DNA of 64,000 nt from Hydrogenophilales bacterium 16-64-46 (GTDB taxonomy: Bacteria; Pseudomonadota; Gammaproteobacteria; Burkholderiales; Thiobacillaceae). Position 1 is the first letter of the stretch. The number at the start of each line of letters is the position of its first letter. The position numbers and the translations under genes were made by a program. The stretch covers positions 186,001-250,000 of the forward strand of contig NCGY01000005.1 in NCBI GenBank assembly GCA_002281775.1, read 5' to 3'. This document shows positions 1-64,000 of the stretch, in pieces. The notes below the pieces were generated by a model. The model was not told the DNA's origin. It worked only from the letters and a program-made list of their open reading frames with translations, and did no database searches.

Positions 1-821
1 CTGGCGTGGACGGTAACCTCGTCGAAATAGGGCTCGTTCGCCAGGGGGGAAAGCGCGATGCCGAAGCTTTCGGGCGAGCGCACCATCTGCCGCACGGCCA
101 AGAGCTTGGGCACGTAGTGCCGGGTCTCGGTCGGCAGCGACAGGCTGGCATAGTCGGTGGGCAGGCCCAGCGCAACATTCTTCTGGATGGCGCGTGCGAC
201 GCAGCCTTCTCCGCAGTTGTAGGCCGCGAGTGCCAGCTGCCAGTCGCCAAAGTCGAGATAGAGCTTGCCGAGATAGTCGAGTGCGGCGCGGGTGGCCTCG
301 GTGAAGTCGCGCCGGCCGTCGTACCAGGTGTCCTGCCGCAGACCGTAGAGCCGGCCGGTGGAGGGAATGAACTGCCAGATGCCGGATGCAGCCGAGGGCG
401 AGAGCGCGGTGGGGTTGAATGCGCTCTCGATCATGGGCAGCAGCGCAATTTCCATCGGCATGGCGCGCCGCTCGACTTCCTGCACGATGTGATAGAGGTA
501 GCGGCGCGAACGCTCGGTCATGCGGCGCAGGTAATCTGGCCGAGCGGCGTACCAGGCCACATGCCTGGCCACCAGCGGATTCGCATCGGCAGCATCGTCG
601 ATCTTGAAGCCTTCACGGATGCGCGACCAGACGTCGCCCAGGGCTTGCGGGGCGGCATCCGCCACGACCGGGATGTCGGGCTGCCACTGCAGGGACTGGA
701 TGCCTGCGAGGGTCTCTGCTGCCAACGTCGCCTGGGCGAGGCCGGCCAGACAGCAGGCGAGGCCCAGACGGGCAAGGGGTGAACGAAGCAAAACGGAATC
801 CCTGACTCGGTGAGGCTTCAT
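1..821 (-). CDS. mltD: Membrane-bound lytic murein transglycosylase D, 3' part cut by window edge
   Basis: The minus-strand frame opens at the ATG at 819-821 and runs off the left edge with no stop. The product starts with a basic N-terminus and a hydrophobic stretch (LGLACCLAGLAQATLA), which reads as an export signal. It continues into a GH23 lytic transglycosylase domain with the catalytic glutamate in PMIESAFNPTALSPS, followed by ASGIWQFIPSTGRLYGL and LALAAYNCGEG. MltD enzymes cleave the glycan strands of peptidoglycan in the periplasm to give 1,6-anhydromuropeptides. The C-terminal LysM repeats expected of the family would lie outside the window. The gene is just downstream of gloB on the same strand. 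Confidence 0.93.
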   Translation of the reverse strand, partial: MKPHRVRDSVLLRSPLARLGLACCLAGLAQATLAAETLAGIQSLQWQPDIPVVADAAPQALGDVWSRIREGFKIDDAADANPLVARHVAWYAARPDYLRRMTERSRRYLYHIVQEVERRAMPMEIALLPMIESAFNPTALSPSAASGIWQFIPSTGRLYGLRQDTWYDGRRDFTEATRAALDYLGKLYLDFGDWQLALAAYNCGEGCVARAIQKNVALGLPTDYASLSLPTETRHYVPKLLAVRQMVRSPESFGIALSPLANEPYFDEVTVHA

Positions 822-867
822 CGTAAGGGTGCGACCGCAGCCCGGTCAACCCCGAAGCCTCGCCGGA

Positions 868-1647
868 TCAGGGCTGTGTCGCATCCCAGGCGTCCTTGGC
901 CGCGCGCACGGCAGCGAAGACCTCGTGCGGCATAGGGTTGTCGCGGTGCAGGGTTTGCGCAGCGAAATGCCGCATATCGTCGTCATGAAAACGCAGGAAG
1001 GGGTTGGTGGCCTTTTCCAGCGCCAGGGTGCTGGGTAGGGTTGGGTGCCCTTCGGCGCGCGCCGCACGGTCGCGCTGCTCGCGTGCGACGAGTGCGGCGT
1101 TACCGCCGTCGAGGGTAAGGGCGAAGGCGAGGTTGCTCAGCGTGTATTCGTGCGCGCAGCACACCCGGGTGTCGTCGGGCAGGGCGAGAAAGAGGTCGAG
1201 ACTCGCGGCCATCATCGCCGCGTCGCCCTCGAACAGACGGCCGCAGCCGCAGCCGAACAGGGTATCGCCGCAGAAAAGATGGCCGTGGCCGACATAGCTG
1301 ACGTGGTCGAGCGTGTGGCCGGGGGTGGCGAGCACGTCGAACCGCACGCCCAGGTGTTCAAACCCGATGGCGTCGCCGTGCCGCACGGGGTGGGTGGTGG
1401 CAGGAATGCGTGGGTTGTCCGGGGCGTAAACCGCGCAGTCGTAGCGGTCACGCAAGCTGCGGTTGCCGCCTGTATGATCGCGGTGATGATGCGTGACGAG
1501 GACGGCATCGAGGGTCAGACCGTGTGCGTCGAGGTAGGTGACCAGCGGCACCGGGTCGCCGGGATCGACCGCGATGGCATGGCGTGCGTCGTGCCATAGC
1601 CAGATGTAGTTGTCGTCGAACGCAGGCAGGGGAATCAGGGTCAACAT
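868..1647 (-). CDS. gloB: Hydroxyacylglutathione hydrolase (glyoxalase II)
   Basis: This 259-residue metallo-beta-lactamase fold protein has the family motif THHHRDHTGG near residue 53, which supplies most of the two-metal ligands. Further ligands are in TPGHTLDH, FCGDTLF and CAHEYTLSN. Glyoxalase II hydrolyses S-lactoylglutathione to lactate and glutathione, the second step of methylglyoxal detoxification. Length and N-terminus (MLTLIPLPAFDDNYIW) match the family. The gene is divergent from the methyltransferase at 1675, with only 27 bp between starts, so the two share a short promoter region. Confidence 0.95.
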   Translation of the reverse strand: MLTLIPLPAFDDNYIWLWHDARHAIAVDPGDPVPLVTYLDAHGLTLDAVLVTHHHRDHTGGNRSLRDRYDCAVYAPDNPRIPATTHPVRHGDAIGFEHLGVRFDVLATPGHTLDHVSYVGHGHLFCGDTLFGCGCGRLFEGDAAMMAASLDLFLALPDDTRVCCAHEYTLSNLAFALTLDGGNAALVAREQRDRAARAEGHPTLPSTLALEKATNPFLRFHDDDMRHFAAQTLHRDNPMPHEVFAAVRAAKDAWDATQP

Positions 1648-1674
1648 GACAGCACCAGCGAAAAGGAAAACACC

Positions 1675-2409
1675 ATGTTAGCCAGTCAGAACGCCGAATG
1701 GTTCGAGTCGCCACTCGGGCAGCACCTGCTGTTTCGCGAGCAGCGCTATTTCGATCAAGCCGTGTCCGATGTGTTCGGCTTCAATGCTGTCCAGGTCGGC
1801 CTGCCGCATCTGGATTTCCTGCGCAACAGCCGGATTCCGCTGCGACTGCGCTGCGAGACGGCGGGGGCCGATGTGCTGGCCGATCCCATGTTCCTGCCGT
1901 TCGAAACCCAGTCGCTCGATCTGTTGCTGCTACCGCATGCGCTCGAATACAGTGCCAACCCACATCAGGTGCTGCGCGAGGCCGGGCGCGTGCTGCGCCC
2001 GGAAGGGCGGCTGGTGCTGGCCGGCTTCAATCCGCGCAGCCTGTGGGGGCTGGCACGCGCCGTCCAGGGCGGCGAACGCGGATTTCCGTGGAACGGCACC
2101 TTCCTCAACATCTCGCGCGTGAAGGACTGGATGGCCCTGCTGGGGCTGGAAGTGGCAGCCGGCAGCATGTGCTGTTATCGTCCGCCCATCAATCGTGACA
2201 ACTGGCTGCGTCGGTTGCGCTTCATGGAGCCGGCTGGCGACCGCTGGTGGGCGATGGGGGGAGGCGTGTATTTCCTGCAGGCGATCAAGCGCGTGCAGGG
2301 CATGAATATCATCCAGCCGCAGTGGTCGGTACCGGTGGCGCAGCGATTGCTGTCGCCGGCGGCCAAGGTCATCAATCTCAAGCATTACCGGACGCGTCGT
2401 GAGCGCTGA
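1675..2409 (+). CDS. SAM-dependent class I methyltransferase
   Basis: A 244-residue protein with a methyltransferase type 11 core: the acidic stretch [28 protein letters not shown] and the strand [16 protein letters not shown]. Its substrate cannot be read from the sequence. An A-rich ribosome-binding stretch (aaaaggaaa) precedes the ATG. Betaproteobacteria commonly keep this gene between gloB and rnhA. Its 3' end overlaps the rnhA start by 11 bp, so the two are probably co-translated. Confidence 0.85.
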
Positions 2410-2848
2410 CAATACCGTATACATTTACAGCGATGGCGCGTGCAAGGGCAACCCCGGCAGGGGCGGCTGGGGCGCGCTCCTGGTCGCCGGCGAGCACCGC
2501 AAGGAAATCTGCGGCGGTGAAGCCGACACCACCAACAACCGCATGGAAATGACTGCCGTCATCCGCGCGCTCGAATCGCTCAAACACCCCTCGGACGTGG
2601 CCGTGCATACCGACTCGCAATACGTCCAAAAAGGCATCAGCGAGTGGATGCCGGGCTGGAAGCGCCGCAACTGGCGCACCGCCGAGGGCAAGCCGGTGAA
2701 GAACCAGGACCTGTGGCAGCAGCTCGACGCGCTGGCGCAGCGCCATCGCATCGAATGGTACTGGGTGCGCGGGCACGCGGGCCATCCTGAAAACGAACGT
2801 GCCGACGCACTCGCCAACCAAGGCGTGCAGCAGGCAGGGCAGCCCTGA
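2399..2848 (+). CDS. rnhA: Ribonuclease HI
   Basis: A 149-residue RNase H with the four catalytic acids in place: Asp in [13 protein letters not shown], Glu in NNRMEMTAV, Asp in [10 protein letters not shown] and Asp in [10 protein letters not shown]. It degrades the RNA strand of RNA-DNA hybrids. The start is a GTG inside the end of the methyltransferase gene. Length is standard for bacterial RNase HI. dnaQ follows 13 bp downstream, the usual rnhA-dnaQ pairing but here on one strand. Confidence 0.97.
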
Positions 2849-2861
2849 CAAGAACCCGACC

Positions 2862-3584
2862 ATGCGCCAGATCATCCTCGACACCGAAACCACCGGCCTC
2901 GACCCCAACCAGGGACATCGCATCATCGAGATCGCGGCGGTGGAAATGGTCAATCGCCGCCTGACCGGCGTGAACCTGCACCGCTACGTGCAGCCGGACC
3001 GCGAAATTGACTCCGGTGCGATGCAGGTTCACGGCATCAGCAACGAATTCCTGCTCGACAAGCCGCGCTTCGGCGACATTGCGGGCGAATTCATGGAGTT
3101 CGTGCAGGGGGCCGAACTGATCATCCACAACGCGCCGTTCGACGTGGGTTTCCTCAACATGGAGCTTAAGCTCGCCGGGCAGCCGCTGCTCGCCAGCCTG
3201 GTGGCCGGCGTGACCGACACGCTGGCGATGGCGAAAGCCCTGCACCCCGGGCAACGCAACAATCTCGACGCCTTGTGCAAACGCTACGGCGTGGACAATT
3301 CGGCGCGCACCCTGCACGGCGCGCTGGTCGACTGCGAATTGCTCGCGGCGGTTTATCTGGCGCTGACACGCGGGCAGGAAAGCCTCTCCATCGGCCTCGA
3401 TGATCACGTGCGGGACGAGCTGGACAGCGTGCGTCGGGAACGTCCCCGGCCGGTGAAGGTGGTGGCGAGCGGAGCAGAGTGCGAGGCTCACGCCGCCACG
3501 CTCGCGGCGATTGCCAAAGAGAGCAAGGGCGCGTGCCTGTGGCTGACCAGAGTAGCGGGCGACACTGGCGGGGGCCCGGTTTGA
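2862..3584 (+). CDS. dnaQ: DNA polymerase III epsilon subunit (3'-5' proofreading exonuclease)
   Basis: 240 residues with the DEDDh exonuclease motifs in order: Exo I DTETTGLDP at residues 7-15, Exo II HNAPFDVGFLN, and Exo III HGALVDCELLAAV. The ATG at 2862 is chosen because MRQIILDTETTG is the conserved epsilon N-terminus; an in-frame upstream ATG would add 21 unrelated residues. Epsilon proofreads for the replicative polymerase. Its stop overlaps the TTG start of the next gene. Confidence 0.96.
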   Translation: MRQIILDTETTGLDPNQGHRIIEIAAVEMVNRRLTGVNLHRYVQPDREIDSGAMQVHGISNEFLLDKPRFGDIAGEFMEFVQGAELIIHNAPFDVGFLNMELKLAGQPLLASLVAGVTDTLAMAKALHPGQRNNLDALCKRYGVDNSARTLHGALVDCELLAAVYLALTRGQESLSIGLDDHVRDELDSVRRERPRPVKVVASGAECEAHAATLAAIAKESKGACLWLTRVAGDTGGGPV

Positions 3585-4519
3585 CGTTTCCGCATTCGCC
3601 GTGGCAGCGGGGATGGGCACGCGCGGGATTGGCGTGCCTATGCCTCCTGCTCGCCTGGCCAGCCTTCGCGGCCCGGGTGGTGGTGGTGTTGTCCAATGAT
3701 TCCGCGCCCTACCAGGAGGTGTATCAGGCCATGCGCGCGATGCTCGACGACAGCGGGCACGAGCTGGTGCGCGACTACGCGGGCAGGGTCACGGCGGCGA
3801 CGCTGATCGAGGCGCGGCTGGTGGTTGCCGTGGGGACAGCGGCTGCCGATGCCGTCACGGACGTGCCCGGACGCGTGCCGGTCCTGGCGGTCCTGGTGCC
3901 GCGTTCGTGGTATGTCGGCTCGGGGCGGTCGCGTCTGGCTGAAGGCCGGCGCGTTGCCTCGGCCATCTTCCTCGACCAGCCCTTCGACCGCCAGGCCCGC
4001 TTGATCCACCTCGCGCTGCCGGACGTCCGGCGCGTCGGCGTCGTGCTCAGTGCCGCGCAGCGGCGGCTGGCAGACGAGATCGAGGCGGCCCTGCGCAACC
4101 ACAAGCTGCAACTGGTACACGTGCAGCTCGACCCCGGCGAGAGGCTCGCCCTGCCGCTCGAGACGGTTTTTCTCGAATCCGACCTACTGCTGGCCGTGCC
4201 CGACCCGCAGGTCTTCAATTCGAACACGGCGCAGAGCCTGTTTCTGACTTCCTATCGTTACCGCGATCCGGTCATGGGCTACTCGCGTTCGCTCACCCGC
4301 GCCGGGGCGCTGCTGTCGCTGCATTCGAGCCCGGCGCAGATCGGCAGGCAGACCGTTGACTGGCTGCGGGCCGCCCTGTCTGGGCCGACGGTGCAATTGC
4401 CGGCGGCCGCGCACCCGGTGTATTTCGAGGTGTCGGTCAACGAGCAGGTGGCGCGTTCGCTGGGATTCAGCCTGCCGCCCGAGGATGAACTCGAAAAACG
4501 GCTGGGAGGCAGGTACTGA
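3581..4519 (+). CDS. Periplasmic ABC-type substrate-binding-like protein
   Basis: A 312-residue exported protein. I chose the TTG at 3581, which overlaps the dnaQ stop, because it places a clear signal peptide (GLACLCLLLAWPAFA) at the N-terminus; an upstream ATG would put 34 unrelated residues before it. The mature part resembles the ABC substrate-binding family PF04392 (VVVVLSNDSAPYQEVYQAM, VVAVGTAAADAV). No permease or ATPase gene is next to it. Instead its stop overlaps the start of a membrane GGDEF/EAL protein, which suggests it acts as that protein's periplasmic sensor. The ligand is unknown. Confidence 0.75.
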   Translation: MTFPHSPWQRGWARAGLACLCLLLAWPAFAARVVVVLSNDSAPYQEVYQAMRAMLDDSGHELVRDYAGRVTAATLIEARLVVAVGTAAADAVTDVPGRVPVLAVLVPRSWYVGSGRSRLAEGRRVASAIFLDQPFDRQARLIHLALPDVRRVGVVLSAAQRRLADEIEAALRNHKLQLVHVQLDPGERLALPLETVFLESDLLLAVPDPQVFNSNTAQSLFLTSYRYRDPVMGYSRSLTRAGALLSLHSSPAQIGRQTVDWLRAALSGPTVQLPAAAHPVYFEVSVNEQVARSLGFSLPPEDELEKRLGGRY

Positions 4520-6600
4520 TGGCTTATGCCCTTGGAATCCGTGGTCGCGTGATCGGCCTCGCCCTGGTGCCGGTGGCCATCATCGGTGTGCTCCTGTTGT
4601 TCCAGCTCATCGCCGGAAAGATTGACGACCTGGATCGCGCCCTGCGGTCGCGGGCAGTGGCGATCGCGCGACAGCTCGCGCCGGCAGCCGAGTACGGTGT
4701 GGCCTCGGGCAATATCGGGGTACTGCAGACCCTGCTGGAGAAAGCTGCGATCGAACCCGACATCCGCGGTGTGGCCGTGTTCGCCGACACGGGCGAGTGG
4801 CTCGCCCAGGTGGGTCTGGGCAGTTGGGCGAATCCCCGTCGCGACGGCTTGCCGGCGGATCATATCCACGAAATCGAATTCGCCGACCGGCTGGTCTACT
4901 ACGCGCCGATCACCCGGACCGAGGTTGCGGTCGATGATTACCAGGCCGAGGCCGGGGCGACGACCGACGCGCGTACCCGCCTGATCGGCTGGGTCGGGCT
5001 CGACGTGTCGCGGGACGCCACGGTCAAGAGCCAGCGCGATGCCATCCTCAAGAGCCTGGCGATCCTCCTGGCCGGCATGATCGCCAGCCTTTACCTGGCC
5101 TGGCGTATCGGTCGCCAGATCACGCGCCCCATCCTCGCACTCACCCACACTGTCAGCCGGATTGGTGAAGGTCATCTCGACGAACGGGTGGCCCAGACCG
5201 GCCAAGCCGAACTCGGCAGGCTGCAACACGGCATCAACCACATGGCGGCGCACCTGCAGGCGGCACAGGACCAGATGCAGGAAAAGATCGACCAGGCCAC
5301 CGCGCGCCTCGTCTACCAGGCCAGCCACGACGCGCTGACTGGCCTCATCAACCGGCGCGAATTCGAGCAGCGTCTGGAGCGCCTGCTCCAGACGGCGGTC
5401 CAGCAGGGGCGCGAACACGCCCTGTGCTACATGGACCTCGACCAATTCAAGGTCATCAACGATTCCTGCGGCCATGCGGCAGGGGACGAGCTGTTGCGCC
5501 AGCTGGCACTGCTGCTGAAAGCCAATCTGCGCGAACGCGATACCCTGGCCCGGCTGGGTGGCGACGAATTTGCCCTGTTACTGGAAAACTGCATCCTCGA
5601 GGATGCGATCCAGGTGGCTGACCTGTTCCGCGCCGAAGTCCAGCGTTTCCGCTTCAAGTGGGGCGACCGGATTTTTGCCGTGGGCATCAGCGTCGGCATG
5701 GTCGCGATCACCCGCGACAGCGGCACCGCCGCCAATCTGCTGTCGGCCGCAGACGCCGCCTGCTACGTGGCTAAGGATCGCGGCCGCAATCAGATCCACA
5801 TCTACGAAAGCCGCGACCTCGACCTGGCGCGCCATCGCGGCGAGATGCAATGGGTCGCGCGTATCCAGCGCGCCATCGAGGAAGACCGCCTGCGCCTCGC
5901 CTGGCAGGAAATCCGCCGCACCGACGGCAATATCGAGCGCCCCCGACACGTCGAACTGCTGTTGCGCATGGTAGGAGAAGACGGCGGGATGGTGCTGCCG
6001 ATGGCCTTCATTCCCGCAGCCGAACGCTACTTCGTGATGCCCTCGCTTGACACCTGGGTGATCGAGGAAACCCTGCGCGTGTGCCGGGGCCATCTCACGG
6101 CGAAATCAGCCTCACCCTGTCTGTTCGGCGTCAATCTCTCGGGGGCCTCGCTCAAGGATCCGGCCTTCCGCGACATGCTGCTGTCGCGCCTCGAGGCGGA
6201 GCCCGAGGTGGGGCCGCATCTCTGTTTCGAGATCACCGAGACGGCCGCCATTGGCAACCTCGCGGTCGTGAACACCTTCATCGAGGCCATGCGCGGCTTT
6301 GGCTGCCGTTTCGCGCTCGACGATTTCGGCAGCGGCCTGTCCTCGTTTAACTACCTCAAGAACCTCAACGTCGACTATCTCAAGATCGACGGCGCGTTCG
6401 TGCGCGACATCGTCATCAATCCGGTCGATCGCGCCATGGTCGAGGCCGTGCATCGCATCGGCCACCTGCTGGGGTTGAAGACCGTGGCGGAGTACGTCGA
6501 ATCGGACGCCACGCTGGCGCTGTTGCGACAGATCGGCGTGGACTATGTCCAGGGCAACGGTGTGCACCACCCTGAATTGATCGATACGCTGTGTGTTTGA
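4519..6600 (+). CDS. Membrane GGDEF/EAL cyclic-di-GMP signalling protein with HAMP domain
   Basis: 693 residues. There is an N-terminal membrane segment (about 10-32), a periplasmic sensor region of about 140 residues, a second membrane segment near 176-196, then HAMP, GGDEF and EAL domains. The cyclase motif LARLGGDEFALLLEN (GGDEF at 347-351) is intact. In the EAL domain the signature reads VELLLRM (ELL for EAL), but NLSG, EITE, DDFGSGLSSF, LKID and VAEYVES are present. The usual QGxxIgrP segment reads QGNGVHHPEL. It probably makes or degrades c-di-GMP in response to the overlapping upstream binding protein; which activity dominates cannot be judged. Confidence 0.92.
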   Translation: MAYALGIRGRVIGLALVPVAIIGVLLLFQLIAGKIDDLDRALRSRAVAIARQLAPAAEYGVASGNIGVLQTLLEKAAIEPDIRGVAVFADTGEWLAQVGLGSWANPRRDGLPADHIHEIEFADRLVYYAPITRTEVAVDDYQAEAGATTDARTRLIGWVGLDVSRDATVKSQRDAILKSLAILLAGMIASLYLAWRIGRQITRPILALTHTVSRIGEGHLDERVAQTGQAELGRLQHGINHMAAHLQAAQDQMQEKIDQATARLVYQASHDALTGLINRREFEQRLERLLQTAVQQGREHALCYMDLDQFKVINDSCGHAAGDELLRQLALLLKANLRERDTLARLGGDEFALLLENCILEDAIQVADLFRAEVQRFRFKWGDRIFAVGISVGMVAITRDSGTAANLLSAADAACYVAKDRGRNQIHIYESRDLDLARHRGEMQWVARIQRAIEEDRLRLAWQEIRRTDGNIERPRHVELLLRMVGEDGGMVLPMAFIPAAERYFVMPSLDTWVIEETLRVCRGHLTAKSASPCLFGVNLSGASLKDPAFRDMLLSRLEAEPEVGPHLCFEITETAAIGNLAVVNTFIEAMRGFGCRFALDDFGSGLSSFNYLKNLNVDYLKIDGAFVRDIVINPVDRAMVEAVHRIGHLLGLKTVAEYVESDATLALLRQIGVDYVQGNGVHHPELIDTLCV

Positions 6601-6627
6601 CAAGCACCCGCGCGCAGTGCGCAGCGC

Positions 6628-6834
6628 TCAGTGGGCACCAAAACCGGCGTCGGAGATTGCCTTGATCAGGGCGGCGGGTTCGATCCGCGCCGCATCGTAA
6701 CGCACCCGGGCCAAGCCGGGAGTGAGCGTGACTTCGACGCTTTCGACGCCGGGCAGGGCGGCAAGGATGGCCTGCACGCTATTGACGCAGCCGCCGCAGC
6801 TCATGCCGGAGATGTTGAGGACGATTTCGTTCAT
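6628..6834 (-). CDS. Heavy-metal-associated domain protein (CopZ-like)
   Basis: A 68-residue single HMA domain with the metal-binding motif GMSCGGCVNSVQ near residues 9-20 and the typical strand pattern VESVEVTLTPGLARVRYD. Such proteins carry soft metals, most often Cu(I), to ATPases or regulators. No copper ATPase is in the window. The gene lies on the opposite strand to the GGDEF/EAL gene, with which it converges. Confidence 0.88.
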   Translation of the reverse strand: MNEIVLNISGMSCGGCVNSVQAILAALPGVESVEVTLTPGLARVRYDAARIEPAALIKAISDAGFGAH

Positions 6835-6875
6835 GACGGGGTCTCGTGGTTGACTGACGAGGCCCGATTGTAGGG

Positions 6876-7181
6876 CTACTTCTTGCGCGGGCGTTTGCGC
6901 AGGGCTTCCTTGGTGTGATCGATCAGACGGTCGGCGACCACTTCGGCGTCGACGGTGAACGTGCCGTCGGCCAGCGCGGCCTTGACCGATTCGACCTTGC
7001 CGGCGTCGGCCACGTCGACCGAAGCCAGTTGCGATTCCAGCGTGCGGATGCGGGTACTCGACTCGGTCAGGGTGAGCGAGTCGCCGCCGGCACCGGAGGC
7101 CGATGCCTTGCCAGCCGTCTTGCCCTTGGCCGAGGACACCTTGGCGGCCGAGGGCGGGGTGATGCGTTTGTCGATTTTCAC
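6876..7181 (-). CDS. flgM: FlgM-like anti-sigma-28 factor
   Basis: A 101-residue protein with the FlgM layout. The basic, disordered Ala/Gly/Ser/Lys N-terminus starts MKIDKRITPP. The C-terminal helices match the family (VDVADAGKVESVKAALADG, then FTVDAEVVADRLIDHTKEAL). FlgM binds FliA (sigma-28) and is exported through the flagellum once the hook is complete. It normally lies beside flgA/flgN; here there is no flagellar gene nearby. The C-terminal RKRPRKK tail is unusually basic. Family assignment rests on motif recognition only. Confidence 0.72.
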   Translation of the reverse strand: MKIDKRITPPSAAKVSSAKGKTAGKASASGAGGDSLTLTESSTRIRTLESQLASVDVADAGKVESVKAALADGTFTVDAEVVADRLIDHTKEALRKRPRKK

Positions 7182-7255
7182 GAATATTCCTGTTGCGTCG
7201 GGGGGGCGTCAGGCTGACGCTTACAGGAGAAGTAACGGAGTGAAGGCGGCTTTCT

Positions 7256-8095
7256 TTAACCGCCCAACAGGGCTATTGCACCGTCGAGCCCGACGTGGTT
7301 CAGCGCGTGGCTGGCCTGCGCCCGGACCACCGGTTTGGCATGAAACGCGATCCCCACGCCGGCCGCATGAAGCATTTTCAGATCGTTGGCCCCGTCGCCG
7401 ATGGCCACGGTGGCGGCGGGGGCCAGCCCCAGGCTGTCGCGCACGCGGGTCAGCCAGTCGGCCTTGGCCTGGGCGTCGACAATGTCGCCGAGTACCTGGC
7501 CGGTGAGCTTGCCGTCGCGGATTTCCAGCGTGTTGGCGTGGGCATGGGTGAGCCCCAGCCTCGTCTTGAGGCGCTCGCTGAAAAACGTGAAGCCGCCGGA
7601 GACGAGCAGGGTGGCGAGTCCTGCTGTGCGCGCTGCGGCGAGCAGGGTATCGGCACCGGGGCTCAGGCGCAGGCGCTCGTCGTAGACGCGTTGCAGCGCC
7701 GCTTCGTCGAGCCCGGCCAGCAGCCCGACGCGCCGGCGCAGGCTTTCGGCGAAATCGAGTTCGCCGCGCATGGCGGCCTCGGTGATTTCCGCGACCTGTG
7801 GCTTCAGGCCCTGCATGTCGGCGATTTCGTCGATGCACTCGATGGTGATGAGGGTCGAGTCCATGTCCATCGCAAGCAGCCCGAAATCGGTGAGCCGGCG
7901 CGCCGCAGGAATCCAGGCGCAGTCGATGGCGCGTTCGGCGCAGTAGGTCTCGACTGCCTCGCGCGTGGCGGGGTCGGCGTCGGCGAGACGGAACGCGGTC
8001 AGCGAGCGCGCCTCGATGGCCCGGGCCCCTGCGAGTTTGGCCAGGGTCTTGAGGTCGGGGGTGGGCAGGTCGAAGCCCTGGATGATGAGATGCAT
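7256..8095 (-). CDS. serB: Phosphoserine phosphatase
   Basis: 279 residues, HAD superfamily. The nucleophile motif is MDMDSTLITIECIDEIAD, motif II is LLVSGGFTFF, and motif III/IV is VAIGDGANDLKML. The N-terminal region of about 75 residues (MHLIIQGFDLPTPDL) corresponds to the regulatory part seen in the long SerB form. It dephosphorylates L-phosphoserine in the last step of serine synthesis. It lies 5 bp downstream of mfd on the same strand and is probably co-transcribed. Confidence 0.95.
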   Translation of the reverse strand: MHLIIQGFDLPTPDLKTLAKLAGARAIEARSLTAFRLADADPATREAVETYCAERAIDCAWIPAARRLTDFGLLAMDMDSTLITIECIDEIADMQGLKPQVAEITEAAMRGELDFAESLRRRVGLLAGLDEAALQRVYDERLRLSPGADTLLAAARTAGLATLLVSGGFTFFSERLKTRLGLTHAHANTLEIRDGKLTGQVLGDIVDAQAKADWLTRVRDSLGLAPAATVAIGDGANDLKMLHAAGVGIAFHAKPVVRAQASHALNHVGLDGAIALLGG

Positions 8096-8100
8096 GGCGG

Positions 8101-11100
8101 TCAGCGTAGCAGGTCGAAGAAGGCGAGCACGGTGCTGGTGCGGGTATCCGGCGTGGAGGCGGTCTGCCAGCGCAGGCGGTTTTCGCCCGCGAGCTTGATG
8201 TCACGACGGGTCTGGATGAGCTTGATGATGCGGGCCGGATCGATGGGCGGCTGGGTGATGAAATTCAGGGTCACCGCATCGCTGTCGGCGTCGACCTTGA
8301 CGATGCCCAGCGCCCGGGTGGCGAGCCGCAGGCGATGGATGTCGAACAGGACGCGCGCGGCGTCGGGCAGGCTGCCGAAGCGGTCGATGAGTTCTTCCTG
8401 CATGGCGCGCAGGTTATCGCTATCGTTGCAGCTGGCCAGACGCTTGTAGAGCACCAGCCGTTCGTGCACGTCGGGACAGTAGTCGGCGGGCAAAAGCGCG
8501 GGCAGGTGCAGGTTGATCTCGGAGACCACGCCAAGCGGATGGCTCATGTCGGGTTCCTGGCCGGCCTTGAGGCTGGCGACCGCGCTGGTGAGCATGTCGT
8601 TGTAGAGCGAAAACCCCACTTCGAGGATGTCGCCGCTCTGCTTGTCGCCGAGCACTTCGCCCATGCCGCGGATTTCCATGTCCTGCATCGCGAGATGGAA
8701 ACCGGATCCCAATTCTTCCATTAATTGAATGGCTTCCAGGCGTTTCTTCGCCTGCGGCGTGAGGTTTCTGTCTTCTTCCACCAGCAGGTAGGCAAACGCC
8801 TGGTGGTGCGAACGGCCGACGCGGCCGCGCAACTGGTGCAGCTGCGCGAGGCCGAACTTGTCGGCGCGGTTGATGAGGATGGTGTTGGCGGTGGGGATGT
8901 CGATGCCGGTCTCGATGATGGTGGTGCAGAGCAGGATGTCGTAGCGCTGCTGGTAGAAGTCGCGGATCGCCTGTTCGAGTTCGCGCTCACCCATCTGCCC
9001 GTGTCCGACACGGATGCGCGCCTCGGGCAGCAGCTTCTCCAGCCGCTCGCGCATGTTCTCGATGGTGCTGACTTCGTTGTGCAGGAAATACACCTGGCCG
9101 CCGCGTTTCAGTTCGCGCAGCACGGCTTCGCGGATCAGCCCGCCGGAGAAGGGCTGGACGAAGGTCTTGATCGACAGCCGCTTCTGCGGCGCGGTGGCGA
9201 TCACCGAGAAGTCGCGGATGCCTTCGAGCGACATCGCCAGCGTGCGCGGGATCGGCGTCGCGGTCAGCGTCAGCACGTCGACCTCGGCGCGCAGGGCTTT
9301 CAATTGTTCCTTCTGGCGCACACCGAAGCGGTGTTCCTCGTCGAGAATGACGAGGCCGAGGCGGGCGAACTTCACGTCTTTCTGGATCAGCCGGTGGGTG
9401 CCGATGACGATGTCGAGCTTGCCTGCTTTCAAGGCGTCGAGCGCCTCGGCCTGTTCCTTCGGTGTTCTGAACCGGGACAGTTCCGCGAGCTTCACCGGCC
9501 AGGCGGAGAAACGGTCGGAAAAATTCTGGAAATGCTGTTCGGCCAACAGCGTGGTCGGCACCAGTACCGCCACCTGGTAGCCGCCCATCACCGCCATGAA
9601 GGCGGCACGCAGCGCGACCTCGGTCTTGCCGAAGCCGACGTCGCCGCACACCAGCCGGTCCATCGGCTTGCCGGACTGCATGTCGGCCATGACGGCGGCA
9701 ATGGCGGCGGCCTGGTCGGGCGTTTCCTCGTAGCCGAAGCCTTCGGCGAAAGCCTCGTAGTCGTGCGGCGAGAACTGGAAGGCGTGGCCTTCGCGCGCCG
9801 CGCGCAAGGCGTACAGGTTCAGGAGTTCGGCGGCGGTGTCGCGCGCCGCCTGCATAGCACGGCGGCGTGCTTTTTCCCACTGGTCGGTGCCGAGCTTGTG
9901 CAGCGGCACTTCGCCGTCGCCCGCGCCGGAATAGCGCGAAATCAGGTGCAGATTGGCCACCGGCACGTAAAGCTTGTCGCCACGGGCGTATTCCAGGTGC
10001 AGGAACTCGGTGTCGCCGTCGCCGAGGTCCATGTTGACCAGACCGAGATACTGGCCGACGCCGTATTGCGCATGCACCACCGGGTCGCCGGGTTTCAGCT
10101 CCGACAGGTCGCGCAGCAGGTTGTCGATCTGCGTGGCGCGGGCCTCGCGCGCGCGCCGGGTTCTGGGCGGGATGGCGTAGAGCTCGGTTTCGGTGACGAC
10201 GGCGAGCGCGCCGTCGGTGGTGACGAAGCCTTCGGCCAGCGGGCCGTGCGTGAGCAGGACGCGCGCGCTGCTGGCGAGACAGGCCGCCCAGTCGTCGCAC
10301 AGGATGGCGGCAACATCGTGTTCGGCAAGGTACTCGTGCAGGGTTTCGCGGCGGCCGGCCGAGGGCGCGACGATCACCGTCCTGCCATCGAAGCCGTCGA
10401 TGAAGCCTGCCAGCCGCGCGACCGGGTGCGCTTCGCGGCGGTCGACCGAAATCGGCGGAACCGCTTGCGCCGGGCCGCTGCCGCCCTGCGTGAGATGCAG
10501 CTGGGGCCAGTCCTTGGCCCGCGCGAAAAAGGCGTCCACCGGCAGGAAGAGTTCGGCCGGCGGCAGTAGCGGCCGGTCGCGGTCGCCGGAGAGCAGGCGA
10601 TGACGACCCTGCGCGTCGGCCCAGAACGCCTGACCGGCTTCGTCGAGCGTGCCGTGCATGACGAGGCTGGCATTGGCAGGCAGGTAGTCGAACAGCGTGG
10701 CGGTCGCCTCGAAAAACAGCGGCAGGGCGTATTCGATCCCGGCCGGCGCGAGCCGGTTGGACACATCCTTGTAGAGCTTGGACTTGGATGGGTCGCCCTC
10801 GAACTTTTCCCGGAACTGCTGGCGGAATCGTGTAACGCCGGCGTCGTCGAGCGGGAATTCGCGTGCCGGCAGCAGCCGGATCTCCGGCACCGGGTAGAGG
10901 CTGCGCTGGGTGTCCACGTCGAAGGCGCGCAGCGTCTCGATCTCGTCGTCGAACAGATCGATGCGGTAAGGCAGGGCGCTGCCCATGGGGAAGAGGTCGA
11001 TCAGCCCACCGCGGATCGAGAACTCGCCCGGCGCATAGACCTGGTTGACGTGGGTATAGCCCCCCAGCGTCATCTGCGCGCGGAAGGCGGCTTCGTCGAG

Positions 11101-11490
11101 CCTGTCCTTCTGCTTGATAAAGAAGGTGTGGGCGGCGAGGAAGGTGGGGGGAGCCAGGCGCACCAGCGCGGTCGTCAGTGCCACCACCAGCACGTCGAAT
11201 TCGCCGCGCGACACCTGGTAGAGCGTGGCGAGCCGCTCCGAGATCAGGTCGGGGTGCGGCGAGAAATTGTCGTAGGGCAGGGTTTCCCAGTCCGGGAAGA
11301 TGCAGACCCGCAGCGCCGGGTCGAACCAGCGCAGTTCTTCCGTGAGACGCTGGGCATCCCAGGCGCTCGCGCAGATTACCGCCAGTGGCGCGCCTTGGCG
11401 GGCACACTCGGCCAGCCACAGTGCGTCGGCAGCGCCGGCCAGGCCGGAAGGGCGGGATGAAGTCGGGGGGAATGAATAAAGTAGCGGCAT
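8101..11490 (-). CDS. mfd: Transcription-repair coupling factor
   Basis: 1129 residues, the expected length. The UvrB-like N-terminal module and the RNA-polymerase-interacting domain (PGDPVVHAQYGVGQYLGL) are followed by a superfamily 2 translocase. That has Walker A GDVGFGKTEVALRA near residue 617, the DEEH box LVILDEEHRFGVRQKEQ near 717, and motif VI QLRGRVGRSHHQA. The C-terminal TRCF domain is present. Mfd removes RNA polymerase stalled at lesions and recruits UvrA. serB follows directly. Confidence 0.98.
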   Translation of the reverse strand: MPLLYSFPPTSSRPSGLAGAADALWLAECARQGAPLAVICASAWDAQRLTEELRWFDPALRVCIFPDWETLPYDNFSPHPDLISERLATLYQVSRGEFDVLVVALTTALVRLAPPTFLAAHTFFIKQKDRLDEAAFRAQMTLGGYTHVNQVYAPGEFSIRGGLIDLFPMGSALPYRIDLFDDEIETLRAFDVDTQRSLYPVPEIRLLPAREFPLDDAGVTRFRQQFREKFEGDPSKSKLYKDVSNRLAPAGIEYALPLFFEATATLFDYLPANASLVMHGTLDEAGQAFWADAQGRHRLLSGDRDRPLLPPAELFLPVDAFFARAKDWPQLHLTQGGSGPAQAVPPISVDRREAHPVARLAGFIDGFDGRTVIVAPSAGRRETLHEYLAEHDVAAILCDDWAACLASSARVLLTHGPLAEGFVTTDGALAVVTETELYAIPPRTRRAREARATQIDNLLRDLSELKPGDPVVHAQYGVGQYLGLVNMDLGDGDTEFLHLEYARGDKLYVPVANLHLISRYSGAGDGEVPLHKLGTDQWEKARRRAMQAARDTAAELLNLYALRAAREGHAFQFSPHDYEAFAEGFGYEETPDQAAAIAAVMADMQSGKPMDRLVCGDVGFGKTEVALRAAFMAVMGGYQVAVLVPTTLLAEQHFQNFSDRFSAWPVKLAELSRFRTPKEQAEALDALKAGKLDIVIGTHRLIQKDVKFARLGLVILDEEHRFGVRQKEQLKALRAEVDVLTLTATPIPRTLAMSLEGIRDFSVIATAPQKRLSIKTFVQPFSGGLIREAVLRELKRGGQVYFLHNEVSTIENMRERLEKLLPEARIRVGHGQMGERELEQAIRDFYQQRYDILLCTTIIETGIDIPTANTILINRADKFGLAQLHQLRGRVGRSHHQAFAYLLVEEDRNLTPQAKKRLEAIQLMEELGSGFHLAMQDMEIRGMGEVLGDKQSGDILEVGFSLYNDMLTSAVASLKAGQEPDMSHPLGVVSEINLHLPALLPADYCPDVHERLVLYKRLASCNDSDNLRAMQEELIDRFGSLPDAARVLFDIHRLRLATRALGIVKVDADSDAVTLNFITQPPIDPARIIKLIQTRRDIKLAGENRLRWQTASTPDTRTSTVLAFFDLLR

Positions 11491-11591
11491 GGCAATCGTG
11501 CCGTCGATTCGGCCGGAGCAAATCTTGATCTGGCAAACCCGTGCGGTGGAATCGGTTTCCGTGCTACACCCGGGCGCTGATGGCCTTGGTA

Positions 11592-11685
11592 TGGCGGAGA
11601 CGGAGGGATTCGAACCCTCGATACAGGTTTTAGCCCGTATGCTCCCTTAGCAGGGGAGTACCTTCAACCACTCGGCCACGTCTCC
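11592..11685 (-). tRNA. tRNA-Ser, anticodon GCU
   Basis: Read on the minus strand, the sequence folds as a class II tRNA. The 7-bp acceptor stem pairs GGAGACG with CGTCTCC, followed by discriminator G and an encoded CCA (11592-11594). The D arm is GGCCGAGTGG, the T arm is GGTTCGAATCC, and there is a long variable arm. The anticodon loop CTGCTAA gives GCU (complement of 11649-11651), which decodes AGC/AGU serine codons. Length is 94 nt with CCA. It lies between mfd and the DUF454 gene on the same strand as both. Confidence 0.97.
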
Positions 11686-11745
11686 GAACCGCCGCGCATT
11701 GTAGCGGAAGCCGGGCAGCGACGCCACCGTTGCGTACAGTCAGCC

Positions 11746-12111
11746 TCATGCTCGTGGGCGGGAAGGGTGACTGAGGATGAACCAGGCACCATAGGCCATG
11801 ACCGCTGCCGTAATCGCGATCGTCCACGGTGCCATCTCGGCGTAGAGCAGCATCCAGGCCATGCTCAGGACCATGCTGGTGAGCGAAAACACCTTGGCGC
11901 GCAGTGGGATGACGCGATGCTGTTTCCAGTCCTGCAGCGGTGGGCCGAAGACCCGGTGGGTATAGAGCCAGTCGTGGAAGCGCTGCGAGGACCGCGAGAA
12001 GGCCCACAGTGCGAGCAGCATGAAGGGCACGGTCGGCAGTCCGGGCAGGACTGCACCGAGCGCGCCCAGCGCAAAAAAGACCCAGGCCAGGGTGAAGTAG
12101 AGTGGCCTCAT
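11746..12111 (-). CDS. DUF454 family inner-membrane protein (YbaN-like)
   Basis: A 121-residue membrane protein. It has a hydrophobic N-terminal segment, the family stretch LGAVLPGLPTVPFMLLALWAFSRSS, the conserved WLYTHRVFGPPLQDW segment, and two closely spaced C-terminal membrane helices. The family is widespread and has no established biochemical role. It lies 35 bp downstream of lysC on the same strand. Confidence 0.88.
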   Translation of the reverse strand: MRPLYFTLAWVFFALGALGAVLPGLPTVPFMLLALWAFSRSSQRFHDWLYTHRVFGPPLQDWKQHRVIPLRAKVFSLTSMVLSMAWMLLYAEMAPWTIAITAAVMAYGAWFILSHPSRPRA

Positions 12112-12146
12112 ATCAGACCGGCGTGCCCGGCCCGGCCCGGAGTGGA

Positions 12147-13376
12147 TCAGGTTCCGACCTGGTCGAGTTCGAAGGCCGAGTGCAGGGCGCGCACGGCAAG
12201 TTCCATGTACTTGTCTTCGACGACCACGGAGATCTTGATCTCGGACGTGGAAATCATCTGCAGGTTGATGTTTTCCTTGGAGAGCGTCTCAAACATCTTG
12301 CGCGCCACGCCGACGTGCGAGCGCATGCCGACGCCGACGATGGAGACCTTGGCGATCTTGTCGTCGCCGGTGACCTCGCGCGCGCCGATGGCCGAAGCGG
12401 TCGTTTTGACAATGCCCAGCGCCTTGGCGAAATCGTTGCGGTGCACGGTAAAAGTGAAGTCGGTGGTGTTTTCGTGGCCGACGTTCTGCACGATCATGTC
12501 CACGTCGACGTTGGCGTCAGCCACCGGGCCGAGAATCTGGTAGGCGATGCCGGGGTGGTCGGGCACGCCGACGACGGTGATCTTCGCTTCGTCGCGGTTG
12601 AAGGCGATGCCGGAGATGACGGGTTGTTCCATGTGATCGTTTTCCTCGAACGTGATGAGGGTGCCGTCGCCTTCGTCCTGAAAGCTGGACAGCACACGCA
12701 GTTTGACCTGGTATTTGCCGGCGAACTCGACCGAGCGGATTTGCAGCACCTTGGAGCCGAGGCTCGCCATTTCGAGCATTTCCTCGAAGGTGATCGTCTT
12801 GAGACGTTTGGCTTCTGGCACCACCCGGGGGTCGGTGGTGTAGACGCCGTCGACGTCGGTATAGATCTGGCACTCGTCGGCCTTGAGTGCGGCGGCCAGC
12901 GCCACCCCGGTGGTGTCCGAACCGCCCCGGCCGAGGGTGGTGATGTTGCCGTCGGCGTCCACGCCCTGGAAGCCGGCGACCACGACCACGTGGCCGGAAT
13001 CCAGATCGCGCCGCATGTTGGCCTCGTCGATGCTGAGAATGCGTGCCTTGGTGAACGCATTGTCGGTAAGGATCCTGACCTGGCTGCCGGTGTAGCTTTT
13101 TGCCTTCAGGCCCAGGTCCTTCAGCGCCATGGCCAGGAGCGCGATGGTGACCTGCTCGCCGGTGGACACCATCATGTCGAGCTCGCGCGGGTCGGGCGTC
13201 GCCTGGATTTGCTTGGCGAGGCCGATCAGGCGATTGGTTTCGCCGGACATCGCGGACAAGACGACAACAACCTGATGCCCGAGCATCTTGAACTTGGCGA
13301 CGCGTTCTGCGACGGCGCGTATGCGTTCGACGTTGGCGACCGAGGTGCCGCCGTATTTTTGTACGATGAGTGCCAT
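12147..13376 (-). CDS. lysC: Aspartate kinase
   Basis: 409 residues. The N-terminal kinase signature is ALIVQKYGGTSVANVERI; an amino-acid kinase domain follows with GRGGSDTTGVALAAAL, and two C-terminal ACT domains are present (about residues 265-405), the usual site of feedback inhibition. The ATG at 13376 gives the conserved N-terminus; longer upstream reading would add 38 unrelated residues. Aspartate kinase makes beta-aspartyl phosphate, the entry to lysine, threonine, methionine and diaminopimelate. dapD and dapC at 58-61 kb act in the same pathway. Confidence 0.97.
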   Translation of the reverse strand: MALIVQKYGGTSVANVERIRAVAERVAKFKMLGHQVVVVLSAMSGETNRLIGLAKQIQATPDPRELDMMVSTGEQVTIALLAMALKDLGLKAKSYTGSQVRILTDNAFTKARILSIDEANMRRDLDSGHVVVVAGFQGVDADGNITTLGRGGSDTTGVALAAALKADECQIYTDVDGVYTTDPRVVPEAKRLKTITFEEMLEMASLGSKVLQIRSVEFAGKYQVKLRVLSSFQDEGDGTLITFEENDHMEQPVISGIAFNRDEAKITVVGVPDHPGIAYQILGPVADANVDVDMIVQNVGHENTTDFTFTVHRNDFAKALGIVKTTASAIGAREVTGDDKIAKVSIVGVGMRSHVGVARKMFETLSKENINLQMISTSEIKISVVVEDKYMELAVRALHSAFELDQVGT

Positions 13377-13428
13377 GTCTTGGGCTGGAACCGTGGGGCT
13401 GGAGACTGAAGCGTGAGATTTTAAGGGA

Positions 13429-14727
13429 TTAGCGCTCGAAAAGCGCGATCGACTCGACGTGTGCGGTGTGCGGGAACATATTGGCCACACCAGCTGCCTT
13501 GAGCGTGTAGCCCTTGACGTGCACCAGCACCTCGGCGTCGCGCGCCAGTGTGGCGGGGTCGCACGACACGTAGACGAGTCGGTGCGGTCCGCCGGCGTCG
13601 GGCAGGGCTTTCACGACTTCGATGGCACCGGAGCGTGGGGGGTCGATCAGGAGTTTGTCGAACGGGCCCAGCGCGGCGAATTTTTCCGGGCTCATCTCGA
13701 ACAGGTTGTCGACTTCAAATTGCGCGTTGCCGAGGCCATTGCGCAAGGCGTTATCCCGTGCCCGCGCGACCAGCTCCTCGCTGCCTTCGATGCCAATCAC
13801 GCTGGCGCCGCGCCGGGCAATCGGCAGGGTGAAGTTGCCCAGCCCGCAGAACAGGTCGGCGATGCGCTCGCCGGCCCGGGGGGCGAGCAGACGCATGGCG
13901 CGGCTGACGAGCGCACGGTTGATGCCGGTGTTGACCTGGGTGAATTCCGTGGGTCTGAAAGGCATGACCAGGCCGAATTCCGGCAGGCTGTAGCTGAGTT
14001 CAGGCGCAACAACCGGCCAGAATGGACGGGCGGTTTCCGGCCCCTTGCGCTGTTCCCAGATCTGGATGCCGTGCCGCTCGGCAAAGGCCTGCACAATCGG
14101 GGTGTCGGCTTCGCTCCAGGGTTCGAGCAGGCGAAACACCAGTACCGTGATCGCCTCGCCCACAGCTATTTCAATCTGCGGAATGCGATCGGCATTCGAG
14201 AGCTGACCGATCAGTTCACGCAGGGGCTGAATCAGCGCGGAGACATCGGCGGTGAGCACCTCGCAACTCGTCATGTCGGCGATGAAACTGGAGCGTTTCT
14301 CGCGAAACCCGACCAGTCCGCCGCCCTTTTTGTCGACCCAGCGTGCCGACAGCCTTGCGCGGGTGCGATAGTGCCAGCTCGGGCCATGCAGGGCGGCCAG
14401 GATGATGTCCGGCCTGACCTTGCCGATGCGTGCGAGATTTTCTTCCAGCACGCGCTGTTTTGCGGCGACCTGCGCCGAGGGTTCCAGATGCTGCATCGAG
14501 CAGCCACCGCAGCGACCGAAATAAGTGCACTTCGGTTCGGTGCGCTGTGCACTGGCCTTGAGGATGGCGACGGCGTTGGCCGAGTTGTACTTGGCGTGCT
14601 TGCGGTAGATGGAAATTTCAGCGCGTTCGCCGGCCAGTGCGCCGTCGACGAAGGTGACTTTGCTGTCGATGCGAGCGACGCCGTGTCCCTCGTGATCGAG
14701 GGAGAGAATATCGACGACCGGGTTCAT
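13429..14727 (-). CDS. rlmD: 23S rRNA (uracil-1939-C5)-methyltransferase
   Basis: 432 residues. An N-terminal TRAM region is followed by the 4Fe-4S cysteines in [16 protein letters not shown], with the fourth expected further on. The SAM-binding core has [16 protein letters not shown], and the catalytic end has [10 protein letters not shown] and the nucleophile region [17 protein letters not shown]. This is the RumA/RlmD pattern; the TrmA family lacks the cluster. Its start overlaps the stop of the exonuclease gene by 4 bp. Confidence 0.95.
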
Positions 14728-15500
14728 TTCCAGGCGGCCAGGAATTCCTGCCAGTGCGGTGCGGCGCTGGCTTCGATGGTGCCGCGTGCGAGCGCGACTT
14801 CATGGGCATAGGCCGAATCGCTCAGCGTGCCGCGCATTTTCTGGAAGCGCAGGTAGACGAGCCAGGTGTTCATCACATCGGTTTCACAGTAGTTGCGGAT
14901 GGCGTCGATTTCCCCAGCCTGATACGCCTCCAGCACCTTCGAGCCGTCCATGCCCAGCTTGCCGGGAAAACCGCACAGCTTGGCCATGTCGTCGAGCGGC
15001 GCGTTGGCGCGCCCGGTGAACATCGCCAGCACGTCCATCAGGTCGAGATGACGGGTGTGATAACGGCTCAGGTAGTTATTCCACTTGAAGTCCCGGTCGT
15101 CGTCGCCCCAGTCCCAGTAGCGCGCGGCAGTCACGCCGTGGATGAGGCCCCGGTAGTGGAGCACCGGCAGGTCGAAGCCGCCGCCATTCCACGAAACGAT
15201 CTGCGGCGTGTAGCGTCCGATGCCGTCGTAGAAGCGCTGGATCAGTTCGGCTTCGCTGCTGTCGCGCTCGCCCAGCGACCAGACCTTGAGCTGGTCGCCG
15301 CTTCTGAGCGTGCAGGAAATCGCGACCACGCGATGCAGGTGGTGCGGCATGAAATCGCTGCCGGTTTTCTGGCGGCGCGCAAGCAGTGCCATTTCGGCCA
15401 GTTCCGCCTGCGGCAGCGCGGACGCATCGATGCTGTTGACGGCGGCGAAACCCGCCAGGTCGGGAATCGTCTCGATATCGAAAACCAGGGTGGGGTGCAT
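14724..15500 (-). CDS. Predicted 3'-5' exonuclease of the PolB exonuclease-like family
   Basis: 258 residues of DnaQ-like fold with motifs [12 protein letters not shown] (residues 6-17), [15 protein letters not shown] and [16 protein letters not shown], which supply the expected catalytic acids. It matches stand-alone proteins related to the exonuclease domain of family B polymerases. The polymerase domain itself is absent, as is normal for the family. The substrate is unproven. The gene overlaps rlmD by 4 bp and is probably translated together with it. Confidence 0.88.
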
Positions 15501-15553
15501 GGGACAGCCACGAAAAAAGCGCCATTTTACGCTGTCGCACGCCAGCAGGGCGG

Positions 15554-16843
15554 TCAGAGCAGGGCGGTGTCGAGCGCCGAGGCGGCGATCAGGGCGTCCA
15601 GGTAGGAAACGGAAATCTGGTGCAGGGGAATGCCGAGTTTGCCGGAATACGCGGCCAGCGTGTCAGCGTCGTTGATTTCACAGGCATGGACGAGGCGGAG
15701 CAGATCAGTTTCCGGCGAAGGTTTGCCGGTCAATGCCCGGCCCGCAGCATCGGACATACCCAGGGTTCGTGTTAGCGACTCGGGGGGCAGCGCCAGGGTA
15801 TGGGCGGCAATCGAGAGCAGGCCGATCTCGAAGGCACTGGCCGCGCTTTCCGCCGGGGCCCCCAGGCGCACCACCTTGCCCATGAACAGGGCGCGTGTCA
15901 GCGCCGTGACCACATGATGGCGGGCGGTCTGATCCGGGTGGGTCCCGGCCAGGGCCAGGAGTGCCGCCACCCGGCTGGCGCGCTGCGATCCCAGCATGAC
16001 TAGGGCGTGGGCCGCCGATTCCGCAGGGCGGCTGAGGCCGCCCGCAGTGGAATTGGCAATCGCCAGCAGGCGCGGGGCCATTTTGGGGTTGAGCCGGAAA
16101 AACGAGATCAGCATGTCGACCGACTGCCCCAGCGCAATGCGCAGCAGGTCCAGCTGCATGGCTTTGTCCTGCGAACGGGCAGCCAGTTCAGGCTCGCTCG
16201 GCAGGGCTGCCTGCTTGAACCAGGCGTTGGCCGGCCAGTTGATCTGCGACGTGCTGGCGACACCCTCGACGACCAGTTGCACCGGGCTGGCAGGCGGCGA
16301 GCAGTCGGCTCGACAGGCCAGGTAGCGCCATGCAGAAGCACTGTCGCGCACCAGCGGATGGGCCGGGTTCAGAGCCGGACAGAAGTTCATGCCGGCATCC
16401 TGAAGGGCCAGCGCGCGCGCAAGCTGGTGTTCATCGCGGATGTCCACGCGCCAGACGACGCGCGGGTGATTGAGTTCGGCGAGCACGTCGCTGAAGAGGA
16501 TGTCGCTGCCGATTTCGACGAAAAGCGGGAGCGAACCCGTGACACCTCCCTGCACCAGCGAATACAGGCCGGTCAGCAGCATGTCTTCGTCCATCTGCTT
16601 GAGTTCCTGGGGGGCATCCACCGGGGCGATCTGGCCGCGCAACACCAGCTGGTGGGCGACCAGATTGGCGTGGCGGTCGAAAAGGGGATCAAACGAAAGA
16701 AAACGCGCACGCAAGTCTTCCTCGCGTGTGGGCGAGCCACTGCCCACGCCCAGCATCTGGGTCACGACGACGGGCTGTTCCGAATCGCCGGTGTTGATGC
16801 CGCCACCGACGATGCGCGAAGGATGGGGGTCGTCCGAAATCAT
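15554..16843 (-). CDS. Degenerate EAL plus HDOD signalling protein (YuxH-like)
   Basis: 429 residues from the ATG at 16843; an in-frame ATG at 16888 is an alternative. The N-terminal half has the YuxH/EAL layout (FDPLFDRHANLVAHQLVLRG), but the EAL-position glutamate is replaced (HQLVLR) and the other catalytic motifs are missing, so phosphodiesterase activity is unlikely. The C-terminal half is an HDOD domain (LRIALGQSVDMLISFFRLNP, ALVMLGSQRASRVAALLAL). Such proteins often bind c-di-GMP or partners rather than degrade the nucleotide. It is divergent from the DUF4139 gene. Confidence 0.8.
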   Translation of the reverse strand: MISDDPHPSRIVGGGINTGDSEQPVVVTQMLGVGSGSPTREEDLRARFLSFDPLFDRHANLVAHQLVLRGQIAPVDAPQELKQMDEDMLLTGLYSLVQGGVTGSLPLFVEIGSDILFSDVLAELNHPRVVWRVDIRDEHQLARALALQDAGMNFCPALNPAHPLVRDSASAWRYLACRADCSPPASPVQLVVEGVASTSQINWPANAWFKQAALPSEPELAARSQDKAMQLDLLRIALGQSVDMLISFFRLNPKMAPRLLAIANSTAGGLSRPAESAAHALVMLGSQRASRVAALLALAGTHPDQTARHHVVTALTRALFMGKVVRLGAPAESAASAFEIGLLSIAAHTLALPPESLTRTLGMSDAAGRALTGKPSPETDLLRLVHACEINDADTLAAYSGKLGIPLHQISVSYLDALIAASALDTALL

Positions 16844-16973
16844 GCCGTGCCCGGGAAATGGCGTGCCTGAAAATTTTTGTAATCGCATTCTATCCCCGCG
16901 AACCGATTGTGGCGCACTTCGGTCAAGATGGCGGCATCTGCCCATTCCAATACCCTGCCGAGGAGACTGCACC

Positions 16974-18413
16974 ATGTATCGCACTGTTCTGAACCCCCTG
17001 ATTGCCGGCATGCTTGCGGTTTCGCCTCTGGCATCCGCCGGGCCACGTGACGAAGCCGTGTCGACGATGGCCGACCAGCAATCGGTGGCCGTCACCATTT
17101 ACAACGACAATCTGGCTCTGGTGAAGGACGCGCGTCAGGTGAAGCTCGGGCGCGACCTCAACCGTCTGGCCTGGCGTGAAGTGTCGGCGCAGATGCGGCC
17201 GGAAACGGCGCAACTGCGCAATGCCTCGAATCCGGGCGGGTTCCGACTGCTGGAACAGAATTTCGATTTTGACCTACTGACACCGGACAAGCTGCTCGAC
17301 AAGTACGTCGGGCGCGAGGTGACGGTGATCCGCACCAACCCGGCCACCGGGGCCGAAACCCGCGAAACCGCGACCGTGCTCTCGACCAACAACGGCGTGG
17401 TGCTGAAATTTGCCGACCGCATCGAGACGGGGGCACCAGGCCGGATCGCCTTTCCGGGCGTGCCCGATACCCTGCGTGACAAACCCACGCTGGTCATCTC
17501 GCTCCTGAATCCTGCGGCGGGGTCGCAAAATCTCGAACTGTCGTACCTGACCGGGGGCCTGTCCTGGCGGGCCGATTACGTGGCCGAACTCAACGCCGAC
17601 GACAGCGTGCTGGATCTTAACGGCTGGGTGACGCTCACCAACCAGAGCGGGGCGGCTTATCCCAACGCCAAATTGCAGTTGGTCGCGGGCGACCTCAACC
17701 GCGTGCGCGAGGCGCAGCCGATGCCGCGCGCCATGATGGCGATGGCGGCCAAGGTCGCCGATGCGGCCGAAATGCAGCAGGAGTCGCTGTTCGAGTACCA
17801 CCTCTATACCTTGCAACGCCCAACCACGCTGGCGGAAAACCAGACCAAGCAGGTGGCCCTGATGTCGGCGACGCGGGTGCCGGTGAACAAGGAATTCCTG
17901 CTGACCGGGGCCGACTATTACTACTCGGGCCAGGTGGGCGAGATCGGCCAGAAAATGAAAGTCGGCGTGTACGTCGATTTCAGGAACAAAGGCGAAGGCC
18001 TGGGCATTCCTCTGCCCAAGGGCGTGATCCGCGTCTACAAGAAAGACAGCCAGGGCAACGCGCAATTCGTCGGCGAGGATCGCATCGACCACACGCCGAA
18101 GAACGAGACGCTGCGGCTCAAGCTGGGCGATGCCTTCGACGTGACCGCCGACAAGAAACAGACCGCCTTCCAGAAGCTGGCGGGCAGCGGGCGCTACAAC
18201 TATGTATTCGAATCCGCTTACGAGATCGTGCTGAAGAACGCCAAGTCAGAACCGGTGACCGTGACGGTGCGCGAACCCATGCCGGGCGACTGGGCCATGC
18301 TCGCGGAATCGCAAGCACACACCAAGGCGGCGTCGGGCACGGCCGAATGGAAGGTGAAGGTGCCGGCCGAGGGGCAGACGAAGTTGAGCTACCGCGTGCG
18401 CGTCAGGTATTGA
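16974..18413 (+). CDS. Exported DUF4139 domain protein
   Basis: 479 residues. The ATG at 16974 follows a clear Shine-Dalgarno stretch (gaggaga) and gives a signal peptide ([15 protein letters not shown]). An upstream in-frame reading through the divergent gene is not credible. The mature protein carries the DUF4139 region, with motifs such as [11 protein letters not shown] and [21 protein letters not shown] and a C-terminal beta-rich part. Members are periplasmic or surface proteins of unknown role. Its 3' end overlaps the convergent pgi gene by 11 bp. Confidence 0.88.
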
Positions 18414-20055
18414 GGCCACGCCGCCGGCGGATGTCGGCGATGAGGCCCAGCGTCGAAGCGTCGTGATCGCCGATCACGCGCACCGCGCTCAGCGCGGCGT
18501 GGATCGGCGGCGCGAGCTGCTTGCCCAGTTCCACGCCCCACTGGTCGAAGCTGTTGATCTGCCAGATCACGCCCTGCACGAACACCTTGTGCTCGTAGAG
18601 CGCGATCAGCATGCCCAGCGTGTGCGGATCGAGCGTCTGGTAGAGCAAGGTGTTGCTCGGCCGGTTGCCCGGGAAGACCTTGTGCGGGGCGAGCGCGCGG
18701 GCGGCTTCGCGGCGCATGCCCTGGGCGATCAGTTCGGCTTCAGCCACTGCACGTGACTTGCCTTTGAGCAGGGCCTCGGTCTGCGCGAGACAGTTGGCCA
18801 GCAGCCATTCGTGCTGGTCGGCGAGCGGTGTGGGGTTGACTGCCGCCACCATAAAGTCGGTCGGGATCAGGCGCGTGCCCTGGTGCACCAGTTCGAAGAA
18901 GGCGTGCTGACCGTTGGTGCCGGGCGCACCCCAGACGATGGGGCCGGTGTTGGTGTTCACCTGCCTGTTGGCGCGGTTGACGTTCTTGCCGTTGGACTCC
19001 ATGTCGAGCTGTTGCAGGAAGGGCACCAGCAGGCGCAGGCGCTGGTCGTAGGGGAAAATGCCGTAGGTGTCGGTGCCCCAGAAGTTGGCGTACCAGATGC
19101 CGAGCAGGCCCAGAATCACCGGCATGTTGGCGTCGAGCGGCGCTTCCCGGAAGTGGATATCCATGGCGTGCGCGCCGGCGAGCAGAGCCTGGAAATTGCC
19201 CCAGCCGATCTGCAGGGCAATCGACAGCCCGATGGCCGACCACAGTGAATAGCGGCCGCCCACCCAGTCCCAGAAGATGAACATGTTGTCGGTGTCGATG
19301 CCGAAAGCCTCGACGGCCTGGGCATTGGTCGACAGCGCGACAAAATGGCGGGAGACGGCGGCCGGCGCACGCAGGGCGGCAAGCAGCCAGGCCTTGGCCG
19401 AGTTGGCGTTGGCCAGGGTTTCCAGCGTGGTGAAGGTCTTGGACGCGACGATGAAAAGTGTCGTTTCCGGGTCGAGCGGCCTGAGCGTGGTGGCCAGATG
19501 CGCCGGGTCCAGGTTCGACACAAAATGCACCCGCACGCTTTCGAGTGCGTAATGGTCGAGCGCGGCGCACACCATGGCCGGGCCCAGATCGGAGCCGCCG
19601 ATGCCGATGTTGACCACGTCGCGTATGGGTTTGCCGGTGTGGCCCAGCCAGCTGCCGGTGTGGATGGCCTCGACGAAACGCTGCATCCGGGCCTGCACCT
19701 GGGCAATCTCGGCCCCGATATCCACGCCTTCCACGATCAGCGGCGGCTGTGGGGTCGCACGTAGCGCAGTGTGCAATACCGCGCGGTTTTCCGTGAAATT
19801 GATGCGCTGGCCGCTCAACATCGCGTCGCGCTGTTCCGCGAGGCCGGATTCGACAGCCAGTTGCGTCAGCAGATCAAGTGTCTCTGAGGTGATGCGGTTT
19901 TTCGAATAGTCGAGCAGGAGCGTACCGCAGCGCAGCGAGAGCCGGCTGAAACGCTCGGCATCTTCCCGGAAGGCTGTGCGCATATCGAAAGTCCGCATGG
20001 ATTCATGGTGGGTTTCCAGGGCTTTCCAGGCGGGGAGATGTTTGAGTGGGGTCAT
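18403..20055 (-). CDS. pgi: Glucose-6-phosphate isomerase
   Basis: 550 residues, the standard bacterial length. Recognised motifs are [49 protein letters not shown] and [13 protein letters not shown]. The enzyme interconverts glucose 6-phosphate and fructose 6-phosphate. I chose the ATG at 20055 ([13 protein letters not shown]) because the frame upstream has no similarity to the family. It ends tail-to-tail with the DUF4139 gene with an 11-bp overlap. Confidence 0.97.
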
Positions 20056-20236
20056 GGCGGGGGTATGAGAGGTTCGGGCCCGAAATGGATCCGTGGCCTT
20101 GTTGGTGACCAGGGCGCGGACAGTTGAAGGGGCGGGTCTTCGGTGGACGCGAAACTGCTTGGCCGGAAGCCTGGTCAGACGGGGCACGCGGAGCCTTGCC
20201 CATCGTCCCGCATGGGTGGCTTGCATCGCGACTGTG

Positions 20237-20275
20237 ACAAGAAAAAAAGCCGGATTCACCCGGCTTTTTTTCTTG
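20237..20275 (-). terminator. Intrinsic terminator of the SCP2-domain gene
   Basis: A 17-bp perfect inverted repeat (20237-20253 with 20259-20275) around a 5-nt loop. Its GC core is GCCGG/CCGGC and it has runs of A and T at the outer ends. It begins 11 bp beyond the stop of the SCP2-domain gene on the minus strand, and the A/T arms would work in either direction. The stretch 20056-20236 between pgi and this hairpin holds no gene that I can support. Confidence 0.9.
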
Positions 20276-20286
20276 TTGCCAGCCGC

Positions 20287-20799
20287 TTACTTGGCGGGGC
20301 AGGCCTTGTCGCCAGGAACCTTGCCCGGTAGCTTGAGGAAGGCTTCGAACGGGCCCATCACGCTCATGGCTTCCATCTTGGGGCCGGTGAACTTGAGGCG
20401 GCCGAACATCATGGCCTTCATCGGGCCGTATTCGCCGGCACCCATTTCGTTCCACTTTTCGGTGGTGGCGTGCATGGTGTAGTCGACGGCGTAGTCCATC
20501 TTGGCGTTCTGGATCGCACCGCCATATGTGCACATGGCCTTGCCATCCTTGAGCTGGATTTTCAATTCGGTCTGGGTGGCTTCGCCGCAATCGGTGCGGT
20601 ACATGTGGATGATCTTGTAGCCGCGACCCTTGTCGTTCTTGATCCATTTTTCTGCCAGACCGTTGGTCAGGTCGGCGTCCTTGTTCCAGGCGTCGCAGGC
20701 CTGGGCGGTCCACTCGACGGACATCATGGCGGGGGCGGCCTGGACTGCGCCGGCGAATGCGGTGATCAGGACTGCGGCAAGGCTTGTTGCGTATTTCAT
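20287..20799 (-). CDS. Periplasmic SCP2 sterol-binding-like domain protein
   Basis: 170 residues with a signal peptide (LAAVLITAFAGAVQAAPA) and an SCP2-like region (LKIQLKDGKAMCTYGG, then MKAMMFGRLKFTGPKMEAM). The domain binds hydrophobic ligands in other proteins; the ligand here is unknown. Four cysteines in the mature part (QACDAW, TDCGEAT, AMCTYGG, DKACPAK) could form disulfides. A strong Shine-Dalgarno sequence (aggaggag) precedes the ATG. It has its own promoter candidate and a strong terminator, so it is probably well expressed and separate from the upstream YeeE/YedE pair. Confidence 0.78.
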   Translation of the reverse strand: MKYATSLAAVLITAFAGAVQAAPAMMSVEWTAQACDAWNKDADLTNGLAEKWIKNDKGRGYKIIHMYRTDCGEATQTELKIQLKDGKAMCTYGGAIQNAKMDYAVDYTMHATTEKWNEMGAGEYGPMKAMMFGRLKFTGPKMEAMSVMGPFEAFLKLPGKVPGDKACPAK

Positions 20800-20868
20800 G
20801 GTGACTCCTCCTAGGTTGGATAGATTTACAGCTTGGTGGTATTGACGAAGAAATTTCTCCGAAGGCGC

Positions 20869-20897
20869 ACGGTAAACAGGGCGTACAGGCTTGTCAA
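20869..20897 (-). promoter_or_regulatory. Sigma-70-type promoter for the SCP2-domain gene
   Basis: On the minus strand a perfect -35 hexamer TTGACA (20892-20897) is separated by 17 bp from a weak -10 TACCGT (20869-20874). It overlaps the last codons of the upstream YeeE/YedE gene and lies about 70 bp before the SCP2 ATG. The -10 is poor, so this is a candidate only. Confidence 0.45.
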
Positions 20898-21310
20898 TGT
20901 GGCAGACGCTTTTTTACGAACCCGTACAGCCAGGTGCCGACCAGCGCGCCACCCAGTGCGGCCAGGGCCCCGATGGAGCCCATGCCGACGAGGGCGAAGA
21001 TGGGGCCGGGGCAGAGTCCGATCACACCCCAGCCCAGGCCGAAGATGAAGCCTCCCAGCACATAATTGATCCAGCCGGGTGCCTTGTTGGGAATGACGAT
21101 GGCTGCACCGTCCAGCGTCAGCAGCCGCCCATAGCGTTTGAGCAGCAATACGCCGGAGAGGCCGGTGGCGATGGCGCTCATCATGATTCCGTACATGTGG
21201 AAGGACTGGAAATAGAACATTTCCATGATGCGATACCACGAGGCTGCTTCGGATTTGATCATCACGAAGCCGAACGCCAGGCCGGCCAGCAGATAGGGCA
21301 GAAATTTCAT
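20894..21310 (-). CDS. YeeE/YedE family membrane protein, DUF6691 half (PmpB-like)
   Basis: 138 residues with four hydrophobic segments and the family cysteine motif GLGWGVIGLCPGPIFALVGMG. It matches the short, single-repeat members that pair with a second YeeE/YedE subunit. Relatives are linked to thiosulfate uptake or to sulfide-responsive operons (PmpA/PmpB). The partner gene lies 5 bp upstream, so the two probably form one transporter. Confidence 0.87.
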   Translation of the reverse strand: MKFLPYLLAGLAFGFVMIKSEAASWYRIMEMFYFQSFHMYGIMMSAIATGLSGVLLLKRYGRLLTLDGAAIVIPNKAPGWINYVLGGFIFGLGWGVIGLCPGPIFALVGMGSIGALAALGGALVGTWLYGFVKKRLPH

Positions 21311-21315
21311 GGGGC

Positions 21316-21888
21316 CTACCAGAAGATCGAGAACAGGTGCGGCGTGACCAGATGCGCGGCAGCCAGCCCACCGGCAAAAATCCCCAGCACCGCCAGCAGG
21401 GACGGCAATTGCAGGGTCGACAGGCCGGTGATCGCGTGGCCAGAGGTGCAGCCGCTGGCGTAGCGTGTGCCGAAGCCGACCAGGATGCCGCCGGCGAACA
21501 TCACGAGCACCGACAGCCAGGTGAAATCGAACAGTACGGGCGGCAGGAAGCCGCCGGCGATGGGAACGTTCCAGTTGGAAAACATGGTCAGCGCGGCAAT
21601 TGACAGGTCAATGGGCTCAGGATTGGCGAAAACAATGCCGGCAAGAAATCCGCCGGACACGGCACCCAGTGCAAACACCAGGCTCCAGCTGTGTTCACGC
21701 CAGTCGTACTGGAAGAAATCCACACCGATGGCCTTGGGCTGGGCCATGGCGCACATGTGGCGCAGATTGGAGGAAATGCCGAAGGAACGATTGCCGATCC
21801 ACAGCATGAGCGGCACCATCAGGCCGATCAGGGGACCGGAAACGTACCAGGGCCAGGGGGCGTGCAGCCAGGCAAGAACGGTGTCCAT
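21316..21888 (-). CDS. YeeE/YedE family sulfur-transport membrane protein (PmpA-like)
   Basis: 190 residues with about five membrane segments. The signature [16 protein letters not shown] carries the cysteine that in YeeE contacts thiosulfate, and a second cysteine sits in [11 protein letters not shown]. Together with the downstream half it resembles split YeeE/YedE pairs. The upstream 72 bp are AT-rich and include a TATAAA stretch on the minus strand, a plausible promoter. A role in moving reduced sulfur species is likely from family knowledge; the substrate is not shown by sequence. Confidence 0.87.
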
Positions 21889-21960
21889 GCGCTATCTCCG
21901 GACGATCATTGTTAACTGCTTATTTGGGCAATTTATACTACAGCAGAAAGGCTAACACTT

Positions 21961-22638
21961 TTATTGATGCGCGGTCGAGAGGCTGTGTTCGACCAGTTCG
22001 ATGCGCCGGGCGAGGCGGGCAGATTCGGCGCTGTCGCCGCGCTGACGGGCCTGTTCGGACTGAAGCTTGAGATAAGTCAGGAGCGGCTGACGCCAGCCTT
22101 GGGCGGAAGCGGCCTCGGCCGCAACAGCCAGCGTGGCCGGGGTGGCTTCCCCGCGCAGGACCAGCAGGCTGGCGTCGAGCAGGCGGGAGAGCGGGTCGGT
22201 GAGCTTGTCCAGTGCGGCCGGACGCGCTTCTGGCGTGGCGCGGACCAAGTCGCGGTGCTGCGCAGGCAGGGACGCGGAATCGAGGTTTGCCCAGTCCAGG
22301 GTGATAAAACGGTGGTAGGCCGCGTCGACCGGATCGGGCTCGGTGCGGGCCAGTTCGGCATATTCCGCGCAGGGGTCGTCGATCAGCATGGCGCGCCGCG
22401 TGGCGCAGCGCACCAGCCAGAGTCGGGCGGTTTCCGCGACCCGTCCCGCGCCACCGGTGGCCGCCACGGCTTGCTGGAAATAGCGTTCCGCCAGAACACT
22501 CTCACCGAGCAGGGCGTGCTTTTTGTAGCGTTCGATCAGATCGGCCGCGTCGGTTTTCCAGTCCGGCGGCGGCGGGCCGCCGCTGCCGCAGGCGGTGAGC
22601 AGGATCAGGGCGGCGGCAAAGGCGAATGCATTCTTCAT
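21961..22638 (-). CDS. Lipoprotein of the MCE operon
   Basis: 225 residues with a lipoprotein signal (ALILLTACGSGG; lipobox LTAC) and then an alpha-helical, Ala-rich mature part with no domain I recognise (ERYKKHALLGESVLAERYFQ, a TPR-like periodicity). It does not show the PqiC-type auxiliary lipoprotein pattern. Its ATG overlaps the stop of the MlaD-like gene by 4 bp. It is the last gene of a four-gene lipid-transport operon and is probably an outer- or inner-membrane-anchored accessory. Confidence 0.75.
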   Translation of the reverse strand: MKNAFAFAAALILLTACGSGGPPPPDWKTDAADLIERYKKHALLGESVLAERYFQQAVAATGGAGRVAETARLWLVRCATRRAMLIDDPCAEYAELARTEPDPVDAAYHRFITLDWANLDSASLPAQHRDLVRATPEARPAALDKLTDPLSRLLDASLLVLRGEATPATLAVAAEAASAQGWRQPLLTYLKLQSEQARQRGDSAESARLARRIELVEHSLSTAHQ

Positions 22639-23597
22639 GGCAGTTTCACCTCGGGGTCACGGGCGAAAGGCCATTTCTTGTTGATCTCGTTGACCAGCGC
22701 GTTGGCACGGCGCACGGCCTCGTCGATTTCGGCGCGGAGGCGCGCGATGTCCTGGGTGCCTTCCTTCACGTCGGACGAGATTTCGACCGCGTTTGCCATC
22801 AGCGCGTCGGCCTTTTTCAGACTGGACTGCGCATCGTCCAGCATGGCGCGCACCTGAATCATCGAGGCTTTGGTCTGTGCGGCCATGCCGTCCTCGGCAA
22901 AGAGCCAGGTGTCGGTCTTGGCGGCCATGCCATCCATTTTCAGCGCCAGGCCGTCGAGTCTGGTGATGAGATCGCGGGTCTTGTCGAGCGAGTCGGTCAA
23001 GGCCTGAGCCTTTTCCGGGCTGCCAAGCACGCCTTCGAGCACGCCGTATTCGCCGGTCATACGGCCGGTGACCGTCTGCACATTGGCCAGGGTAGCGACG
23101 ATCTCGCCGTCCTTGCGGGTCAGATGCTCGACGTTGGCGAGGATGGCCTTGACGCGCTCGACCAGTACCGGGATTTCCTTGCTGATGTCGGAGGTGAGCA
23201 GCAGCATAGTCGAGTTGTCCGGCAGCGGATTGGCCTTGAGGTCGGGCGAATCGACACGAATCTTGGCGCCGCCGACGATGGGCTTGTCGAGCGTGAAGGT
23301 GCTCGATTGCTTGAGCCATTTGGCGTTGCGTTCCAGTAGTTCGATGTTGATGACGATGCCGCCGTTGTCATTGAGTCCGAGCGCGCTGACGCTGCCGATC
23401 TCAATGCCGGAGAACACCAGCGGCACGCCCGGAGCCACGCCGTCTGCGGTGGCGGCGGCGAGCTTGAGGCGATAGGTGTCTTCGAAAAAGCCGCGCGCGT
23501 GCAGGAGGTAAACCAGAAAAGCCCCCAGCAGCAGCAGCGAAAACGCGACGAAAAGGCCGACCTTGAAGTGGAAGGGATTGGATTTGACTGTGTTCAT
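22635..23597 (-). CDS. MlaD/MCE-domain substrate-binding protein
   Basis: 320 residues. An N-terminal membrane anchor (VGLFVAFSLLLLGAFLVYLL) is followed by an MCE domain (YRLKLAAATADGVAPGVPL, FSGIEIGSVSALGL, LLERNAKWLKQSSTF) and a long helical C-terminal part with coiled-coil character. MCE proteins form hexameric rings or tubes that pass lipids across the periplasm. The ATG at 23597 overlaps the stop of the ATPase-like gene by 4 bp. Confidence 0.88.
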   Translation of the reverse strand: MNTVKSNPFHFKVGLFVAFSLLLLGAFLVYLLHARGFFEDTYRLKLAAATADGVAPGVPLVFSGIEIGSVSALGLNDNGGIVINIELLERNAKWLKQSSTFTLDKPIVGGAKIRVDSPDLKANPLPDNSTMLLLTSDISKEIPVLVERVKAILANVEHLTRKDGEIVATLANVQTVTGRMTGEYGVLEGVLGSPEKAQALTDSLDKTRDLITRLDGLALKMDGMAAKTDTWLFAEDGMAAQTKASMIQVRAMLDDAQSSLKKADALMANAVEISSDVKEGTQDIARLRAEIDEAVRRANALVNEINKKWPFARDPEVKLP

Positions 23598-24031
23598 TGC
23601 GGATAAAGCGCCAGGTTCCAGTCGAAGTCGTAGATTTCCCATGTCCCGTCGATTTCAGGCCGGGCAGCGAGCTGCGCGATGAACGCGGGGTAGGGCACAT
23701 CGTAAAGCATGGCACCCGGCCGGTCGATGATCAGGCGCGGACGCTTGAGCATGAGTGCGCGCGCGAGCTGGGTGACGAAGCGTTGCGCGGGGGTCATGTC
23801 CGGATCCCGCAGCGCGGCAATGTCGCCGTAGCCCAGCGCGTCGAGCATGGCGCGGGCCTGGCGGGTGGATTCGGCTGCGTCGAAATGGCGCTGGTAGAGC
23901 GGGATCAGCGCGATGTTGTCGACGGCGGTGAGGTTGGCCCGCAGGGGCAGTTCGAGCGCCACGCGCGCAACACCGTCATCCTGGGCGACCACGGCTGCGA
24001 GCAGCGCGGCACGATCAGCAAAGCGGGTCAG
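23594..24031 (-). CDS. Truncated, degenerate ABC ATPase of the MCE operon (pseudo-ATPase)
   Basis: A frame of at most 146 residues between the MlaE-like and MlaD-like genes, overlapping both. The start is uncertain: a CTG at 24031 overlaps the mlaE stop, and an internal GTG is also possible. It aligns by eye with the middle of MlaF-type ATPases: LPLRANLTAVDNIAL matches the post-Q-loop region, and PAQRFVTQLARALMLKRPRLIIDRPG matches signature plus Walker B. There is no Walker A, no LSGGQ, the Walker B glutamate reads arginine, and no H-loop histidine is visible. The frame upstream is mlaE out of frame, so the lost part is not hidden there. ATP hydrolysis is very unlikely. Confidence 0.68.
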   Translation of the reverse strand: MTRFADRAALLAAVVAQDDGVARVALELPLRANLTAVDNIALIPLYQRHFDAAESTRQARAMLDALGYGDIAALRDPDMTPAQRFVTQLARALMLKRPRLIIDRPGAMLYDVPYPAFIAQLAARPEIDGTWEIYDFDWNLALYPQ

Positions 24032-24822
24032 ATGTATTTGAGCGCCAATGACAGCACCTCGATGGCAACGATGGCAAAAAATACCCGCATCATGCCGCGC
24101 AGCACGGAGACCGGCACCATGAAGAGTTTTTTCGGCGTTTCCAGCCCGCTGACCACGGGGATCAGGGTGACGGCCAGGCCGAACAGAGCGCACTTGATGA
24201 CGAGTCCTGCGACGATGCGGAAATCGAAAATCTTGGCGACCGTCTGCGTGAAGGCATCGAAACCCGCCATCGTCAGTCCGTAAATCGACAGATAGGCGAG
24301 CAGGAGCGCCAGCAGGCCCGCCAGCGCCGCGAGCACGACGACCGATATCACGCCGCCGATCAGGCGTGGCAGGAACTCGAACTGCATCGGCGGAACCTTG
24401 CAGTGCGCCAGCGCATCCAACTCGTTGTTCACGCGCATCAGCGCCACCTCGGTATTGATGGCGCTGCCGGAACGCAACGCGATGAACAGTGCAGTGAGGA
24501 AGGGCAACAGTTCCAGCACCAGCACGCGGATGGTCATCTCGGTGGCGAATTCGGTCAGGCCGAATTCTCGCGCGGTCGAGAGGATGATGGTGATGAGCAA
24601 CCACGAAATGACCAGTGCGTAGCCGAGAAAAACATGAAGAATCTGGACGGCAGTGAAATAGACCTGTTTGATGACCACGTCGTAGGTGGCGCGATTCCAG
24701 GTCGAGCGGTCCAGCAGCAAAAGTGCAGCGCGTCCGGCGAAGGCGAAAAGTCCGTAGCCGACGCCGAACCAGCCGACGAACCGGGCACCGAGCGATTCGA
24801 TGGAAGCCGCGAGGAAATTCAT
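24028..24822 (-). CDS. MlaE-type permease of an MCE lipid transporter
   Basis: 264 residues with five to six membrane segments and the MlaE/DUF140 features (VYFTAVQILHVFLGYALVIS, the ELLPFLTALFIALRSGSAI loop with conserved RSG, FDFRIVAGLVIKCALFGLAV). It is the first gene of a four-gene minus-strand operon with ATPase-like, MCE and lipoprotein genes, all overlapping by 4 bp. It is divergent from the SH3-domain gene. Confidence 0.88.
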   Translation of the reverse strand: MNFLAASIESLGARFVGWFGVGYGLFAFAGRAALLLLDRSTWNRATYDVVIKQVYFTAVQILHVFLGYALVISWLLITIILSTAREFGLTEFATEMTIRVLVLELLPFLTALFIALRSGSAINTEVALMRVNNELDALAHCKVPPMQFEFLPRLIGGVISVVVLAALAGLLALLLAYLSIYGLTMAGFDAFTQTVAKIFDFRIVAGLVIKCALFGLAVTLIPVVSGLETPKKLFMVPVSVLRGMMRVFFAIVAIEVLSLALKYI

Positions 24823-24904
24823 CGCGGCATCTTAACGCCATCCGCGAGGCTTGCGCCATCGAGGCGCAGCCCCTAGAGTTTTGCAACCATACGAGGTGAC
24901 GTCC

Positions 24905-25438
24905 ATGAAAAAACCTGTCCTGTCAGCCAGCGTGCTGGCGCTCTTCCTGCTCGCTGGCGCAGCCACAGCCGCCTCGCCCGGCACGGTCCTGCGCAACGAA
25001 AAGCTCTATTCCCAGCCGAGTGCGAGCGCGGCGGCTGCGGCCAGCGTGAACAAGGGCGCAGCCGTCACGGTACTGACCAAGCAGGGCGGCTGGCTCAAGG
25101 TGACTGCCGGCAGGACGACTGGCTGGATCCGGCTGCTGTCCGTGCGCGTCGGCGGCGGCGGACTGGCGAGCGTGGGCGTCGGCGACGTGCTGGGCGCAGC
25201 AACCACCCGTTCCGACCCCAGCAAGGTCGTGGCCGTGGCCGGCCTGCGGGGGCTCAGCGACGAAGATCTGAAGGGTGCCAAGTTCAACGCCGAGGAACTG
25301 GCGCGGCTCGACAGTGTGGCGGTCACCCCTGCCCTGGCCAAAACGTTTGCGGCACAGGGCGGACTCGCGAGTGCGCAGGTGAAACGCCTGCCCAAGCCTC
25401 AGGCGGACGAGCCCGCCTCGTCGTGGGGGGACAACTGA
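24905..25438 (+). CDS. Exported bacterial SH3-domain protein
   Basis: 177 residues with a signal peptide (LSASVLALFLLAGAATAAS) and one SH3b domain (LRNEKLYSQPSASAAAAASV, VLTKQGGWLKVTAGRTTGWI). SH3b domains bind peptidoglycan or peptides. The C-terminal 90 residues have no recognised domain. Its stop overlaps the ATG of the M48 protease gene, and the two products are probably functionally linked in the periplasm. Confidence 0.85.
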   Translation: MKKPVLSASVLALFLLAGAATAASPGTVLRNEKLYSQPSASAAAAASVNKGAAVTVLTKQGGWLKVTAGRTTGWIRLLSVRVGGGGLASVGVGDVLGAATTRSDPSKVVAVAGLRGLSDEDLKGAKFNAEELARLDSVAVTPALAKTFAAQGGLASAQVKRLPKPQADEPASSWGDN

Positions 25439-26379
25439 TGAAAGCGACTGCTCCCCTGCTGGCCCTGCTTCTGGCGGCGGCGACCCTGCCCGCGCAGGCT
25501 TTCGATCTGGGCAAGCTGCTGGAAGAACGCCTCAATCAGGAACTGGAAAAGCGCGACAAGTCCAAACAGCCGCAGCCCGCACCGGCCCAGCCCGCCCCCG
25601 CGGGTGCGCAAAGCGCCGCCGCGAGCCCGCCGCCAGCCAAGCAGAAGGTCGACGCTGCCCAGCTTGGCTTTGCCCTGTTCGGCGACTACTCGCTGGAAGA
25701 GGAGAGCCGCATCGGCCGCCAGATCGCCGGCAACCTGCTGGGGGCGGCGAAACTGGTGCCCGACCGGGCACTCCAGAGCTACGTCAACCAGGTCGGTGAG
25801 TGGGTGGCGCTGCACAGTGGCCGCCCAGAAATCACCTGGCGCTTCGGCGTGCTCGAATCGGACGCGATCAACGCCTTCGCCGCGCCTGGTGGCTACATTT
25901 TTGTGACCAAGGGCCTGTATCGCCTGCTCAATAACGAGGCGGAACTGGCCGGGGTGCTGGGCCACGAAATCGCCCACGTCACGGAGAAGCACCACCTGAA
26001 GGTGCTGAAACAATCCAGCCTGATCGGCGCGCTGGGCCAGGTGGCAAGCAGCAAGGCGAAGGACAGCGATCCGGCGATCCAGAATCTGATCGGCAACGGG
26101 GCCGAGATCATGGCGCGCGGTCTCGACAAGGACGCCGAGTTCGAGGCCGACCGTGTCGGCATGGTGTACGCGGCGCGCGCGGGCTACGACCCCTGGGGAC
26201 TGCCGAACGTGCTTCAGGATATGGCGGCCCTGCCGGCCAAGGACAGTCGCACCAGCCTGCTCTACAAGACCCATCCCCACCCGGCAGACCGTCTCTCGGC
26301 CCTGGGCGACGCCGTGGGCGGCCGCATGGATACCGTGCGCGGCAAGGAATTGCCCAACCGCTTCTATCGCCTGCCGTGA
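25438..26379 (+). CDS. Exported M48 family zinc metalloprotease
   Basis: 313 residues. A signal peptide (LLALLLAAATLPAQAF) is followed by a Lys/Pro/Ala-rich linker, then a peptidase M48 domain with the zinc site LGHEIAHVTEKHHLK and the third ligand region EFEADRVGMVYAARAGYDP. It resembles periplasmic BepA/LoiP-type proteases that act on envelope proteins. The next gene starts with a GTG overlapping its stop. Confidence 0.9.
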   Translation: MKATAPLLALLLAAATLPAQAFDLGKLLEERLNQELEKRDKSKQPQPAPAQPAPAGAQSAAASPPPAKQKVDAAQLGFALFGDYSLEEESRIGRQIAGNLLGAAKLVPDRALQSYVNQVGEWVALHSGRPEITWRFGVLESDAINAFAAPGGYIFVTKGLYRLLNNEAELAGVLGHEIAHVTEKHHLKVLKQSSLIGALGQVASSKAKDSDPAIQNLIGNGAEIMARGLDKDAEFEADRVGMVYAARAGYDPWGLPNVLQDMAALPAKDSRTSLLYKTHPHPADRLSALGDAVGGRMDTVRGKELPNRFYRLP

Positions 26380-28580
26380 AGCGCCACGCCTCGGGCCTGC
26401 TCCAGGCGTCGGCGTCGGCGCTATTCGTGCTGTTCATGGCCGCCTACGCGGCGGGCATGGTGCGCGTTGCGCCGATCGACCGGGTCGAGGCCTGGCTCTA
26501 CGACGCCTGGCTGAAAGCGACCGCGCCGCAGGGCGTGGATGACCGCATCGCCATCCTCGACATCGACGAGGCCAGTCTCAAGTCAGTTGGCCGCTGGCCC
26601 TGGAACCGGGACGTGATGACCCACCTGCTCGATCAGCTGTTCGATCGTTACGGCGTGGCGGCGGTCGGGTTCGACGTGGTGTTCGCCGAACCGGATGCGA
26701 GTTCGGGCCTTGATCAGCTCAATCTGCTGGCGCGTGGGCCTTTCGCACGCGACCCGGCATTTCGGCGTCAGGTGGAGACGCTCGCGCCGCAGCTCGATTA
26801 CGACGCGCGCTTTGCCACTGCGCTCGCCGAGCGGCCGGTATCGTTGGGGTATTACTTCCTGCCACAGGGCTTTGGTGACGCCCGGTCCGGTGCCCTGCCG
26901 CCGCCCACCTTGCCCGCCGCCGTGTTTGCGCCGCTGGCACCGGGCAAACCGGCGGGCGGCTACGGCGCCAACCTCGAACGCTTCCAGCGCGCGGCACCCG
27001 CAGCAGGCTTCTTCAACATGGAAGCCGATGTCGACGGCGCGGCGCGGCGCATGCATCTCGTGACGCCGTTTGCCGGCGATTATTACGTGTCGCTATCGGT
27101 CTCGACGCTCAATGTCGCGTTCGGCGGCGAGCCCCTGCGGGCCGGCGTGGAAACCATCGTGCCCGGCGGCTCGCGGCCCTGGATCGAGGCGGGCGGCCTG
27201 AAGGTGCCGCTGTCGCCCGACGGCAGCGTGTACGTGCCGTATCGCGCAGGCGCGCCTTACCCCTACGTGTCGGCCGCCGAGGTGCTGGCCGGGCGCGCGC
27301 CGGTTGCAGCGCTGGAAAACCGCATCGTGCTGGTCGGCTCCACCGCCCCGGGCCTGGCCGACCTGCGGGTGACACCGTTTTCCGGCACGTTTCCGGGCGT
27401 GGAAATCCACGCCCACCTGATCGCCGGGATGCTCGACGGCAGCACGCGCAGCACGCCACCCTGGACGCAATCGGCCCGCGTGGCTTCGGTGCTGGCGCTG
27501 GGTACGCTACTGATTGCCGTGATGCTGCGCTTTGGCCCCTTGCCGGGGCTGCTTGCCGCGTTGCTGTTGCTGGGCGGCCTGCTGGCCGCCTATGCCGCAG
27601 CGTGGTCGCGGTTCTGGGTGGTGCCGCTGGCCGCGCCCATGCTCACCGTGATGGGCTTGTATGCCTTCAACACCGCGTATGGCTTGTTTGCCGCGTCGCG
27701 CAACAAGCGCCAGATGACCCGGTTGTTCGGCCAGTATGTGCCGCCCGAACTGGCGGCGGAAATGAGTCAGGACCCGGCGCACTACACCATGGAGGGCCAG
27801 TCGCGTGACATGACCGTGCTGTTTTCGGACATTCGCGGGTTCACGGATTTCTCGGAAAAGCTGCCACCGGCCGAACTCGCCGAAGTGCTCAATGCGTATC
27901 TGTCGAAAATGACCGCCATCGTCCAGCAGCAGCGCGGCACCATCGACAAGTACATCGGCGACGCGATCATGGCGTTCTGGAATGCCCCGGTCGATCTGGC
28001 CGACCACGCCACGCGTGCGGTGCGCACCGCGCTCGCGATGCAGGCCGCGCTGCCACAACTGAACGAGGAGTTTGCCTCCCGTCACTGGCCCGAAGTGAAG
28101 ATCGGCGTGGGGGTGAACACCGGCCGCATGAGCGTCGGTAACATGGGCTCGGAATTCCGCATGTCGTACACGGTGATGGGCGACGCAGTGAACCTGGGCT
28201 CGCGTCTGGAAGGCATCACCAAGCAATATGGCGTGGGCATCCTGGTGACCGCGCCCACGGTCGAGGCCGACCCCGTCCACGCCTATCTGAAAGTCGACGA
28301 CGTGCGCGTCAAGGGCAAGGAAACACCGGTTGCCATCTACGAACCGCTGGGCGAGCGCGCCAGCCTGTCAGCGGACGTGCAGGCGGATGCGGCAGATTTC
28401 GAGGCAGCCTATGCGCACTATCAGGCGCAGGACTGGGACGCCGCAGAGGCCGCGCTGCACACGCTCAACGCCCGTGCGCCGCGCAAGCTTTACGACATCT
28501 ACCTGGACCGCATCGCGCACTTCCGCAGTACGCCGCCGCCGGCAGACTGGGACGGCGTGTTCGTCTACACCACCAAGTAA
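26376..28580 (+). CDS. CHASE2-domain class III adenylate cyclase
   Basis: 734 residues from a GTG start. After one N-terminal membrane segment comes a periplasmic CHASE2 domain (about 40-360: ILDIDEASLKSVGRWPWNRD, FDVVFAEPD). Three membrane helices follow (about 370-445), then a class III cyclase domain from about residue 475. Metal-binding aspartates are in LFSDIRGFTDF and KYIGDAIMAFW; the catalytic Asn/Arg are in MGDAVNLGSRLEGI. It should make cAMP in response to an unknown periplasmic signal. A phosphodiesterase-like gene follows 16 bp downstream. Confidence 0.93.
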   Translation: MKRHASGLLQASASALFVLFMAAYAAGMVRVAPIDRVEAWLYDAWLKATAPQGVDDRIAILDIDEASLKSVGRWPWNRDVMTHLLDQLFDRYGVAAVGFDVVFAEPDASSGLDQLNLLARGPFARDPAFRRQVETLAPQLDYDARFATALAERPVSLGYYFLPQGFGDARSGALPPPTLPAAVFAPLAPGKPAGGYGANLERFQRAAPAAGFFNMEADVDGAARRMHLVTPFAGDYYVSLSVSTLNVAFGGEPLRAGVETIVPGGSRPWIEAGGLKVPLSPDGSVYVPYRAGAPYPYVSAAEVLAGRAPVAALENRIVLVGSTAPGLADLRVTPFSGTFPGVEIHAHLIAGMLDGSTRSTPPWTQSARVASVLALGTLLIAVMLRFGPLPGLLAALLLLGGLLAAYAAAWSRFWVVPLAAPMLTVMGLYAFNTAYGLFAASRNKRQMTRLFGQYVPPELAAEMSQDPAHYTMEGQSRDMTVLFSDIRGFTDFSEKLPPAELAEVLNAYLSKMTAIVQQQRGTIDKYIGDAIMAFWNAPVDLADHATRAVRTALAMQAALPQLNEEFASRHWPEVKIGVGVNTGRMSVGNMGSEFRMSYTVMGDAVNLGSRLEGITKQYGVGILVTAPTVEADPVHAYLKVDDVRVKGKETPVAIYEPLGERASLSADVQADAADFEAAYAHYQAQDWDAAEAALHTLNARAPRKLYDIYLDRIAHFRSTPPPADWDGVFVYTTK

Positions 28581-28596
28581 AGGCGATAATGCAGCC

Positions 28597-30349
<1,753 letters not shown>

Positions 30350-30439
30350 CCCGTTTTCTGCCGTTGTGCCGCCGCGTGCCGGCCGGCCCGCGGGTCTCGT
30401 GTGCGAGTCCGGGCCCGGCCGGGACGCCGGGAGCACGTG

Positions 30440-32161
30440 ATGCGTGGCAGGGCCGCCGCCGGTCTGATGGTCCTGCTGCTCGCAGCAGGCGCGGCACAGG
30501 CCTTCGAGGTCGAGATTTCCGCCCCCGACGATCTGAAACCCCTCCTGGAGCGGCATCTCGAAGCGGCCCGGGCGGCCCGCCTGGGGGAGGTCGTCGATAC
30601 GGAAGAAATCCAGCGGCTCGACCGCTTGAGCCTGGAGACGGCGCGTGAGCTGCTGGCCACGGAAGGCTATTTCTCGCCGCAACTCGCGAGCAGTCTTGCT
30701 GGTGAGACCTTGCGCTACACGGTGACGGCAGGGCCGCGTACCCGGGTGCGCTCGGTGACGATCCACTACGCCGGTACTCTGGCGCAGGATAACGACGGTG
30801 CATGGCTGCGCGCGCGCATCGAGCGCGGATTCCGCTTGCCGGCCGGGATGCCCTTCCGCCAGGCCGACTGGGAAGCGGCAAAAACCGCTGCGCTGCTTCC
30901 CCTGCTGTCGGGACGCTACCTCGCCGCGCGTATCGAGGCGAGCGAGGCGCGCATCGATCCGGTCGCGCAGTCGGCCGATCTGTCGCTGGTGCTGGACAGC
31001 GGCCCGGCCTTTTTCTATGGCGCGCCTGAAATCGTCGGCGCGAAGCGCTATCCGGCCTCGATCGCGCGCCATCTCAACCCAGCCAAACCCGGCAAGCCCG
31101 TGAACCAGCAGGACCTGCTCGATTACCAGGCGGCGCTGGAATCCAGCGGCTACTACAGCCAGGCGCTGGTGCGCATCGACCCCGATCCGGCGCAGGCCGC
31201 CGCCGCGCTGATCCGCGTCGAAGTCGTTGAGCGGCCCGAGAAGCTGCTGAGTCTGGGTGCCGGTTTCAGCACCGACACTGGCGCGCGCGTCCAGGCCTCC
31301 TGGCTGGCGCGTGATATCGCCGACCGCGGTCTGCGGCTCAAACTCGACGGCAAGATAGAAACGCGCAGCCAGAGCACTGCCGCCGAACTGACCTGGCCGC
31401 AAAACGCGAAGGGCTATAGCAACAGCGTGGGTGCGCAGTTCAAGCGCGAGGACATCGAAGGCCAGGAGACGCGTTCCACGCTGATGGCCGCCAAGCGTAG
31501 CCGCACGCGCGGCCAGATCGAAACCACGCTCGCCCTGCAATATCAGACCGAGACGCAGCAGGTGGGCAGCACGGTCTCCGCCCGTAACCAGGCGCTCACC
31601 GCGAACTACGCGTGGACACAGCGTGCCGTCGGCCGCGCCTTCTATCCGCGCGAGGGTTATGTCTTCACCGCGCAGGTCAGCGGCGCTGCCGCAGCGCTTT
31701 TCTCCGACACCAGTTTCCTGCGGCTCTACGGCCGCCACACGCACCATGTCCGCCTGGGGCGCAGCGACCGGCTGGTGCTGCGCGGCGAGGCGGGTGTGGT
31801 GCTGGCCGACACACGTGACGGCATCCCCACCGATTTCCTGTTCCGCGCCGGCGGAGATAACTCGGTGCGTGGCTACGCCTACCAGAGCCTCGGCCGCACA
31901 CTCGAGGGCGGTGTGGCCTCGGTGCGCACCCTTGTCACCGGCAGCGTCGAGTACAACCACTTCTTTACCCGTGACTGGGGCATGGCGCTGTTCGTCGACG
32001 CCGGCGACGCGGCCGACACGCCCGGCAGCCTGTCGCCAGTATTCGGCGTCGGCGCGGGCGCGCGCTACCGCTCGCCGGTGGGGCCGGTCAACCTCGATCT
32101 GGCCTATGGTGAGGCCACCGACGAATTCCGCCTGCATTTTTCGCTCGGGGTGTCGTTTTGA
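30440..32161 (+). CDS. tamA: TamA-like outer-membrane Omp85 protein
   Basis: 573 residues. I chose the ATG at 30440 because it gives a signal peptide (GLMVLLLAAGAAQAF) and has gggag upstream. POTRA domains fill the first half (LGEVVDTEEIQRLDRLSLET, KPVNQQDLLDYQAALESSGY). The C-terminal half is a 16-strand Omp85 barrel with the conserved FRAGGDNSVRGY segment and a terminal strand ending in Phe. TamA works with inner-membrane TamB in outer-membrane protein or lipid delivery. tamB starts within its stop. Confidence 0.92.
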   Translation: MRGRAAAGLMVLLLAAGAAQAFEVEISAPDDLKPLLERHLEAARAARLGEVVDTEEIQRLDRLSLETARELLATEGYFSPQLASSLAGETLRYTVTAGPRTRVRSVTIHYAGTLAQDNDGAWLRARIERGFRLPAGMPFRQADWEAAKTAALLPLLSGRYLAARIEASEARIDPVAQSADLSLVLDSGPAFFYGAPEIVGAKRYPASIARHLNPAKPGKPVNQQDLLDYQAALESSGYYSQALVRIDPDPAQAAAALIRVEVVERPEKLLSLGAGFSTDTGARVQASWLARDIADRGLRLKLDGKIETRSQSTAAELTWPQNAKGYSNSVGAQFKREDIEGQETRSTLMAAKRSRTRGQIETTLALQYQTETQQVGSTVSARNQALTANYAWTQRAVGRAFYPREGYVFTAQVSGAAAALFSDTSFLRLYGRHTHHVRLGRSDRLVLRGEAGVVLADTRDGIPTDFLFRAGGDNSVRGYAYQSLGRTLEGGVASVRTLVTGSVEYNHFFTRDWGMALFVDAGDAADTPGSLSPVFGVGAGARYRSPVGPVNLDLAYGEATDEFRLHFSLGVSF

Positions 32162-35100
32162 GACGTGCGCTGCGCGGGCTGATCGCGGCGGGTGCGGGGC
32201 TCGCCGTACTCGCCGCCGCCGCCGCATTCCTCCTCGCCACCGCGCCGGGGCTCGTTGCGCTCGCCGGCATGGCGACGACCTTGTCCGGCGGCACCCTGGA
32301 GATTGCAGGTGTGCGCGGGACACTGGCCGGCGCATTCGACATCGAGCGGCTGCGCCTCGACACCGCGACGCAGCGGATCGAGATCAGGCACTTGCACGTG
32401 GTGTGGCAGCCGCGCGCGCTGTGGCACGGGCGGGTCGACATCGAGCGGGTCACGATACGCAGCCTGCGTGTTGTAGTGAAACAGGCGGACACCACGCCGC
32501 TGCGTTTACCGGATAGCCTGCGCCTGCCCGTCGCGCTGCGGGTGAACGCAATCGAAATCGGGCAAGCGGCGCGCGTCGACGAGGCCGGTGCCGTACTCGT
32601 GTTCACCGGCCTCGTCGGCGCACTCGACGGTCGTGGCGATCTCTGGCGGCTGCAGGGCGTGCGGGCGAACACACCGTGGGCGGACATGACCGCCACGCTC
32701 GAACTCGGCAAGGACGCACCGTTCACGCTCACCGGCCGGCTCGAGGCAGCGCGTGACGAACCGCTGCCGGTGCGCGGCACGGCCAGGCTGGCGGGGTCGC
32801 TCGCCGCGCCGCGGTTCGAACTCGACGCCGGCAGCGGAGCGATGCGCCTGATCGCGCGCGGCGAGGCCGCGCCGTTTGCGCCGATCAAGCTGGTCAGCCT
32901 GCTGCTGTCGGGCGAGGGCATCGCGCTGCGGCATTTCTCCGCCGACGCGCCCGAGGCCGAATTCGCCTTTGCCGGGGTGTTCGAGGGCCGGCCGGGCGAG
33001 CGCGTGTTCGGCAGCTTCAGTCTGGTCAACCGCCTGCCGGGCCGGCTCGACCGCGAGCGCCTGCCGCTGGTGCAGCTCACCGGCGCGGCGCTGGGGGATT
33101 TCACGGCGATGGCGTTCAGCGATCTTGCGGTCGATCTCGGCGCGGCCGGCCAACTGCGCGGACAGGGTGCGTGGCGTGACGGGCGCTTCAAGCTCTCGCT
33201 GGCCAGTCCGCGCCTCGATCTGGCCGGTCTGCATCGCGATCTGGCGACGACCCGGCTCGAAACGCAGCTTGATCTGGCCGGCGATCTGCAACGCCAGACG
33301 CTCGCCGGCACGGTGCAGGGAAGTCACGGGCAGGGCCGTTTCACGCTCCTGCACGCGGCAAGCGTGCTGGCGCTGACCGAGGCGGACTTTGCCGGTGCGG
33401 GTGGCCGGCTTCTGGCACACGGCACGATGAAGCTCGATGCCACCCGCGCCTTTTCGCTGAATTTCGACGCCTCGCGGATCAATCCTGCGCGCTTGGGCAA
33501 TTTTCCGCGCGGTCGTCTGAACGCGCGTGGCGAAGCAAGCGGCGCGCTGGCACCGACGCTGAGGGTTGACGCGCGCCTGACGCTGCCGCTAGGAGAACTC
33601 GAAGGCCGGCCGGTGCGAGGCTCGGCCAGCCTGCGCTACGCGGATGCACACCTCGCCCGGGCCGACGTCGATGTCGATCTGGCTGGCAACCGCGCCAGGG
33701 TCGAGGGGGCCTGGGGCCGTGCGGGTGACCGGCTGAATTGGGACATCACCGCCCCTGCGCTGGCGCGCCTGAATCTGGGCTTTGCCGGCCGGCTCACGAG
33801 CCGCGGCACGCTCTCCGGTTCGCCCGCCGCGCCGGCCATCGAATCGCGCATCGCGGCCAGCCGCCTGCGTCTGCTGGGCGAGATCGCAGTCGAGTCACTG
33901 GACGCAGAATGGAACCTCGTGGCCGGCGCACGCGGGGCATTCGCGGGCCGTGCCGAGGCGCGCGGCCTACGCGTCGCCGGGCTGAAGCTGGAGTCCGTCG
34001 AGACCACGCTGTCCGGCCGGCGCGACGCGCACACGCTGGCGCTCGACCTGCGCCTGCCTGACTGGCACGCGACCGCCACGCTTGCAGGGGGGCTGGACGC
34101 CAGCCAGACCTGGCGCGGACAGCTGAAGTCCGCCGCCGTCGAAGGGGCCTGGCCGATGCGGCTGCTCGCGCCGGCAACGCTGCTGCTGTCGCGCGAGCGC
34201 CAGCAGGTGGACACGCTGGCGTTCACCCTCGCGGGTGGCCGGGTCGACGTGGCCGGGCTGCGTCGGGTGGGCGGCGCGTTCGACACACGCGGCACACTGA
34301 CGAACCTGCCGGCCGCGCCGTTGCTCGCGCTGATCGAACCTGCGCCGCCCGCGACGACCGATCTGTGGTTCAACGGCGACTGGAATCTGCGTCTGGGCAC
34401 GACGCTGGACGGCGAGGCACGTCTCGAACGCGAGGGTGGCGACCTGCGCCTGACCGATCCGGCACTGGTGCTGGGCATCACCCGTCTGGTCCTGGCCGTG
34501 AAGGCGAGCGCGGGCGAGGTACGCGCCCGGTTTGACCTCGATACGCGAGCCGCCGGCCGTGCCCGGCTGGAGGCGCAGGCACCGTTGGTGTTCGACGCCG
34601 GCCGGCCTGTGCTTGCGCGCAGCTCGCCCCTGGCCTGGCAGGCGCGCGTCGACGTGCCCGACCTGCGCGCCCTGCGGGCCTTCCTGCCGGTGGGCGTGCG
34701 GCTGGACGCGCGTCTTGCGGCAGACCTTGCCGGCAGCGGCAGTCTGGCCGTGCCGCGCGCGCGCGGCAGTGTGCGCGCCGAAGGTATCCGCTTCGCCATG
34801 CCCGAGGCGGGCGTGTCCATCGAGGACGGCCTGCTCGACCTGGTGTTGGACGACGATCGCGTGCGCGTGCGGCAGGGCGAACTGAAAGGTCGCAGTGGCC
34901 GCATCGTGGTGAGCGGCGAAGCCGAGCTGAGAAATCCGCGTGCGGGCCTGACACTGGTCTTCGAGAAATTCGCCGCCGTCCATCGCAGCGACCGCCGGGT
35001 GAGCGTGTCGGGCAGCACGCAGCTCGCGTTTGTCGAGCGCCGGCTGAAACTTTCCGGCGAGCTCGTCGCCGACCGTGCCCGACTGGAAATTCCCGAGGCT

Positions 35101-35886
35101 AGCCGACCCGAGCTGTCGTCCGACGTGGTGGTGATCGGTCAGCAGCCGCGCGAACCCACGGTGGCGCAGCGCTATCCGCTGGCCCTCGATCTCGTGCTGG
35201 GACTGGGCGACGATTTCCTGTTCAAGGGCGGCGGGCTCGACGCGAAGCTGGAGGGGCGGTTGCGACTGGTCACCGCCGGTAGCGGATTGCGCGGCGAAGG
35301 CACGATCCAGGTGAGCGAGGGCCGCTATGCGGCGTATGCACAGACGCTGGACATCACGCGCGGCGTGCTGCGCTTTGCCGGCCCGGTCGACAATCCCGGA
35401 CTCGACGTGCTGGCGGTGCGCAAGACACCGACGGTGACGGCCGGCGTGCAGGTGCGCGGCACGGTGCAGCGGCCGGTGGTGACGCTGTATTCCGACCCGG
35501 CGATGCCGGACACCGAGAAACTGTCCTGGCTGGTGCTTGGGCACGGTCTCGATTCTGCCGGCCAGCAGGAATTCGTGCTGATGCAGGTGGCGGCCAGCGC
35601 GCTGCTGAGTCAGGCCGAATCAGTGAACTTCCAGGCCAATCTGGCAGAGGCGCTGAAGATCGACAGCTTCGACGTGCGCGCGGGCGACGGCGAAGACCTC
35701 GGCACCGCCATCGTCAGCGTCGGCAAGCGGCTGTCGTCACGCGCCACCCTGTCCTACGAGCAGAGTCTCGATGGTCTCAACCAGGTGGTCAAGGTGCTCT
35801 ACCAGCTCACCCCGCGCGTGCGCCTGGAGGCGCAGGCCGGCGAGCAGAGCAGTTTCGACGCGTTCTACACGCTGGAGTACGACTGA
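32158..35886 (+). CDS. tamB: TamB translocation and assembly module protein
   Basis: 1242 residues from a TTG that overlaps the tamA stop. One N-terminal membrane anchor (LIAAGAGLAVLAAAAAFLLA) is followed by a long repetitive beta-helical region and the C-terminal DUF490/TamB domain (GLDAKLEGRLRLVTAGSGLR, GTVQRPVVTLYSDPAMPD). The protein spans the periplasm and forms a complex with TamA. Like many family members it is rich in Arg/Ala/Leu and very GC-rich. Confidence 0.93.
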   Translation: MRRALRGLIAAGAGLAVLAAAAAFLLATAPGLVALAGMATTLSGGTLEIAGVRGTLAGAFDIERLRLDTATQRIEIRHLHVVWQPRALWHGRVDIERVTIRSLRVVVKQADTTPLRLPDSLRLPVALRVNAIEIGQAARVDEAGAVLVFTGLVGALDGRGDLWRLQGVRANTPWADMTATLELGKDAPFTLTGRLEAARDEPLPVRGTARLAGSLAAPRFELDAGSGAMRLIARGEAAPFAPIKLVSLLLSGEGIALRHFSADAPEAEFAFAGVFEGRPGERVFGSFSLVNRLPGRLDRERLPLVQLTGAALGDFTAMAFSDLAVDLGAAGQLRGQGAWRDGRFKLSLASPRLDLAGLHRDLATTRLETQLDLAGDLQRQTLAGTVQGSHGQGRFTLLHAASVLALTEADFAGAGGRLLAHGTMKLDATRAFSLNFDASRINPARLGNFPRGRLNARGEASGALAPTLRVDARLTLPLGELEGRPVRGSASLRYADAHLARADVDVDLAGNRARVEGAWGRAGDRLNWDITAPALARLNLGFAGRLTSRGTLSGSPAAPAIESRIAASRLRLLGEIAVESLDAEWNLVAGARGAFAGRAEARGLRVAGLKLESVETTLSGRRDAHTLALDLRLPDWHATATLAGGLDASQTWRGQLKSAAVEGAWPMRLLAPATLLLSRERQQVDTLAFTLAGGRVDVAGLRRVGGAFDTRGTLTNLPAAPLLALIEPAPPATTDLWFNGDWNLRLGTTLDGEARLEREGGDLRLTDPALVLGITRLVLAVKASAGEVRARFDLDTRAAGRARLEAQAPLVFDAGRPVLARSSPLAWQARVDVPDLRALRAFLPVGVRLDARLAADLAGSGSLAVPRARGSVRAEGIRFAMPEAGVSIEDGLLDLVLDDDRVRVRQGELKGRSGRIVVSGEAELRNPRAGLTLVFEKFAAVHRSDRRVSVSGSTQLAFVERRLKLSGELVADRARLEIPEASRPELSSDVVVIGQQPREPTVAQRYPLALDLVLGLGDDFLFKGGGLDAKLEGRLRLVTAGSGLRGEGTIQVSEGRYAAYAQTLDITRGVLRFAGPVDNPGLDVLAVRKTPTVTAGVQVRGTVQRPVVTLYSDPAMPDTEKLSWLVLGHGLDSAGQQEFVLMQVAASALLSQAESVNFQANLAEALKIDSFDVRAGDGEDLGTAIVSVGKRLSSRATLSYEQSLDGLNQVVKVLYQLTPRVRLEAQAGEQSSFDAFYTLEYD

Positions 35887-35979
35887 AACCATCATTCCCC
35901 GGTGTTAGAATCCGGCCATGTTTTTCACTTGCGCGTTCCCGCCGCCCACCCCGCGCACCCGGCCCGGAGACCCACGCTG

Positions 35980-36723
35980 ATGCGCATCCTGCTATCCAAC
36001 GACGACGGCTACTTCGCCCCCGGTCTGGCGGCCCTCCACGCCGCGCTCGCGCCACTTGCCGAGGTGACCGTGGTGGCACCGGAACGCGACCGCAGCGGTG
36101 CGTCGAATTCGCTCACGCTCGACCGGCCGCTGATCCTGCGCCAGGCCGCGAGCGGCTTCCACTACGTCAACGGCACGCCGACCGACTGCGTCCATCTGGC
36201 GGTGACCGGGATGCTCGAACCCCTGCCCGACATCGTCATCTCCGGCATCAACCACGGGGCCAACATGGGCGACGACACGCTCTATTCCGGCACTGTGGCC
36301 GCCGCCACCGAGGGCTACCTGCTCGGCATTCCCTCGATCGCCGTCTCGCTTGCCAGCCACAACGCGCGCCATTTCGATACCGCCGCGCGCGTGGTCGCCG
36401 ATCTAGTGCGGCGTATCGAGGCGCAGCCGCCCGCCGAAGCGCTGCTGCTCAACGTCAACGTGCCGGACGTGCCGTATGAGGCCATCGAGCCCCCGGTCGT
36501 CACCCGCCTGGGCAAGCGCCACAAGGCCGAGTCGGTGGTGAAGACGACCAATCCGCGCGGCCAGACCGTGTACTGGGTCGGCGCCGCCGGCCCGGCTGCG
36601 GACGCGGGCGAGGGCACGGACTTCTTCGCGGTGGCGAACGGCCGCGTGTCGATCACGCCGCTGCAGATGGACCTGACCCGCTACAGCCAGATGGATGGCG
36701 TCAAGTCATGGCTGAAACTCTGA
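35980..36723 (+). CDS. surE: 5'-nucleotidase SurE
   Basis: 247 residues. The ATG at 35980 gives the conserved N-terminus [15 protein letters not shown] with the metal-binding Asp pair; the frame upstream is not conserved. Other motifs are [30 protein letters not shown] and [20 protein letters not shown]. It removes phosphate from nucleoside monophosphates. It opens the classic surE-pcm-nlpD-rpoS operon and overlaps pcm by 16 bp. Confidence 0.96.
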
Positions 36724-37388
36724 ATCCGCGCGCCGGCATCGGCATGACCTCGGCGCGCACGCGCGGCCGTATGGTCGAGCGCCTGCGCGAGCAGGGTATC
36801 CGGGACGAAACCGTGCTGGCCGCCATGGGCGCGGTGCCGCGCCATCTGTTCGTCGACCAGGCGCTGGAATCGCGCGCTTACGAAGACAACGCGCTGCCCA
36901 TCGGTTTCGGCCAGACCATCTCCAGCCCCTACATCGTCGCGCGCATGGCCGAGCTGGCGCGTCACGGCGAGGCCGGCCAGGGCCACGCGCTCAATCGTGT
37001 GCTGGAAATCGGTCTTGGCTGCGGCTACCAGGCGGCGGTGCTGGCGAGGCTCGCACGCGAAGTGGTGTCGCTGGAACGCATCGCCGCGCTCGTCGGCAAG
37101 ACGCGGGTGCGCCTGCGCGAACTACGCATCAACAACGTCAAGCCCAAGCACGGCGACGGCCTGCACGGGGCAAAGGATTTCGGCCCCTTCGATGCCATCG
37201 TCGTGGCGGCCGCGTTTCCCGAGGTGCCCGGCGAACTGGCCGAGCAACTGGCCGAAGGCGGGCGTCTGGTCATGCCCAAGGGCGGCGCGCAGCAGACCCT
37301 GTGCCTGGTCGAACGCCAGGGCGATACCCTGGTTGAGCGATTGCTTGAAGACGTGAAATTTGTCCCCTTGCTGCCGGGGGTGGCGTGA
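36708..37388 (+). CDS. pcm: Protein-L-isoaspartate O-methyltransferase
   Basis: 226 residues with the PCMT features [19 protein letters not shown] and the SAM site [18 protein letters not shown]. It starts repair of isoaspartyl damage in proteins. Overlaps on both sides (surE by 16 bp, nlpD by 4 bp) indicate translational coupling in the stationary-phase operon. The SAM motif reads GLGCGYQ where GTGSGYQ is more common. Confidence 0.95.
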
Positions 37389-38323
37389 AATATCCGGCGT
37401 GCGTGCTGATCGCCGCCGCGCTGGCCGGATGCGCAGCACCCGGGCCTGCGCCGGTGCGGGATGCCCAGATCCGCAAGCCTTCAGCACCGGTACGCGCAAC
37501 GCCGATCGAGCCGGTGCGTGCGGCCACCCCGGCCATCGCTCCGTCGAGCAACGGCCTGCATGAGGTGGCGCGCGGCGATACGCTCTATGCCATCGCTTTC
37601 GCAAACGGCCTCGACTATCGCGATCTTGCGGCATGGAACCGACTGGAGTCGCCCGACCGTATCCTGGTGGGACAAACCCTGCGCCTGACTCCGCCGCCCG
37701 GCATGGCCGAGACCCGGCCGCTGGACGAGGCCGCGCCGCCGGCCCCCCAGGCGCTCGGCGAAGTGCCGCTGTTTCGCGCGCCGCAGGCGGTGTGGCTGCC
37801 CTATACCGAGGCGAACTGGGCGCAGGTGTCGGGCACGGCTGTTGCAGCGTCCGCCGCATCTGGTCAGGTTGCAAGCGCGCCAGCCGCAGTCCAGGTATCC
37901 GCCGTTGCTGCCCCGGAGCCGCCTGCCGCGCCGGCGGCTCCGGTCGCCACCCAGGTCGATGCCTGGCTGTGGCCGGCAGACGGCTCGCTCGCCGGCCGAT
38001 TCGGCGCCGCCGGCGGCAAGGGCATCGACATCGTCGCGGCCCGCAATGCGCCCATCAAGGCCGTTGCGCCCGGTAAGGTGGTGTACAGCGGCAGCGGGCT
38101 CAGGGGGTACGGACAACTGGTCATCGTCAAACATGCAGGCGAGTTCCTCTCGGCCTACGCACACAACGAAGCCATCCTGGTGAAGGAAGGCGAAGCCGTC
38201 TCCGCTGGCCAGAAAATCGCCCTCATGGGTGACAGCGGGGCCGACCGTGTCAAACTCCACTTCGAGATTCGCCGTTACGGCAAACCGCTCGACCCCCTGG
38301 CCTACTTACCGGAGCGCTCATGA
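37385..38323 (+). CDS. nlpD: NlpD-type lipoprotein with LysM and degenerate LytM domain
   Basis: 312 residues. A lipoprotein signal ([13 protein letters not shown]) is followed by a LysM domain ([20 protein letters not shown]) and an Ala/Pro-rich linker. A peptidase M23 domain covers the last 110 residues ([35 protein letters not shown]). The zinc ligands of active LytM enzymes are not all present, with GKGIDI in place of HxxxD, as in NlpD proteins that activate amidase AmiC rather than cut. In many species an rpoS promoter lies inside nlpD; I could not place one here. Confidence 0.92.
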
Positions 38324-39270
38324 ACAGCGAACGCGACGACGACCGCGAAGCCCTCCCGGTTGACGAACCCGGCCCCGGCGACGGGGAACACGCCGCGCCA
38401 GACAGCGCCGAGGAACTGGCATCCGCCATCCTCGACGAGCCGCAGGTCGACGTCACCCAGCTCTATCTCAACGAGATCGGCCAGGCCCCGTTGCTCAATG
38501 CAGAGGAAGAAGCCGCGCTGGCACGGCGCGTGGTGCAGGGCGACTTCGAAGCGCGCCAGACCATGATCGAGCGCAACCTGCGGCTGGTGGTGAACATCGC
38601 CAAGCACTACGCCAACCGTGGCCTTGCGCTGCTCGACCTGGTGGAGGAGGGGAATCTTGGCCTGATCCACGCGCTGGAAAAATTCGACCCCGAACGCGGC
38701 TTCCGCTTCTCCACCTACGCCACCTGGTGGATCCGCCAGAACATCGAGCGCGCGATCATGAACCAGTCGCGCACCATCCGCCTGCCGGTGCACGTCATCA
38801 AGGAACTCAACATCTACCTGCGCGCGCAGCGCCACCTGGAAACCCACGGGGTGACCGATGCCACCAGCGAGGATATCGCCGCGCTCACCGGCCATCCGGT
38901 CGAGGACGTGCGCCGCATCATGCAGCTGAACGAGCGTGTCGCCTCGCTCGACGCGCCGCTCGACGTCGATCCCACGCTGTCGCTGGGCGAAGCCATCGCC
39001 GACGACAACGCGCATCTACCCGACGAGATGCTGCAACTGGAAGAGATCGAGCACCATGTCCACGAATGGCTGAAGTTGCTCAACGACAAGCAGCGCTGGG
39101 TGATCGAGCGGCGCTTTGGCCTCAACAACTTTGAGGCGTGCACGCTCGAAGACCTGGCGGTCGAACTTCAGGTGACACGCGAACGCGTGCGCCAGATCCA
39201 GATGGAATCGCTGCGCGTGCTGCGGCAGATATTGCGCCGCACCGGTGTCTCCAAGGACCAGCTGTTCTGA
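38320..39270 (+). CDS. rpoS: RNA polymerase sigma factor RpoS
   Basis: 316 residues. An acidic N-terminus is followed by sigma regions 1.2 to 4.2: [74 protein letters not shown], and a region 4 helix-turn-helix in [20 protein letters not shown]. It directs the general stress and stationary-phase response. Its ATG overlaps the nlpD stop by 4 bp. Confidence 0.97.
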
Positions 39271-39273
39271 GCC

Positions 39274-40191
39274 ATGCCGCGCGTCGCCTACCTGACGCAT
39301 GCCGACTGTGCCAGGCACGACGTTGGCCCCTGGCATCCAGAATCGCCCCGGCGTATCGAGGCCGTGGACAACGCCCTGCGTGCAACCCCATGGTTTGGCG
39401 AACTACATGAAATCGACGTGCCGCACGCCACGATCGAACAGCTTGCGCGTGCGCACACCCGTGCACACATCGACAACCTCCGTGACGCCACCCCGCGCAG
39501 CGGCGTGGCCTGGCTCGACCCTGACACCGGCCTCAATCTGTTTAGTTGGAACGCCGCGCTGGCTGGGGCGGGGGCGGGGGTGCGCGCGGTCGACGCGGTG
39601 ATGACAGGTGAGGCGCAGCGCGCGTTCTGCAACGTGCGGCCGCCCGGCCACCATGCCGAGGCCGATCGCGCCATGGGCTTCTGCCTCTTCAACAACATCG
39701 CGGTCGGCATCCAGCACGCGCTCGCCGTGCACGGTCTGGCACGCATCGCGCTGGTCGATTTCGACGTGCATCACGGTAACGGCAGCGAGGCCATCTTTCG
39801 CGACGAGCCACGCCTGCGGCTGTTTTCCAGTTTCCGCCATCCCTTCTATCCCTATAGCGGATCGCAGTCGCACGCCGGTTACGTGCCCGTGCCGCTCGAC
39901 GCGGGGAGCGACGGCCCGCTGTTTCGCACCGCCATCGCGCGTGACGTGCTGCCCGCGCTCGATGCCTTCCGGCCCGAATTGATCTGCATCTCTGCCGGCT
40001 TCGACGCGCACCGTGACGACCCACTGGGCGGCCTGAATCTGATCGAGGACGACTACGCCTGGATCACCCGTGAACTGTGCGTGCTGGCCGATCGCCACGC
40101 GCAGGGCCGCATCGTTTCCGTGCTCGAAGGCGGTTACGATCTGGGTGCGCTAGGACGCAGCGCCGTCGCCCACGTCGAGGCCATGCGATGA
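39274..40191 (+). CDS. Histone deacetylase family protein
   Basis: 305 residues of arginase/deacetylase fold with the active-site motifs RPPGHHAEADRAMGFCLFNN, LVDFDVHHGNGSEAIF and SAGFDAHRDDPLGGLNL, which hold the catalytic His pair and the zinc Asp-His-Asp set. Bacterial members act on acetylated polyamines, acetoin-related or unknown substrates. It follows rpoS by only 3 bp and may share its transcript. Substrate is not identifiable from sequence. Confidence 0.9.
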   Translation: MPRVAYLTHADCARHDVGPWHPESPRRIEAVDNALRATPWFGELHEIDVPHATIEQLARAHTRAHIDNLRDATPRSGVAWLDPDTGLNLFSWNAALAGAGAGVRAVDAVMTGEAQRAFCNVRPPGHHAEADRAMGFCLFNNIAVGIQHALAVHGLARIALVDFDVHHGNGSEAIFRDEPRLRLFSSFRHPFYPYSGSQSHAGYVPVPLDAGSDGPLFRTAIARDVLPALDAFRPELICISAGFDAHRDDPLGGLNLIEDDYAWITRELCVLADRHAQGRIVSVLEGGYDLGALGRSAVAHVEAMR

Positions 40192-40853
40192 TCGCCTGGC
40201 AGCGCATCGACACCGTCTTCCTCGACATGGACGGAACGCTCCTCGACCTGCATTTCGACAACCATTTCTGGCGCGAACACATGCCGCGCCGCTACGCCGA
40301 ATTCCACGGGCTGGACGAGGCCGTCGCCCGTGCGCATCTCGACCAGCACTACCAACGCCACGCCGGCACCCTCAACTGGTATTGCCTCGACTTCTGGAGC
40401 AGCGAGCTCGCGCTCGACATCGTGCAACTCAAGCAAGAGGTCGTCCACCTCATCGCCGTGCGCCCCGACGTGCCGGCATTCCTGAACGCCTTGCGCGCGT
40501 CCGGTCGCCGCGTCGTCATGGTCACCAACGCCCATCCCAAAAGTCTCGATCTGAAGATGCGTGAAACCCGTATCGACGCCTGGTTCGACGCGCTGGTTTC
40601 TTCGCACCAGCTTGGCCTGCCCAAGGAACATCCGGATTTCTGGTCCCTGCTGCAGGGCATCGAGCCCTTCGACAAGACGCGCACACTATTCGTTGACGAC
40701 AGCCTGCCGGTGCTGGAAAGCGCGAGGGCCTACGGCATCGCGCACCTGCTGGCGGTATGCAACCCGGATTCGCGACTGCCACACAAGGATTGTGGTGACT
40801 TCATCGCCATTTCCGGATTTGATCAGGTCATGCCTGATCGATCAGCTGTATGA
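40188..40853 (+). CDS. HAD family nucleotidase (YrfG-like GMP/IMP nucleotidase)
   Basis: 221 residues with the HAD nucleophile motif VFLDMDGTLLDLHFDN, motif II MVTNAHPKSL, and FVDDSLPVLESARAYG. The DLHFDNHFWREHMPRRYAE segment matches the YrfG group. It likely dephosphorylates purine monophosphates or similar small phosphates. The ATG overlaps the end of the deacetylase gene by 4 bp. Confidence 0.85.
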   Translation: MIAWQRIDTVFLDMDGTLLDLHFDNHFWREHMPRRYAEFHGLDEAVARAHLDQHYQRHAGTLNWYCLDFWSSELALDIVQLKQEVVHLIAVRPDVPAFLNALRASGRRVVMVTNAHPKSLDLKMRETRIDAWFDALVSSHQLGLPKEHPDFWSLLQGIEPFDKTRTLFVDDSLPVLESARAYGIAHLLAVCNPDSRLPHKDCGDFIAISGFDQVMPDRSAV

Positions 40854-40971
40854 ATAAACATGTGTGACAGTGGTGCGGCGCGGTGCGATCGAAGGGCATG
40901 GCGATCCCGCCTGGCAACCGGGAAATATTTACAAGTGTATGATTATAAATAAGTAAAAAGCTTAGTTCGAG

Positions 40972-40989
40972 TTGGCATGAGTGCTGCTT
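40972..40989 (+). promoter_or_regulatory. Sigma-54 (-24/-12) promoter upstream of the PEP-CTERM gene
   Basis: The sequence TTGGCATGAGTGCTGCTT fits the RpoN consensus: GG at 40974-40975 and GC at 40986-40987 with exactly 10 bp between, and TTGGCA and TGCTT flanks. Transcription would begin near 41000, about 30 bp before the ATG at 41031. A 40-bp AT-rich patch lies just upstream (40925-40965). In other betaproteobacteria, PEP-CTERM protein genes are often driven by sigma-54 with the PrsK/PrsR regulators. Confidence 0.78.
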
Positions 40990-41030
40990 GACTTGGGTTG
41001 GATAGTTCCCAAGCAAAGCCTGGAGGCATC

Positions 41031-41726
41031 ATGAAAACCCTGATCGCGACCACCCTCGCAGCAAGCCTGTATCTGCCCAGCGCACTGGCCGTTCCAGTGC
41101 ATCTGAGTGGCGACACGGTTGATTTCTTCTTTGACGATGCCTTGCTGGGCTTGTTCGGGTCGCCCACGCTGCTCGGCGATACGCTTTACTTCACGCCCAG
41201 CGAATTCGATGTTGCCTCGCTGAACGGCTCGGGATATGCGCTGACGGCGTCGACGCTCAATATCCAGGTGATCCCCAAAGCAGGCTATGACCTGGATGCC
41301 TTGAGGGTGACCGAGGAGGGGGATTACCTGTTGCTGGGCAGTGGGCCTTCCGGAGTGGACGTCGCTGGTCAGGTGCGTGCCTTTGCCCTGTCTGATCCGG
41401 CGATGCTTGCAACAGAGAGCATTGCGCCCGACGCGCCGCTCACGGTCGTGGGCGTGCCGACGACTAACTGGACTGCGGTCAGCGGGCTGGGTCTGGACGC
41501 AGCGGGCTGGGTAGAGGGGGATGGCATCAACCTTACCCTGGAAAACCTGCTGCTGGCGTATACCACTGCCGACGTGTCGCTCGCTTTCATTGAGAAGAAA
41601 TTTGTCGGCGTCAGTGTGTCGACGTCGCCTGTTCCCGAGCCGGAAACCCTGGCCTTGTTGCTCGCCAGTCTGGGGTTGGTCGGATTCAGGGTGCGGCACC
41701 GGCAATTGCGTGCCGGTATCGTCTGA
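41031..41726 (+). CDS. PEP-CTERM sorting-signal protein
   Basis: 231 residues. A signal peptide (TLIATTLAASLYLPSALA) starts the protein and a PEP-CTERM tail ends it: the PEP motif in SPVPEPETLALL, a hydrophobic helix and a basic end (FRVRHRQLR). The mature part has no recognised domain. Such proteins are exported, cleaved by an exosortase and linked to exopolysaccharide. No exosortase gene is in the window. The Shine-Dalgarno stretch tggagg lies 7 bp before the ATG. The 182 bp after the stop hold no gene or clear terminator that I can support. Confidence 0.88.
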   Translation: MKTLIATTLAASLYLPSALAVPVHLSGDTVDFFFDDALLGLFGSPTLLGDTLYFTPSEFDVASLNGSGYALTASTLNIQVIPKAGYDLDALRVTEEGDYLLLGSGPSGVDVAGQVRAFALSDPAMLATESIAPDAPLTVVGVPTTNWTAVSGLGLDAAGWVEGDGINLTLENLLLAYTTADVSLAFIEKKFVGVSVSTSPVPEPETLALLLASLGLVGFRVRHRQLRAGIV

Positions 41727-41908
41727 GCGTACGCGCCGCGCTGCCGCCCGGTTGACTGCGGGTCGGCGCAGCCCTCGTGCCGTCCGGCTGAGGCATCTAC
41801 GGCCGGATCAGCCGCCGTTGCTGGCACATAAAACAGTCTGCCCAGCAGGCAGTGCCGAGTCGGCCGGACGTCGGAAAGCTATTCCAGACCCAGGTGAGCA
41901 AGCCCTGA

Positions 41909-42556
41909 TCACTCCACCAGGCCATGCCTGATCGCGTAGTGCGTCAGCTCCGCGTTGTTTTTCAACTGCATCTTCTGCAGCAGGCGGGCGCGGTACATGC
42001 TGATGGTCTTGACCGAGAGTTTCAACTGCTCGGCGATGGCCGAGACCGGCAGGCCGGAGGCGATGAAGCACAGCGTCTGGTATTCGCGGTTGGAGAGCGT
42101 TTCGTGCGGCAGGGCTTCGCGTTCGCCGCTTACCGTGCTGGCGAGTTCCTGGGCGAGTTCGGGGCTGATGTATTTGCGGCCGGACGCGACCAGGCGGATG
42201 GCGTCGACCAGCTGGTCCGGCGCGCTCTGCTTGTTGAGGTAGCCGGCTGCGCCGGATTTGAGCGCGCGCACGGCGTAGAGCGTTTCCTTGTGCATCGAGA
42301 GCATGAGCACCCTGATGCCGGGGTGCTCCTTTTTCATCAACTCCAGCGTTTCGATGCCGTTGCGGTCGGGCATGGAGATGTCCATGAGCACCAGATCCCA
42401 CGGGCCCTTGCGCGCCATCTGCAGGGCGCGGCTGGAATTCTCCGCTTCGCCGCCGACGACGATGTCGTCGGTGTCGGCCAGGATCTGCTTCAGACCTTCA
42501 CGGACGATGGCGTGGTCGTCGACGATGAGAACGCGGTAGGGGGCAGCGGTGGGCAT
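41909..42556 (-). CDS. NarL/FixJ-type response regulator
   Basis: 215 residues. The receiver domain has the acidic pair VLIVDDHA and phospho-acceptor Asp59 in LVLMDISMPDRNG. A LuxR-type helix-turn-helix follows in LSNREYQTLCFIASGLPVSA and IAEQLKLSVKTISMYRARLL. I chose the ATG at 42556 because the receiver fold begins there. The gene lies 11 bp downstream of the sensor kinase; the pair forms a two-component system of unknown signal. Confidence 0.93.
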   Translation of the reverse strand: MPTAAPYRVLIVDDHAIVREGLKQILADTDDIVVGGEAENSSRALQMARKGPWDLVLMDISMPDRNGIETLELMKKEHPGIRVLMLSMHKETLYAVRALKSGAAGYLNKQSAPDQLVDAIRLVASGRKYISPELAQELASTVSGEREALPHETLSNREYQTLCFIASGLPVSAIAEQLKLSVKTISMYRARLLQKMQLKNNAELTHYAIRHGLVE

Positions 42557-42567
42557 GGTTTCCGGGA

Positions 42568-44004
42568 TTATGCCTTGGTTTGCACCGCGTCGAGCGGCAC
42601 GCGCAGGCCGACCCGGGTGCCGCGACGCGGGGCAGGCGCGACGATGAGCGTGCCGCCGAGCCCGGCGGCGCGTTCGCTCATGCCGAGCACGCCGAAGCCG
42701 CCGCCTGCGTGATCGGCGCGTTCGGCCGACAGACCCTGGCCGTTGTCGGTGACACAGGCGACGAGGTCCGTGCCGTCGATGCCGAGTGTCACGGTGACGC
42801 GGGTGGCATGGGCGTGTTTGGCGACGTTGGTCAGGGCTTCCTGGACGATGCGGAACACGGAAATGGCGGCATCGGCGGCGAGCGATACGGATTCGGTGGG
42901 CGGCTTGAAGGTGCAGGTGATCCCAGTGGTGCGGCTGAAACGCTCGATCTGCCATTCGAGCGCGGAGACGATGCCGAAATCCAGCACCGGGGGTCTCAGG
43001 CTTGCGGCGATTCGGCGCGTGGCCTCGAAGGTCTGGTCGAGAATGTCAACCAGATAGGCGGTGCGCCTGTGCAGGTCGGCGTCATCCGGAGGCAGGCGGC
43101 GCAGCAAACCCGCCAGCCCGATCTTGATGGCGGTGAGGTTGCCGCCGAGGTCATCGTGCACCTCGCGCGCCAGATGCAGGCGTTCCGCCTCCTTGGCCGA
43201 TTCCACGTGTGCCGTCAGTGCCGCCAGCTGCGCGCGCTGGCGGCGGATTTCGGCCTCGGCTTCGCGGCTCTGGGTGACGTTGAGCATGATGCCGTCCCAC
43301 AGCGTGCCGTCCGGGGTGTCGCGCCGGCGCACGCGCAGGTTCACCCATTTCACGTCCTTCCAGGCGCGCACCCGGATGCGGCCTTCCCAGTTGAAGCTCA
43401 TGGGCACGCCGCCCGCTTCGGCAAGCCGCGCGAGGTAGTCGGGGCGGTCGGCGTCGAGGATGAGGTCGACGAAGCGTTCGGGCCGCGCACGCAGGCTCTT
43501 GGCCTGGATGCCCAGAAGTTGCGCGGCCTGTGCGCTGACGTAGGGCAGGGTGACGGTGCCGTCGGCTGACTGGAGCACCTGGTAGGCCATGCCGGGCAGG
43601 TGGGCGAAGACTGCCTGCAGGTCGTCGCTGGCCCGACCCGCAGGTGTGCCCGGATGGGTCGCCGTCCAGAGCAGCAGTCCGTCTTCGCCAGCGATGCGGC
43701 TGAAATGGCCGTCAATGTGCAGCCGGCTGCCGTCGGCGCGCTGGCAGTTCGCGCGCCAGGCGCGCCGGCGCGAAGCGGCAGGTGATTTCAGCCAGGCAGC
43801 CAGCTGCCGCATATCGGCAGGCGAAAAAATCTCGCCGGGCTGCATCCGGATCAGTTGCTGGTGCGTATAGCCAAGAAGGGGACCCATTGCAGGGCTGGCA
43901 TCCCGCACGGCGAGCTGGGCGAGATCGACGAGCAGTAGCGGCTCGGCATGCGTCCGCACGAGTGCACGGGCCAGGGGGCCGGGGGGACGAATGGCGGATT
44001 TCAT
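42568..44004 (-). CDS. Cytoplasmic PAS-domain sensor histidine kinase (NarX/UhpB type)
   Basis: 478 residues with two PAS domains (about 15-130 and 150-270) and no membrane segment. A HisKA_3 dimerisation domain has the phospho-acceptor in LAREVHDDLGGNLTAIKIG near residue 280, and a HATPase domain has VTDNGQGLSAE and GGGFGVLGMSERAAGLGG. It should sense an intracellular cue through PAS and phosphorylate the adjacent NarL-type regulator. Confidence 0.93.
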   Translation of the reverse strand: MKSAIRPPGPLARALVRTHAEPLLLVDLAQLAVRDASPAMGPLLGYTHQQLIRMQPGEIFSPADMRQLAAWLKSPAASRRRAWRANCQRADGSRLHIDGHFSRIAGEDGLLLWTATHPGTPAGRASDDLQAVFAHLPGMAYQVLQSADGTVTLPYVSAQAAQLLGIQAKSLRARPERFVDLILDADRPDYLARLAEAGGVPMSFNWEGRIRVRAWKDVKWVNLRVRRRDTPDGTLWDGIMLNVTQSREAEAEIRRQRAQLAALTAHVESAKEAERLHLAREVHDDLGGNLTAIKIGLAGLLRRLPPDDADLHRRTAYLVDILDQTFEATRRIAASLRPPVLDFGIVSALEWQIERFSRTTGITCTFKPPTESVSLAADAAISVFRIVQEALTNVAKHAHATRVTVTLGIDGTDLVACVTDNGQGLSAERADHAGGGFGVLGMSERAAGLGGTLIVAPAPRRGTRVGLRVPLDAVQTKA

Positions 44005-44212
44005 GGGGTGCGGCGGTTGAACGGATGCTGGATTATGGCCGGGTTTGCCGGCGAGTGGACGCCCGCCGCACAGGCGGATGGGCGCGGCCTGCGCGGCGAA
44101 GGCGACTGAGGTGGCCTGGGCACAATCCTGTCGCCTGCCTGTCGGAGGCGCGAACACGAATCGGGCGGACTTCCGCCCGGTTCGTCTGGTGCGGGGAGGG
44201 GAGGCGTTCGAG

Positions 44213-44716
44213 GTGAGTTTTCACATGCCGCCGGTGATGCGCGGGCTGCTGGTACTCGCCTGCGATCCGGGGGGCGCGATGGCGGCAGCGGCGGGCACCC
44301 TGCCGGCTGCGGCGGACGGCCTGGCGGTGTTGCAGGTCGGCCCGGCCGCGCCGACGCCGGAGGAAGCCTTGCCGGGTGGCGACATCGGAAACTGGGCAGG
44401 GCGGCTGATCGAAGCGGTTTGCTGGGCCGGCCGCCGAGCCGCCTGCCAGGGGCCGGTTTTCCTGCTGGGCGAGCGATGCGGCGGTGCGGCGGCGATCGAA
44501 GCAGCGGCAGCGCTGGGTGAACGGGTGCAGGCGCTGGCCCTGCTGGAGGCGCGCAAGGACCTGGTGAGCCGGGTAGCGTTGGCCGTGCTGGCCGTGCCGG
44601 TGCTGACGCTGCCCGGCAGGCGCATCGGCGGACCTGGAGCGCCTGCGTTTCCGGAGCCGGCTGCCGCACGGATACTGGACTGGGTGAACCAGGGCATGGA
44701 AGCCCGCGCCAGCTGA
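44213..44716 (+). CDS. Hypothetical protein, alpha/beta-hydrolase-like
   Basis: 167 residues from a GTG at 44213 that follows a strong ggggaggggagg stretch; an ATG at 44225 is the alternative. The core GPVFLLGERCGGAAAIEAAA has the shape of an alpha/beta-hydrolase nucleophile elbow but with Cys in place of Ser, and AVPVLTLPG resembles the strand before the acid. It is much shorter than active hydrolases. No function is assigned. It lies between the kinase gene and the end of the secretion operon and converges with the latter. Confidence 0.55.
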   Translation: MSFHMPPVMRGLLVLACDPGGAMAAAAGTLPAAADGLAVLQVGPAAPTPEEALPGGDIGNWAGRLIEAVCWAGRRAACQGPVFLLGERCGGAAAIEAAAALGERVQALALLEARKDLVSRVALAVLAVPVLTLPGRRIGGPGAPAFPEPAAARILDWVNQGMEARAS

Positions 44717-44728
44717 GTAGCTGGCGCG
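44705..44728. terminator. Hairpin between convergent genes, probable bidirectional terminator
   Basis: A perfect 10-bp inverted repeat (44705-44714 with 44719-44728) with the loop GAGT spans the stop of the + strand hypothetical gene and lies just beyond the last gene of the secretion operon. There is no T-tract on either side, so it may slow or end transcription only partly, or simply protect mRNA ends. Confidence 0.5.
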
Positions 44729-44739
44729 CTGCGCCTGCC

Positions 44740-45258
44740 TCAGGGTTGCGCAGCGGCTGCGGGTGCCCGGCTGGCGGGCGGCGGCACCGGCAGCGCCGCG
44801 GGACGGAAGACAAACTGCCAGTCCGCTATCCGGCTGGCCTTTTCGAAATCCTTGTCGCGGGCGTCGAAGCCGGCTTTCTTCAGGGGCGTGAGCGTCGCGG
44901 GGCTGGCCACGCCAGTGAAGCCGGGACCCTCCTCGGCGGGGATCAGCGCGAAAGGCTGGCCGGTGAAGGGGTCGGGCCAGGCGCGGCGCAGATGCCGCAC
45001 AATGGTCGCCTCGCGGTCGTCCTCCAGCAGGTCCGACACGCTCTCGGGCAGCCTCGGCACGGCCGGGTTCTGTTCGTAATAGCTCTGGATGGCCTGACGG
45101 TACTGCTTGCCGATGAACAGCAGCTGGGCTTCCCGCGTCCGCTGCATATCGGTCTTCCAGACGGTGCTGGCGCGCACCAGGCCAAAGCCGACGATCGCCA
45201 CGAGCGCGAGCGCGAGGAGATAGGTGAATCCAGCCTGGGTCGAGCGTGGGCTCACCAT
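44740..45258 (-). CDS. Pseudopilin-like protein without the conserved Glu5
   Basis: 172 residues with a short leader ending in Gly and a prepilin-type hydrophobic helix, AGFTYLLALALVAIVGFGLV. The Glu at position +5 of pseudopilins, usual in FTLIELL, is absent. A periplasmic helical part and a Pro/Ala-rich tail follow. It is the last gene of the secretion operon and overlaps the preceding pseudopilin gene by 7 bp. A minor tip pseudopilin, comparable to GspK-type proteins that also lack Glu5, is possible. Confidence 0.75.
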   Translation of the reverse strand: MVSPRSTQAGFTYLLALALVAIVGFGLVRASTVWKTDMQRTREAQLLFIGKQYRQAIQSYYEQNPAVPRLPESVSDLLEDDREATIVRHLRRAWPDPFTGQPFALIPAEEGPGFTGVASPATLTPLKKAGFDARDKDFEKASRIADWQFVFRPAALPVPPPASRAPAAAAQP

Positions 45259-45626
45259 TCGGCGTAGGGGCTGCCGTCGCTCGCGGTGCCGGCGGCACCG
45301 CTGCGCACGTCGTATACGCCGGAAGTGTCGCCGTCCGGTGCACTGACGACCTGCCAGGTCTGGGGGCTTTCCGTGACGGGGTCGACCGGTATCGTGCGCA
45401 GATAGCGCTGGTCGACCAGGGTTTCCAGCGTGTCGGGGTAAAGGCCCTTGTCAGCGTGGTATTTGTCGATGGCGTCGCGCATCACGGCCAGGTCCTGTTT
45501 CAGGATGGTCTCGCGCGAGCGATCGAGGTGGGTGAAGTAGCGCGGCAGCGCCACGGCCAGCAGCATGGCGATGATCGCCATGGTGACCAGGAGTTCGATC
45601 AGGGTGAAGCCTTCGCGACGGCGCAT
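45252..45626 (-). CDS. GspG-like pseudopilin
   Basis: 124 residues: leader MRRREG, then FTLIELLVTMAIIAMLLAVA with Glu5, then a GspG-type globular part (KQDLAVMRDAIDKYHADKGL, YPDTLETLVDQRYLRTIPVD) and a C-terminal tryptophan. The ATG at 45626 gives the normal prepilin leader; longer reading adds 78 unrelated residues. It would be processed by a prepilin peptidase encoded elsewhere. Confidence 0.88.
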   Translation of the reverse strand: MRRREGFTLIELLVTMAIIAMLLAVALPRYFTHLDRSRETILKQDLAVMRDAIDKYHADKGLYPDTLETLVDQRYLRTIPVDPVTESPQTWQVVSAPDGDTSGVYDVRSGAAGTASDGSPYAEW

Positions 45627-45628
45627 GC

Positions 45629-46129
45629 TCACCACTCCCGGTAGGCGATGCCGTTCAGCCCGGTGCGGGTCGACAGCGAATAGACATCGTAGACATCTTC
45701 CCCGGCCGCCGGGGCGTCGGGCGGGCTCCTGTAACTGCGCAGGCCCCAGGTTTCCGCCGCGGGTGCGGAGGCATCCGGGTAGAACGGGTCGCGGGGAATG
45801 CGGCGCAGGAAATACAGCCGGCTCGCGTCCGGGCGGGTCTTGTCGGCCACGCCCTTCCACAGCACGTCCAGGTTTGGCGGGTAGCCGCTCGCGTCGGCCG
45901 CGCTGTCGATGCGGCCCTCCTTTACCGCCTGCCGGTAGGCGTCGATCGCGCTGCGGATCTGGATCAGGGCGCGGCGCAATTCGGTCTCCTGCTGGCGCTG
46001 GTAGGTGAGCTGGCCGAAGGGCACGGCAACACTGGCGAGCAGGGCCAGGATGGCGAGCGTGACCATCAGCTCGATCAGGGTGAAGCCCCGGGGTCGGCGG
46101 CTCAGGCGTGACAGGGCGACGGCGCGCAT
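45629..46129 (-). CDS. GspG-like pseudopilin
   Basis: 166 residues from the ATG at 46129; a TTG at 46144 overlapping the secretin stop is an alternative start. The 15-residue basic leader ends in Gly before FTLIELMVTLAILALLASVA. The globular part is GspG-like (LRRALIQIRSAIDAYRQAVK, RRIPRDPFYPDAS) and ends in NGIAYREW. Second of three consecutive pseudopilin genes at the end of the secretion operon. Confidence 0.87.
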   Translation of the reverse strand: MRAVALSRLSRRPRGFTLIELMVTLAILALLASVAVPFGQLTYQRQQETELRRALIQIRSAIDAYRQAVKEGRIDSAADASGYPPNLDVLWKGVADKTRPDASRLYFLRRIPRDPFYPDASAPAAETWGLRSYRSPPDAPAAGEDVYDVYSLSTRTGLNGIAYREW

Positions 46130-46140
46130 CCGGTGTCCGC

Positions 46141-48090
46141 TCAATTCGCCGGAGGCGCGGGTTCGGTCGCCTGCGGTGCGCCCGGCGGCGGCGCGGGCGT
46201 GATCGGCGCTTCCGATTCGGGCAGCTGGTCGTGCAGGGGGTCGGAAGGATCGGTTACCGGACGCGCCGGCGGCAGGCGCAGCGCAGGCGCGCCGATGAAG
46301 CCACCGTCGACTGCATTCTCGGTGCCGCTGCGGAACTCGTTCAGCGCGGGCAACTGTTTTTCGATGCTGCGCAGCACGCGCGGCGTGATCAGCAGCACGA
46401 TTTCGGTCTTGTTGCGCTCGTCGCGCTGGTTGGAGAACAGGCGGCCGACGAGCGGCAGGTCGCCCAGCCCCGGCACCCTGCTGGCGGCACTGCGGTCCTC
46501 GTCGGAAATCAGGCCGGCCAGTACCTGCGTCTCGCCGTCCTTGAGGCGCAGCACCGTGCCGGCGTTGCGGGTGCCGATCTGGTAGGTGAGGGTGCCGGAG
46601 TTGCTGCGGACTTCGCGGACGATATTCGACACTTCGAGGCCGATCTTGATCTGCACGTCGTCGTGCATCATCACGCTCGGCTCGACGTCGAGCTTCAAGC
46701 CGACGTCGAGGAAGGATTGCGATTCCGACACCACGCCGGTGGACGTGGTGTTGGTGGTGATCACCGGGACCTTGTCGCCGATGTGGATCTTGGCCTTTTC
46801 GCGGTTCTTCACGCGGATGCGCGGGTTGGCCAGCAGGTTGACGTCGCTGTCTTCCTTCCTGAGGTTGACCTGCGGCGTGTTGATGGTGATGTCGGCCCCG
46901 GTGATGTGGCGCAGCTTGTCGGCGGTGAGAGGCAGCGGCGACAGGGTGGTGCTGGTGGTGTTGACAATGACGCCGCCGGTGGTGGTGGCAGTATCGGTCG
47001 TGATGGTGTTCAGCAACGACAACTGGTTGGGATACTGCGCGCCGAGATCCAGCAGCCGGCCGCGCTTGAGTTCCAGCACCTCGACTTCGAGCATGACCTC
47101 GGGTTCGGCCAGATCCTGCGCCTCGATCAGCCGCCCGGCGAGTCGGATGGCTTCCGGCGTGTCGCGCATGATCAGCAGGTTGAGCCGTTCGTCGACGAAC
47201 ATGTCCTTGGATTTGACCAGGGTGCGCAGCATGGCCATGGTGTTTTTCGCGTCCGCGTTGCCGAGGTAGAAACTCTTGACCATGAGCTCGCGATATTGTT
47301 TCTGCTTCAGCGGCAGGTCGGGGTAGATGAGCGCGGTGCCGGCGTTGACGACCTTCTTGTCGAGCTGGCCGGAGAGCAGCAGCATGTCGATGGCGTCGCT
47401 GACCGGGGTGTCACGGGCGAACAGCGTGGCCTTGGTGTCGAGTTTCACGTCCTTGTCGAAAATGAAGTTGAGGCCCGACTGGCGCGAGATCATGTCGAAG
47501 ATGTTGCGCAGCGAGGCGTCGCGTAGTTCCAGCGTAACGCGCTTGCGCGCGGCCTCACCCAGTTGCGGCAGGTTGATTTCCTCGGCGGTTTTCTTGCGTT
47601 CGATCTGGCGCATCAGGTCCAGCGCGCCGGCATGGCCGGGCGACTGGGCCAGCACCTGGCGTAGCGTGTCCTGCGCGACGGCGGGCTGGCCCGCGGCAAG
47701 CTGCTCGCGCGCCTCGCCGACCCGCTTGTGATGCACCATCGCCTGGTCGAGGTTGGCGAGGAGGGCGCGCGCCCGGGGATTTTCAGGGTGCAGGGCGAGC
47801 ACCCGGTTGAGGAGAGTGTCCACCTTGTCGAACTGGTTGAGATCGAGCGCGGCCTGTGCTTCCAGCAGCAGCCCGTTGACCGCCTTTTCGCGCTGGGTGA
47901 AGTAGTAGCTGCGCAATTCGACGTTCCCCGGTTCTGCGTCGAGTCCGCTGCGCAGGCGTTCGATGCCGGCTTCGGTCTGCCCGCTCGTGATCAGTTCGCG
48001 CCCTTCCTTCAGGGTCTGGCTGGCGCAACCGGTCAGGCCTGCGAGCGCGGCAAGGACGAGGCCGGCAAGTAAGGGATTCAGGTGGTCCAC
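46141..48090 (-). CDS. Lipoprotein secretin (GspD/PilQ family)
   Basis: 649 residues. A lipobox (LAALAGLTGCAS) is followed by a helical TPR-like part (about 25-165). Secretin N-domains come next (VTLELRDASLRNIFDMISRQ) and then the secretin channel (VPGLGDLPLVGRLFSNQRDE, NKTEIVLLITPRVLRS). A Pro/Ala-rich tail ends the protein. It would form the outer-membrane ring of the secretion machine. TPR-bearing secretins are more like MSHA or type IV pilus types than classical GspD. Self-lipidation suggests it needs no separate pilotin. Confidence 0.9.
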   Translation of the reverse strand: MDHLNPLLAGLVLAALAGLTGCASQTLKEGRELITSGQTEAGIERLRSGLDAEPGNVELRSYYFTQREKAVNGLLLEAQAALDLNQFDKVDTLLNRVLALHPENPRARALLANLDQAMVHHKRVGEAREQLAAGQPAVAQDTLRQVLAQSPGHAGALDLMRQIERKKTAEEINLPQLGEAARKRVTLELRDASLRNIFDMISRQSGLNFIFDKDVKLDTKATLFARDTPVSDAIDMLLLSGQLDKKVVNAGTALIYPDLPLKQKQYRELMVKSFYLGNADAKNTMAMLRTLVKSKDMFVDERLNLLIMRDTPEAIRLAGRLIEAQDLAEPEVMLEVEVLELKRGRLLDLGAQYPNQLSLLNTITTDTATTTGGVIVNTTSTTLSPLPLTADKLRHITGADITINTPQVNLRKEDSDVNLLANPRIRVKNREKAKIHIGDKVPVITTNTTSTGVVSESQSFLDVGLKLDVEPSVMMHDDVQIKIGLEVSNIVREVRSNSGTLTYQIGTRNAGTVLRLKDGETQVLAGLISDEDRSAASRVPGLGDLPLVGRLFSNQRDERNKTEIVLLITPRVLRSIEKQLPALNEFRSGTENAVDGGFIGAPALRLPPARPVTDPSDPLHDQLPESEAPITPAPPPGAPQATEPAPPAN

Positions 48091-48094
48091 GGAA

Positions 48095-48628
48095 TCAGTC
48101 TCCAGTGCGCAAGCTACGCGTTTGGTTCAAGGGGAGGTAGGTAAAGACGAGGCTCTTGCCTGCGTCCGAGTCGAGCCGCCAGACCCGGTCGAGGGTCTGC
48201 CCGGCGCGCACCGGCAGCGGCAGGTTGCCGCGCAGGAGGTAATAGGTGGTGTCCGCATTGTCCTGCCATTTGCCCATGTAGACGTAGGGCAGGGGCGGGG
48301 CCTGCGGTGGTGGCGGGGGGGGAGGGGGCGGCGGCGGAGGGGGCGGGGGCGGCGGCACGTACCAGGTCTGTCCGGGGAAGAGGTTGGCGTGCATGGGTTC
48401 GAGCCGGCTGTCCGTTCTGTCTGCGGCCGGCGCGATAGCCGGGCGGGCCGCGCCTGCGTGCGGCGCGCGCACCGGCGCAGGGCGGCGGCTGACGGCCTCG
48501 GCCAGCACGATGTCGTCCGGCGCGCTGTCCGGGGCCGGGGCGGTCAGCGCCAACCAGCCCGACCAGCCGAGCACGGCGGCGAGCACGGTGTAGAGGGCGG
48601 TCCGGCGCTGCCGGTCGGTGAATTTCAT
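48095..48628 (-). CDS. GspC/PilP-like periplasmic linker with a polyproline run
   Basis: 177 residues. One N-terminal membrane helix (ALYTVLAAVLGWSGWLALTA) is followed by an extended region containing 17 consecutive prolines (coding 48305-48355) and a C-terminal homology-region-like fold (YVYMGKWQDNADTTYYLLRG, VRAGQTLDRVWRL). By position before the secretin gene and by layout it should connect the inner-membrane platform to the secretin. Similar short proteins occur in betaproteobacterial secretion operons of this type. Confidence 0.72.
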   Translation of the reverse strand: MKFTDRQRRTALYTVLAAVLGWSGWLALTAPAPDSAPDDIVLAEAVSRRPAPVRAPHAGAARPAIAPAADRTDSRLEPMHANLFPGQTWYVPPPPPPPPPPPPPPPPPQAPPLPYVYMGKWQDNADTTYYLLRGNLPLPVRAGQTLDRVWRLDSDAGKSLVFTYLPLNQTRSLRTGD

Positions 48629-49149
48629 GGCGCGGCCCCGACGATCAGGCTGAGGCGCAGCTCGATGTCGAGCGCGGTGTCCTCGATTTTTTCGCGCTTG
48701 ATCTTGAGTTCGTCCAGCGCGAGATTGGGCAGGCGCGCCAGCGCGGCGCTGAGGAAGGCGTGCAGCGCGGGGTAGTCGGCGGTGAAGGGCAGTACCAGGC
48801 GCCAGCGCATCAGGTCGGAGTCGGCGATCGGGCTAGCGAGGTATTGCCCGCGTACCAGCTCGAAGCCGTGGGCGCGCGCCAGCCTCTCCAGTTCGGCCAG
48901 CGCCGGCGCGACCGGCTGGAGTGCCGGCAGGCGCGAGAGCGGCACCTCGGTTGCCTCGGCGACGGCGGGGCGGGCGGCAGCGGCGCGCAGTTCGCTGACT
49001 TGCCGTTCGAGATCGGTCGTCCGTGCCTCGATCACACGGGTCTGGCCAAGATGCAGCAGCACGGCGGCGAGCAGCAGGGCGATGGCGAGGAATCCGCTGC
49101 GTCCGATGCGTCTGGCGAGCATCACGAGCTGCCACCCCAGCCGGTTCAT
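48625..49149 (-). CDS. GspM/PilO-like inner-membrane platform protein
   Basis: 174 residues: an N-terminal cytoplasmic stretch, one membrane helix (GFLAIALLLAAVLLHLG), a coiled coil (ARTTDLERQVSELRAAAA) and a ferredoxin-like C-terminal fold typical of PilO/GspM. ATG at 49149. It overlaps neighbours on both sides by 4 bp. It would pair with the PilN-like protein upstream. Confidence 0.78.
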   Translation of the reverse strand: MNRLGWQLVMLARRIGRSGFLAIALLLAAVLLHLGQTRVIEARTTDLERQVSELRAAAARPAVAEATEVPLSRLPALQPVAPALAELERLARAHGFELVRGQYLASPIADSDLMRWRLVLPFTADYPALHAFLSAALARLPNLALDELKIKREKIEDTALDIELRLSLIVGAAP

Positions 49150-49646
49150 GCCTGCCACTCCAGGGCGACGTGGAAACGCACCGGCGCATAGGGCGAATCG
49201 CTGCGGATTTCGTGTTGCGTCAGGCTCGCGCGCACGATTTCCGGCCGCGCCTCCAGGGCTTCGACAAAATCGAGGGCGTCGCTCAGGCTGCGTGCTTCCG
49301 CCATGAGCTTGATCTGCCGGCCAGCCTGCTGTGCATCGACCGCGAGCAGGGCGATGCGCGGGTCGCGTGCCGCCTCGATTGCGCCCAGGGCGGGCTGCCA
49401 CGGGGCGTCGAGCAGGGCCGCGATCGATGCCTGTGCGGCCTGCCGGGTCGGCGGCAGGGCAGGCGCGGTGCCGGGGGCGGCCGGGCGGTTCTGCAGGGCG
49501 GCGACGTCGGCTTCGAGCGCCTGGCGGGTTTCGCGCGCGGCCTGCCACTGCGCCAGGCTGAACAACAGGGCCAGGAGCCCGAGGGCGGGCAGGATCAGGG
49601 TCCGGAAGGAAGCGTGAGGACGCGAGAATTCGAGGTCGAGGCGCAT
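49146..49646 (-). CDS. PilN-like inner-membrane platform protein
   Basis: 166 residues: a short cytoplasmic start (MRLDLEFSRPHASFRT), a membrane helix (LILPALGLLALLFSLAQW), a coiled coil (RETRQALEADVAALQNR) and a compact C-terminal domain (EARSLSDALDFVEALEARPE). The layout is that of PilN or of the membrane part of GspL. The adjacent PilM-like gene would supply the cytoplasmic partner. Confidence 0.75.
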   Translation of the reverse strand: MRLDLEFSRPHASFRTLILPALGLLALLFSLAQWQAARETRQALEADVAALQNRPAAPGTAPALPPTRQAAQASIAALLDAPWQPALGAIEAARDPRIALLAVDAQQAGRQIKLMAEARSLSDALDFVEALEARPEIVRASLTQHEIRSDSPYAPVRFHVALEWQA

Positions 49647-49648
49647 GG

Positions 49649-50384
49649 TCAGGCAGCGATGAGGGCGGCCGCGCCGGTGGCGGCGACCGTGTGGCCCAGG
49701 TTGATGAATTTCCAGTCCGTGAGCGCCAGCGGGGCGACGGGCTGCGGGCCGAGGCTGCGCAGGGCGAGGGTGGCCGGGGGCGCGGGGGCCACCGCGACAG
49801 CCTCGCGGATCAGCCAGTCGGGAAGCTGACGCTGCCAGTCCGGGCCGCAGGGCAGGACGGCATGGTGACGCCAAGTCCCGCGGGTCGCCGCCAGCAGGGT
49901 GACCCAGCCCGGCTCGGCGCAGGCGACCCAGCCGGAGTAGCGTTGCGGCAGGCTGTGCACCGTATCGCGCAGCAGCGGGCGGATGTGGATGCGGCGGACA
50001 CCGTGGCGAGCAAGTAGTGATTCGAGTGCATCGGCGAGGCCGGCGTCGATGGCGGCAGCGAACAGGCCGGCCCCCGGGGGCTGGCTGTGTACCGCGATGC
50101 GCCAGTCCGCGGCTTCGCGGCCGTAGACCGTTTCGAAGCTGGCGCGCGCCAGGGCGTGTTCCTCGTCGCGGCGCAGGGATTTGCCGGGGTCCGGCGTGAG
50201 GGTATGGCGCACCAGCTTCTGCGACAGGGTGACGTGCGCCGTGCGTGCCTGGGGCAGCTCGTGCAGGGCCTGTTCGAGCGCCGGCAGCAGGCTGGCGGCT
50301 TGGTCGTCCCGGGCCGGCTGGACGCGGAGGGTGTTGCCGAGCCGGAGCGCGACCTCGCCCGGGGCGAGCCCTATCCTCAGGGGT

Positions 50385-50404
<20 letters not shown>
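49649..50404 (-). CDS. PilM/GspL-like cytoplasmic platform protein
   Basis: 251 residues with no signal or membrane segment. An actin-like fold is suggested by LRIGLAPGEVALRLGNTLRV and FAAAIDAGLADALESLLARH, but the nucleotide-binding motifs of PilM are not clear. It lies between the ATPase and PilN-like genes, where the PilM or cytoplasmic GspL part is expected. It overlaps the ATPase gene by 20 bp. Assignment is by position plus weak similarity. Confidence 0.65.
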
Positions 50405-52057
<1,653 letters not shown>

Positions 52058-52061
<4 letters not shown>

Positions 52062-53242
52062 TGGATCGATCCGGCCAGTTCAAAAATCGGCATGTACAAC
52101 AGCACCACGATCAGGCCGATGGTCAGGCCGATGAACACCATCAGCAAGGGCTCGAACAGGCGGGTGAACCAGTCGACCCAGCGTGCCATTTCCTCGTCGT
52201 GAAATACCGCAACGCGCTCCATCATCTCGCCCATGCGCCCGCTTTTCTCGCCCACCCGCAACAGACGGGCTGCCACGGGCGTGGTCAGGCCGCTGCGGGC
52301 AAAGGCGGTGGAGATCGGTTCACCGTGACGCAGCGATTCGGTCGCCAGCGCCGCGCCGCTGCGCAGCCGCACCGAGAGCAGATTCGACACCATGCCGAGC
52401 GCCGGCACGATGGGGATCCCGCCTACCAGCAGCATGCCGAGGCTGCGGTAAAAGCGCGCCAGTTCGAAGGTCTTGAGGCGTTCACCGATGGCGGGAATGC
52501 GCCAGGCGGCCCGGGTGAGCAGCGCGCGTGTCTCGGGGCGCGAGAGGGCCGCGAGCAGGGCCGCGAACAGCATGGCAAAGCCGCCGGCGATCCAGATGCC
52601 GTGCGTCTGCACCAGCGAGCCCCAGTTGAGCAGCATGCGCGACATCCAGGGCAGGTCGCGTCCGGCGTCGGCGTAGACATCGGCGAAGCGCGGCACGACA
52701 TAGCCGAGCAGGAAGGCGATGACCAGCGTGCCGACACCGATGAGCAGAAGCGGATAGATGGACGCCGAGAGAACTTTTTTCTTCACCGTGTCGACCTGGT
52801 TCTGGTAGGCGATGAATCGGGTCAGGGCCGGCGACAGGTCGCCCGTGCTTTCCGCCGCGCGCACCGTGGCGGCGTACAGGGCGGGAAAGGTGGCGGGAAG
52901 CCCCGCCAGGGCATACGAAAGGGGGCGGCCCTCGCGCATGATCTCGAGCAGGTGTTCGATCACCTGGCGCGACTCGGCCCGGAGTTCCTTTTCTGCCAGA
53001 GTTTCCAGGGATTCGGTCAGGCTCAGGCCGGCGTCGAGCAGGGCGATCAGTTCCTGGGTGAACAACACCAGCGGAAAGCGGGGGCTGCGTGTAAGCCAGC
53101 CGCGCGACGCGTCGGCCGCGAGCGAAAGCACCTGGGTGCCGTCCCGGCGGAGTCTGGCGAGGGCCTCCTGTTCATCGAGCGCGTCGACGATGAGCGAGGT
53201 GACCCCGGTGCCGGGCACGAAGGCTTTGACGCGATAGCGCAT
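52058..53242 (-). CDS. gspF: Type II secretion inner-membrane protein GspF
   Basis: 394 residues with the two T2SSF repeats and three to four membrane helices. Typical segments are LFTQELIALLDAGLSLTESL, PLLLIGVGTLVIAFLLGYVV, LGMLLVGGIPIVPALGMVSN and LFEPLLMVFIGLTIGLIVVL. It is the platform protein of the secretion machine, acting with GspE. Confidence 0.95.
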
Positions 53243-53269
53243 GGAGTGGGCTTGGGTCCGGCGCGTCGG

Positions 53270-53698
53270 CTACCAGTTGCCGATATCCGCCCCTTCACCT
53301 TCGCCGCCCGGTTGTCCGTCAGGGCCCAGGGAGAACAGGTCAACTTCGCTGCGTTCGCCGGGATAGCGGTACTGGTAGGGTTTTCCCCAGGGGTCGAGCG
53401 GCACGGCTTTCTTCAGGTAGGGGCCTTGCCAGCGTGCTTCGTCGGCGGGCTTCTGGTTCAGCGCGTTGAGGCCCTGTTCGACGCTGGGATAGCGGCCGGT
53501 GTCCAGGCGGTACTGGTCGAGCGCCTTTTCCAGGGCGTCGATCTGCGCGCGCGCGGTCTTGATTTCGGATTTGCCGACCTGCGAGAAATATCGCGGCGCG
53601 ACATAGCCGGCCAGGAGGCCGAGAATCACCAGCACAACCAGCAGTTCCAGAAGGGTAAAGCCCCGGGCCGGGCGGCGACGTAGCAGTGGGTGTGACAT
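53270..53698 (-). CDS. gspG: Major pseudopilin GspG
   Basis: 142 residues: leader MSHPLLRRRPARG, then FTLLELLVVLVILGLLAGYV with Glu5. The GspG globular domain follows (KSEIKTARAQIDALEKALDQ, YRLDTGRYPSVEQGLNAL, LDPWGKPYQYRYPGE). The ATG at 53698 gives the normal leader. This is the first gene of the eleven-gene operon and the major pseudopilus subunit. Confidence 0.95.
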   Translation of the reverse strand: MSHPLLRRRPARGFTLLELLVVLVILGLLAGYVAPRYFSQVGKSEIKTARAQIDALEKALDQYRLDTGRYPSVEQGLNALNQKPADEARWQGPYLKKAVPLDPWGKPYQYRYPGERSEVDLFSLGPDGQPGGEGEGADIGNW

Positions 53699-54033
53699 CG
53701 TGTGTCGGTCGTATGAATTGAAAAAGACTCCGCTTGGCGCGTCGTGCCGTTCGTCATGCACGTCGCGACTCGAAGTATAGAGGCAATCCCGGCCGGAATT
53801 ATGATGCGCAGGCTACAGTGCACGGGGGGTGAGGGATCAGCGTGGACCTGCCTGCCCCGCTTTGTGGCCAGCCCTGCTGCGTCCTTCGCGCGATTACGTG
53901 AACTATTACCCGGTGCCTGTCACGCGTCCCGGGCCAAGTGCGTGCCAGATGAGGACAAAAAAGGATCCGGGTCTTGTTATCAAGGGCTTGGGTCGCGGGA
54001 TGTCGGTGCGTGAGTGGGCTCAAATCCCATAAA

Positions 54034-54050
54034 CATGACATTCTGTCATG
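54034..54050. promoter_or_regulatory. Perfect 7-bp inverted repeat, candidate operator
   Basis: CATGACATTCTGTCATG is a perfect palindrome with a 3-bp spacer, placed about 220 bp upstream of the sigma-54 regulator and about 335 bp upstream of gspG. Its position would suit an enhancer-type site for either unit. The protein that would bind it is unknown. Confidence 0.4.
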
Positions 54051-54141
54051 GGTGGAAAGGAGTGCGACAAGCTGTTGCAGATGGAATATTCTTTGCAACG
54101 ACGAGGAGCCATGCGGGATGAGCCGGCTGTGTCATGCTGAT

Positions 54142-54157
54142 CTGCACAAATCTTGCT
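54142..54157 (+). promoter_or_regulatory. Weak sigma-54-like promoter before the regulator gene
   Basis: CTGCAC-N5-TTGCT has a perfect -12 element with correct spacing to a -24 element, but the first G of the essential GG is missing (TG). It lies about 110 bp upstream of the ATG at 54270. It would allow autoregulation if real; the mismatch makes this a low-confidence call. Confidence 0.25.
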
Positions 54158-54269
54158 TGGAGCGTGTGCGGCAGCCCTGATTGAACAGGCCCGCTGATCG
54201 CCGACGGATTCCGAAGGCACGGCAGAAGACAGCGCACCAGCGAATGTCCGACAGGAGGGAGAAGGCAAC

Positions 54270-55733
54270 ATGCACGATTCCATCGTGGTTAAACTGCAAT
54301 CGATGCTTGATACGCGGGACAACCCGTCGGTCGTGGTCGACCACGAATATCGTATCGTTGCCGCCAATGCAGCCTACTGCGCATCCTACGGCGTACCCGA
54401 GGATGCCATCGTCGGCAAGACTTGCCACGAAGTCTCGCACCGTTCCAGCCGCCCCTGCCACATGAACGGCGAGGCGTGCCCGCACCAGACGGTTTTCTCA
54501 CAGCATCAGCCCAGCGAGGTCTTGCATACGCACGTCGATTTTCAGGGACGTCCCGATTATGTGCGCATCCACGCCTATCCGCTGAGTGATGGTCGTGGCC
54601 AAACCTATCTCCTGGAATCGATCCACAGGCTGGCCCCGAAACTCGAAATTGGCTGCGGCGAAATGCGCATGGTGGGGAACAGCCCGGCTTTCCTGCAGTT
54701 TTTCGAGAAACTGGTGACGGTGGCACGCGTCGACGTGCCCGTCTGGATTTATGGCGAAAGCGGGGTGGGCAAGGAACTGGCGGCCCGTTTTCTGCACGAG
54801 CATTCCAGCCGGGCAGGCAAGGCATATATCGAACTGAATTGCGCGTCGATACCGGAAAGCCTGTGTGAAAGCGAACTCTTCGGTCACGAGCCGGGTGCGT
54901 CCACGGGCGGACATCGATCCAAGTCCGGCCTGTTTGAACTCGCCGACGGCGGTACCCTGTTTCTGGACGAAATCGGCGATTTGCCGCTGGCCGTGCAGGG
55001 GAAGTTGCTGCGCGTACTCGACAGTGGTGAATACTGGCCGTTGGGAGCCGAGAAGGCGATACGCTGCAACGTCAGGGTGTTGGCCGCTACCAATCGCGAT
55101 CTTCGGCAAATGGTCAGCGAAGGCAGCTTCCGCCAGGATCTTTACTACCGGATTGCAGGTGCCAAGGTCAGCATTCCCCCCTTGCGCGAGCGCAAGGATG
55201 ACATCGCCGCCCTCTCGGCACTGATTCTGCGGCGTCTCGAAAGCGAATCCGGCCAGCAATACAATCTTGGCCAGACTGCCCTCGATACCCTGATGGCCTA
55301 TGATTTTCCCGGCAACATCCGGGAATTGCGCAGCGTGCTCATCAAGGCTGCGGTTCGTTGCGAGCGCGGCGTCATCGAAGCCGGGGACATTGATTTCCAG
55401 CATCAGCCCGGTTGCGCGTGCGCGCCCGTTACGGAGGAAACGGCTGGCAAGCCGGCGCAGCGTGCCGGCGCTGCCGGACATACGGCGCAGGATGAAGGCG
55501 AAACCGGGACACTTTATCCCCTTCAGCAATACGAGGAGACCAGCATCCGCCGACTGATACGCCAGTTCGGCAATCGGCGCGTGGTCGCGCAGAAACTGGG
55601 GATATCCGAACGCACCCTATATCGGAAACTCAAAAAATACGGTATCGAAACCCTGAAATCGGGCGCGGCCATCCTTGCCGTTGCGGAGTGCATGGCCTAT
55701 GTGCCGGTGGCTGCCTGGGCATCCTGGGTTTGA
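54270..55733 (+). CDS. PAS-domain sigma-54-dependent transcriptional regulator
   Basis: 487 residues. The N-terminal PAS domain (about 10-120) carries a Cys/His cluster (C52, H53, C63, H64, C70, H72). The AAA+ domain has Walker A GESGVGKE (162-169) and Walker [11 protein letters not shown]. The sigma-54-contacting loop reads GASTGG (209-214), not GAFTGA. A Fis-type helix-turn-helix ([20 protein letters not shown]) follows. There is an unusual hydrophobic tail of about 20 residues after it. With no receiver domain it probably senses a ligand or redox state directly. Targets are unknown; the nearby secretion operon or the PEP-CTERM gene are candidates. Confidence 0.88.
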
Positions 55734-55774
55734 TTCCGGTCGGGGCTTGTCACCCGCTTGCGGGAGTTGCCCGT

Positions 55775-55804
55775 AAAAAAAGCCCGCTTGCAGCGGGCTT
55801 TTTT
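55775..55804. terminator. Intrinsic terminator shared by the regulator gene and tRNA-Asn
   Basis: A stem AGCCCGCT/AGCGGGCT around a TGC loop is flanked by seven A on the left and six T on the right. It lies 41 bp after the regulator stop on the + strand and 6 bp beyond the 3' end of tRNA-Asn on the minus strand, so it can serve both directions. Confidence 0.9.
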
Positions 55805-55810
55805 GCATTC

Positions 55811-55886
55811 TGGCTCCCCGACCTGGGCTCGAACCAGGGACCTGCGGATTAACAGTCCGTCGCTCTACCGACTGAGCTATCGGGGA
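55811..55886 (-). tRNA. tRNA-Asn, anticodon GUU
   Basis: The minus strand folds as a standard 76-nt tRNA. The acceptor stem pairs TCCCCGA with TCGGGGA, discriminator G and an encoded CCA (55811-55813) follow, the D arm is GCTCAGTCGGTAGAGC, and the T arm is TGGTTCGAGCCCA. The anticodon loop CTGTTAA gives GUU (complement of 55851-55853), which decodes asparagine codons. Confidence 0.97.
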
Positions 55887-55930
55887 AAGGAAGCGCGCAT
55901 TCTAGTGAGGGCGGGCGGTCTGGTCAACCC

Positions 55931-57166
55931 TCAGCCGTCCCGTTCCACCTGCAATTCGGGGATATGGGAAAAGGCGATGCGCATGGGTGCCGCGCCGCGT
56001 CCCTTGTGTGCGCCACCGAAATAGAGTGTGTTCGGACCGTAACGCTGGTTGACCCGGTCGAGTGTGAGATTGAGCCCCGCATGGCGGTCGACGGGGTCGA
56101 ACAGGTCGCGCGTGGTCTGGCTGGCTTCGACGAGTCTGCTGAAGACGATGCCAAGTTTGACGATGGGGGCGGTGTCGGCCGGACGGCGCTGCCACAGTTC
56201 GGCGAGGGCGGCGTTGAATCTGAACGTGTCGGCATGGGGGCTGAAGCGGGCCTGGTCCACCCAGTTGCGGTGGCCTTGCGTGGCGTCCCGGTAGTGCAGA
56301 TGCAGCGTGAGGACCCCCGCAGTGTAACGGTAATGGCGCAGCCGCATCGCGGCCTTGTGCAGCAGGCGGTAGAGCACAGCCTGTGCCGACACGGGGTCGC
56401 GCATGTCGGGCGGCAGGACGTGGGAATGGCCGAGACTGGCGCGCTGCGTAGGCAGGCTGGCGACGGCTTCGCCGTGCAGCCTGGCATGGTAGCGTTCGCC
56501 CTCGATGCCGTTCCAGGCGCGGCGCAGCGTGTCGACACCCGCCGCCCAGAGCTGTTCGACCGTCTGGATGCCCAGATGCCGGAGACGGGCTTCCATGGCA
56601 CGACCGATACCGTTTAACGCGCCGAGTTGCAGGCCGTACAGGCAGTCTGGCAGATCCTGCTGGCGGATGACCACGAGCCCGTCGGGTTTGTGCATGTTGG
56701 AGGCGGTCTTGGCGAGAAAGCGGTTCGGCGCGATGCCGATCGAGCAATGCAGCACCTCGCCCACCTGCGCATAGATGGCGCGCTTGATCCGCTTGCCGAG
56801 GGCGATGGCGCGGGCTTCCGCGCGTTCGCTGCCCATGAGCTCGCAGGCCATTTCGTCTATGGACAGCACTTCGCCCACCGGCGTGCACGATTCCACGGCG
56901 GCGACGATGCGGTGGTGGAGATCGACGTAGGCGGCGGGGCGTGCCTGCACGAAGACAATGTCACGACAGAGTTTGCGGGCCTGCCACACGGGCGTACCGG
57001 TGCGGACGCCGAAACGCTTGGCGTCGATGCTGGCTGCAATGCAGCAGGTGGTGTCGGCCATGACCGGCAGGATGCCGACCGGACGGCCACGCAGTTCGGG
57101 GCGGAGCTGCTGTTCCGCCGAAGCGAAGAAGGAATTGAGGTCGACGTAGAGGGTGCGCAGCGACAT
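55931..57166 (-). CDS. Y-family DNA polymerase (DinB/UmuC-like)
   Basis: 411 residues from the ATG at 57166. Catalytic acids are in LRTLYVDLNSFFASAEQQL and EVLSIDEMACELMG, and the DNA-binding thumb and little-finger regions follow (SIGIAPNRFLAKTASNMHKP, LNGIGRAMEARLRHLGIQTV). A longer frame from 57208 would add MICPACQQAGHPPA, but it would start almost inside the LexA site, so the shorter form is preferred. It should perform error-prone lesion bypass during the SOS response. No imuA or umuD gene is adjacent. Confidence 0.9.
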   Translation of the reverse strand: MSLRTLYVDLNSFFASAEQQLRPELRGRPVGILPVMADTTCCIAASIDAKRFGVRTGTPVWQARKLCRDIVFVQARPAAYVDLHHRIVAAVESCTPVGEVLSIDEMACELMGSERAEARAIALGKRIKRAIYAQVGEVLHCSIGIAPNRFLAKTASNMHKPDGLVVIRQQDLPDCLYGLQLGALNGIGRAMEARLRHLGIQTVEQLWAAGVDTLRRAWNGIEGERYHARLHGEAVASLPTQRASLGHSHVLPPDMRDPVSAQAVLYRLLHKAAMRLRHYRYTAGVLTLHLHYRDATQGHRNWVDQARFSPHADTFRFNAALAELWQRRPADTAPIVKLGIVFSRLVEASQTTRDLFDPVDRHAGLNLTLDRVNQRYGPNTLYFGGAHKGRGAAPMRIAFSHIPELQVERDG

Positions 57167-57216
57167 GGCGGGCGGGTGCCCGGCCTGTTGGCAAGCGGGG
57201 CAGATCAAGTCAGGAA

Positions 57217-57236
57217 TACTGTATTTTTATACACTA
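57217..57236. promoter_or_regulatory. LexA (SOS) box upstream of the Y-family polymerase
   Basis: TACTGTATTTTTATACACTA matches the gammaproteobacterial and betaproteobacterial LexA consensus (CTGT-N8-ACAG) except for C in place of the final G of the second half. It lies 50 bp upstream of the polymerase ATG at 57166 and is AT-rich in GC-rich surroundings. The membrane-protein gene on its other side ends there, so the polymerase gene is the only likely target. Confidence 0.82.
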
Positions 57237-57276
57237 TTCAGGGCTGATTGACACCCTGCAGCCTGCCGTCGTGCGT

Positions 57277-57612
57277 TCAGGCCGCCATCGGTTTGCCGTC
57301 GTTGAGGTTCAGCCAGCCTTTGGCGATGCGGTAGACGAACCACACGAAGGCCACTCCTAGAATGACCCAGCCGACCACGATGAGTATGGTGGCCCAGCCG
57401 AGCACGACCCACAGCAGGCCCCACCAGAAGGTGCGGATCTGCCAGCTGAAATGGCTGTCGAGCCAGGTGCCGCGTGCGTCGTCGCGCTTGATGTAGTCGA
57501 GCACGATGGCGACGATGGCGGTCACGCCCGAAAACAGCGACAGCGCATACAGCGCGTAGGTCACGTGGGTCAGGGTTTTCAGGCTGGCGAGTTTTTCGTC
57601 GGCAGATTCCAT
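57277..57612 (-). CDS. DUF4870-like membrane protein
   Basis: 111 residues with three hydrophobic helices (THVTYALYALSLFSGVTAIV, WWGLLWVVLGWATILIVVGW, VILGVAFVWFVYRIAKGWLN). The pattern KRDDARGTWLDSHFSWQIRT, with a HFxWQ-type segment, fits the DUF4870 family. Function is unknown. Its ATG overlaps the stop of the M48 lipoprotein gene by 1 bp, so both are translated from one mRNA. Confidence 0.8.
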   Translation of the reverse strand: MESADEKLASLKTLTHVTYALYALSLFSGVTAIVAIVLDYIKRDDARGTWLDSHFSWQIRTFWWGLLWVVLGWATILIVVGWVILGVAFVWFVYRIAKGWLNLNDGKPMAA

Positions 57613-58394
57613 CAGCGAGCCTTTTCGTAGAGCGGCATCATTTTCGGTGCCAGGGCGTTGAGGGCCTGGATACGGTCATCCGGCGACGGGTGGGTAGACA
57701 GGAACTTGGGCGGCTGGCTCTTGTTGGCGGCCGCCATTTTTTCCCACAGCTTCACCGCGGCGCGGGGATCGTAGCCCGCACGGGCGGCGAGTTCGATGCC
57801 GTAGCGGTCGGCCTCGGTTTCGCCGGCGCGGCTGTTGGGCAGAGCGAGCGCAATGTCGGCAATGGGTGCAAGCCCGCTGAGGTCGGTGCCGGCGGCAATC
57901 GAGCCGAGCTGCAGGCCGGCTTGTGTCGCCAGTGCACGGCTCATGCGCTCGCGGCCGTGGCCGAGCATGGCGTGGGCGATTTCGTGGCCCATGATCTGGG
58001 CGATTTCATCGTCGGTAAGCTGGAGCTTGTCGATGATGCCGGTGTAGATCGCCATCTTGCCGCCGGGCATGCACCAGGCGTTGAGCGTGGGTTCGTCGAG
58101 CACGGCCACCGACCATTTCCAGTCCCTGGACGGCGGATACATCACCGTGGCCTGGGCAATGAGGCGGTCGGTGATGCGCTTGACCCGGGCGCTGATGGCA
58201 GTATTGGTGCTGAGCTTGCCCTGCTTCTGCGCCTCGGACAGCGTTTGCGCGTAGGCCTGCGCGGACGAACTCTGCGCCATTTCCTCCGACACCAGCACGA
58301 ACTGCTTGCGGCCGGAAACCGGATTTTCCTGGCAGCCGGCCAGCGCGACCGTGCAGGCTGCAATGACAAGGATGGGTTTGATCACAGGGTTCAT
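57612..58394 (-). CDS. M48 family metalloprotease lipoprotein (LoiP-like)
   Basis: 260 residues. The lipoprotein signal VIAACTVALAGCQENPVSGR is followed by a peptidase M48 domain with the zinc motif MGHEIAHAMLGHGRERMS and the third-ligand region AGETEADRYGIELAARAGYD. The conserved NPVTGR-like segment after the lipobox (NPVSGRKQF) is typical of LoiP/YcaL proteins. It acts in envelope protein quality control. This is a second M48 gene in the window, distinct from the one at 25.4 kb. Confidence 0.92.
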   Translation of the reverse strand: MNPVIKPILVIAACTVALAGCQENPVSGRKQFVLVSEEMAQSSSAQAYAQTLSEAQKQGKLSTNTAISARVKRITDRLIAQATVMYPPSRDWKWSVAVLDEPTLNAWCMPGGKMAIYTGIIDKLQLTDDEIAQIMGHEIAHAMLGHGRERMSRALATQAGLQLGSIAAGTDLSGLAPIADIALALPNSRAGETEADRYGIELAARAGYDPRAAVKLWEKMAAANKSQPPKFLSTHPSPDDRIQALNALAPKMMPLYEKAR

Positions 58395-58425
58395 CCGAAC
58401 AAGGGTTGATTGAAATCGAGTTTGA

Positions 58426-59253
58426 TCAGATGCCACGCAGAAGTTCGTTGATGCCGACCTTGGAGCGCGTTTTTTCATCAACCTTCTTCACGATCACGGC
58501 GCAATACAGGCTATACGAACCATCCTTGGAGGGCAGGTTGCCCGACACCACCACCGAGCCGGCCGGCACGCGGCCGTAATGCACCTCGCCGGTCTCGCGG
58601 TCGTAGATCTTGGTCGATTGGCCGATGTAGACGCCCATCGAGATCACGCTGTTGTCCTCAACTATCACGCCTTCAACCACTTCGGAACGCGCGCCGATGA
58701 AGCAGTTGTCGCCGATGATGGTGGGGTTGGCCTGCACCGGTTCGAGCACGCCGCCGATGCCGACGCCGCCGGAGAGATGCACGTTCTTGCCGATCTGCGC
58801 GCACGAACCGACCGTGGCCCAGGTGTCGACCATCGCGCCTTCATCGACATACGCGCCGATGTTCACGTAAGACGGCATCAGCACCACGTTCTTGGCGATG
58901 TAGGAGCCGCGACGTGCGGCGGCCGGCGGCACCACGCGGAAACCACCCTCGCGGAAGTCTTTCGAGTTGTAGTCGGCGAACTTGGAGGGCACCTTGTCGT
59001 AGTAGTTGGTGTAGCCGCCCTTGATGAACTGGTTGTCTTCCAGGCGGAAGGAGAGCAGCACTGCCTTCTTGATCCACTGATGGGTCTCCCACTGCTGGGT
59101 GCCCGCTACCCGGCTCGCCACGCGCAGTTCGCCCCGATCGAGCTTGTCCAGCACCGTCATCACTGCGTCCTTCACCTGCGGGTCGGCGGTGCGGGGCGTG
59201 ATCTGGGCACGTTGTTCAAAGGCGGCTTCGATGATGGCTTGCAAGTCTTGCAT
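58426..59253 (-). CDS. dapD: 2,3,4,5-tetrahydropyridine-2,6-dicarboxylate N-succinyltransferase
   Basis: 275 residues. The ATG at 59253 gives the expected N-terminus [18 protein letters not shown]. The left-handed beta-helix hexapeptide region is clear ([40 protein letters not shown]). It carries out the succinylation step of the diaminopimelate/lysine pathway. dapC, which acts next in the pathway, lies upstream on the same strand. Confidence 0.97.
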
Positions 59254-59294
59254 GATGGGTTCCGTGATGAATGCAGGGTGAAGGTCAGGCGGGG

Positions 59295-59573
59295 TCAGCG
59301 CACCGGACACAGCTCGGTATCGAGTTGCGTCCACACCAGCCCGGGGATGCCAGGCTGCGATTGTAAGGCCTTGACCGCCTTTTCCACGCGCCAGGCCGGC
59401 TCGTTGCTGCCGAACAGCACGTGGGCCCGACCGTCTTCGTCCACGTCGAAATCGACGAACAGCGTGCCGCTCGAAGTCAGGGTCTGCTGCACGCGGTATT
59501 CGATCTCCGCAGGCGAGCTGGCTGAGGCGGGCAGGGCGAGGCAGGCAAGCAGGATCAGGCAGCGTGGCTTCAT
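59295..59573 (-). CDS. Small exported hypothetical protein between dapC and dapD
   Basis: 92 residues with a signal peptide ([16 protein letters not shown]) and a small mature domain ([40 protein letters not shown]) ending in LCPVR. I recognise no family. It starts 4 bp after the dapC stop and sits within the dap gene run, so it is probably co-transcribed with lysine genes although exported. Confidence 0.65.
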
Positions 59574-59577
59574 GCCT

Positions 59578-60765
59578 TTACTGTAGATAATCCACGATGC
59601 GTTGCGCCGCTTCGATGCAGGCGGCCTCACCGTCCACCAGTGCAATGCGCACAAAGCCCTTGCCGGGGTTGGCTCCGGCTGCGTCGCGCGCGAGGAAGCT
59701 GCCGGGCAGCACGGTCACATGCCGCTGTTCGTACAGCCCCCGCGCGAAGGCGGCATCGTCACCACCCGGCACCTTCGCCCACAGATAGAATGCGGCGTCG
59801 GGCGCGTCGAATTCGAGCACGGGTTTGAGGATGGGCATCACCGCAGCGAACTTGGCGGCGTACTGGCGGCGGTTTTCGATCACGTGCGCCTCGTCGTTCC
59901 AGGCGGCGACGCTGGCAGCCTGTACCGCCGGGCTCATGGCGCTGCCGTGGTAGGTGCGGTAGAGCAGGAATTTCTTCATCAATTCGGCGTCGCCGGCGAC
60001 CAGACCCGAGCGCAGGCCGGGCACGTTGGAGCGCTTGGAGAGCGAATTGAACACCACCAGGTTCCTGAAGCCCCGGCCCAGCTGCTGCGACGCGGTGAGC
60101 GCGCCGAGCGGCGGTTCGCCCTCGGTGAAATAGATTTCCGAATAGCACTCGTCGGCGCACACGACAAAGCCATGCTGATCGGACAGGGCAAAGATCTCGC
60201 GCCAGTCGGCGAGCGTCATCACCTTGCCCGTGGGATTGCCCGGGCTGCACACGTAGACCAGGTTGACCTGCTCCCAGAGGTCTTCCGGCACCCGCGACCA
60301 GTCCATGCGGAAACCGTTGTCCGGCGTGGTGTTGAGGAAGAAGGGCCGCGCCCCCGCCAGCAGCGCCGCGCCTTCGTAGATCTGATAGAAGGGGTTGGGC
60401 GAGATCACCACCCGGCGGCCGTGGCGGCTGGAATCGACGCTGGCCTGGGCGAAGGCGAATAGCGCTTCGCGCGAGCCATTCACCGGCAGCACCTCGGCCG
60501 CCGGGTCGAGCTTCACGCCATAGCGACGGTCGGCCCAGTCCGCCATGGCCTGACGCAGCGCGTCCGAGCCCTGGGTGACGGGATAATTCGCCAGCCCGCC
60601 CAGCCCGGCCACCAGCGCGTCCTTGATGAACTGCGGCGTGGGGTGTTTGGGCTCGCCGATCGACAGGTTGATCGGCTGCAGCGCGGGGTTGGGCACGATG
60701 CCGGCAAAGAGCTCGCGCAGTTTCTGGAAGGGGTAGGGGTGGAGCAGATCGAGGCGGGGATTCAT
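59578..60765 (-). CDS. dapC: Succinyldiaminopimelate aminotransferase
   Basis: 395 residues, fold-type I PLP aminotransferase. The N-terminus MNPRLDLLHPYPFQKLRELF and the LSIGEPKHPTPQFIKDALV segment are typical of proteobacterial DapC. The PLP lysine is in VVFNSLSKRSNVPGLRSGLV and the substrate arginine is in KGFVRIALV. It transaminates N-succinyl-2-amino-6-ketopimelate, the step after DapD. It is divergent from the EamA transporter gene. Confidence 0.93.
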   Translation of the reverse strand: MNPRLDLLHPYPFQKLRELFAGIVPNPALQPINLSIGEPKHPTPQFIKDALVAGLGGLANYPVTQGSDALRQAMADWADRRYGVKLDPAAEVLPVNGSREALFAFAQASVDSSRHGRRVVISPNPFYQIYEGAALLAGARPFFLNTTPDNGFRMDWSRVPEDLWEQVNLVYVCSPGNPTGKVMTLADWREIFALSDQHGFVVCADECYSEIYFTEGEPPLGALTASQQLGRGFRNLVVFNSLSKRSNVPGLRSGLVAGDAELMKKFLLYRTYHGSAMSPAVQAASVAAWNDEAHVIENRRQYAAKFAAVMPILKPVLEFDAPDAAFYLWAKVPGGDDAAFARGLYEQRHVTVLPGSFLARDAAGANPGKGFVRIALVDGEAACIEAAQRIVDYLQ

Positions 60766-60807
60766 CGTAGGCAGGTCGGTCAACAAACCGTGGCATTATA
60801 AATCGCT

Positions 60808-61704
60808 ATGTCCCGGCCTTCTTCGCACCGCCCCCTCGCCATCGCCAGCCTCGTCTACGCCGCCGCCCTGTGGGGGCTGGTCTGGTATCCCTACCGCCTG
60901 CTGGGCGAGGCAGGCGTCGGCGGCATCGCGTCGAGTTTCTTTTCCTACGCTGTGCCGCTTGTGCTCATGGGCTGGCTGCACGGCCGTGCGGTAGGCGCGG
61001 CGCGCAGCCGCTGGCTGTGGCTGGCAGCGATGGGGCTGGCGGCCGGCTGGACCAACCTGGCCTACGTGCTGGCGGTGCTGGAAGGCGAAGTGGTGCGGGT
61101 GCTGCTGCTGTTCTACCTGTCGCCGCTGTGGACGGTGTTGTTCGCCTGGCTGCTGCTGCGCGAAAAGCTCAACCGCGCCGGCTGGGCGGTGATGGCGCTG
61201 GCGGCGGGCGGGGCCGTCGTCATGCTCTGGCAGCCAGGCGACTGGCCGCTACCGGCCAACCGCGCCGAATGGCTGGGTCTGTCAGCGGGCGTGATGTTCG
61301 CCGTCAGCAACGTCATCAGTCGCCATCTGGAGGGTGTGGCGGAAGGGGCCAAGGCCGTGTCGGTCTGGGCCGGCGTCACGGTGCTGACCGTGGCGGGCCT
61401 GGCCCTGAAGCCGGACGAGCTGGATTTTGCGGCACAGGCCAGCGTCATGACCTGGCTGCTGCTCGTCGGTGTGGCGCTCGCCGTCGCCAGCATGACCTAC
61501 GCCGTGCAGTATGGCCTCGCCCGCGTGCCGGCCAACCAGGCGATCGTGATTTTTCTGTCCGAACTGGTGGTCGCGGCGATTTCCGCCTATTTTCTGTCCG
61601 ACGAACGCATGGGGCCGCAGGAATGGATGGGCGCGGCGATGATCATCACCGCCAGCCTGTTTTCCGGGCACATGGAAGACCGCCAGGAGAACACGCATGT
61701 CTGA
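60808..61704 (+). CDS. EamA/DMT-superfamily transporter
   Basis: 298 residues with ten membrane helices in two EamA repeats (ASLVYAAALWGLVWYPYRLL, LSAGVMFAVSNVISRHLEGV, QAIVIFLSELVVAAISAYFL). Members export amino acids, nucleotide sugars or other metabolites; the substrate here is unknown. It is divergent from dapC and overlaps the VOC gene by 8 bp. Confidence 0.9.
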   Translation: MSRPSSHRPLAIASLVYAAALWGLVWYPYRLLGEAGVGGIASSFFSYAVPLVLMGWLHGRAVGAARSRWLWLAAMGLAAGWTNLAYVLAVLEGEVVRVLLLFYLSPLWTVLFAWLLLREKLNRAGWAVMALAAGGAVVMLWQPGDWPLPANRAEWLGLSAGVMFAVSNVISRHLEGVAEGAKAVSVWAGVTVLTVAGLALKPDELDFAAQASVMTWLLLVGVALAVASMTYAVQYGLARVPANQAIVIFLSELVVAAISAYFLSDERMGPQEWMGAAMIITASLFSGHMEDRQENTHV

Positions 61705-62074
61705 AATCAACGCCCTGCTGCACGCCGGCCTGCTGGTCGGCGACCTGGCCCGCGCCAAACGGTTTTACGAAGCGGTGCTGGGGCTGACGCCCTCGCCCGC
61801 GCGGCCCGAGCTGCCCTACCCCGGCGAGTGGTACGACCTGCCGGGTGGCCAGCAGCTGCACCTGATGAACCTGCCCAACCCCGACGCGCACGCCGTCCGC
61901 CCGGAACACGGCGGGCGCGATCGCCACATCGCGCTGGGCGTGCGCGATCTGGAAGCTTTGAAAAGCCGGCTGCAGGCGGCGGGGATGGGCTTCAGCGTCA
62001 GCAAGTCCGGACGCGCGGCGCTGTTCTGTCGCGACCCGGATGGGAACACGCTGGAGTTCGTCGAAATCGGCTGA
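61697..62074 (+). CDS. VOC family (glyoxalase/bleomycin-resistance fold) protein
   Basis: 125 residues with the paired beta-alpha-beta-beta-beta modules. The N-terminal segment is LHAGLLVGDLARAKRFYEAV; a metal-type histidine is in GRDRHIALGVRDLEALKSRL, and the C-terminal segment CRDPDGNTLEFVEIG is characteristic. Substrate unknown. Translation is probably coupled to the upstream EamA gene. Confidence 0.9.
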   Translation: MSEINALLHAGLLVGDLARAKRFYEAVLGLTPSPARPELPYPGEWYDLPGGQQLHLMNLPNPDAHAVRPEHGGRDRHIALGVRDLEALKSRLQAAGMGFSVSKSGRAALFCRDPDGNTLEFVEIG

Positions 62075-62113
62075 ATGCTACGGCAGGCTTGCGAGCGAAC
62101 GCGGGCCGGCGGC

Positions 62114-63097
62114 TCAGCCGCCGGTCATCGACATGAAGCGCAGGATCTTGCCGGGCGCTTCGCGGAATTCGTGGCGCTCAGGCTTGAGTTCGATGGCTTC
62201 GCGGATCGCGGCTTCGAGGTCGGCATCGCTGGCACCGCCGCGCAGCAGGGGGCGGAATTCGAATTTTTCGTCCTGTCCCAGGCATAGGTAGGCGGTGCCG
62301 TCGACGCTCACGCGCACGCGGTTGCAGGATTCGCAGAAATGCTGCGACAGCGGGGTGATGAAGCCGACATTGAAGCGGCCATCGGGCGCGCCGAGGTAGC
62401 GCGCCGGGCCGGCACCGGGCTGGCTGGTTTCGATGAGGCCGAACTGCTTTTCCAGCCGCGCCCGCACGGGTTGCAGATCGAGGTAGTGGGCATTGCGGCC
62501 GGTGTCACCCATGGGCATGGCCTCGATCAGGCGCAGCACGAAGCCGCGTTCCATGCAGAAGGCGACCATGGCGTCGATTTCGTCGTCGTTTTCGCCGGCC
62601 ATCGCCACCATGTTGAGTTTGATCGGCGCAAAGCCGGCGTCGCGCGCGGCGTCGAGTCCGCGCATCACGCGCGCCAGCACGTCGCGACCGTTGATCTTTT
62701 CCACCCGTGCCTGTTGCAGCGAATCGAGGCTCACGTTCAGCCGGGTCACGCCCGCCGCCTTGAGCGCACGGGCGTGGCGTTCGAGCTGGGTGGCGTTGGT
62801 GGAGAGCGACAGGTCGGTGAGGCCGGGCAGGGCGGCGAGGCGAGCGGCGAGCCCGGCGATGTCGCGCCGCAGCAGCGGCTCGCCGCCGGTGAGGCGGAGA
62901 TGGCGCACACCCAGCCGCGCGAACGCGCCGACGAGGCGTTCGATCTCGTCGAAATTGAGCCAGTGCTCCGGCTCCTCGAAGCCTGTGAAGCCTTCCGGCA
63001 TGCAGTAGCTGCAGCGCAGGTCGCAACGGTCAGTGACTGACAGGCGAACGTATTCGATGCGGCGTCCGAAGCGGTCGATGAGACTGGGCGAAGACAT
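62114..63097 (-). CDS. moaA: GTP 3',8-cyclase (molybdopterin biosynthesis)
   Basis: 327 residues, radical SAM protein. The first cluster cysteines are in VTDRCDLRCSYCMPEG, GGEP is in LRLTGGEPLLRRD, and the second cluster is near FCESCNRVRVSVDG. The C-terminus ends in the double glycine (TGG) that MoaA needs. It starts molybdenum cofactor synthesis from GTP. I chose the ATG at 63097 because the upstream frame is unrelated. It is divergent from mobB. Confidence 0.97.
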   Translation of the reverse strand: MSSPSLIDRFGRRIEYVRLSVTDRCDLRCSYCMPEGFTGFEEPEHWLNFDEIERLVGAFARLGVRHLRLTGGEPLLRRDIAGLAARLAALPGLTDLSLSTNATQLERHARALKAAGVTRLNVSLDSLQQARVEKINGRDVLARVMRGLDAARDAGFAPIKLNMVAMAGENDDEIDAMVAFCMERGFVLRLIEAMPMGDTGRNAHYLDLQPVRARLEKQFGLIETSQPGAGPARYLGAPDGRFNVGFITPLSQHFCESCNRVRVSVDGTAYLCLGQDEKFEFRPLLRGGASDADLEAAIREAIELKPERHEFREAPGKILRFMSMTGG

Positions 63098-63114
63098 GTC
63101 GGGCTGGAATGAAC

Positions 63115-63141
63115 GGGTTATATATGAAAAAATATATCCCC
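63115..63141. promoter_or_regulatory. AT-rich inverted repeat between moaA and mobB, candidate operator
   Basis: GGGTTATATAT, a 5-bp A-rich spacer, and ATATATCCCC form an inverted repeat centred in the 73-bp gap between the divergent molybdenum-cofactor genes. TATATA half-sites resemble ModE-type molybdate operators, but the CG-rich outer parts of the ModE consensus differ. It could equally be two back-to-back AT-rich -10 regions. Confidence 0.4.
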
Positions 63142-63170
63142 ATTCTAGCAGCCCGGACGCGCAGCCTTTC

Positions 63171-63671
63171 ATGAAAGTATTCGGCATCGCAGGCTACAGC
63201 GGCAGCGGCAAGACCACCCTGATCGAACGCGTGCTGCCGGTGTTGGCGGCGCGCGGACTGCGGGTGGCGGTGCTGAAGCACACGCACCACAGCGTTGACC
63301 TCGACCAGCCCGGCAAGGACAGCTGGCGCGCACGCGAGGCCGGCGCGGCGGCGGTGTTGCTGGTGTCGGATGCGCGCAGTGCGCTGCTGGTCGAACACCG
63401 GGCGGAGCCGCCCGTGTTGGCCGAGCTGCTGGCACGGCTGCCGCCCTGCGACCTGGTGCTGGTGGAAGGCTGGAAGCGCGAACCCATCGCCAAGCTGGAA
63501 GTGCATCGCGCGGCCACTGGCAAGCCCTGGCTCTATCCGGACGATTCCTGCGTACGGGCGGTGGCTGCCGACATCGATCCGCCGGGAAAAATCCTGCGTA
63601 TCGACCTGAATAATATCCCGCAACTTGTTGATTTTATTTTTAACCATGCTGACCGCTGCCCAACTACTTGA
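63171..63671 (+). CDS. mobB: Molybdopterin-guanine dinucleotide biosynthesis adaptor MobB
   Basis: 166 residues. The P-loop is at the N-terminus (IAGYSGSGKTTLIERVLP), followed by LKHTHHSVDLDQPGKDSWRA and the LVEGWKREPIAKLEVHR segment typical of MobB. It binds GTP and helps attach GMP to molybdopterin. The ATG at 63171 is chosen because the P-loop starts there. moeA begins inside its last codons. Confidence 0.93.
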   Translation: MKVFGIAGYSGSGKTTLIERVLPVLAARGLRVAVLKHTHHSVDLDQPGKDSWRAREAGAAAVLLVSDARSALLVEHRAEPPVLAELLARLPPCDLVLVEGWKREPIAKLEVHRAATGKPWLYPDDSCVRAVAADIDPPGKILRIDLNNIPQLVDFIFNHADRCPTT

Positions 63672-64000
63672 TGCCCTGCTCGAACGTGCGCGTTCACAGC
63701 AACCCACCGAAATCGTCGCCGTGACCGGGGCGCTGGGCCGCGTATTGGCGACCCCGGTGACTTCGGCGATCACCGTGCCGCCGCTGGACAACAGCGCGAT
63801 GGACGGCTACGCCGTGCGGGTGGCCGATGTGCCGGCGGCCGGCGCGCGCCTGCCGGTGTCGCAGCGCATCCAGGCAGGTGCCGTGGGCGAGCCTCTGGCG
63901 GCTGGCACGGCGGCACGCATCTTCACCGGTGCGCCGGTGCCGCCTGGTGCCGACGCGGTGCTGATGCAGGAGATGTGCAGCGCGGACGGCGACGCGGTCG
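63646..64000 (+). CDS. moeA: Molybdopterin molybdenumtransferase, 5' part cut by window edge
   Basis: The frame opens at the ATG at 63646, 26 bp before the end of mobB, and stays open to the right edge (118 codons seen). The N-terminus (MLTAAQLLDALLERARSQQP) leads into the MoeA signature VPPLDNSAMDGYAVRVADV and IFTGAPVPPGADAVLMQE. MoeA inserts molybdate into adenylated molybdopterin. With moaA and mobB this forms a Mo-cofactor locus. Confidence 0.94.
   Translation, partial: MLTAAQLLDALLERARSQQPTEIVAVTGALGRVLATPVTSAITVPPLDNSAMDGYAVRVADVPAAGARLPVSQRIQAGAVGEPLAAGTAARIFTGAPVPPGADAVLMQEMCSADGDAV

Follow-up and report, generated by a model that had tools for sequence, protein, structure and literature searches.

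A conserved pseudo-ATPase in place of MlaF in an Mla-derived MCE operon that has probably ceased to use ATP

The Mpc system of Brucella abortus (MpcEFDA) has been described as an Mla-Pqi chimera (PMC12436622). It resembles the operon described here, located in a 64,000-nt stretch of DNA that was analysed as a whole (the window), in comprising a four-part set of an MlaE-like permease, an NBD position, a long MlaD-like MCE protein (331 residues in Mpc and 320 in the window operon) and a lipoprotein. However, MpcF is an ordinary ABC ATPase whereas the F subunit of the window operon is dead, MpcE has a STAS domain, and MpcA is PqiC-like whereas the lipoprotein of the window operon is predicted to be all-helical and matches no known family. 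Homology of MlaE and of the MCE domain relates the operon to Mla of E. coli (MlaFEDB), and the predicted fold of the degenerate protein at the MlaF position, termed pseudo-NBD, superposes on MlaF (Z 13.9). Unlike MlaF, with 263 residues in 6xbd_I, the pseudo-NBD has 151 residues and no ATP site, and the operon has no MlaB or MlaC gene and carries an extra lipoprotein. PqiA and LetA are not known to be MlaE-type permeases. The PqiABC and LetAB systems are similar in that MCE lipid transport proceeds without an ATPase (PMC12436622), and differ in that the window system had an ATPase ancestrally of which a relic persists. The mycobacterial Mce1 and Mce4 operons likewise lack a working ATPase of their own, but there an intact shared ATPase, MceG, serves both and powers transport (PMC9947336), whereas no such ATPase was found for the window operon among the 30 best NBD loci. 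Neither an MlaE system free of an ATPase nor a pseudo-ATPase NBD was found in the literature searched, which mostly did not include subscription papers.

The four genes form a minus-strand operon at 21.9-24.9 kb of the window in the order mlaE, pseudo-NBD, mlaD and lipoprotein gene (Table 1). The short frame that an earlier note on this DNA had placed between mlaE-like and mlaD-like genes was borne out by Pfam matches on both sides, PF02405 and PF02470, which satisfy the MlaE and MCE components of an Mla/MCE ABC transporter operon; a functional MlaF within the operon was lacking on reading of the motifs. The last two junctions (pseudo-NBD/mlaD and mlaD/lipoprotein) are 4-bp ATGA overlaps. The note had given 4-bp overlaps on both sides of the frame, which holds for the mlaD side and fails for the mlaE side, where the overlap is 22 nt with the most probable start, ATT. 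The fourth gene was absent from that note, as were the start codon and the sister lineages without an NBD.

Table 1. Features of the operon. Coordinates are positions within the 64,000-nt window.
Feature	Position	Strand	Basis
mlaE-like permease, 264 aa	24028..24822	-	Pfam PF02405, 137.8 bits, E 4.8e-40; alignable with the solved MlaE structures, chains 7ch8_G and 6xbd_G
Pseudo-NBD at the MlaF position, most probably 151 aa plus stop	23594..24049	-	ABC-ATPase (NBD) relic; motifs, homologues, model, dN/dS
mlaD-like MCE protein, 320 aa, long C-terminal part	22635..23597	-	PF02470, 29.9 bits (cut-off 25.1), E 6.7e-7
Helical lipoprotein (predicted), 225 aa, lipobox LTAC, operon marker	21961..22638	-	Conserved in pseudo-NBD and NBD-less operons; AlphaFold
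MlaE cytoplasmic segment TM2-TM3 including coupling helix, residues 115-151	24370..24480	-	Conserved in MlaE that is canonical or accompanied by the pseudo-NBD; relaxed where no NBD is encoded
MlaE cytoplasmic loop TM4-TM5, residues 223-246	24085..24156	-	Conservation pattern as for the coupling segment
Putative Shine-Dalgarno GAGGTG for the pseudo-NBD, inside mlaE	24055..24060	-	Sequence; most overlapping loci have GAGG in this position
Most probable start codon of the pseudo-NBD, ATT (AUU)	24047..24049	-	Codon conservation; strand at residues 4-10 of the AlphaFold model

Loss of Walker A, of the LSGGQ signature and of the Walker B glutamate, read previously from the window frame, was confirmed: the frame has no Walker A, and reads MTPAQR at the LSGGQ position and IIDRPG at Walker B. 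None of 89 distinct pseudo-NBD members has a Walker A/P-loop (GxxxxGK[ST]) or an SGG signature, and in the 88 members read the position of the Walker B glutamate is occupied by Arg (84), His (3) or Ala (1) and never by Glu, with the acidic Walker B residue (D/E) kept. The H-loop has no conserved His, the alignment columns reading IxDYxWN. The window protein scored 13.8 bits against Pfam ABC_tran (PF00005), below the gathering score of 25 bits, and gave weak NCBIfam matches to LolD, GlnQ and DevA-type ATPases over approximately residues 28-108. The family has invariants of its own (PLRANL, RD, W144 and Y149), and its most conserved stretch, PLRANLxxxxN, lies just after the Q-loop strand, a region that is the usual docking place of coupling helices.

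An AlphaFold model of the pseudo-NBD, built from 46 sequences (pLDDT 93.6, pTM 0.90), matched ABC NBDs throughout when compared with Foldseek and VIA-align. The match to MlaF (chain 6xbd_I) extended over 146 aligned residues with an rmsd of 2.5 and was among the best, tied with those to many other NBDs. Since the aligned stretch corresponds to MlaF residues 34 to 210, the modelled protein lacks both ends of MlaF, its N-terminal part and its C-terminus, as well as about 30 residues from the interior. Profile matches to the PDB reached E 2.4e-8, and the predicted NBD fold is regarded as confident.

Conservation indicates that the pseudo-NBD most probably initiates at AUU, yielding a product of 151 residues rather than the at most 146 that the earlier note allowed from a CTG start. 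The ATT lies 18 nt upstream of that CTG, a short distance behind GAGG in relatives with overlapping genes, and the overlapping Thiobacillus pseudo-NBD genes have no ATG, GTG or TTG upstream of the conserved core. The 68 overlapping loci that were scored all retain the ATT, and the mlaE Leu codon that overlaps it was TTA in 63 of them and TTG in 5, while TTA accounted for 0.6% of the other Leu codons in those same genes. Where the operon is split, most lone pseudo-NBD genes retain ATT or ATC, four of them behind AGGAG (L129, L134, L136 and L141), and three lone mlaE genes (L202, L205 and L208) have CTG or CTC for Leu at the former place of overlap. At one locus (L151) the ATT is gone and ATG stands at the CTG position. 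A CTG start is disfavoured by the retention of ATT, the bias to TTA and the ATT or ATC codons behind AGGAG in split operons; it would also cut the strand at residues 4-10 of the AlphaFold model. Fusion of the pseudo-NBD with MlaE by frameshifting was rejected, since inspection by eye showed no slippery site and the gene is read by itself in split operons. AUU start codons are rare (infC, pcnB).

The AUU start inside mlaE is conserved in nearly all relatives (L072-L151), and gene finders would mis-call the pseudo-NBD gene. Split operons occur in six genomes, with mlaE at one locus (L202, L203, L205-L208) and pseudo-NBD, mlaD and lipoprotein genes at another (L129, L134, L136, L141, L144, L146), both retained in the same genome.

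The lipoprotein matched no Pfam or NCBIfam family and had no significant PDB fold match (best E 0.065, to TPR proteins), and its AlphaFold model is all-helical (pLDDT 94.4); without a Pfam match and with this predicted fold, it is not the PqiC-type lipoprotein expected of an Mpc-like system. It represents an unclassified helical family present in all loci inspected of its operon. The operon is best marked by the lipoprotein, which was detected in 50 of the 300 genomes searched from the order, comprising all 25 with the pseudo-NBD and 25 without it. Nineteen of the latter 25 loci were inspected together with a further locus belonging to a different family of the class. Each of the 20 contained mlaE, mlaD and the lipoprotein gene, and in none was an NBD found between or beside the genes with a profile that also detects ordinary NBDs; at locus L260 one distant NBD lies on the opposite strand. 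A search by way of the lipoprotein for an intact NBD in the same type of operon retrieved none, only NBD-less operons. In trees of MlaE and of MlaD plus lipoprotein, the NBD-less lineage branched from within the pseudo-NBD lineages, with the gene lost once or twice. A single pseudo-NBD clade was not rejected by the MlaE-only tree (AU p 0.39), which leaves separate clades possible, so that loss of the gene from a pseudo-NBD ancestor is favoured by the trees, not forced. An NBD-less operon at the base of its lineage (locus L263 of genome G138, about 4769-5539) keeps part of the coupling motif (SGAAIAAEVALMRQSGELEA), and its NBD loss is perhaps recent.

The part of MlaE that binds MlaF is a coupling helix on the cytoplasmic side, located between TM2 and TM3 (PMC7790496). 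This helix was located in the window MlaE by alignment to 6xbd_G and by hydropathy, and divergence of the TM2-TM3 and TM4-TM5 loops was compared with that of the rest of the protein. The values were 0.41 and 0.48 versus 0.59 in canonical MlaE (11 sequences only), 0.41 and 0.46 versus 0.53 in MlaE encoded with the pseudo-NBD, and 0.70 and 0.76 versus 0.49 in NBD-less MlaE. Both loops are the least conserved part of NBD-less MlaE whereas they are conserved above the rest in the canonical and pseudo-NBD proteins, and a quarter of the NBD-less sequences have gaps in the coupling segment. When MlaE from pseudo-NBD and from NBD-less operons is compared, the difference is greatest over the 25-residue stretch ALRSGSAINTEVALMRVNNELDALA, which is the coupling segment. 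Since the loops are conserved with the pseudo-NBD and decayed without it, the pseudo-NBD is tied to the docking surface, and the pattern argues that nothing would dock there once the gene is gone.

The pseudo-NBD therefore most likely docks on MlaE as a stand-in, because the NBD-docking loops are conserved with the gene and relaxed without it. A structural stand-in for MlaF, raised in the earlier note, is well supported by the confident NBD fold and by a docking surface released only on loss of the gene. The operon is probably an Mla-derived MCE lipid-transport system that no longer uses ATP, with a docked structural pseudo-NBD. Computation shows the degeneration, conservation and purifying selection of the gene, its NBD fold, the operon linkage, the relatives without an NBD and the link between docking surface and gene presence; that the protein physically docks, that ATP is not used, that flow is passive and where the lipoprotein sits are inferences. 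The pseudo-NBD would have the fold of an ABC NBD, with the P-loop excised and the signature, catalytic Glu and H-loop replaced. Like MlaF, it would sit beneath the MlaE dimer, docked on the coupling helix and the TM4-TM5 loop, and would hold the complex together or stabilise it but drive no cycle. Passive movement of lipid, following its gradient, would take place between the inner membrane (MlaE), the MCE ring and C-terminal part of MlaD, and the outer-membrane side (lipoprotein), and in one sister lineage the pseudo-NBD would have been lost entirely to leave MlaE, MlaD and the lipoprotein. ATP-free anterograde transfer by MlaFEDB has been reported (PMC11289387), which makes passive flow through an outward-open MlaE and the MCE ring plausible by analogy, with transport, docking and direction inferred only. 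A dead motor here and a motor discarded in relatives suggest that the transporter is now ATP-free, with the caveat that an unrecognisable NBD could act in trans.

Three MlaE genes are present in the genome. A search with an MlaF profile, in which the best 30 NBD loci of the genome and not all were scored, identified two high-scoring genes (420 and 403 bits), each adjoining its own MlaE in a complete operon. Other single NBDs scored no more than 161 bits; a 274-bit ORF in L045 was rejected as an orphan MlaF since it carries two NBDs. No orphan or unlinked MlaF was present among these 30 loci, so that use of a separate ATPase, the other option put forward previously, is unsupported. The system could still borrow an intact MlaF encoded by a different operon, acting by itself or paired with the pseudo-NBD as a heterodimer, given the two intact genes, the precedent of the ATPase shared by Mce1 and Mce4 (PMC9947336), and the conserved docking surface of MlaE in species with the pseudo-NBD. 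This is unlikely, however, since no unlinked gene of the MlaF class was among the 30 loci and the surface has decayed in the MlaE of precisely those operons that lack the pseudo-NBD gene, which is unexpected with an MlaF partner supplied in trans.

Conservation of the pseudo-NBD extends throughout Thiobacillus to at least six families of the order and, beyond these, to a single genome from a different order, with its place in the operon unchanged. Of 35 genomes of the same genus, the great majority carry the protein at 66-88% identity, and relatives that carry it include Thiobacillus, Hydrogenophilales, Gallionellaceae and other Betaproteobacteria; the genome from another order of the class has a divergent member in the same operon. 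The 25 genomes of the order with the gene (300 searched) gave scores above 117 bits whereas the next-best ABC proteins reached 43, which marks the family as discrete. Median dN/dS was 0.19 for the pseudo-NBD, 0.12 for mlaE, 0.20 for mlaD and 0.22 for the lipoprotein gene. The pseudo-NBD is under purifying selection, which together with conservation across the family supports the view that the gene is kept and not decaying; a full-length homologue at the same locus, named beforehand as a finding that would refute it, was found in no relative. Selection as strong as in mlaD, along with the strong family-specific invariants, would also fit a pseudo-NBD that docks on MlaE and, beyond any structural part, acts mainly as regulator or adaptor for some other cytosolic partner, an improbable role in view of a conserved operon with no linked partner gene and of a gene dispensable in a whole sister lineage. 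Loss of the catalytic motifs and absence from the sister lineage could point to a decaying gene, a local deletion or an assembly error, a reading refuted by an open frame with the same lesions in dozens of independent genomes, the dN/dS and the TTA at the start overlap (63/68).

The evidence leans toward an MlaE/MCE lineage that evolved from an ABC transporter to an ATP-independent lipid conduit, with living intermediates in the intact NBDs of paralogues, the conserved docked pseudo-NBD and full NBD loss accompanied by decay of the coupling surface. It would be an uncommon case in which stepwise loss of the ATPase of an ABC transporter is traceable in sequence, with a matching change of the coupling helix. 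The need of MCE systems for ATP and the direction of lipid movement are disputed, and in a natural series of the same transporter, with its motor dead or missing, the purpose of the motor can be examined directly: whether MlaE and MlaD are enough for passive transfer, and what an NBD contributes besides ATP hydrolysis.
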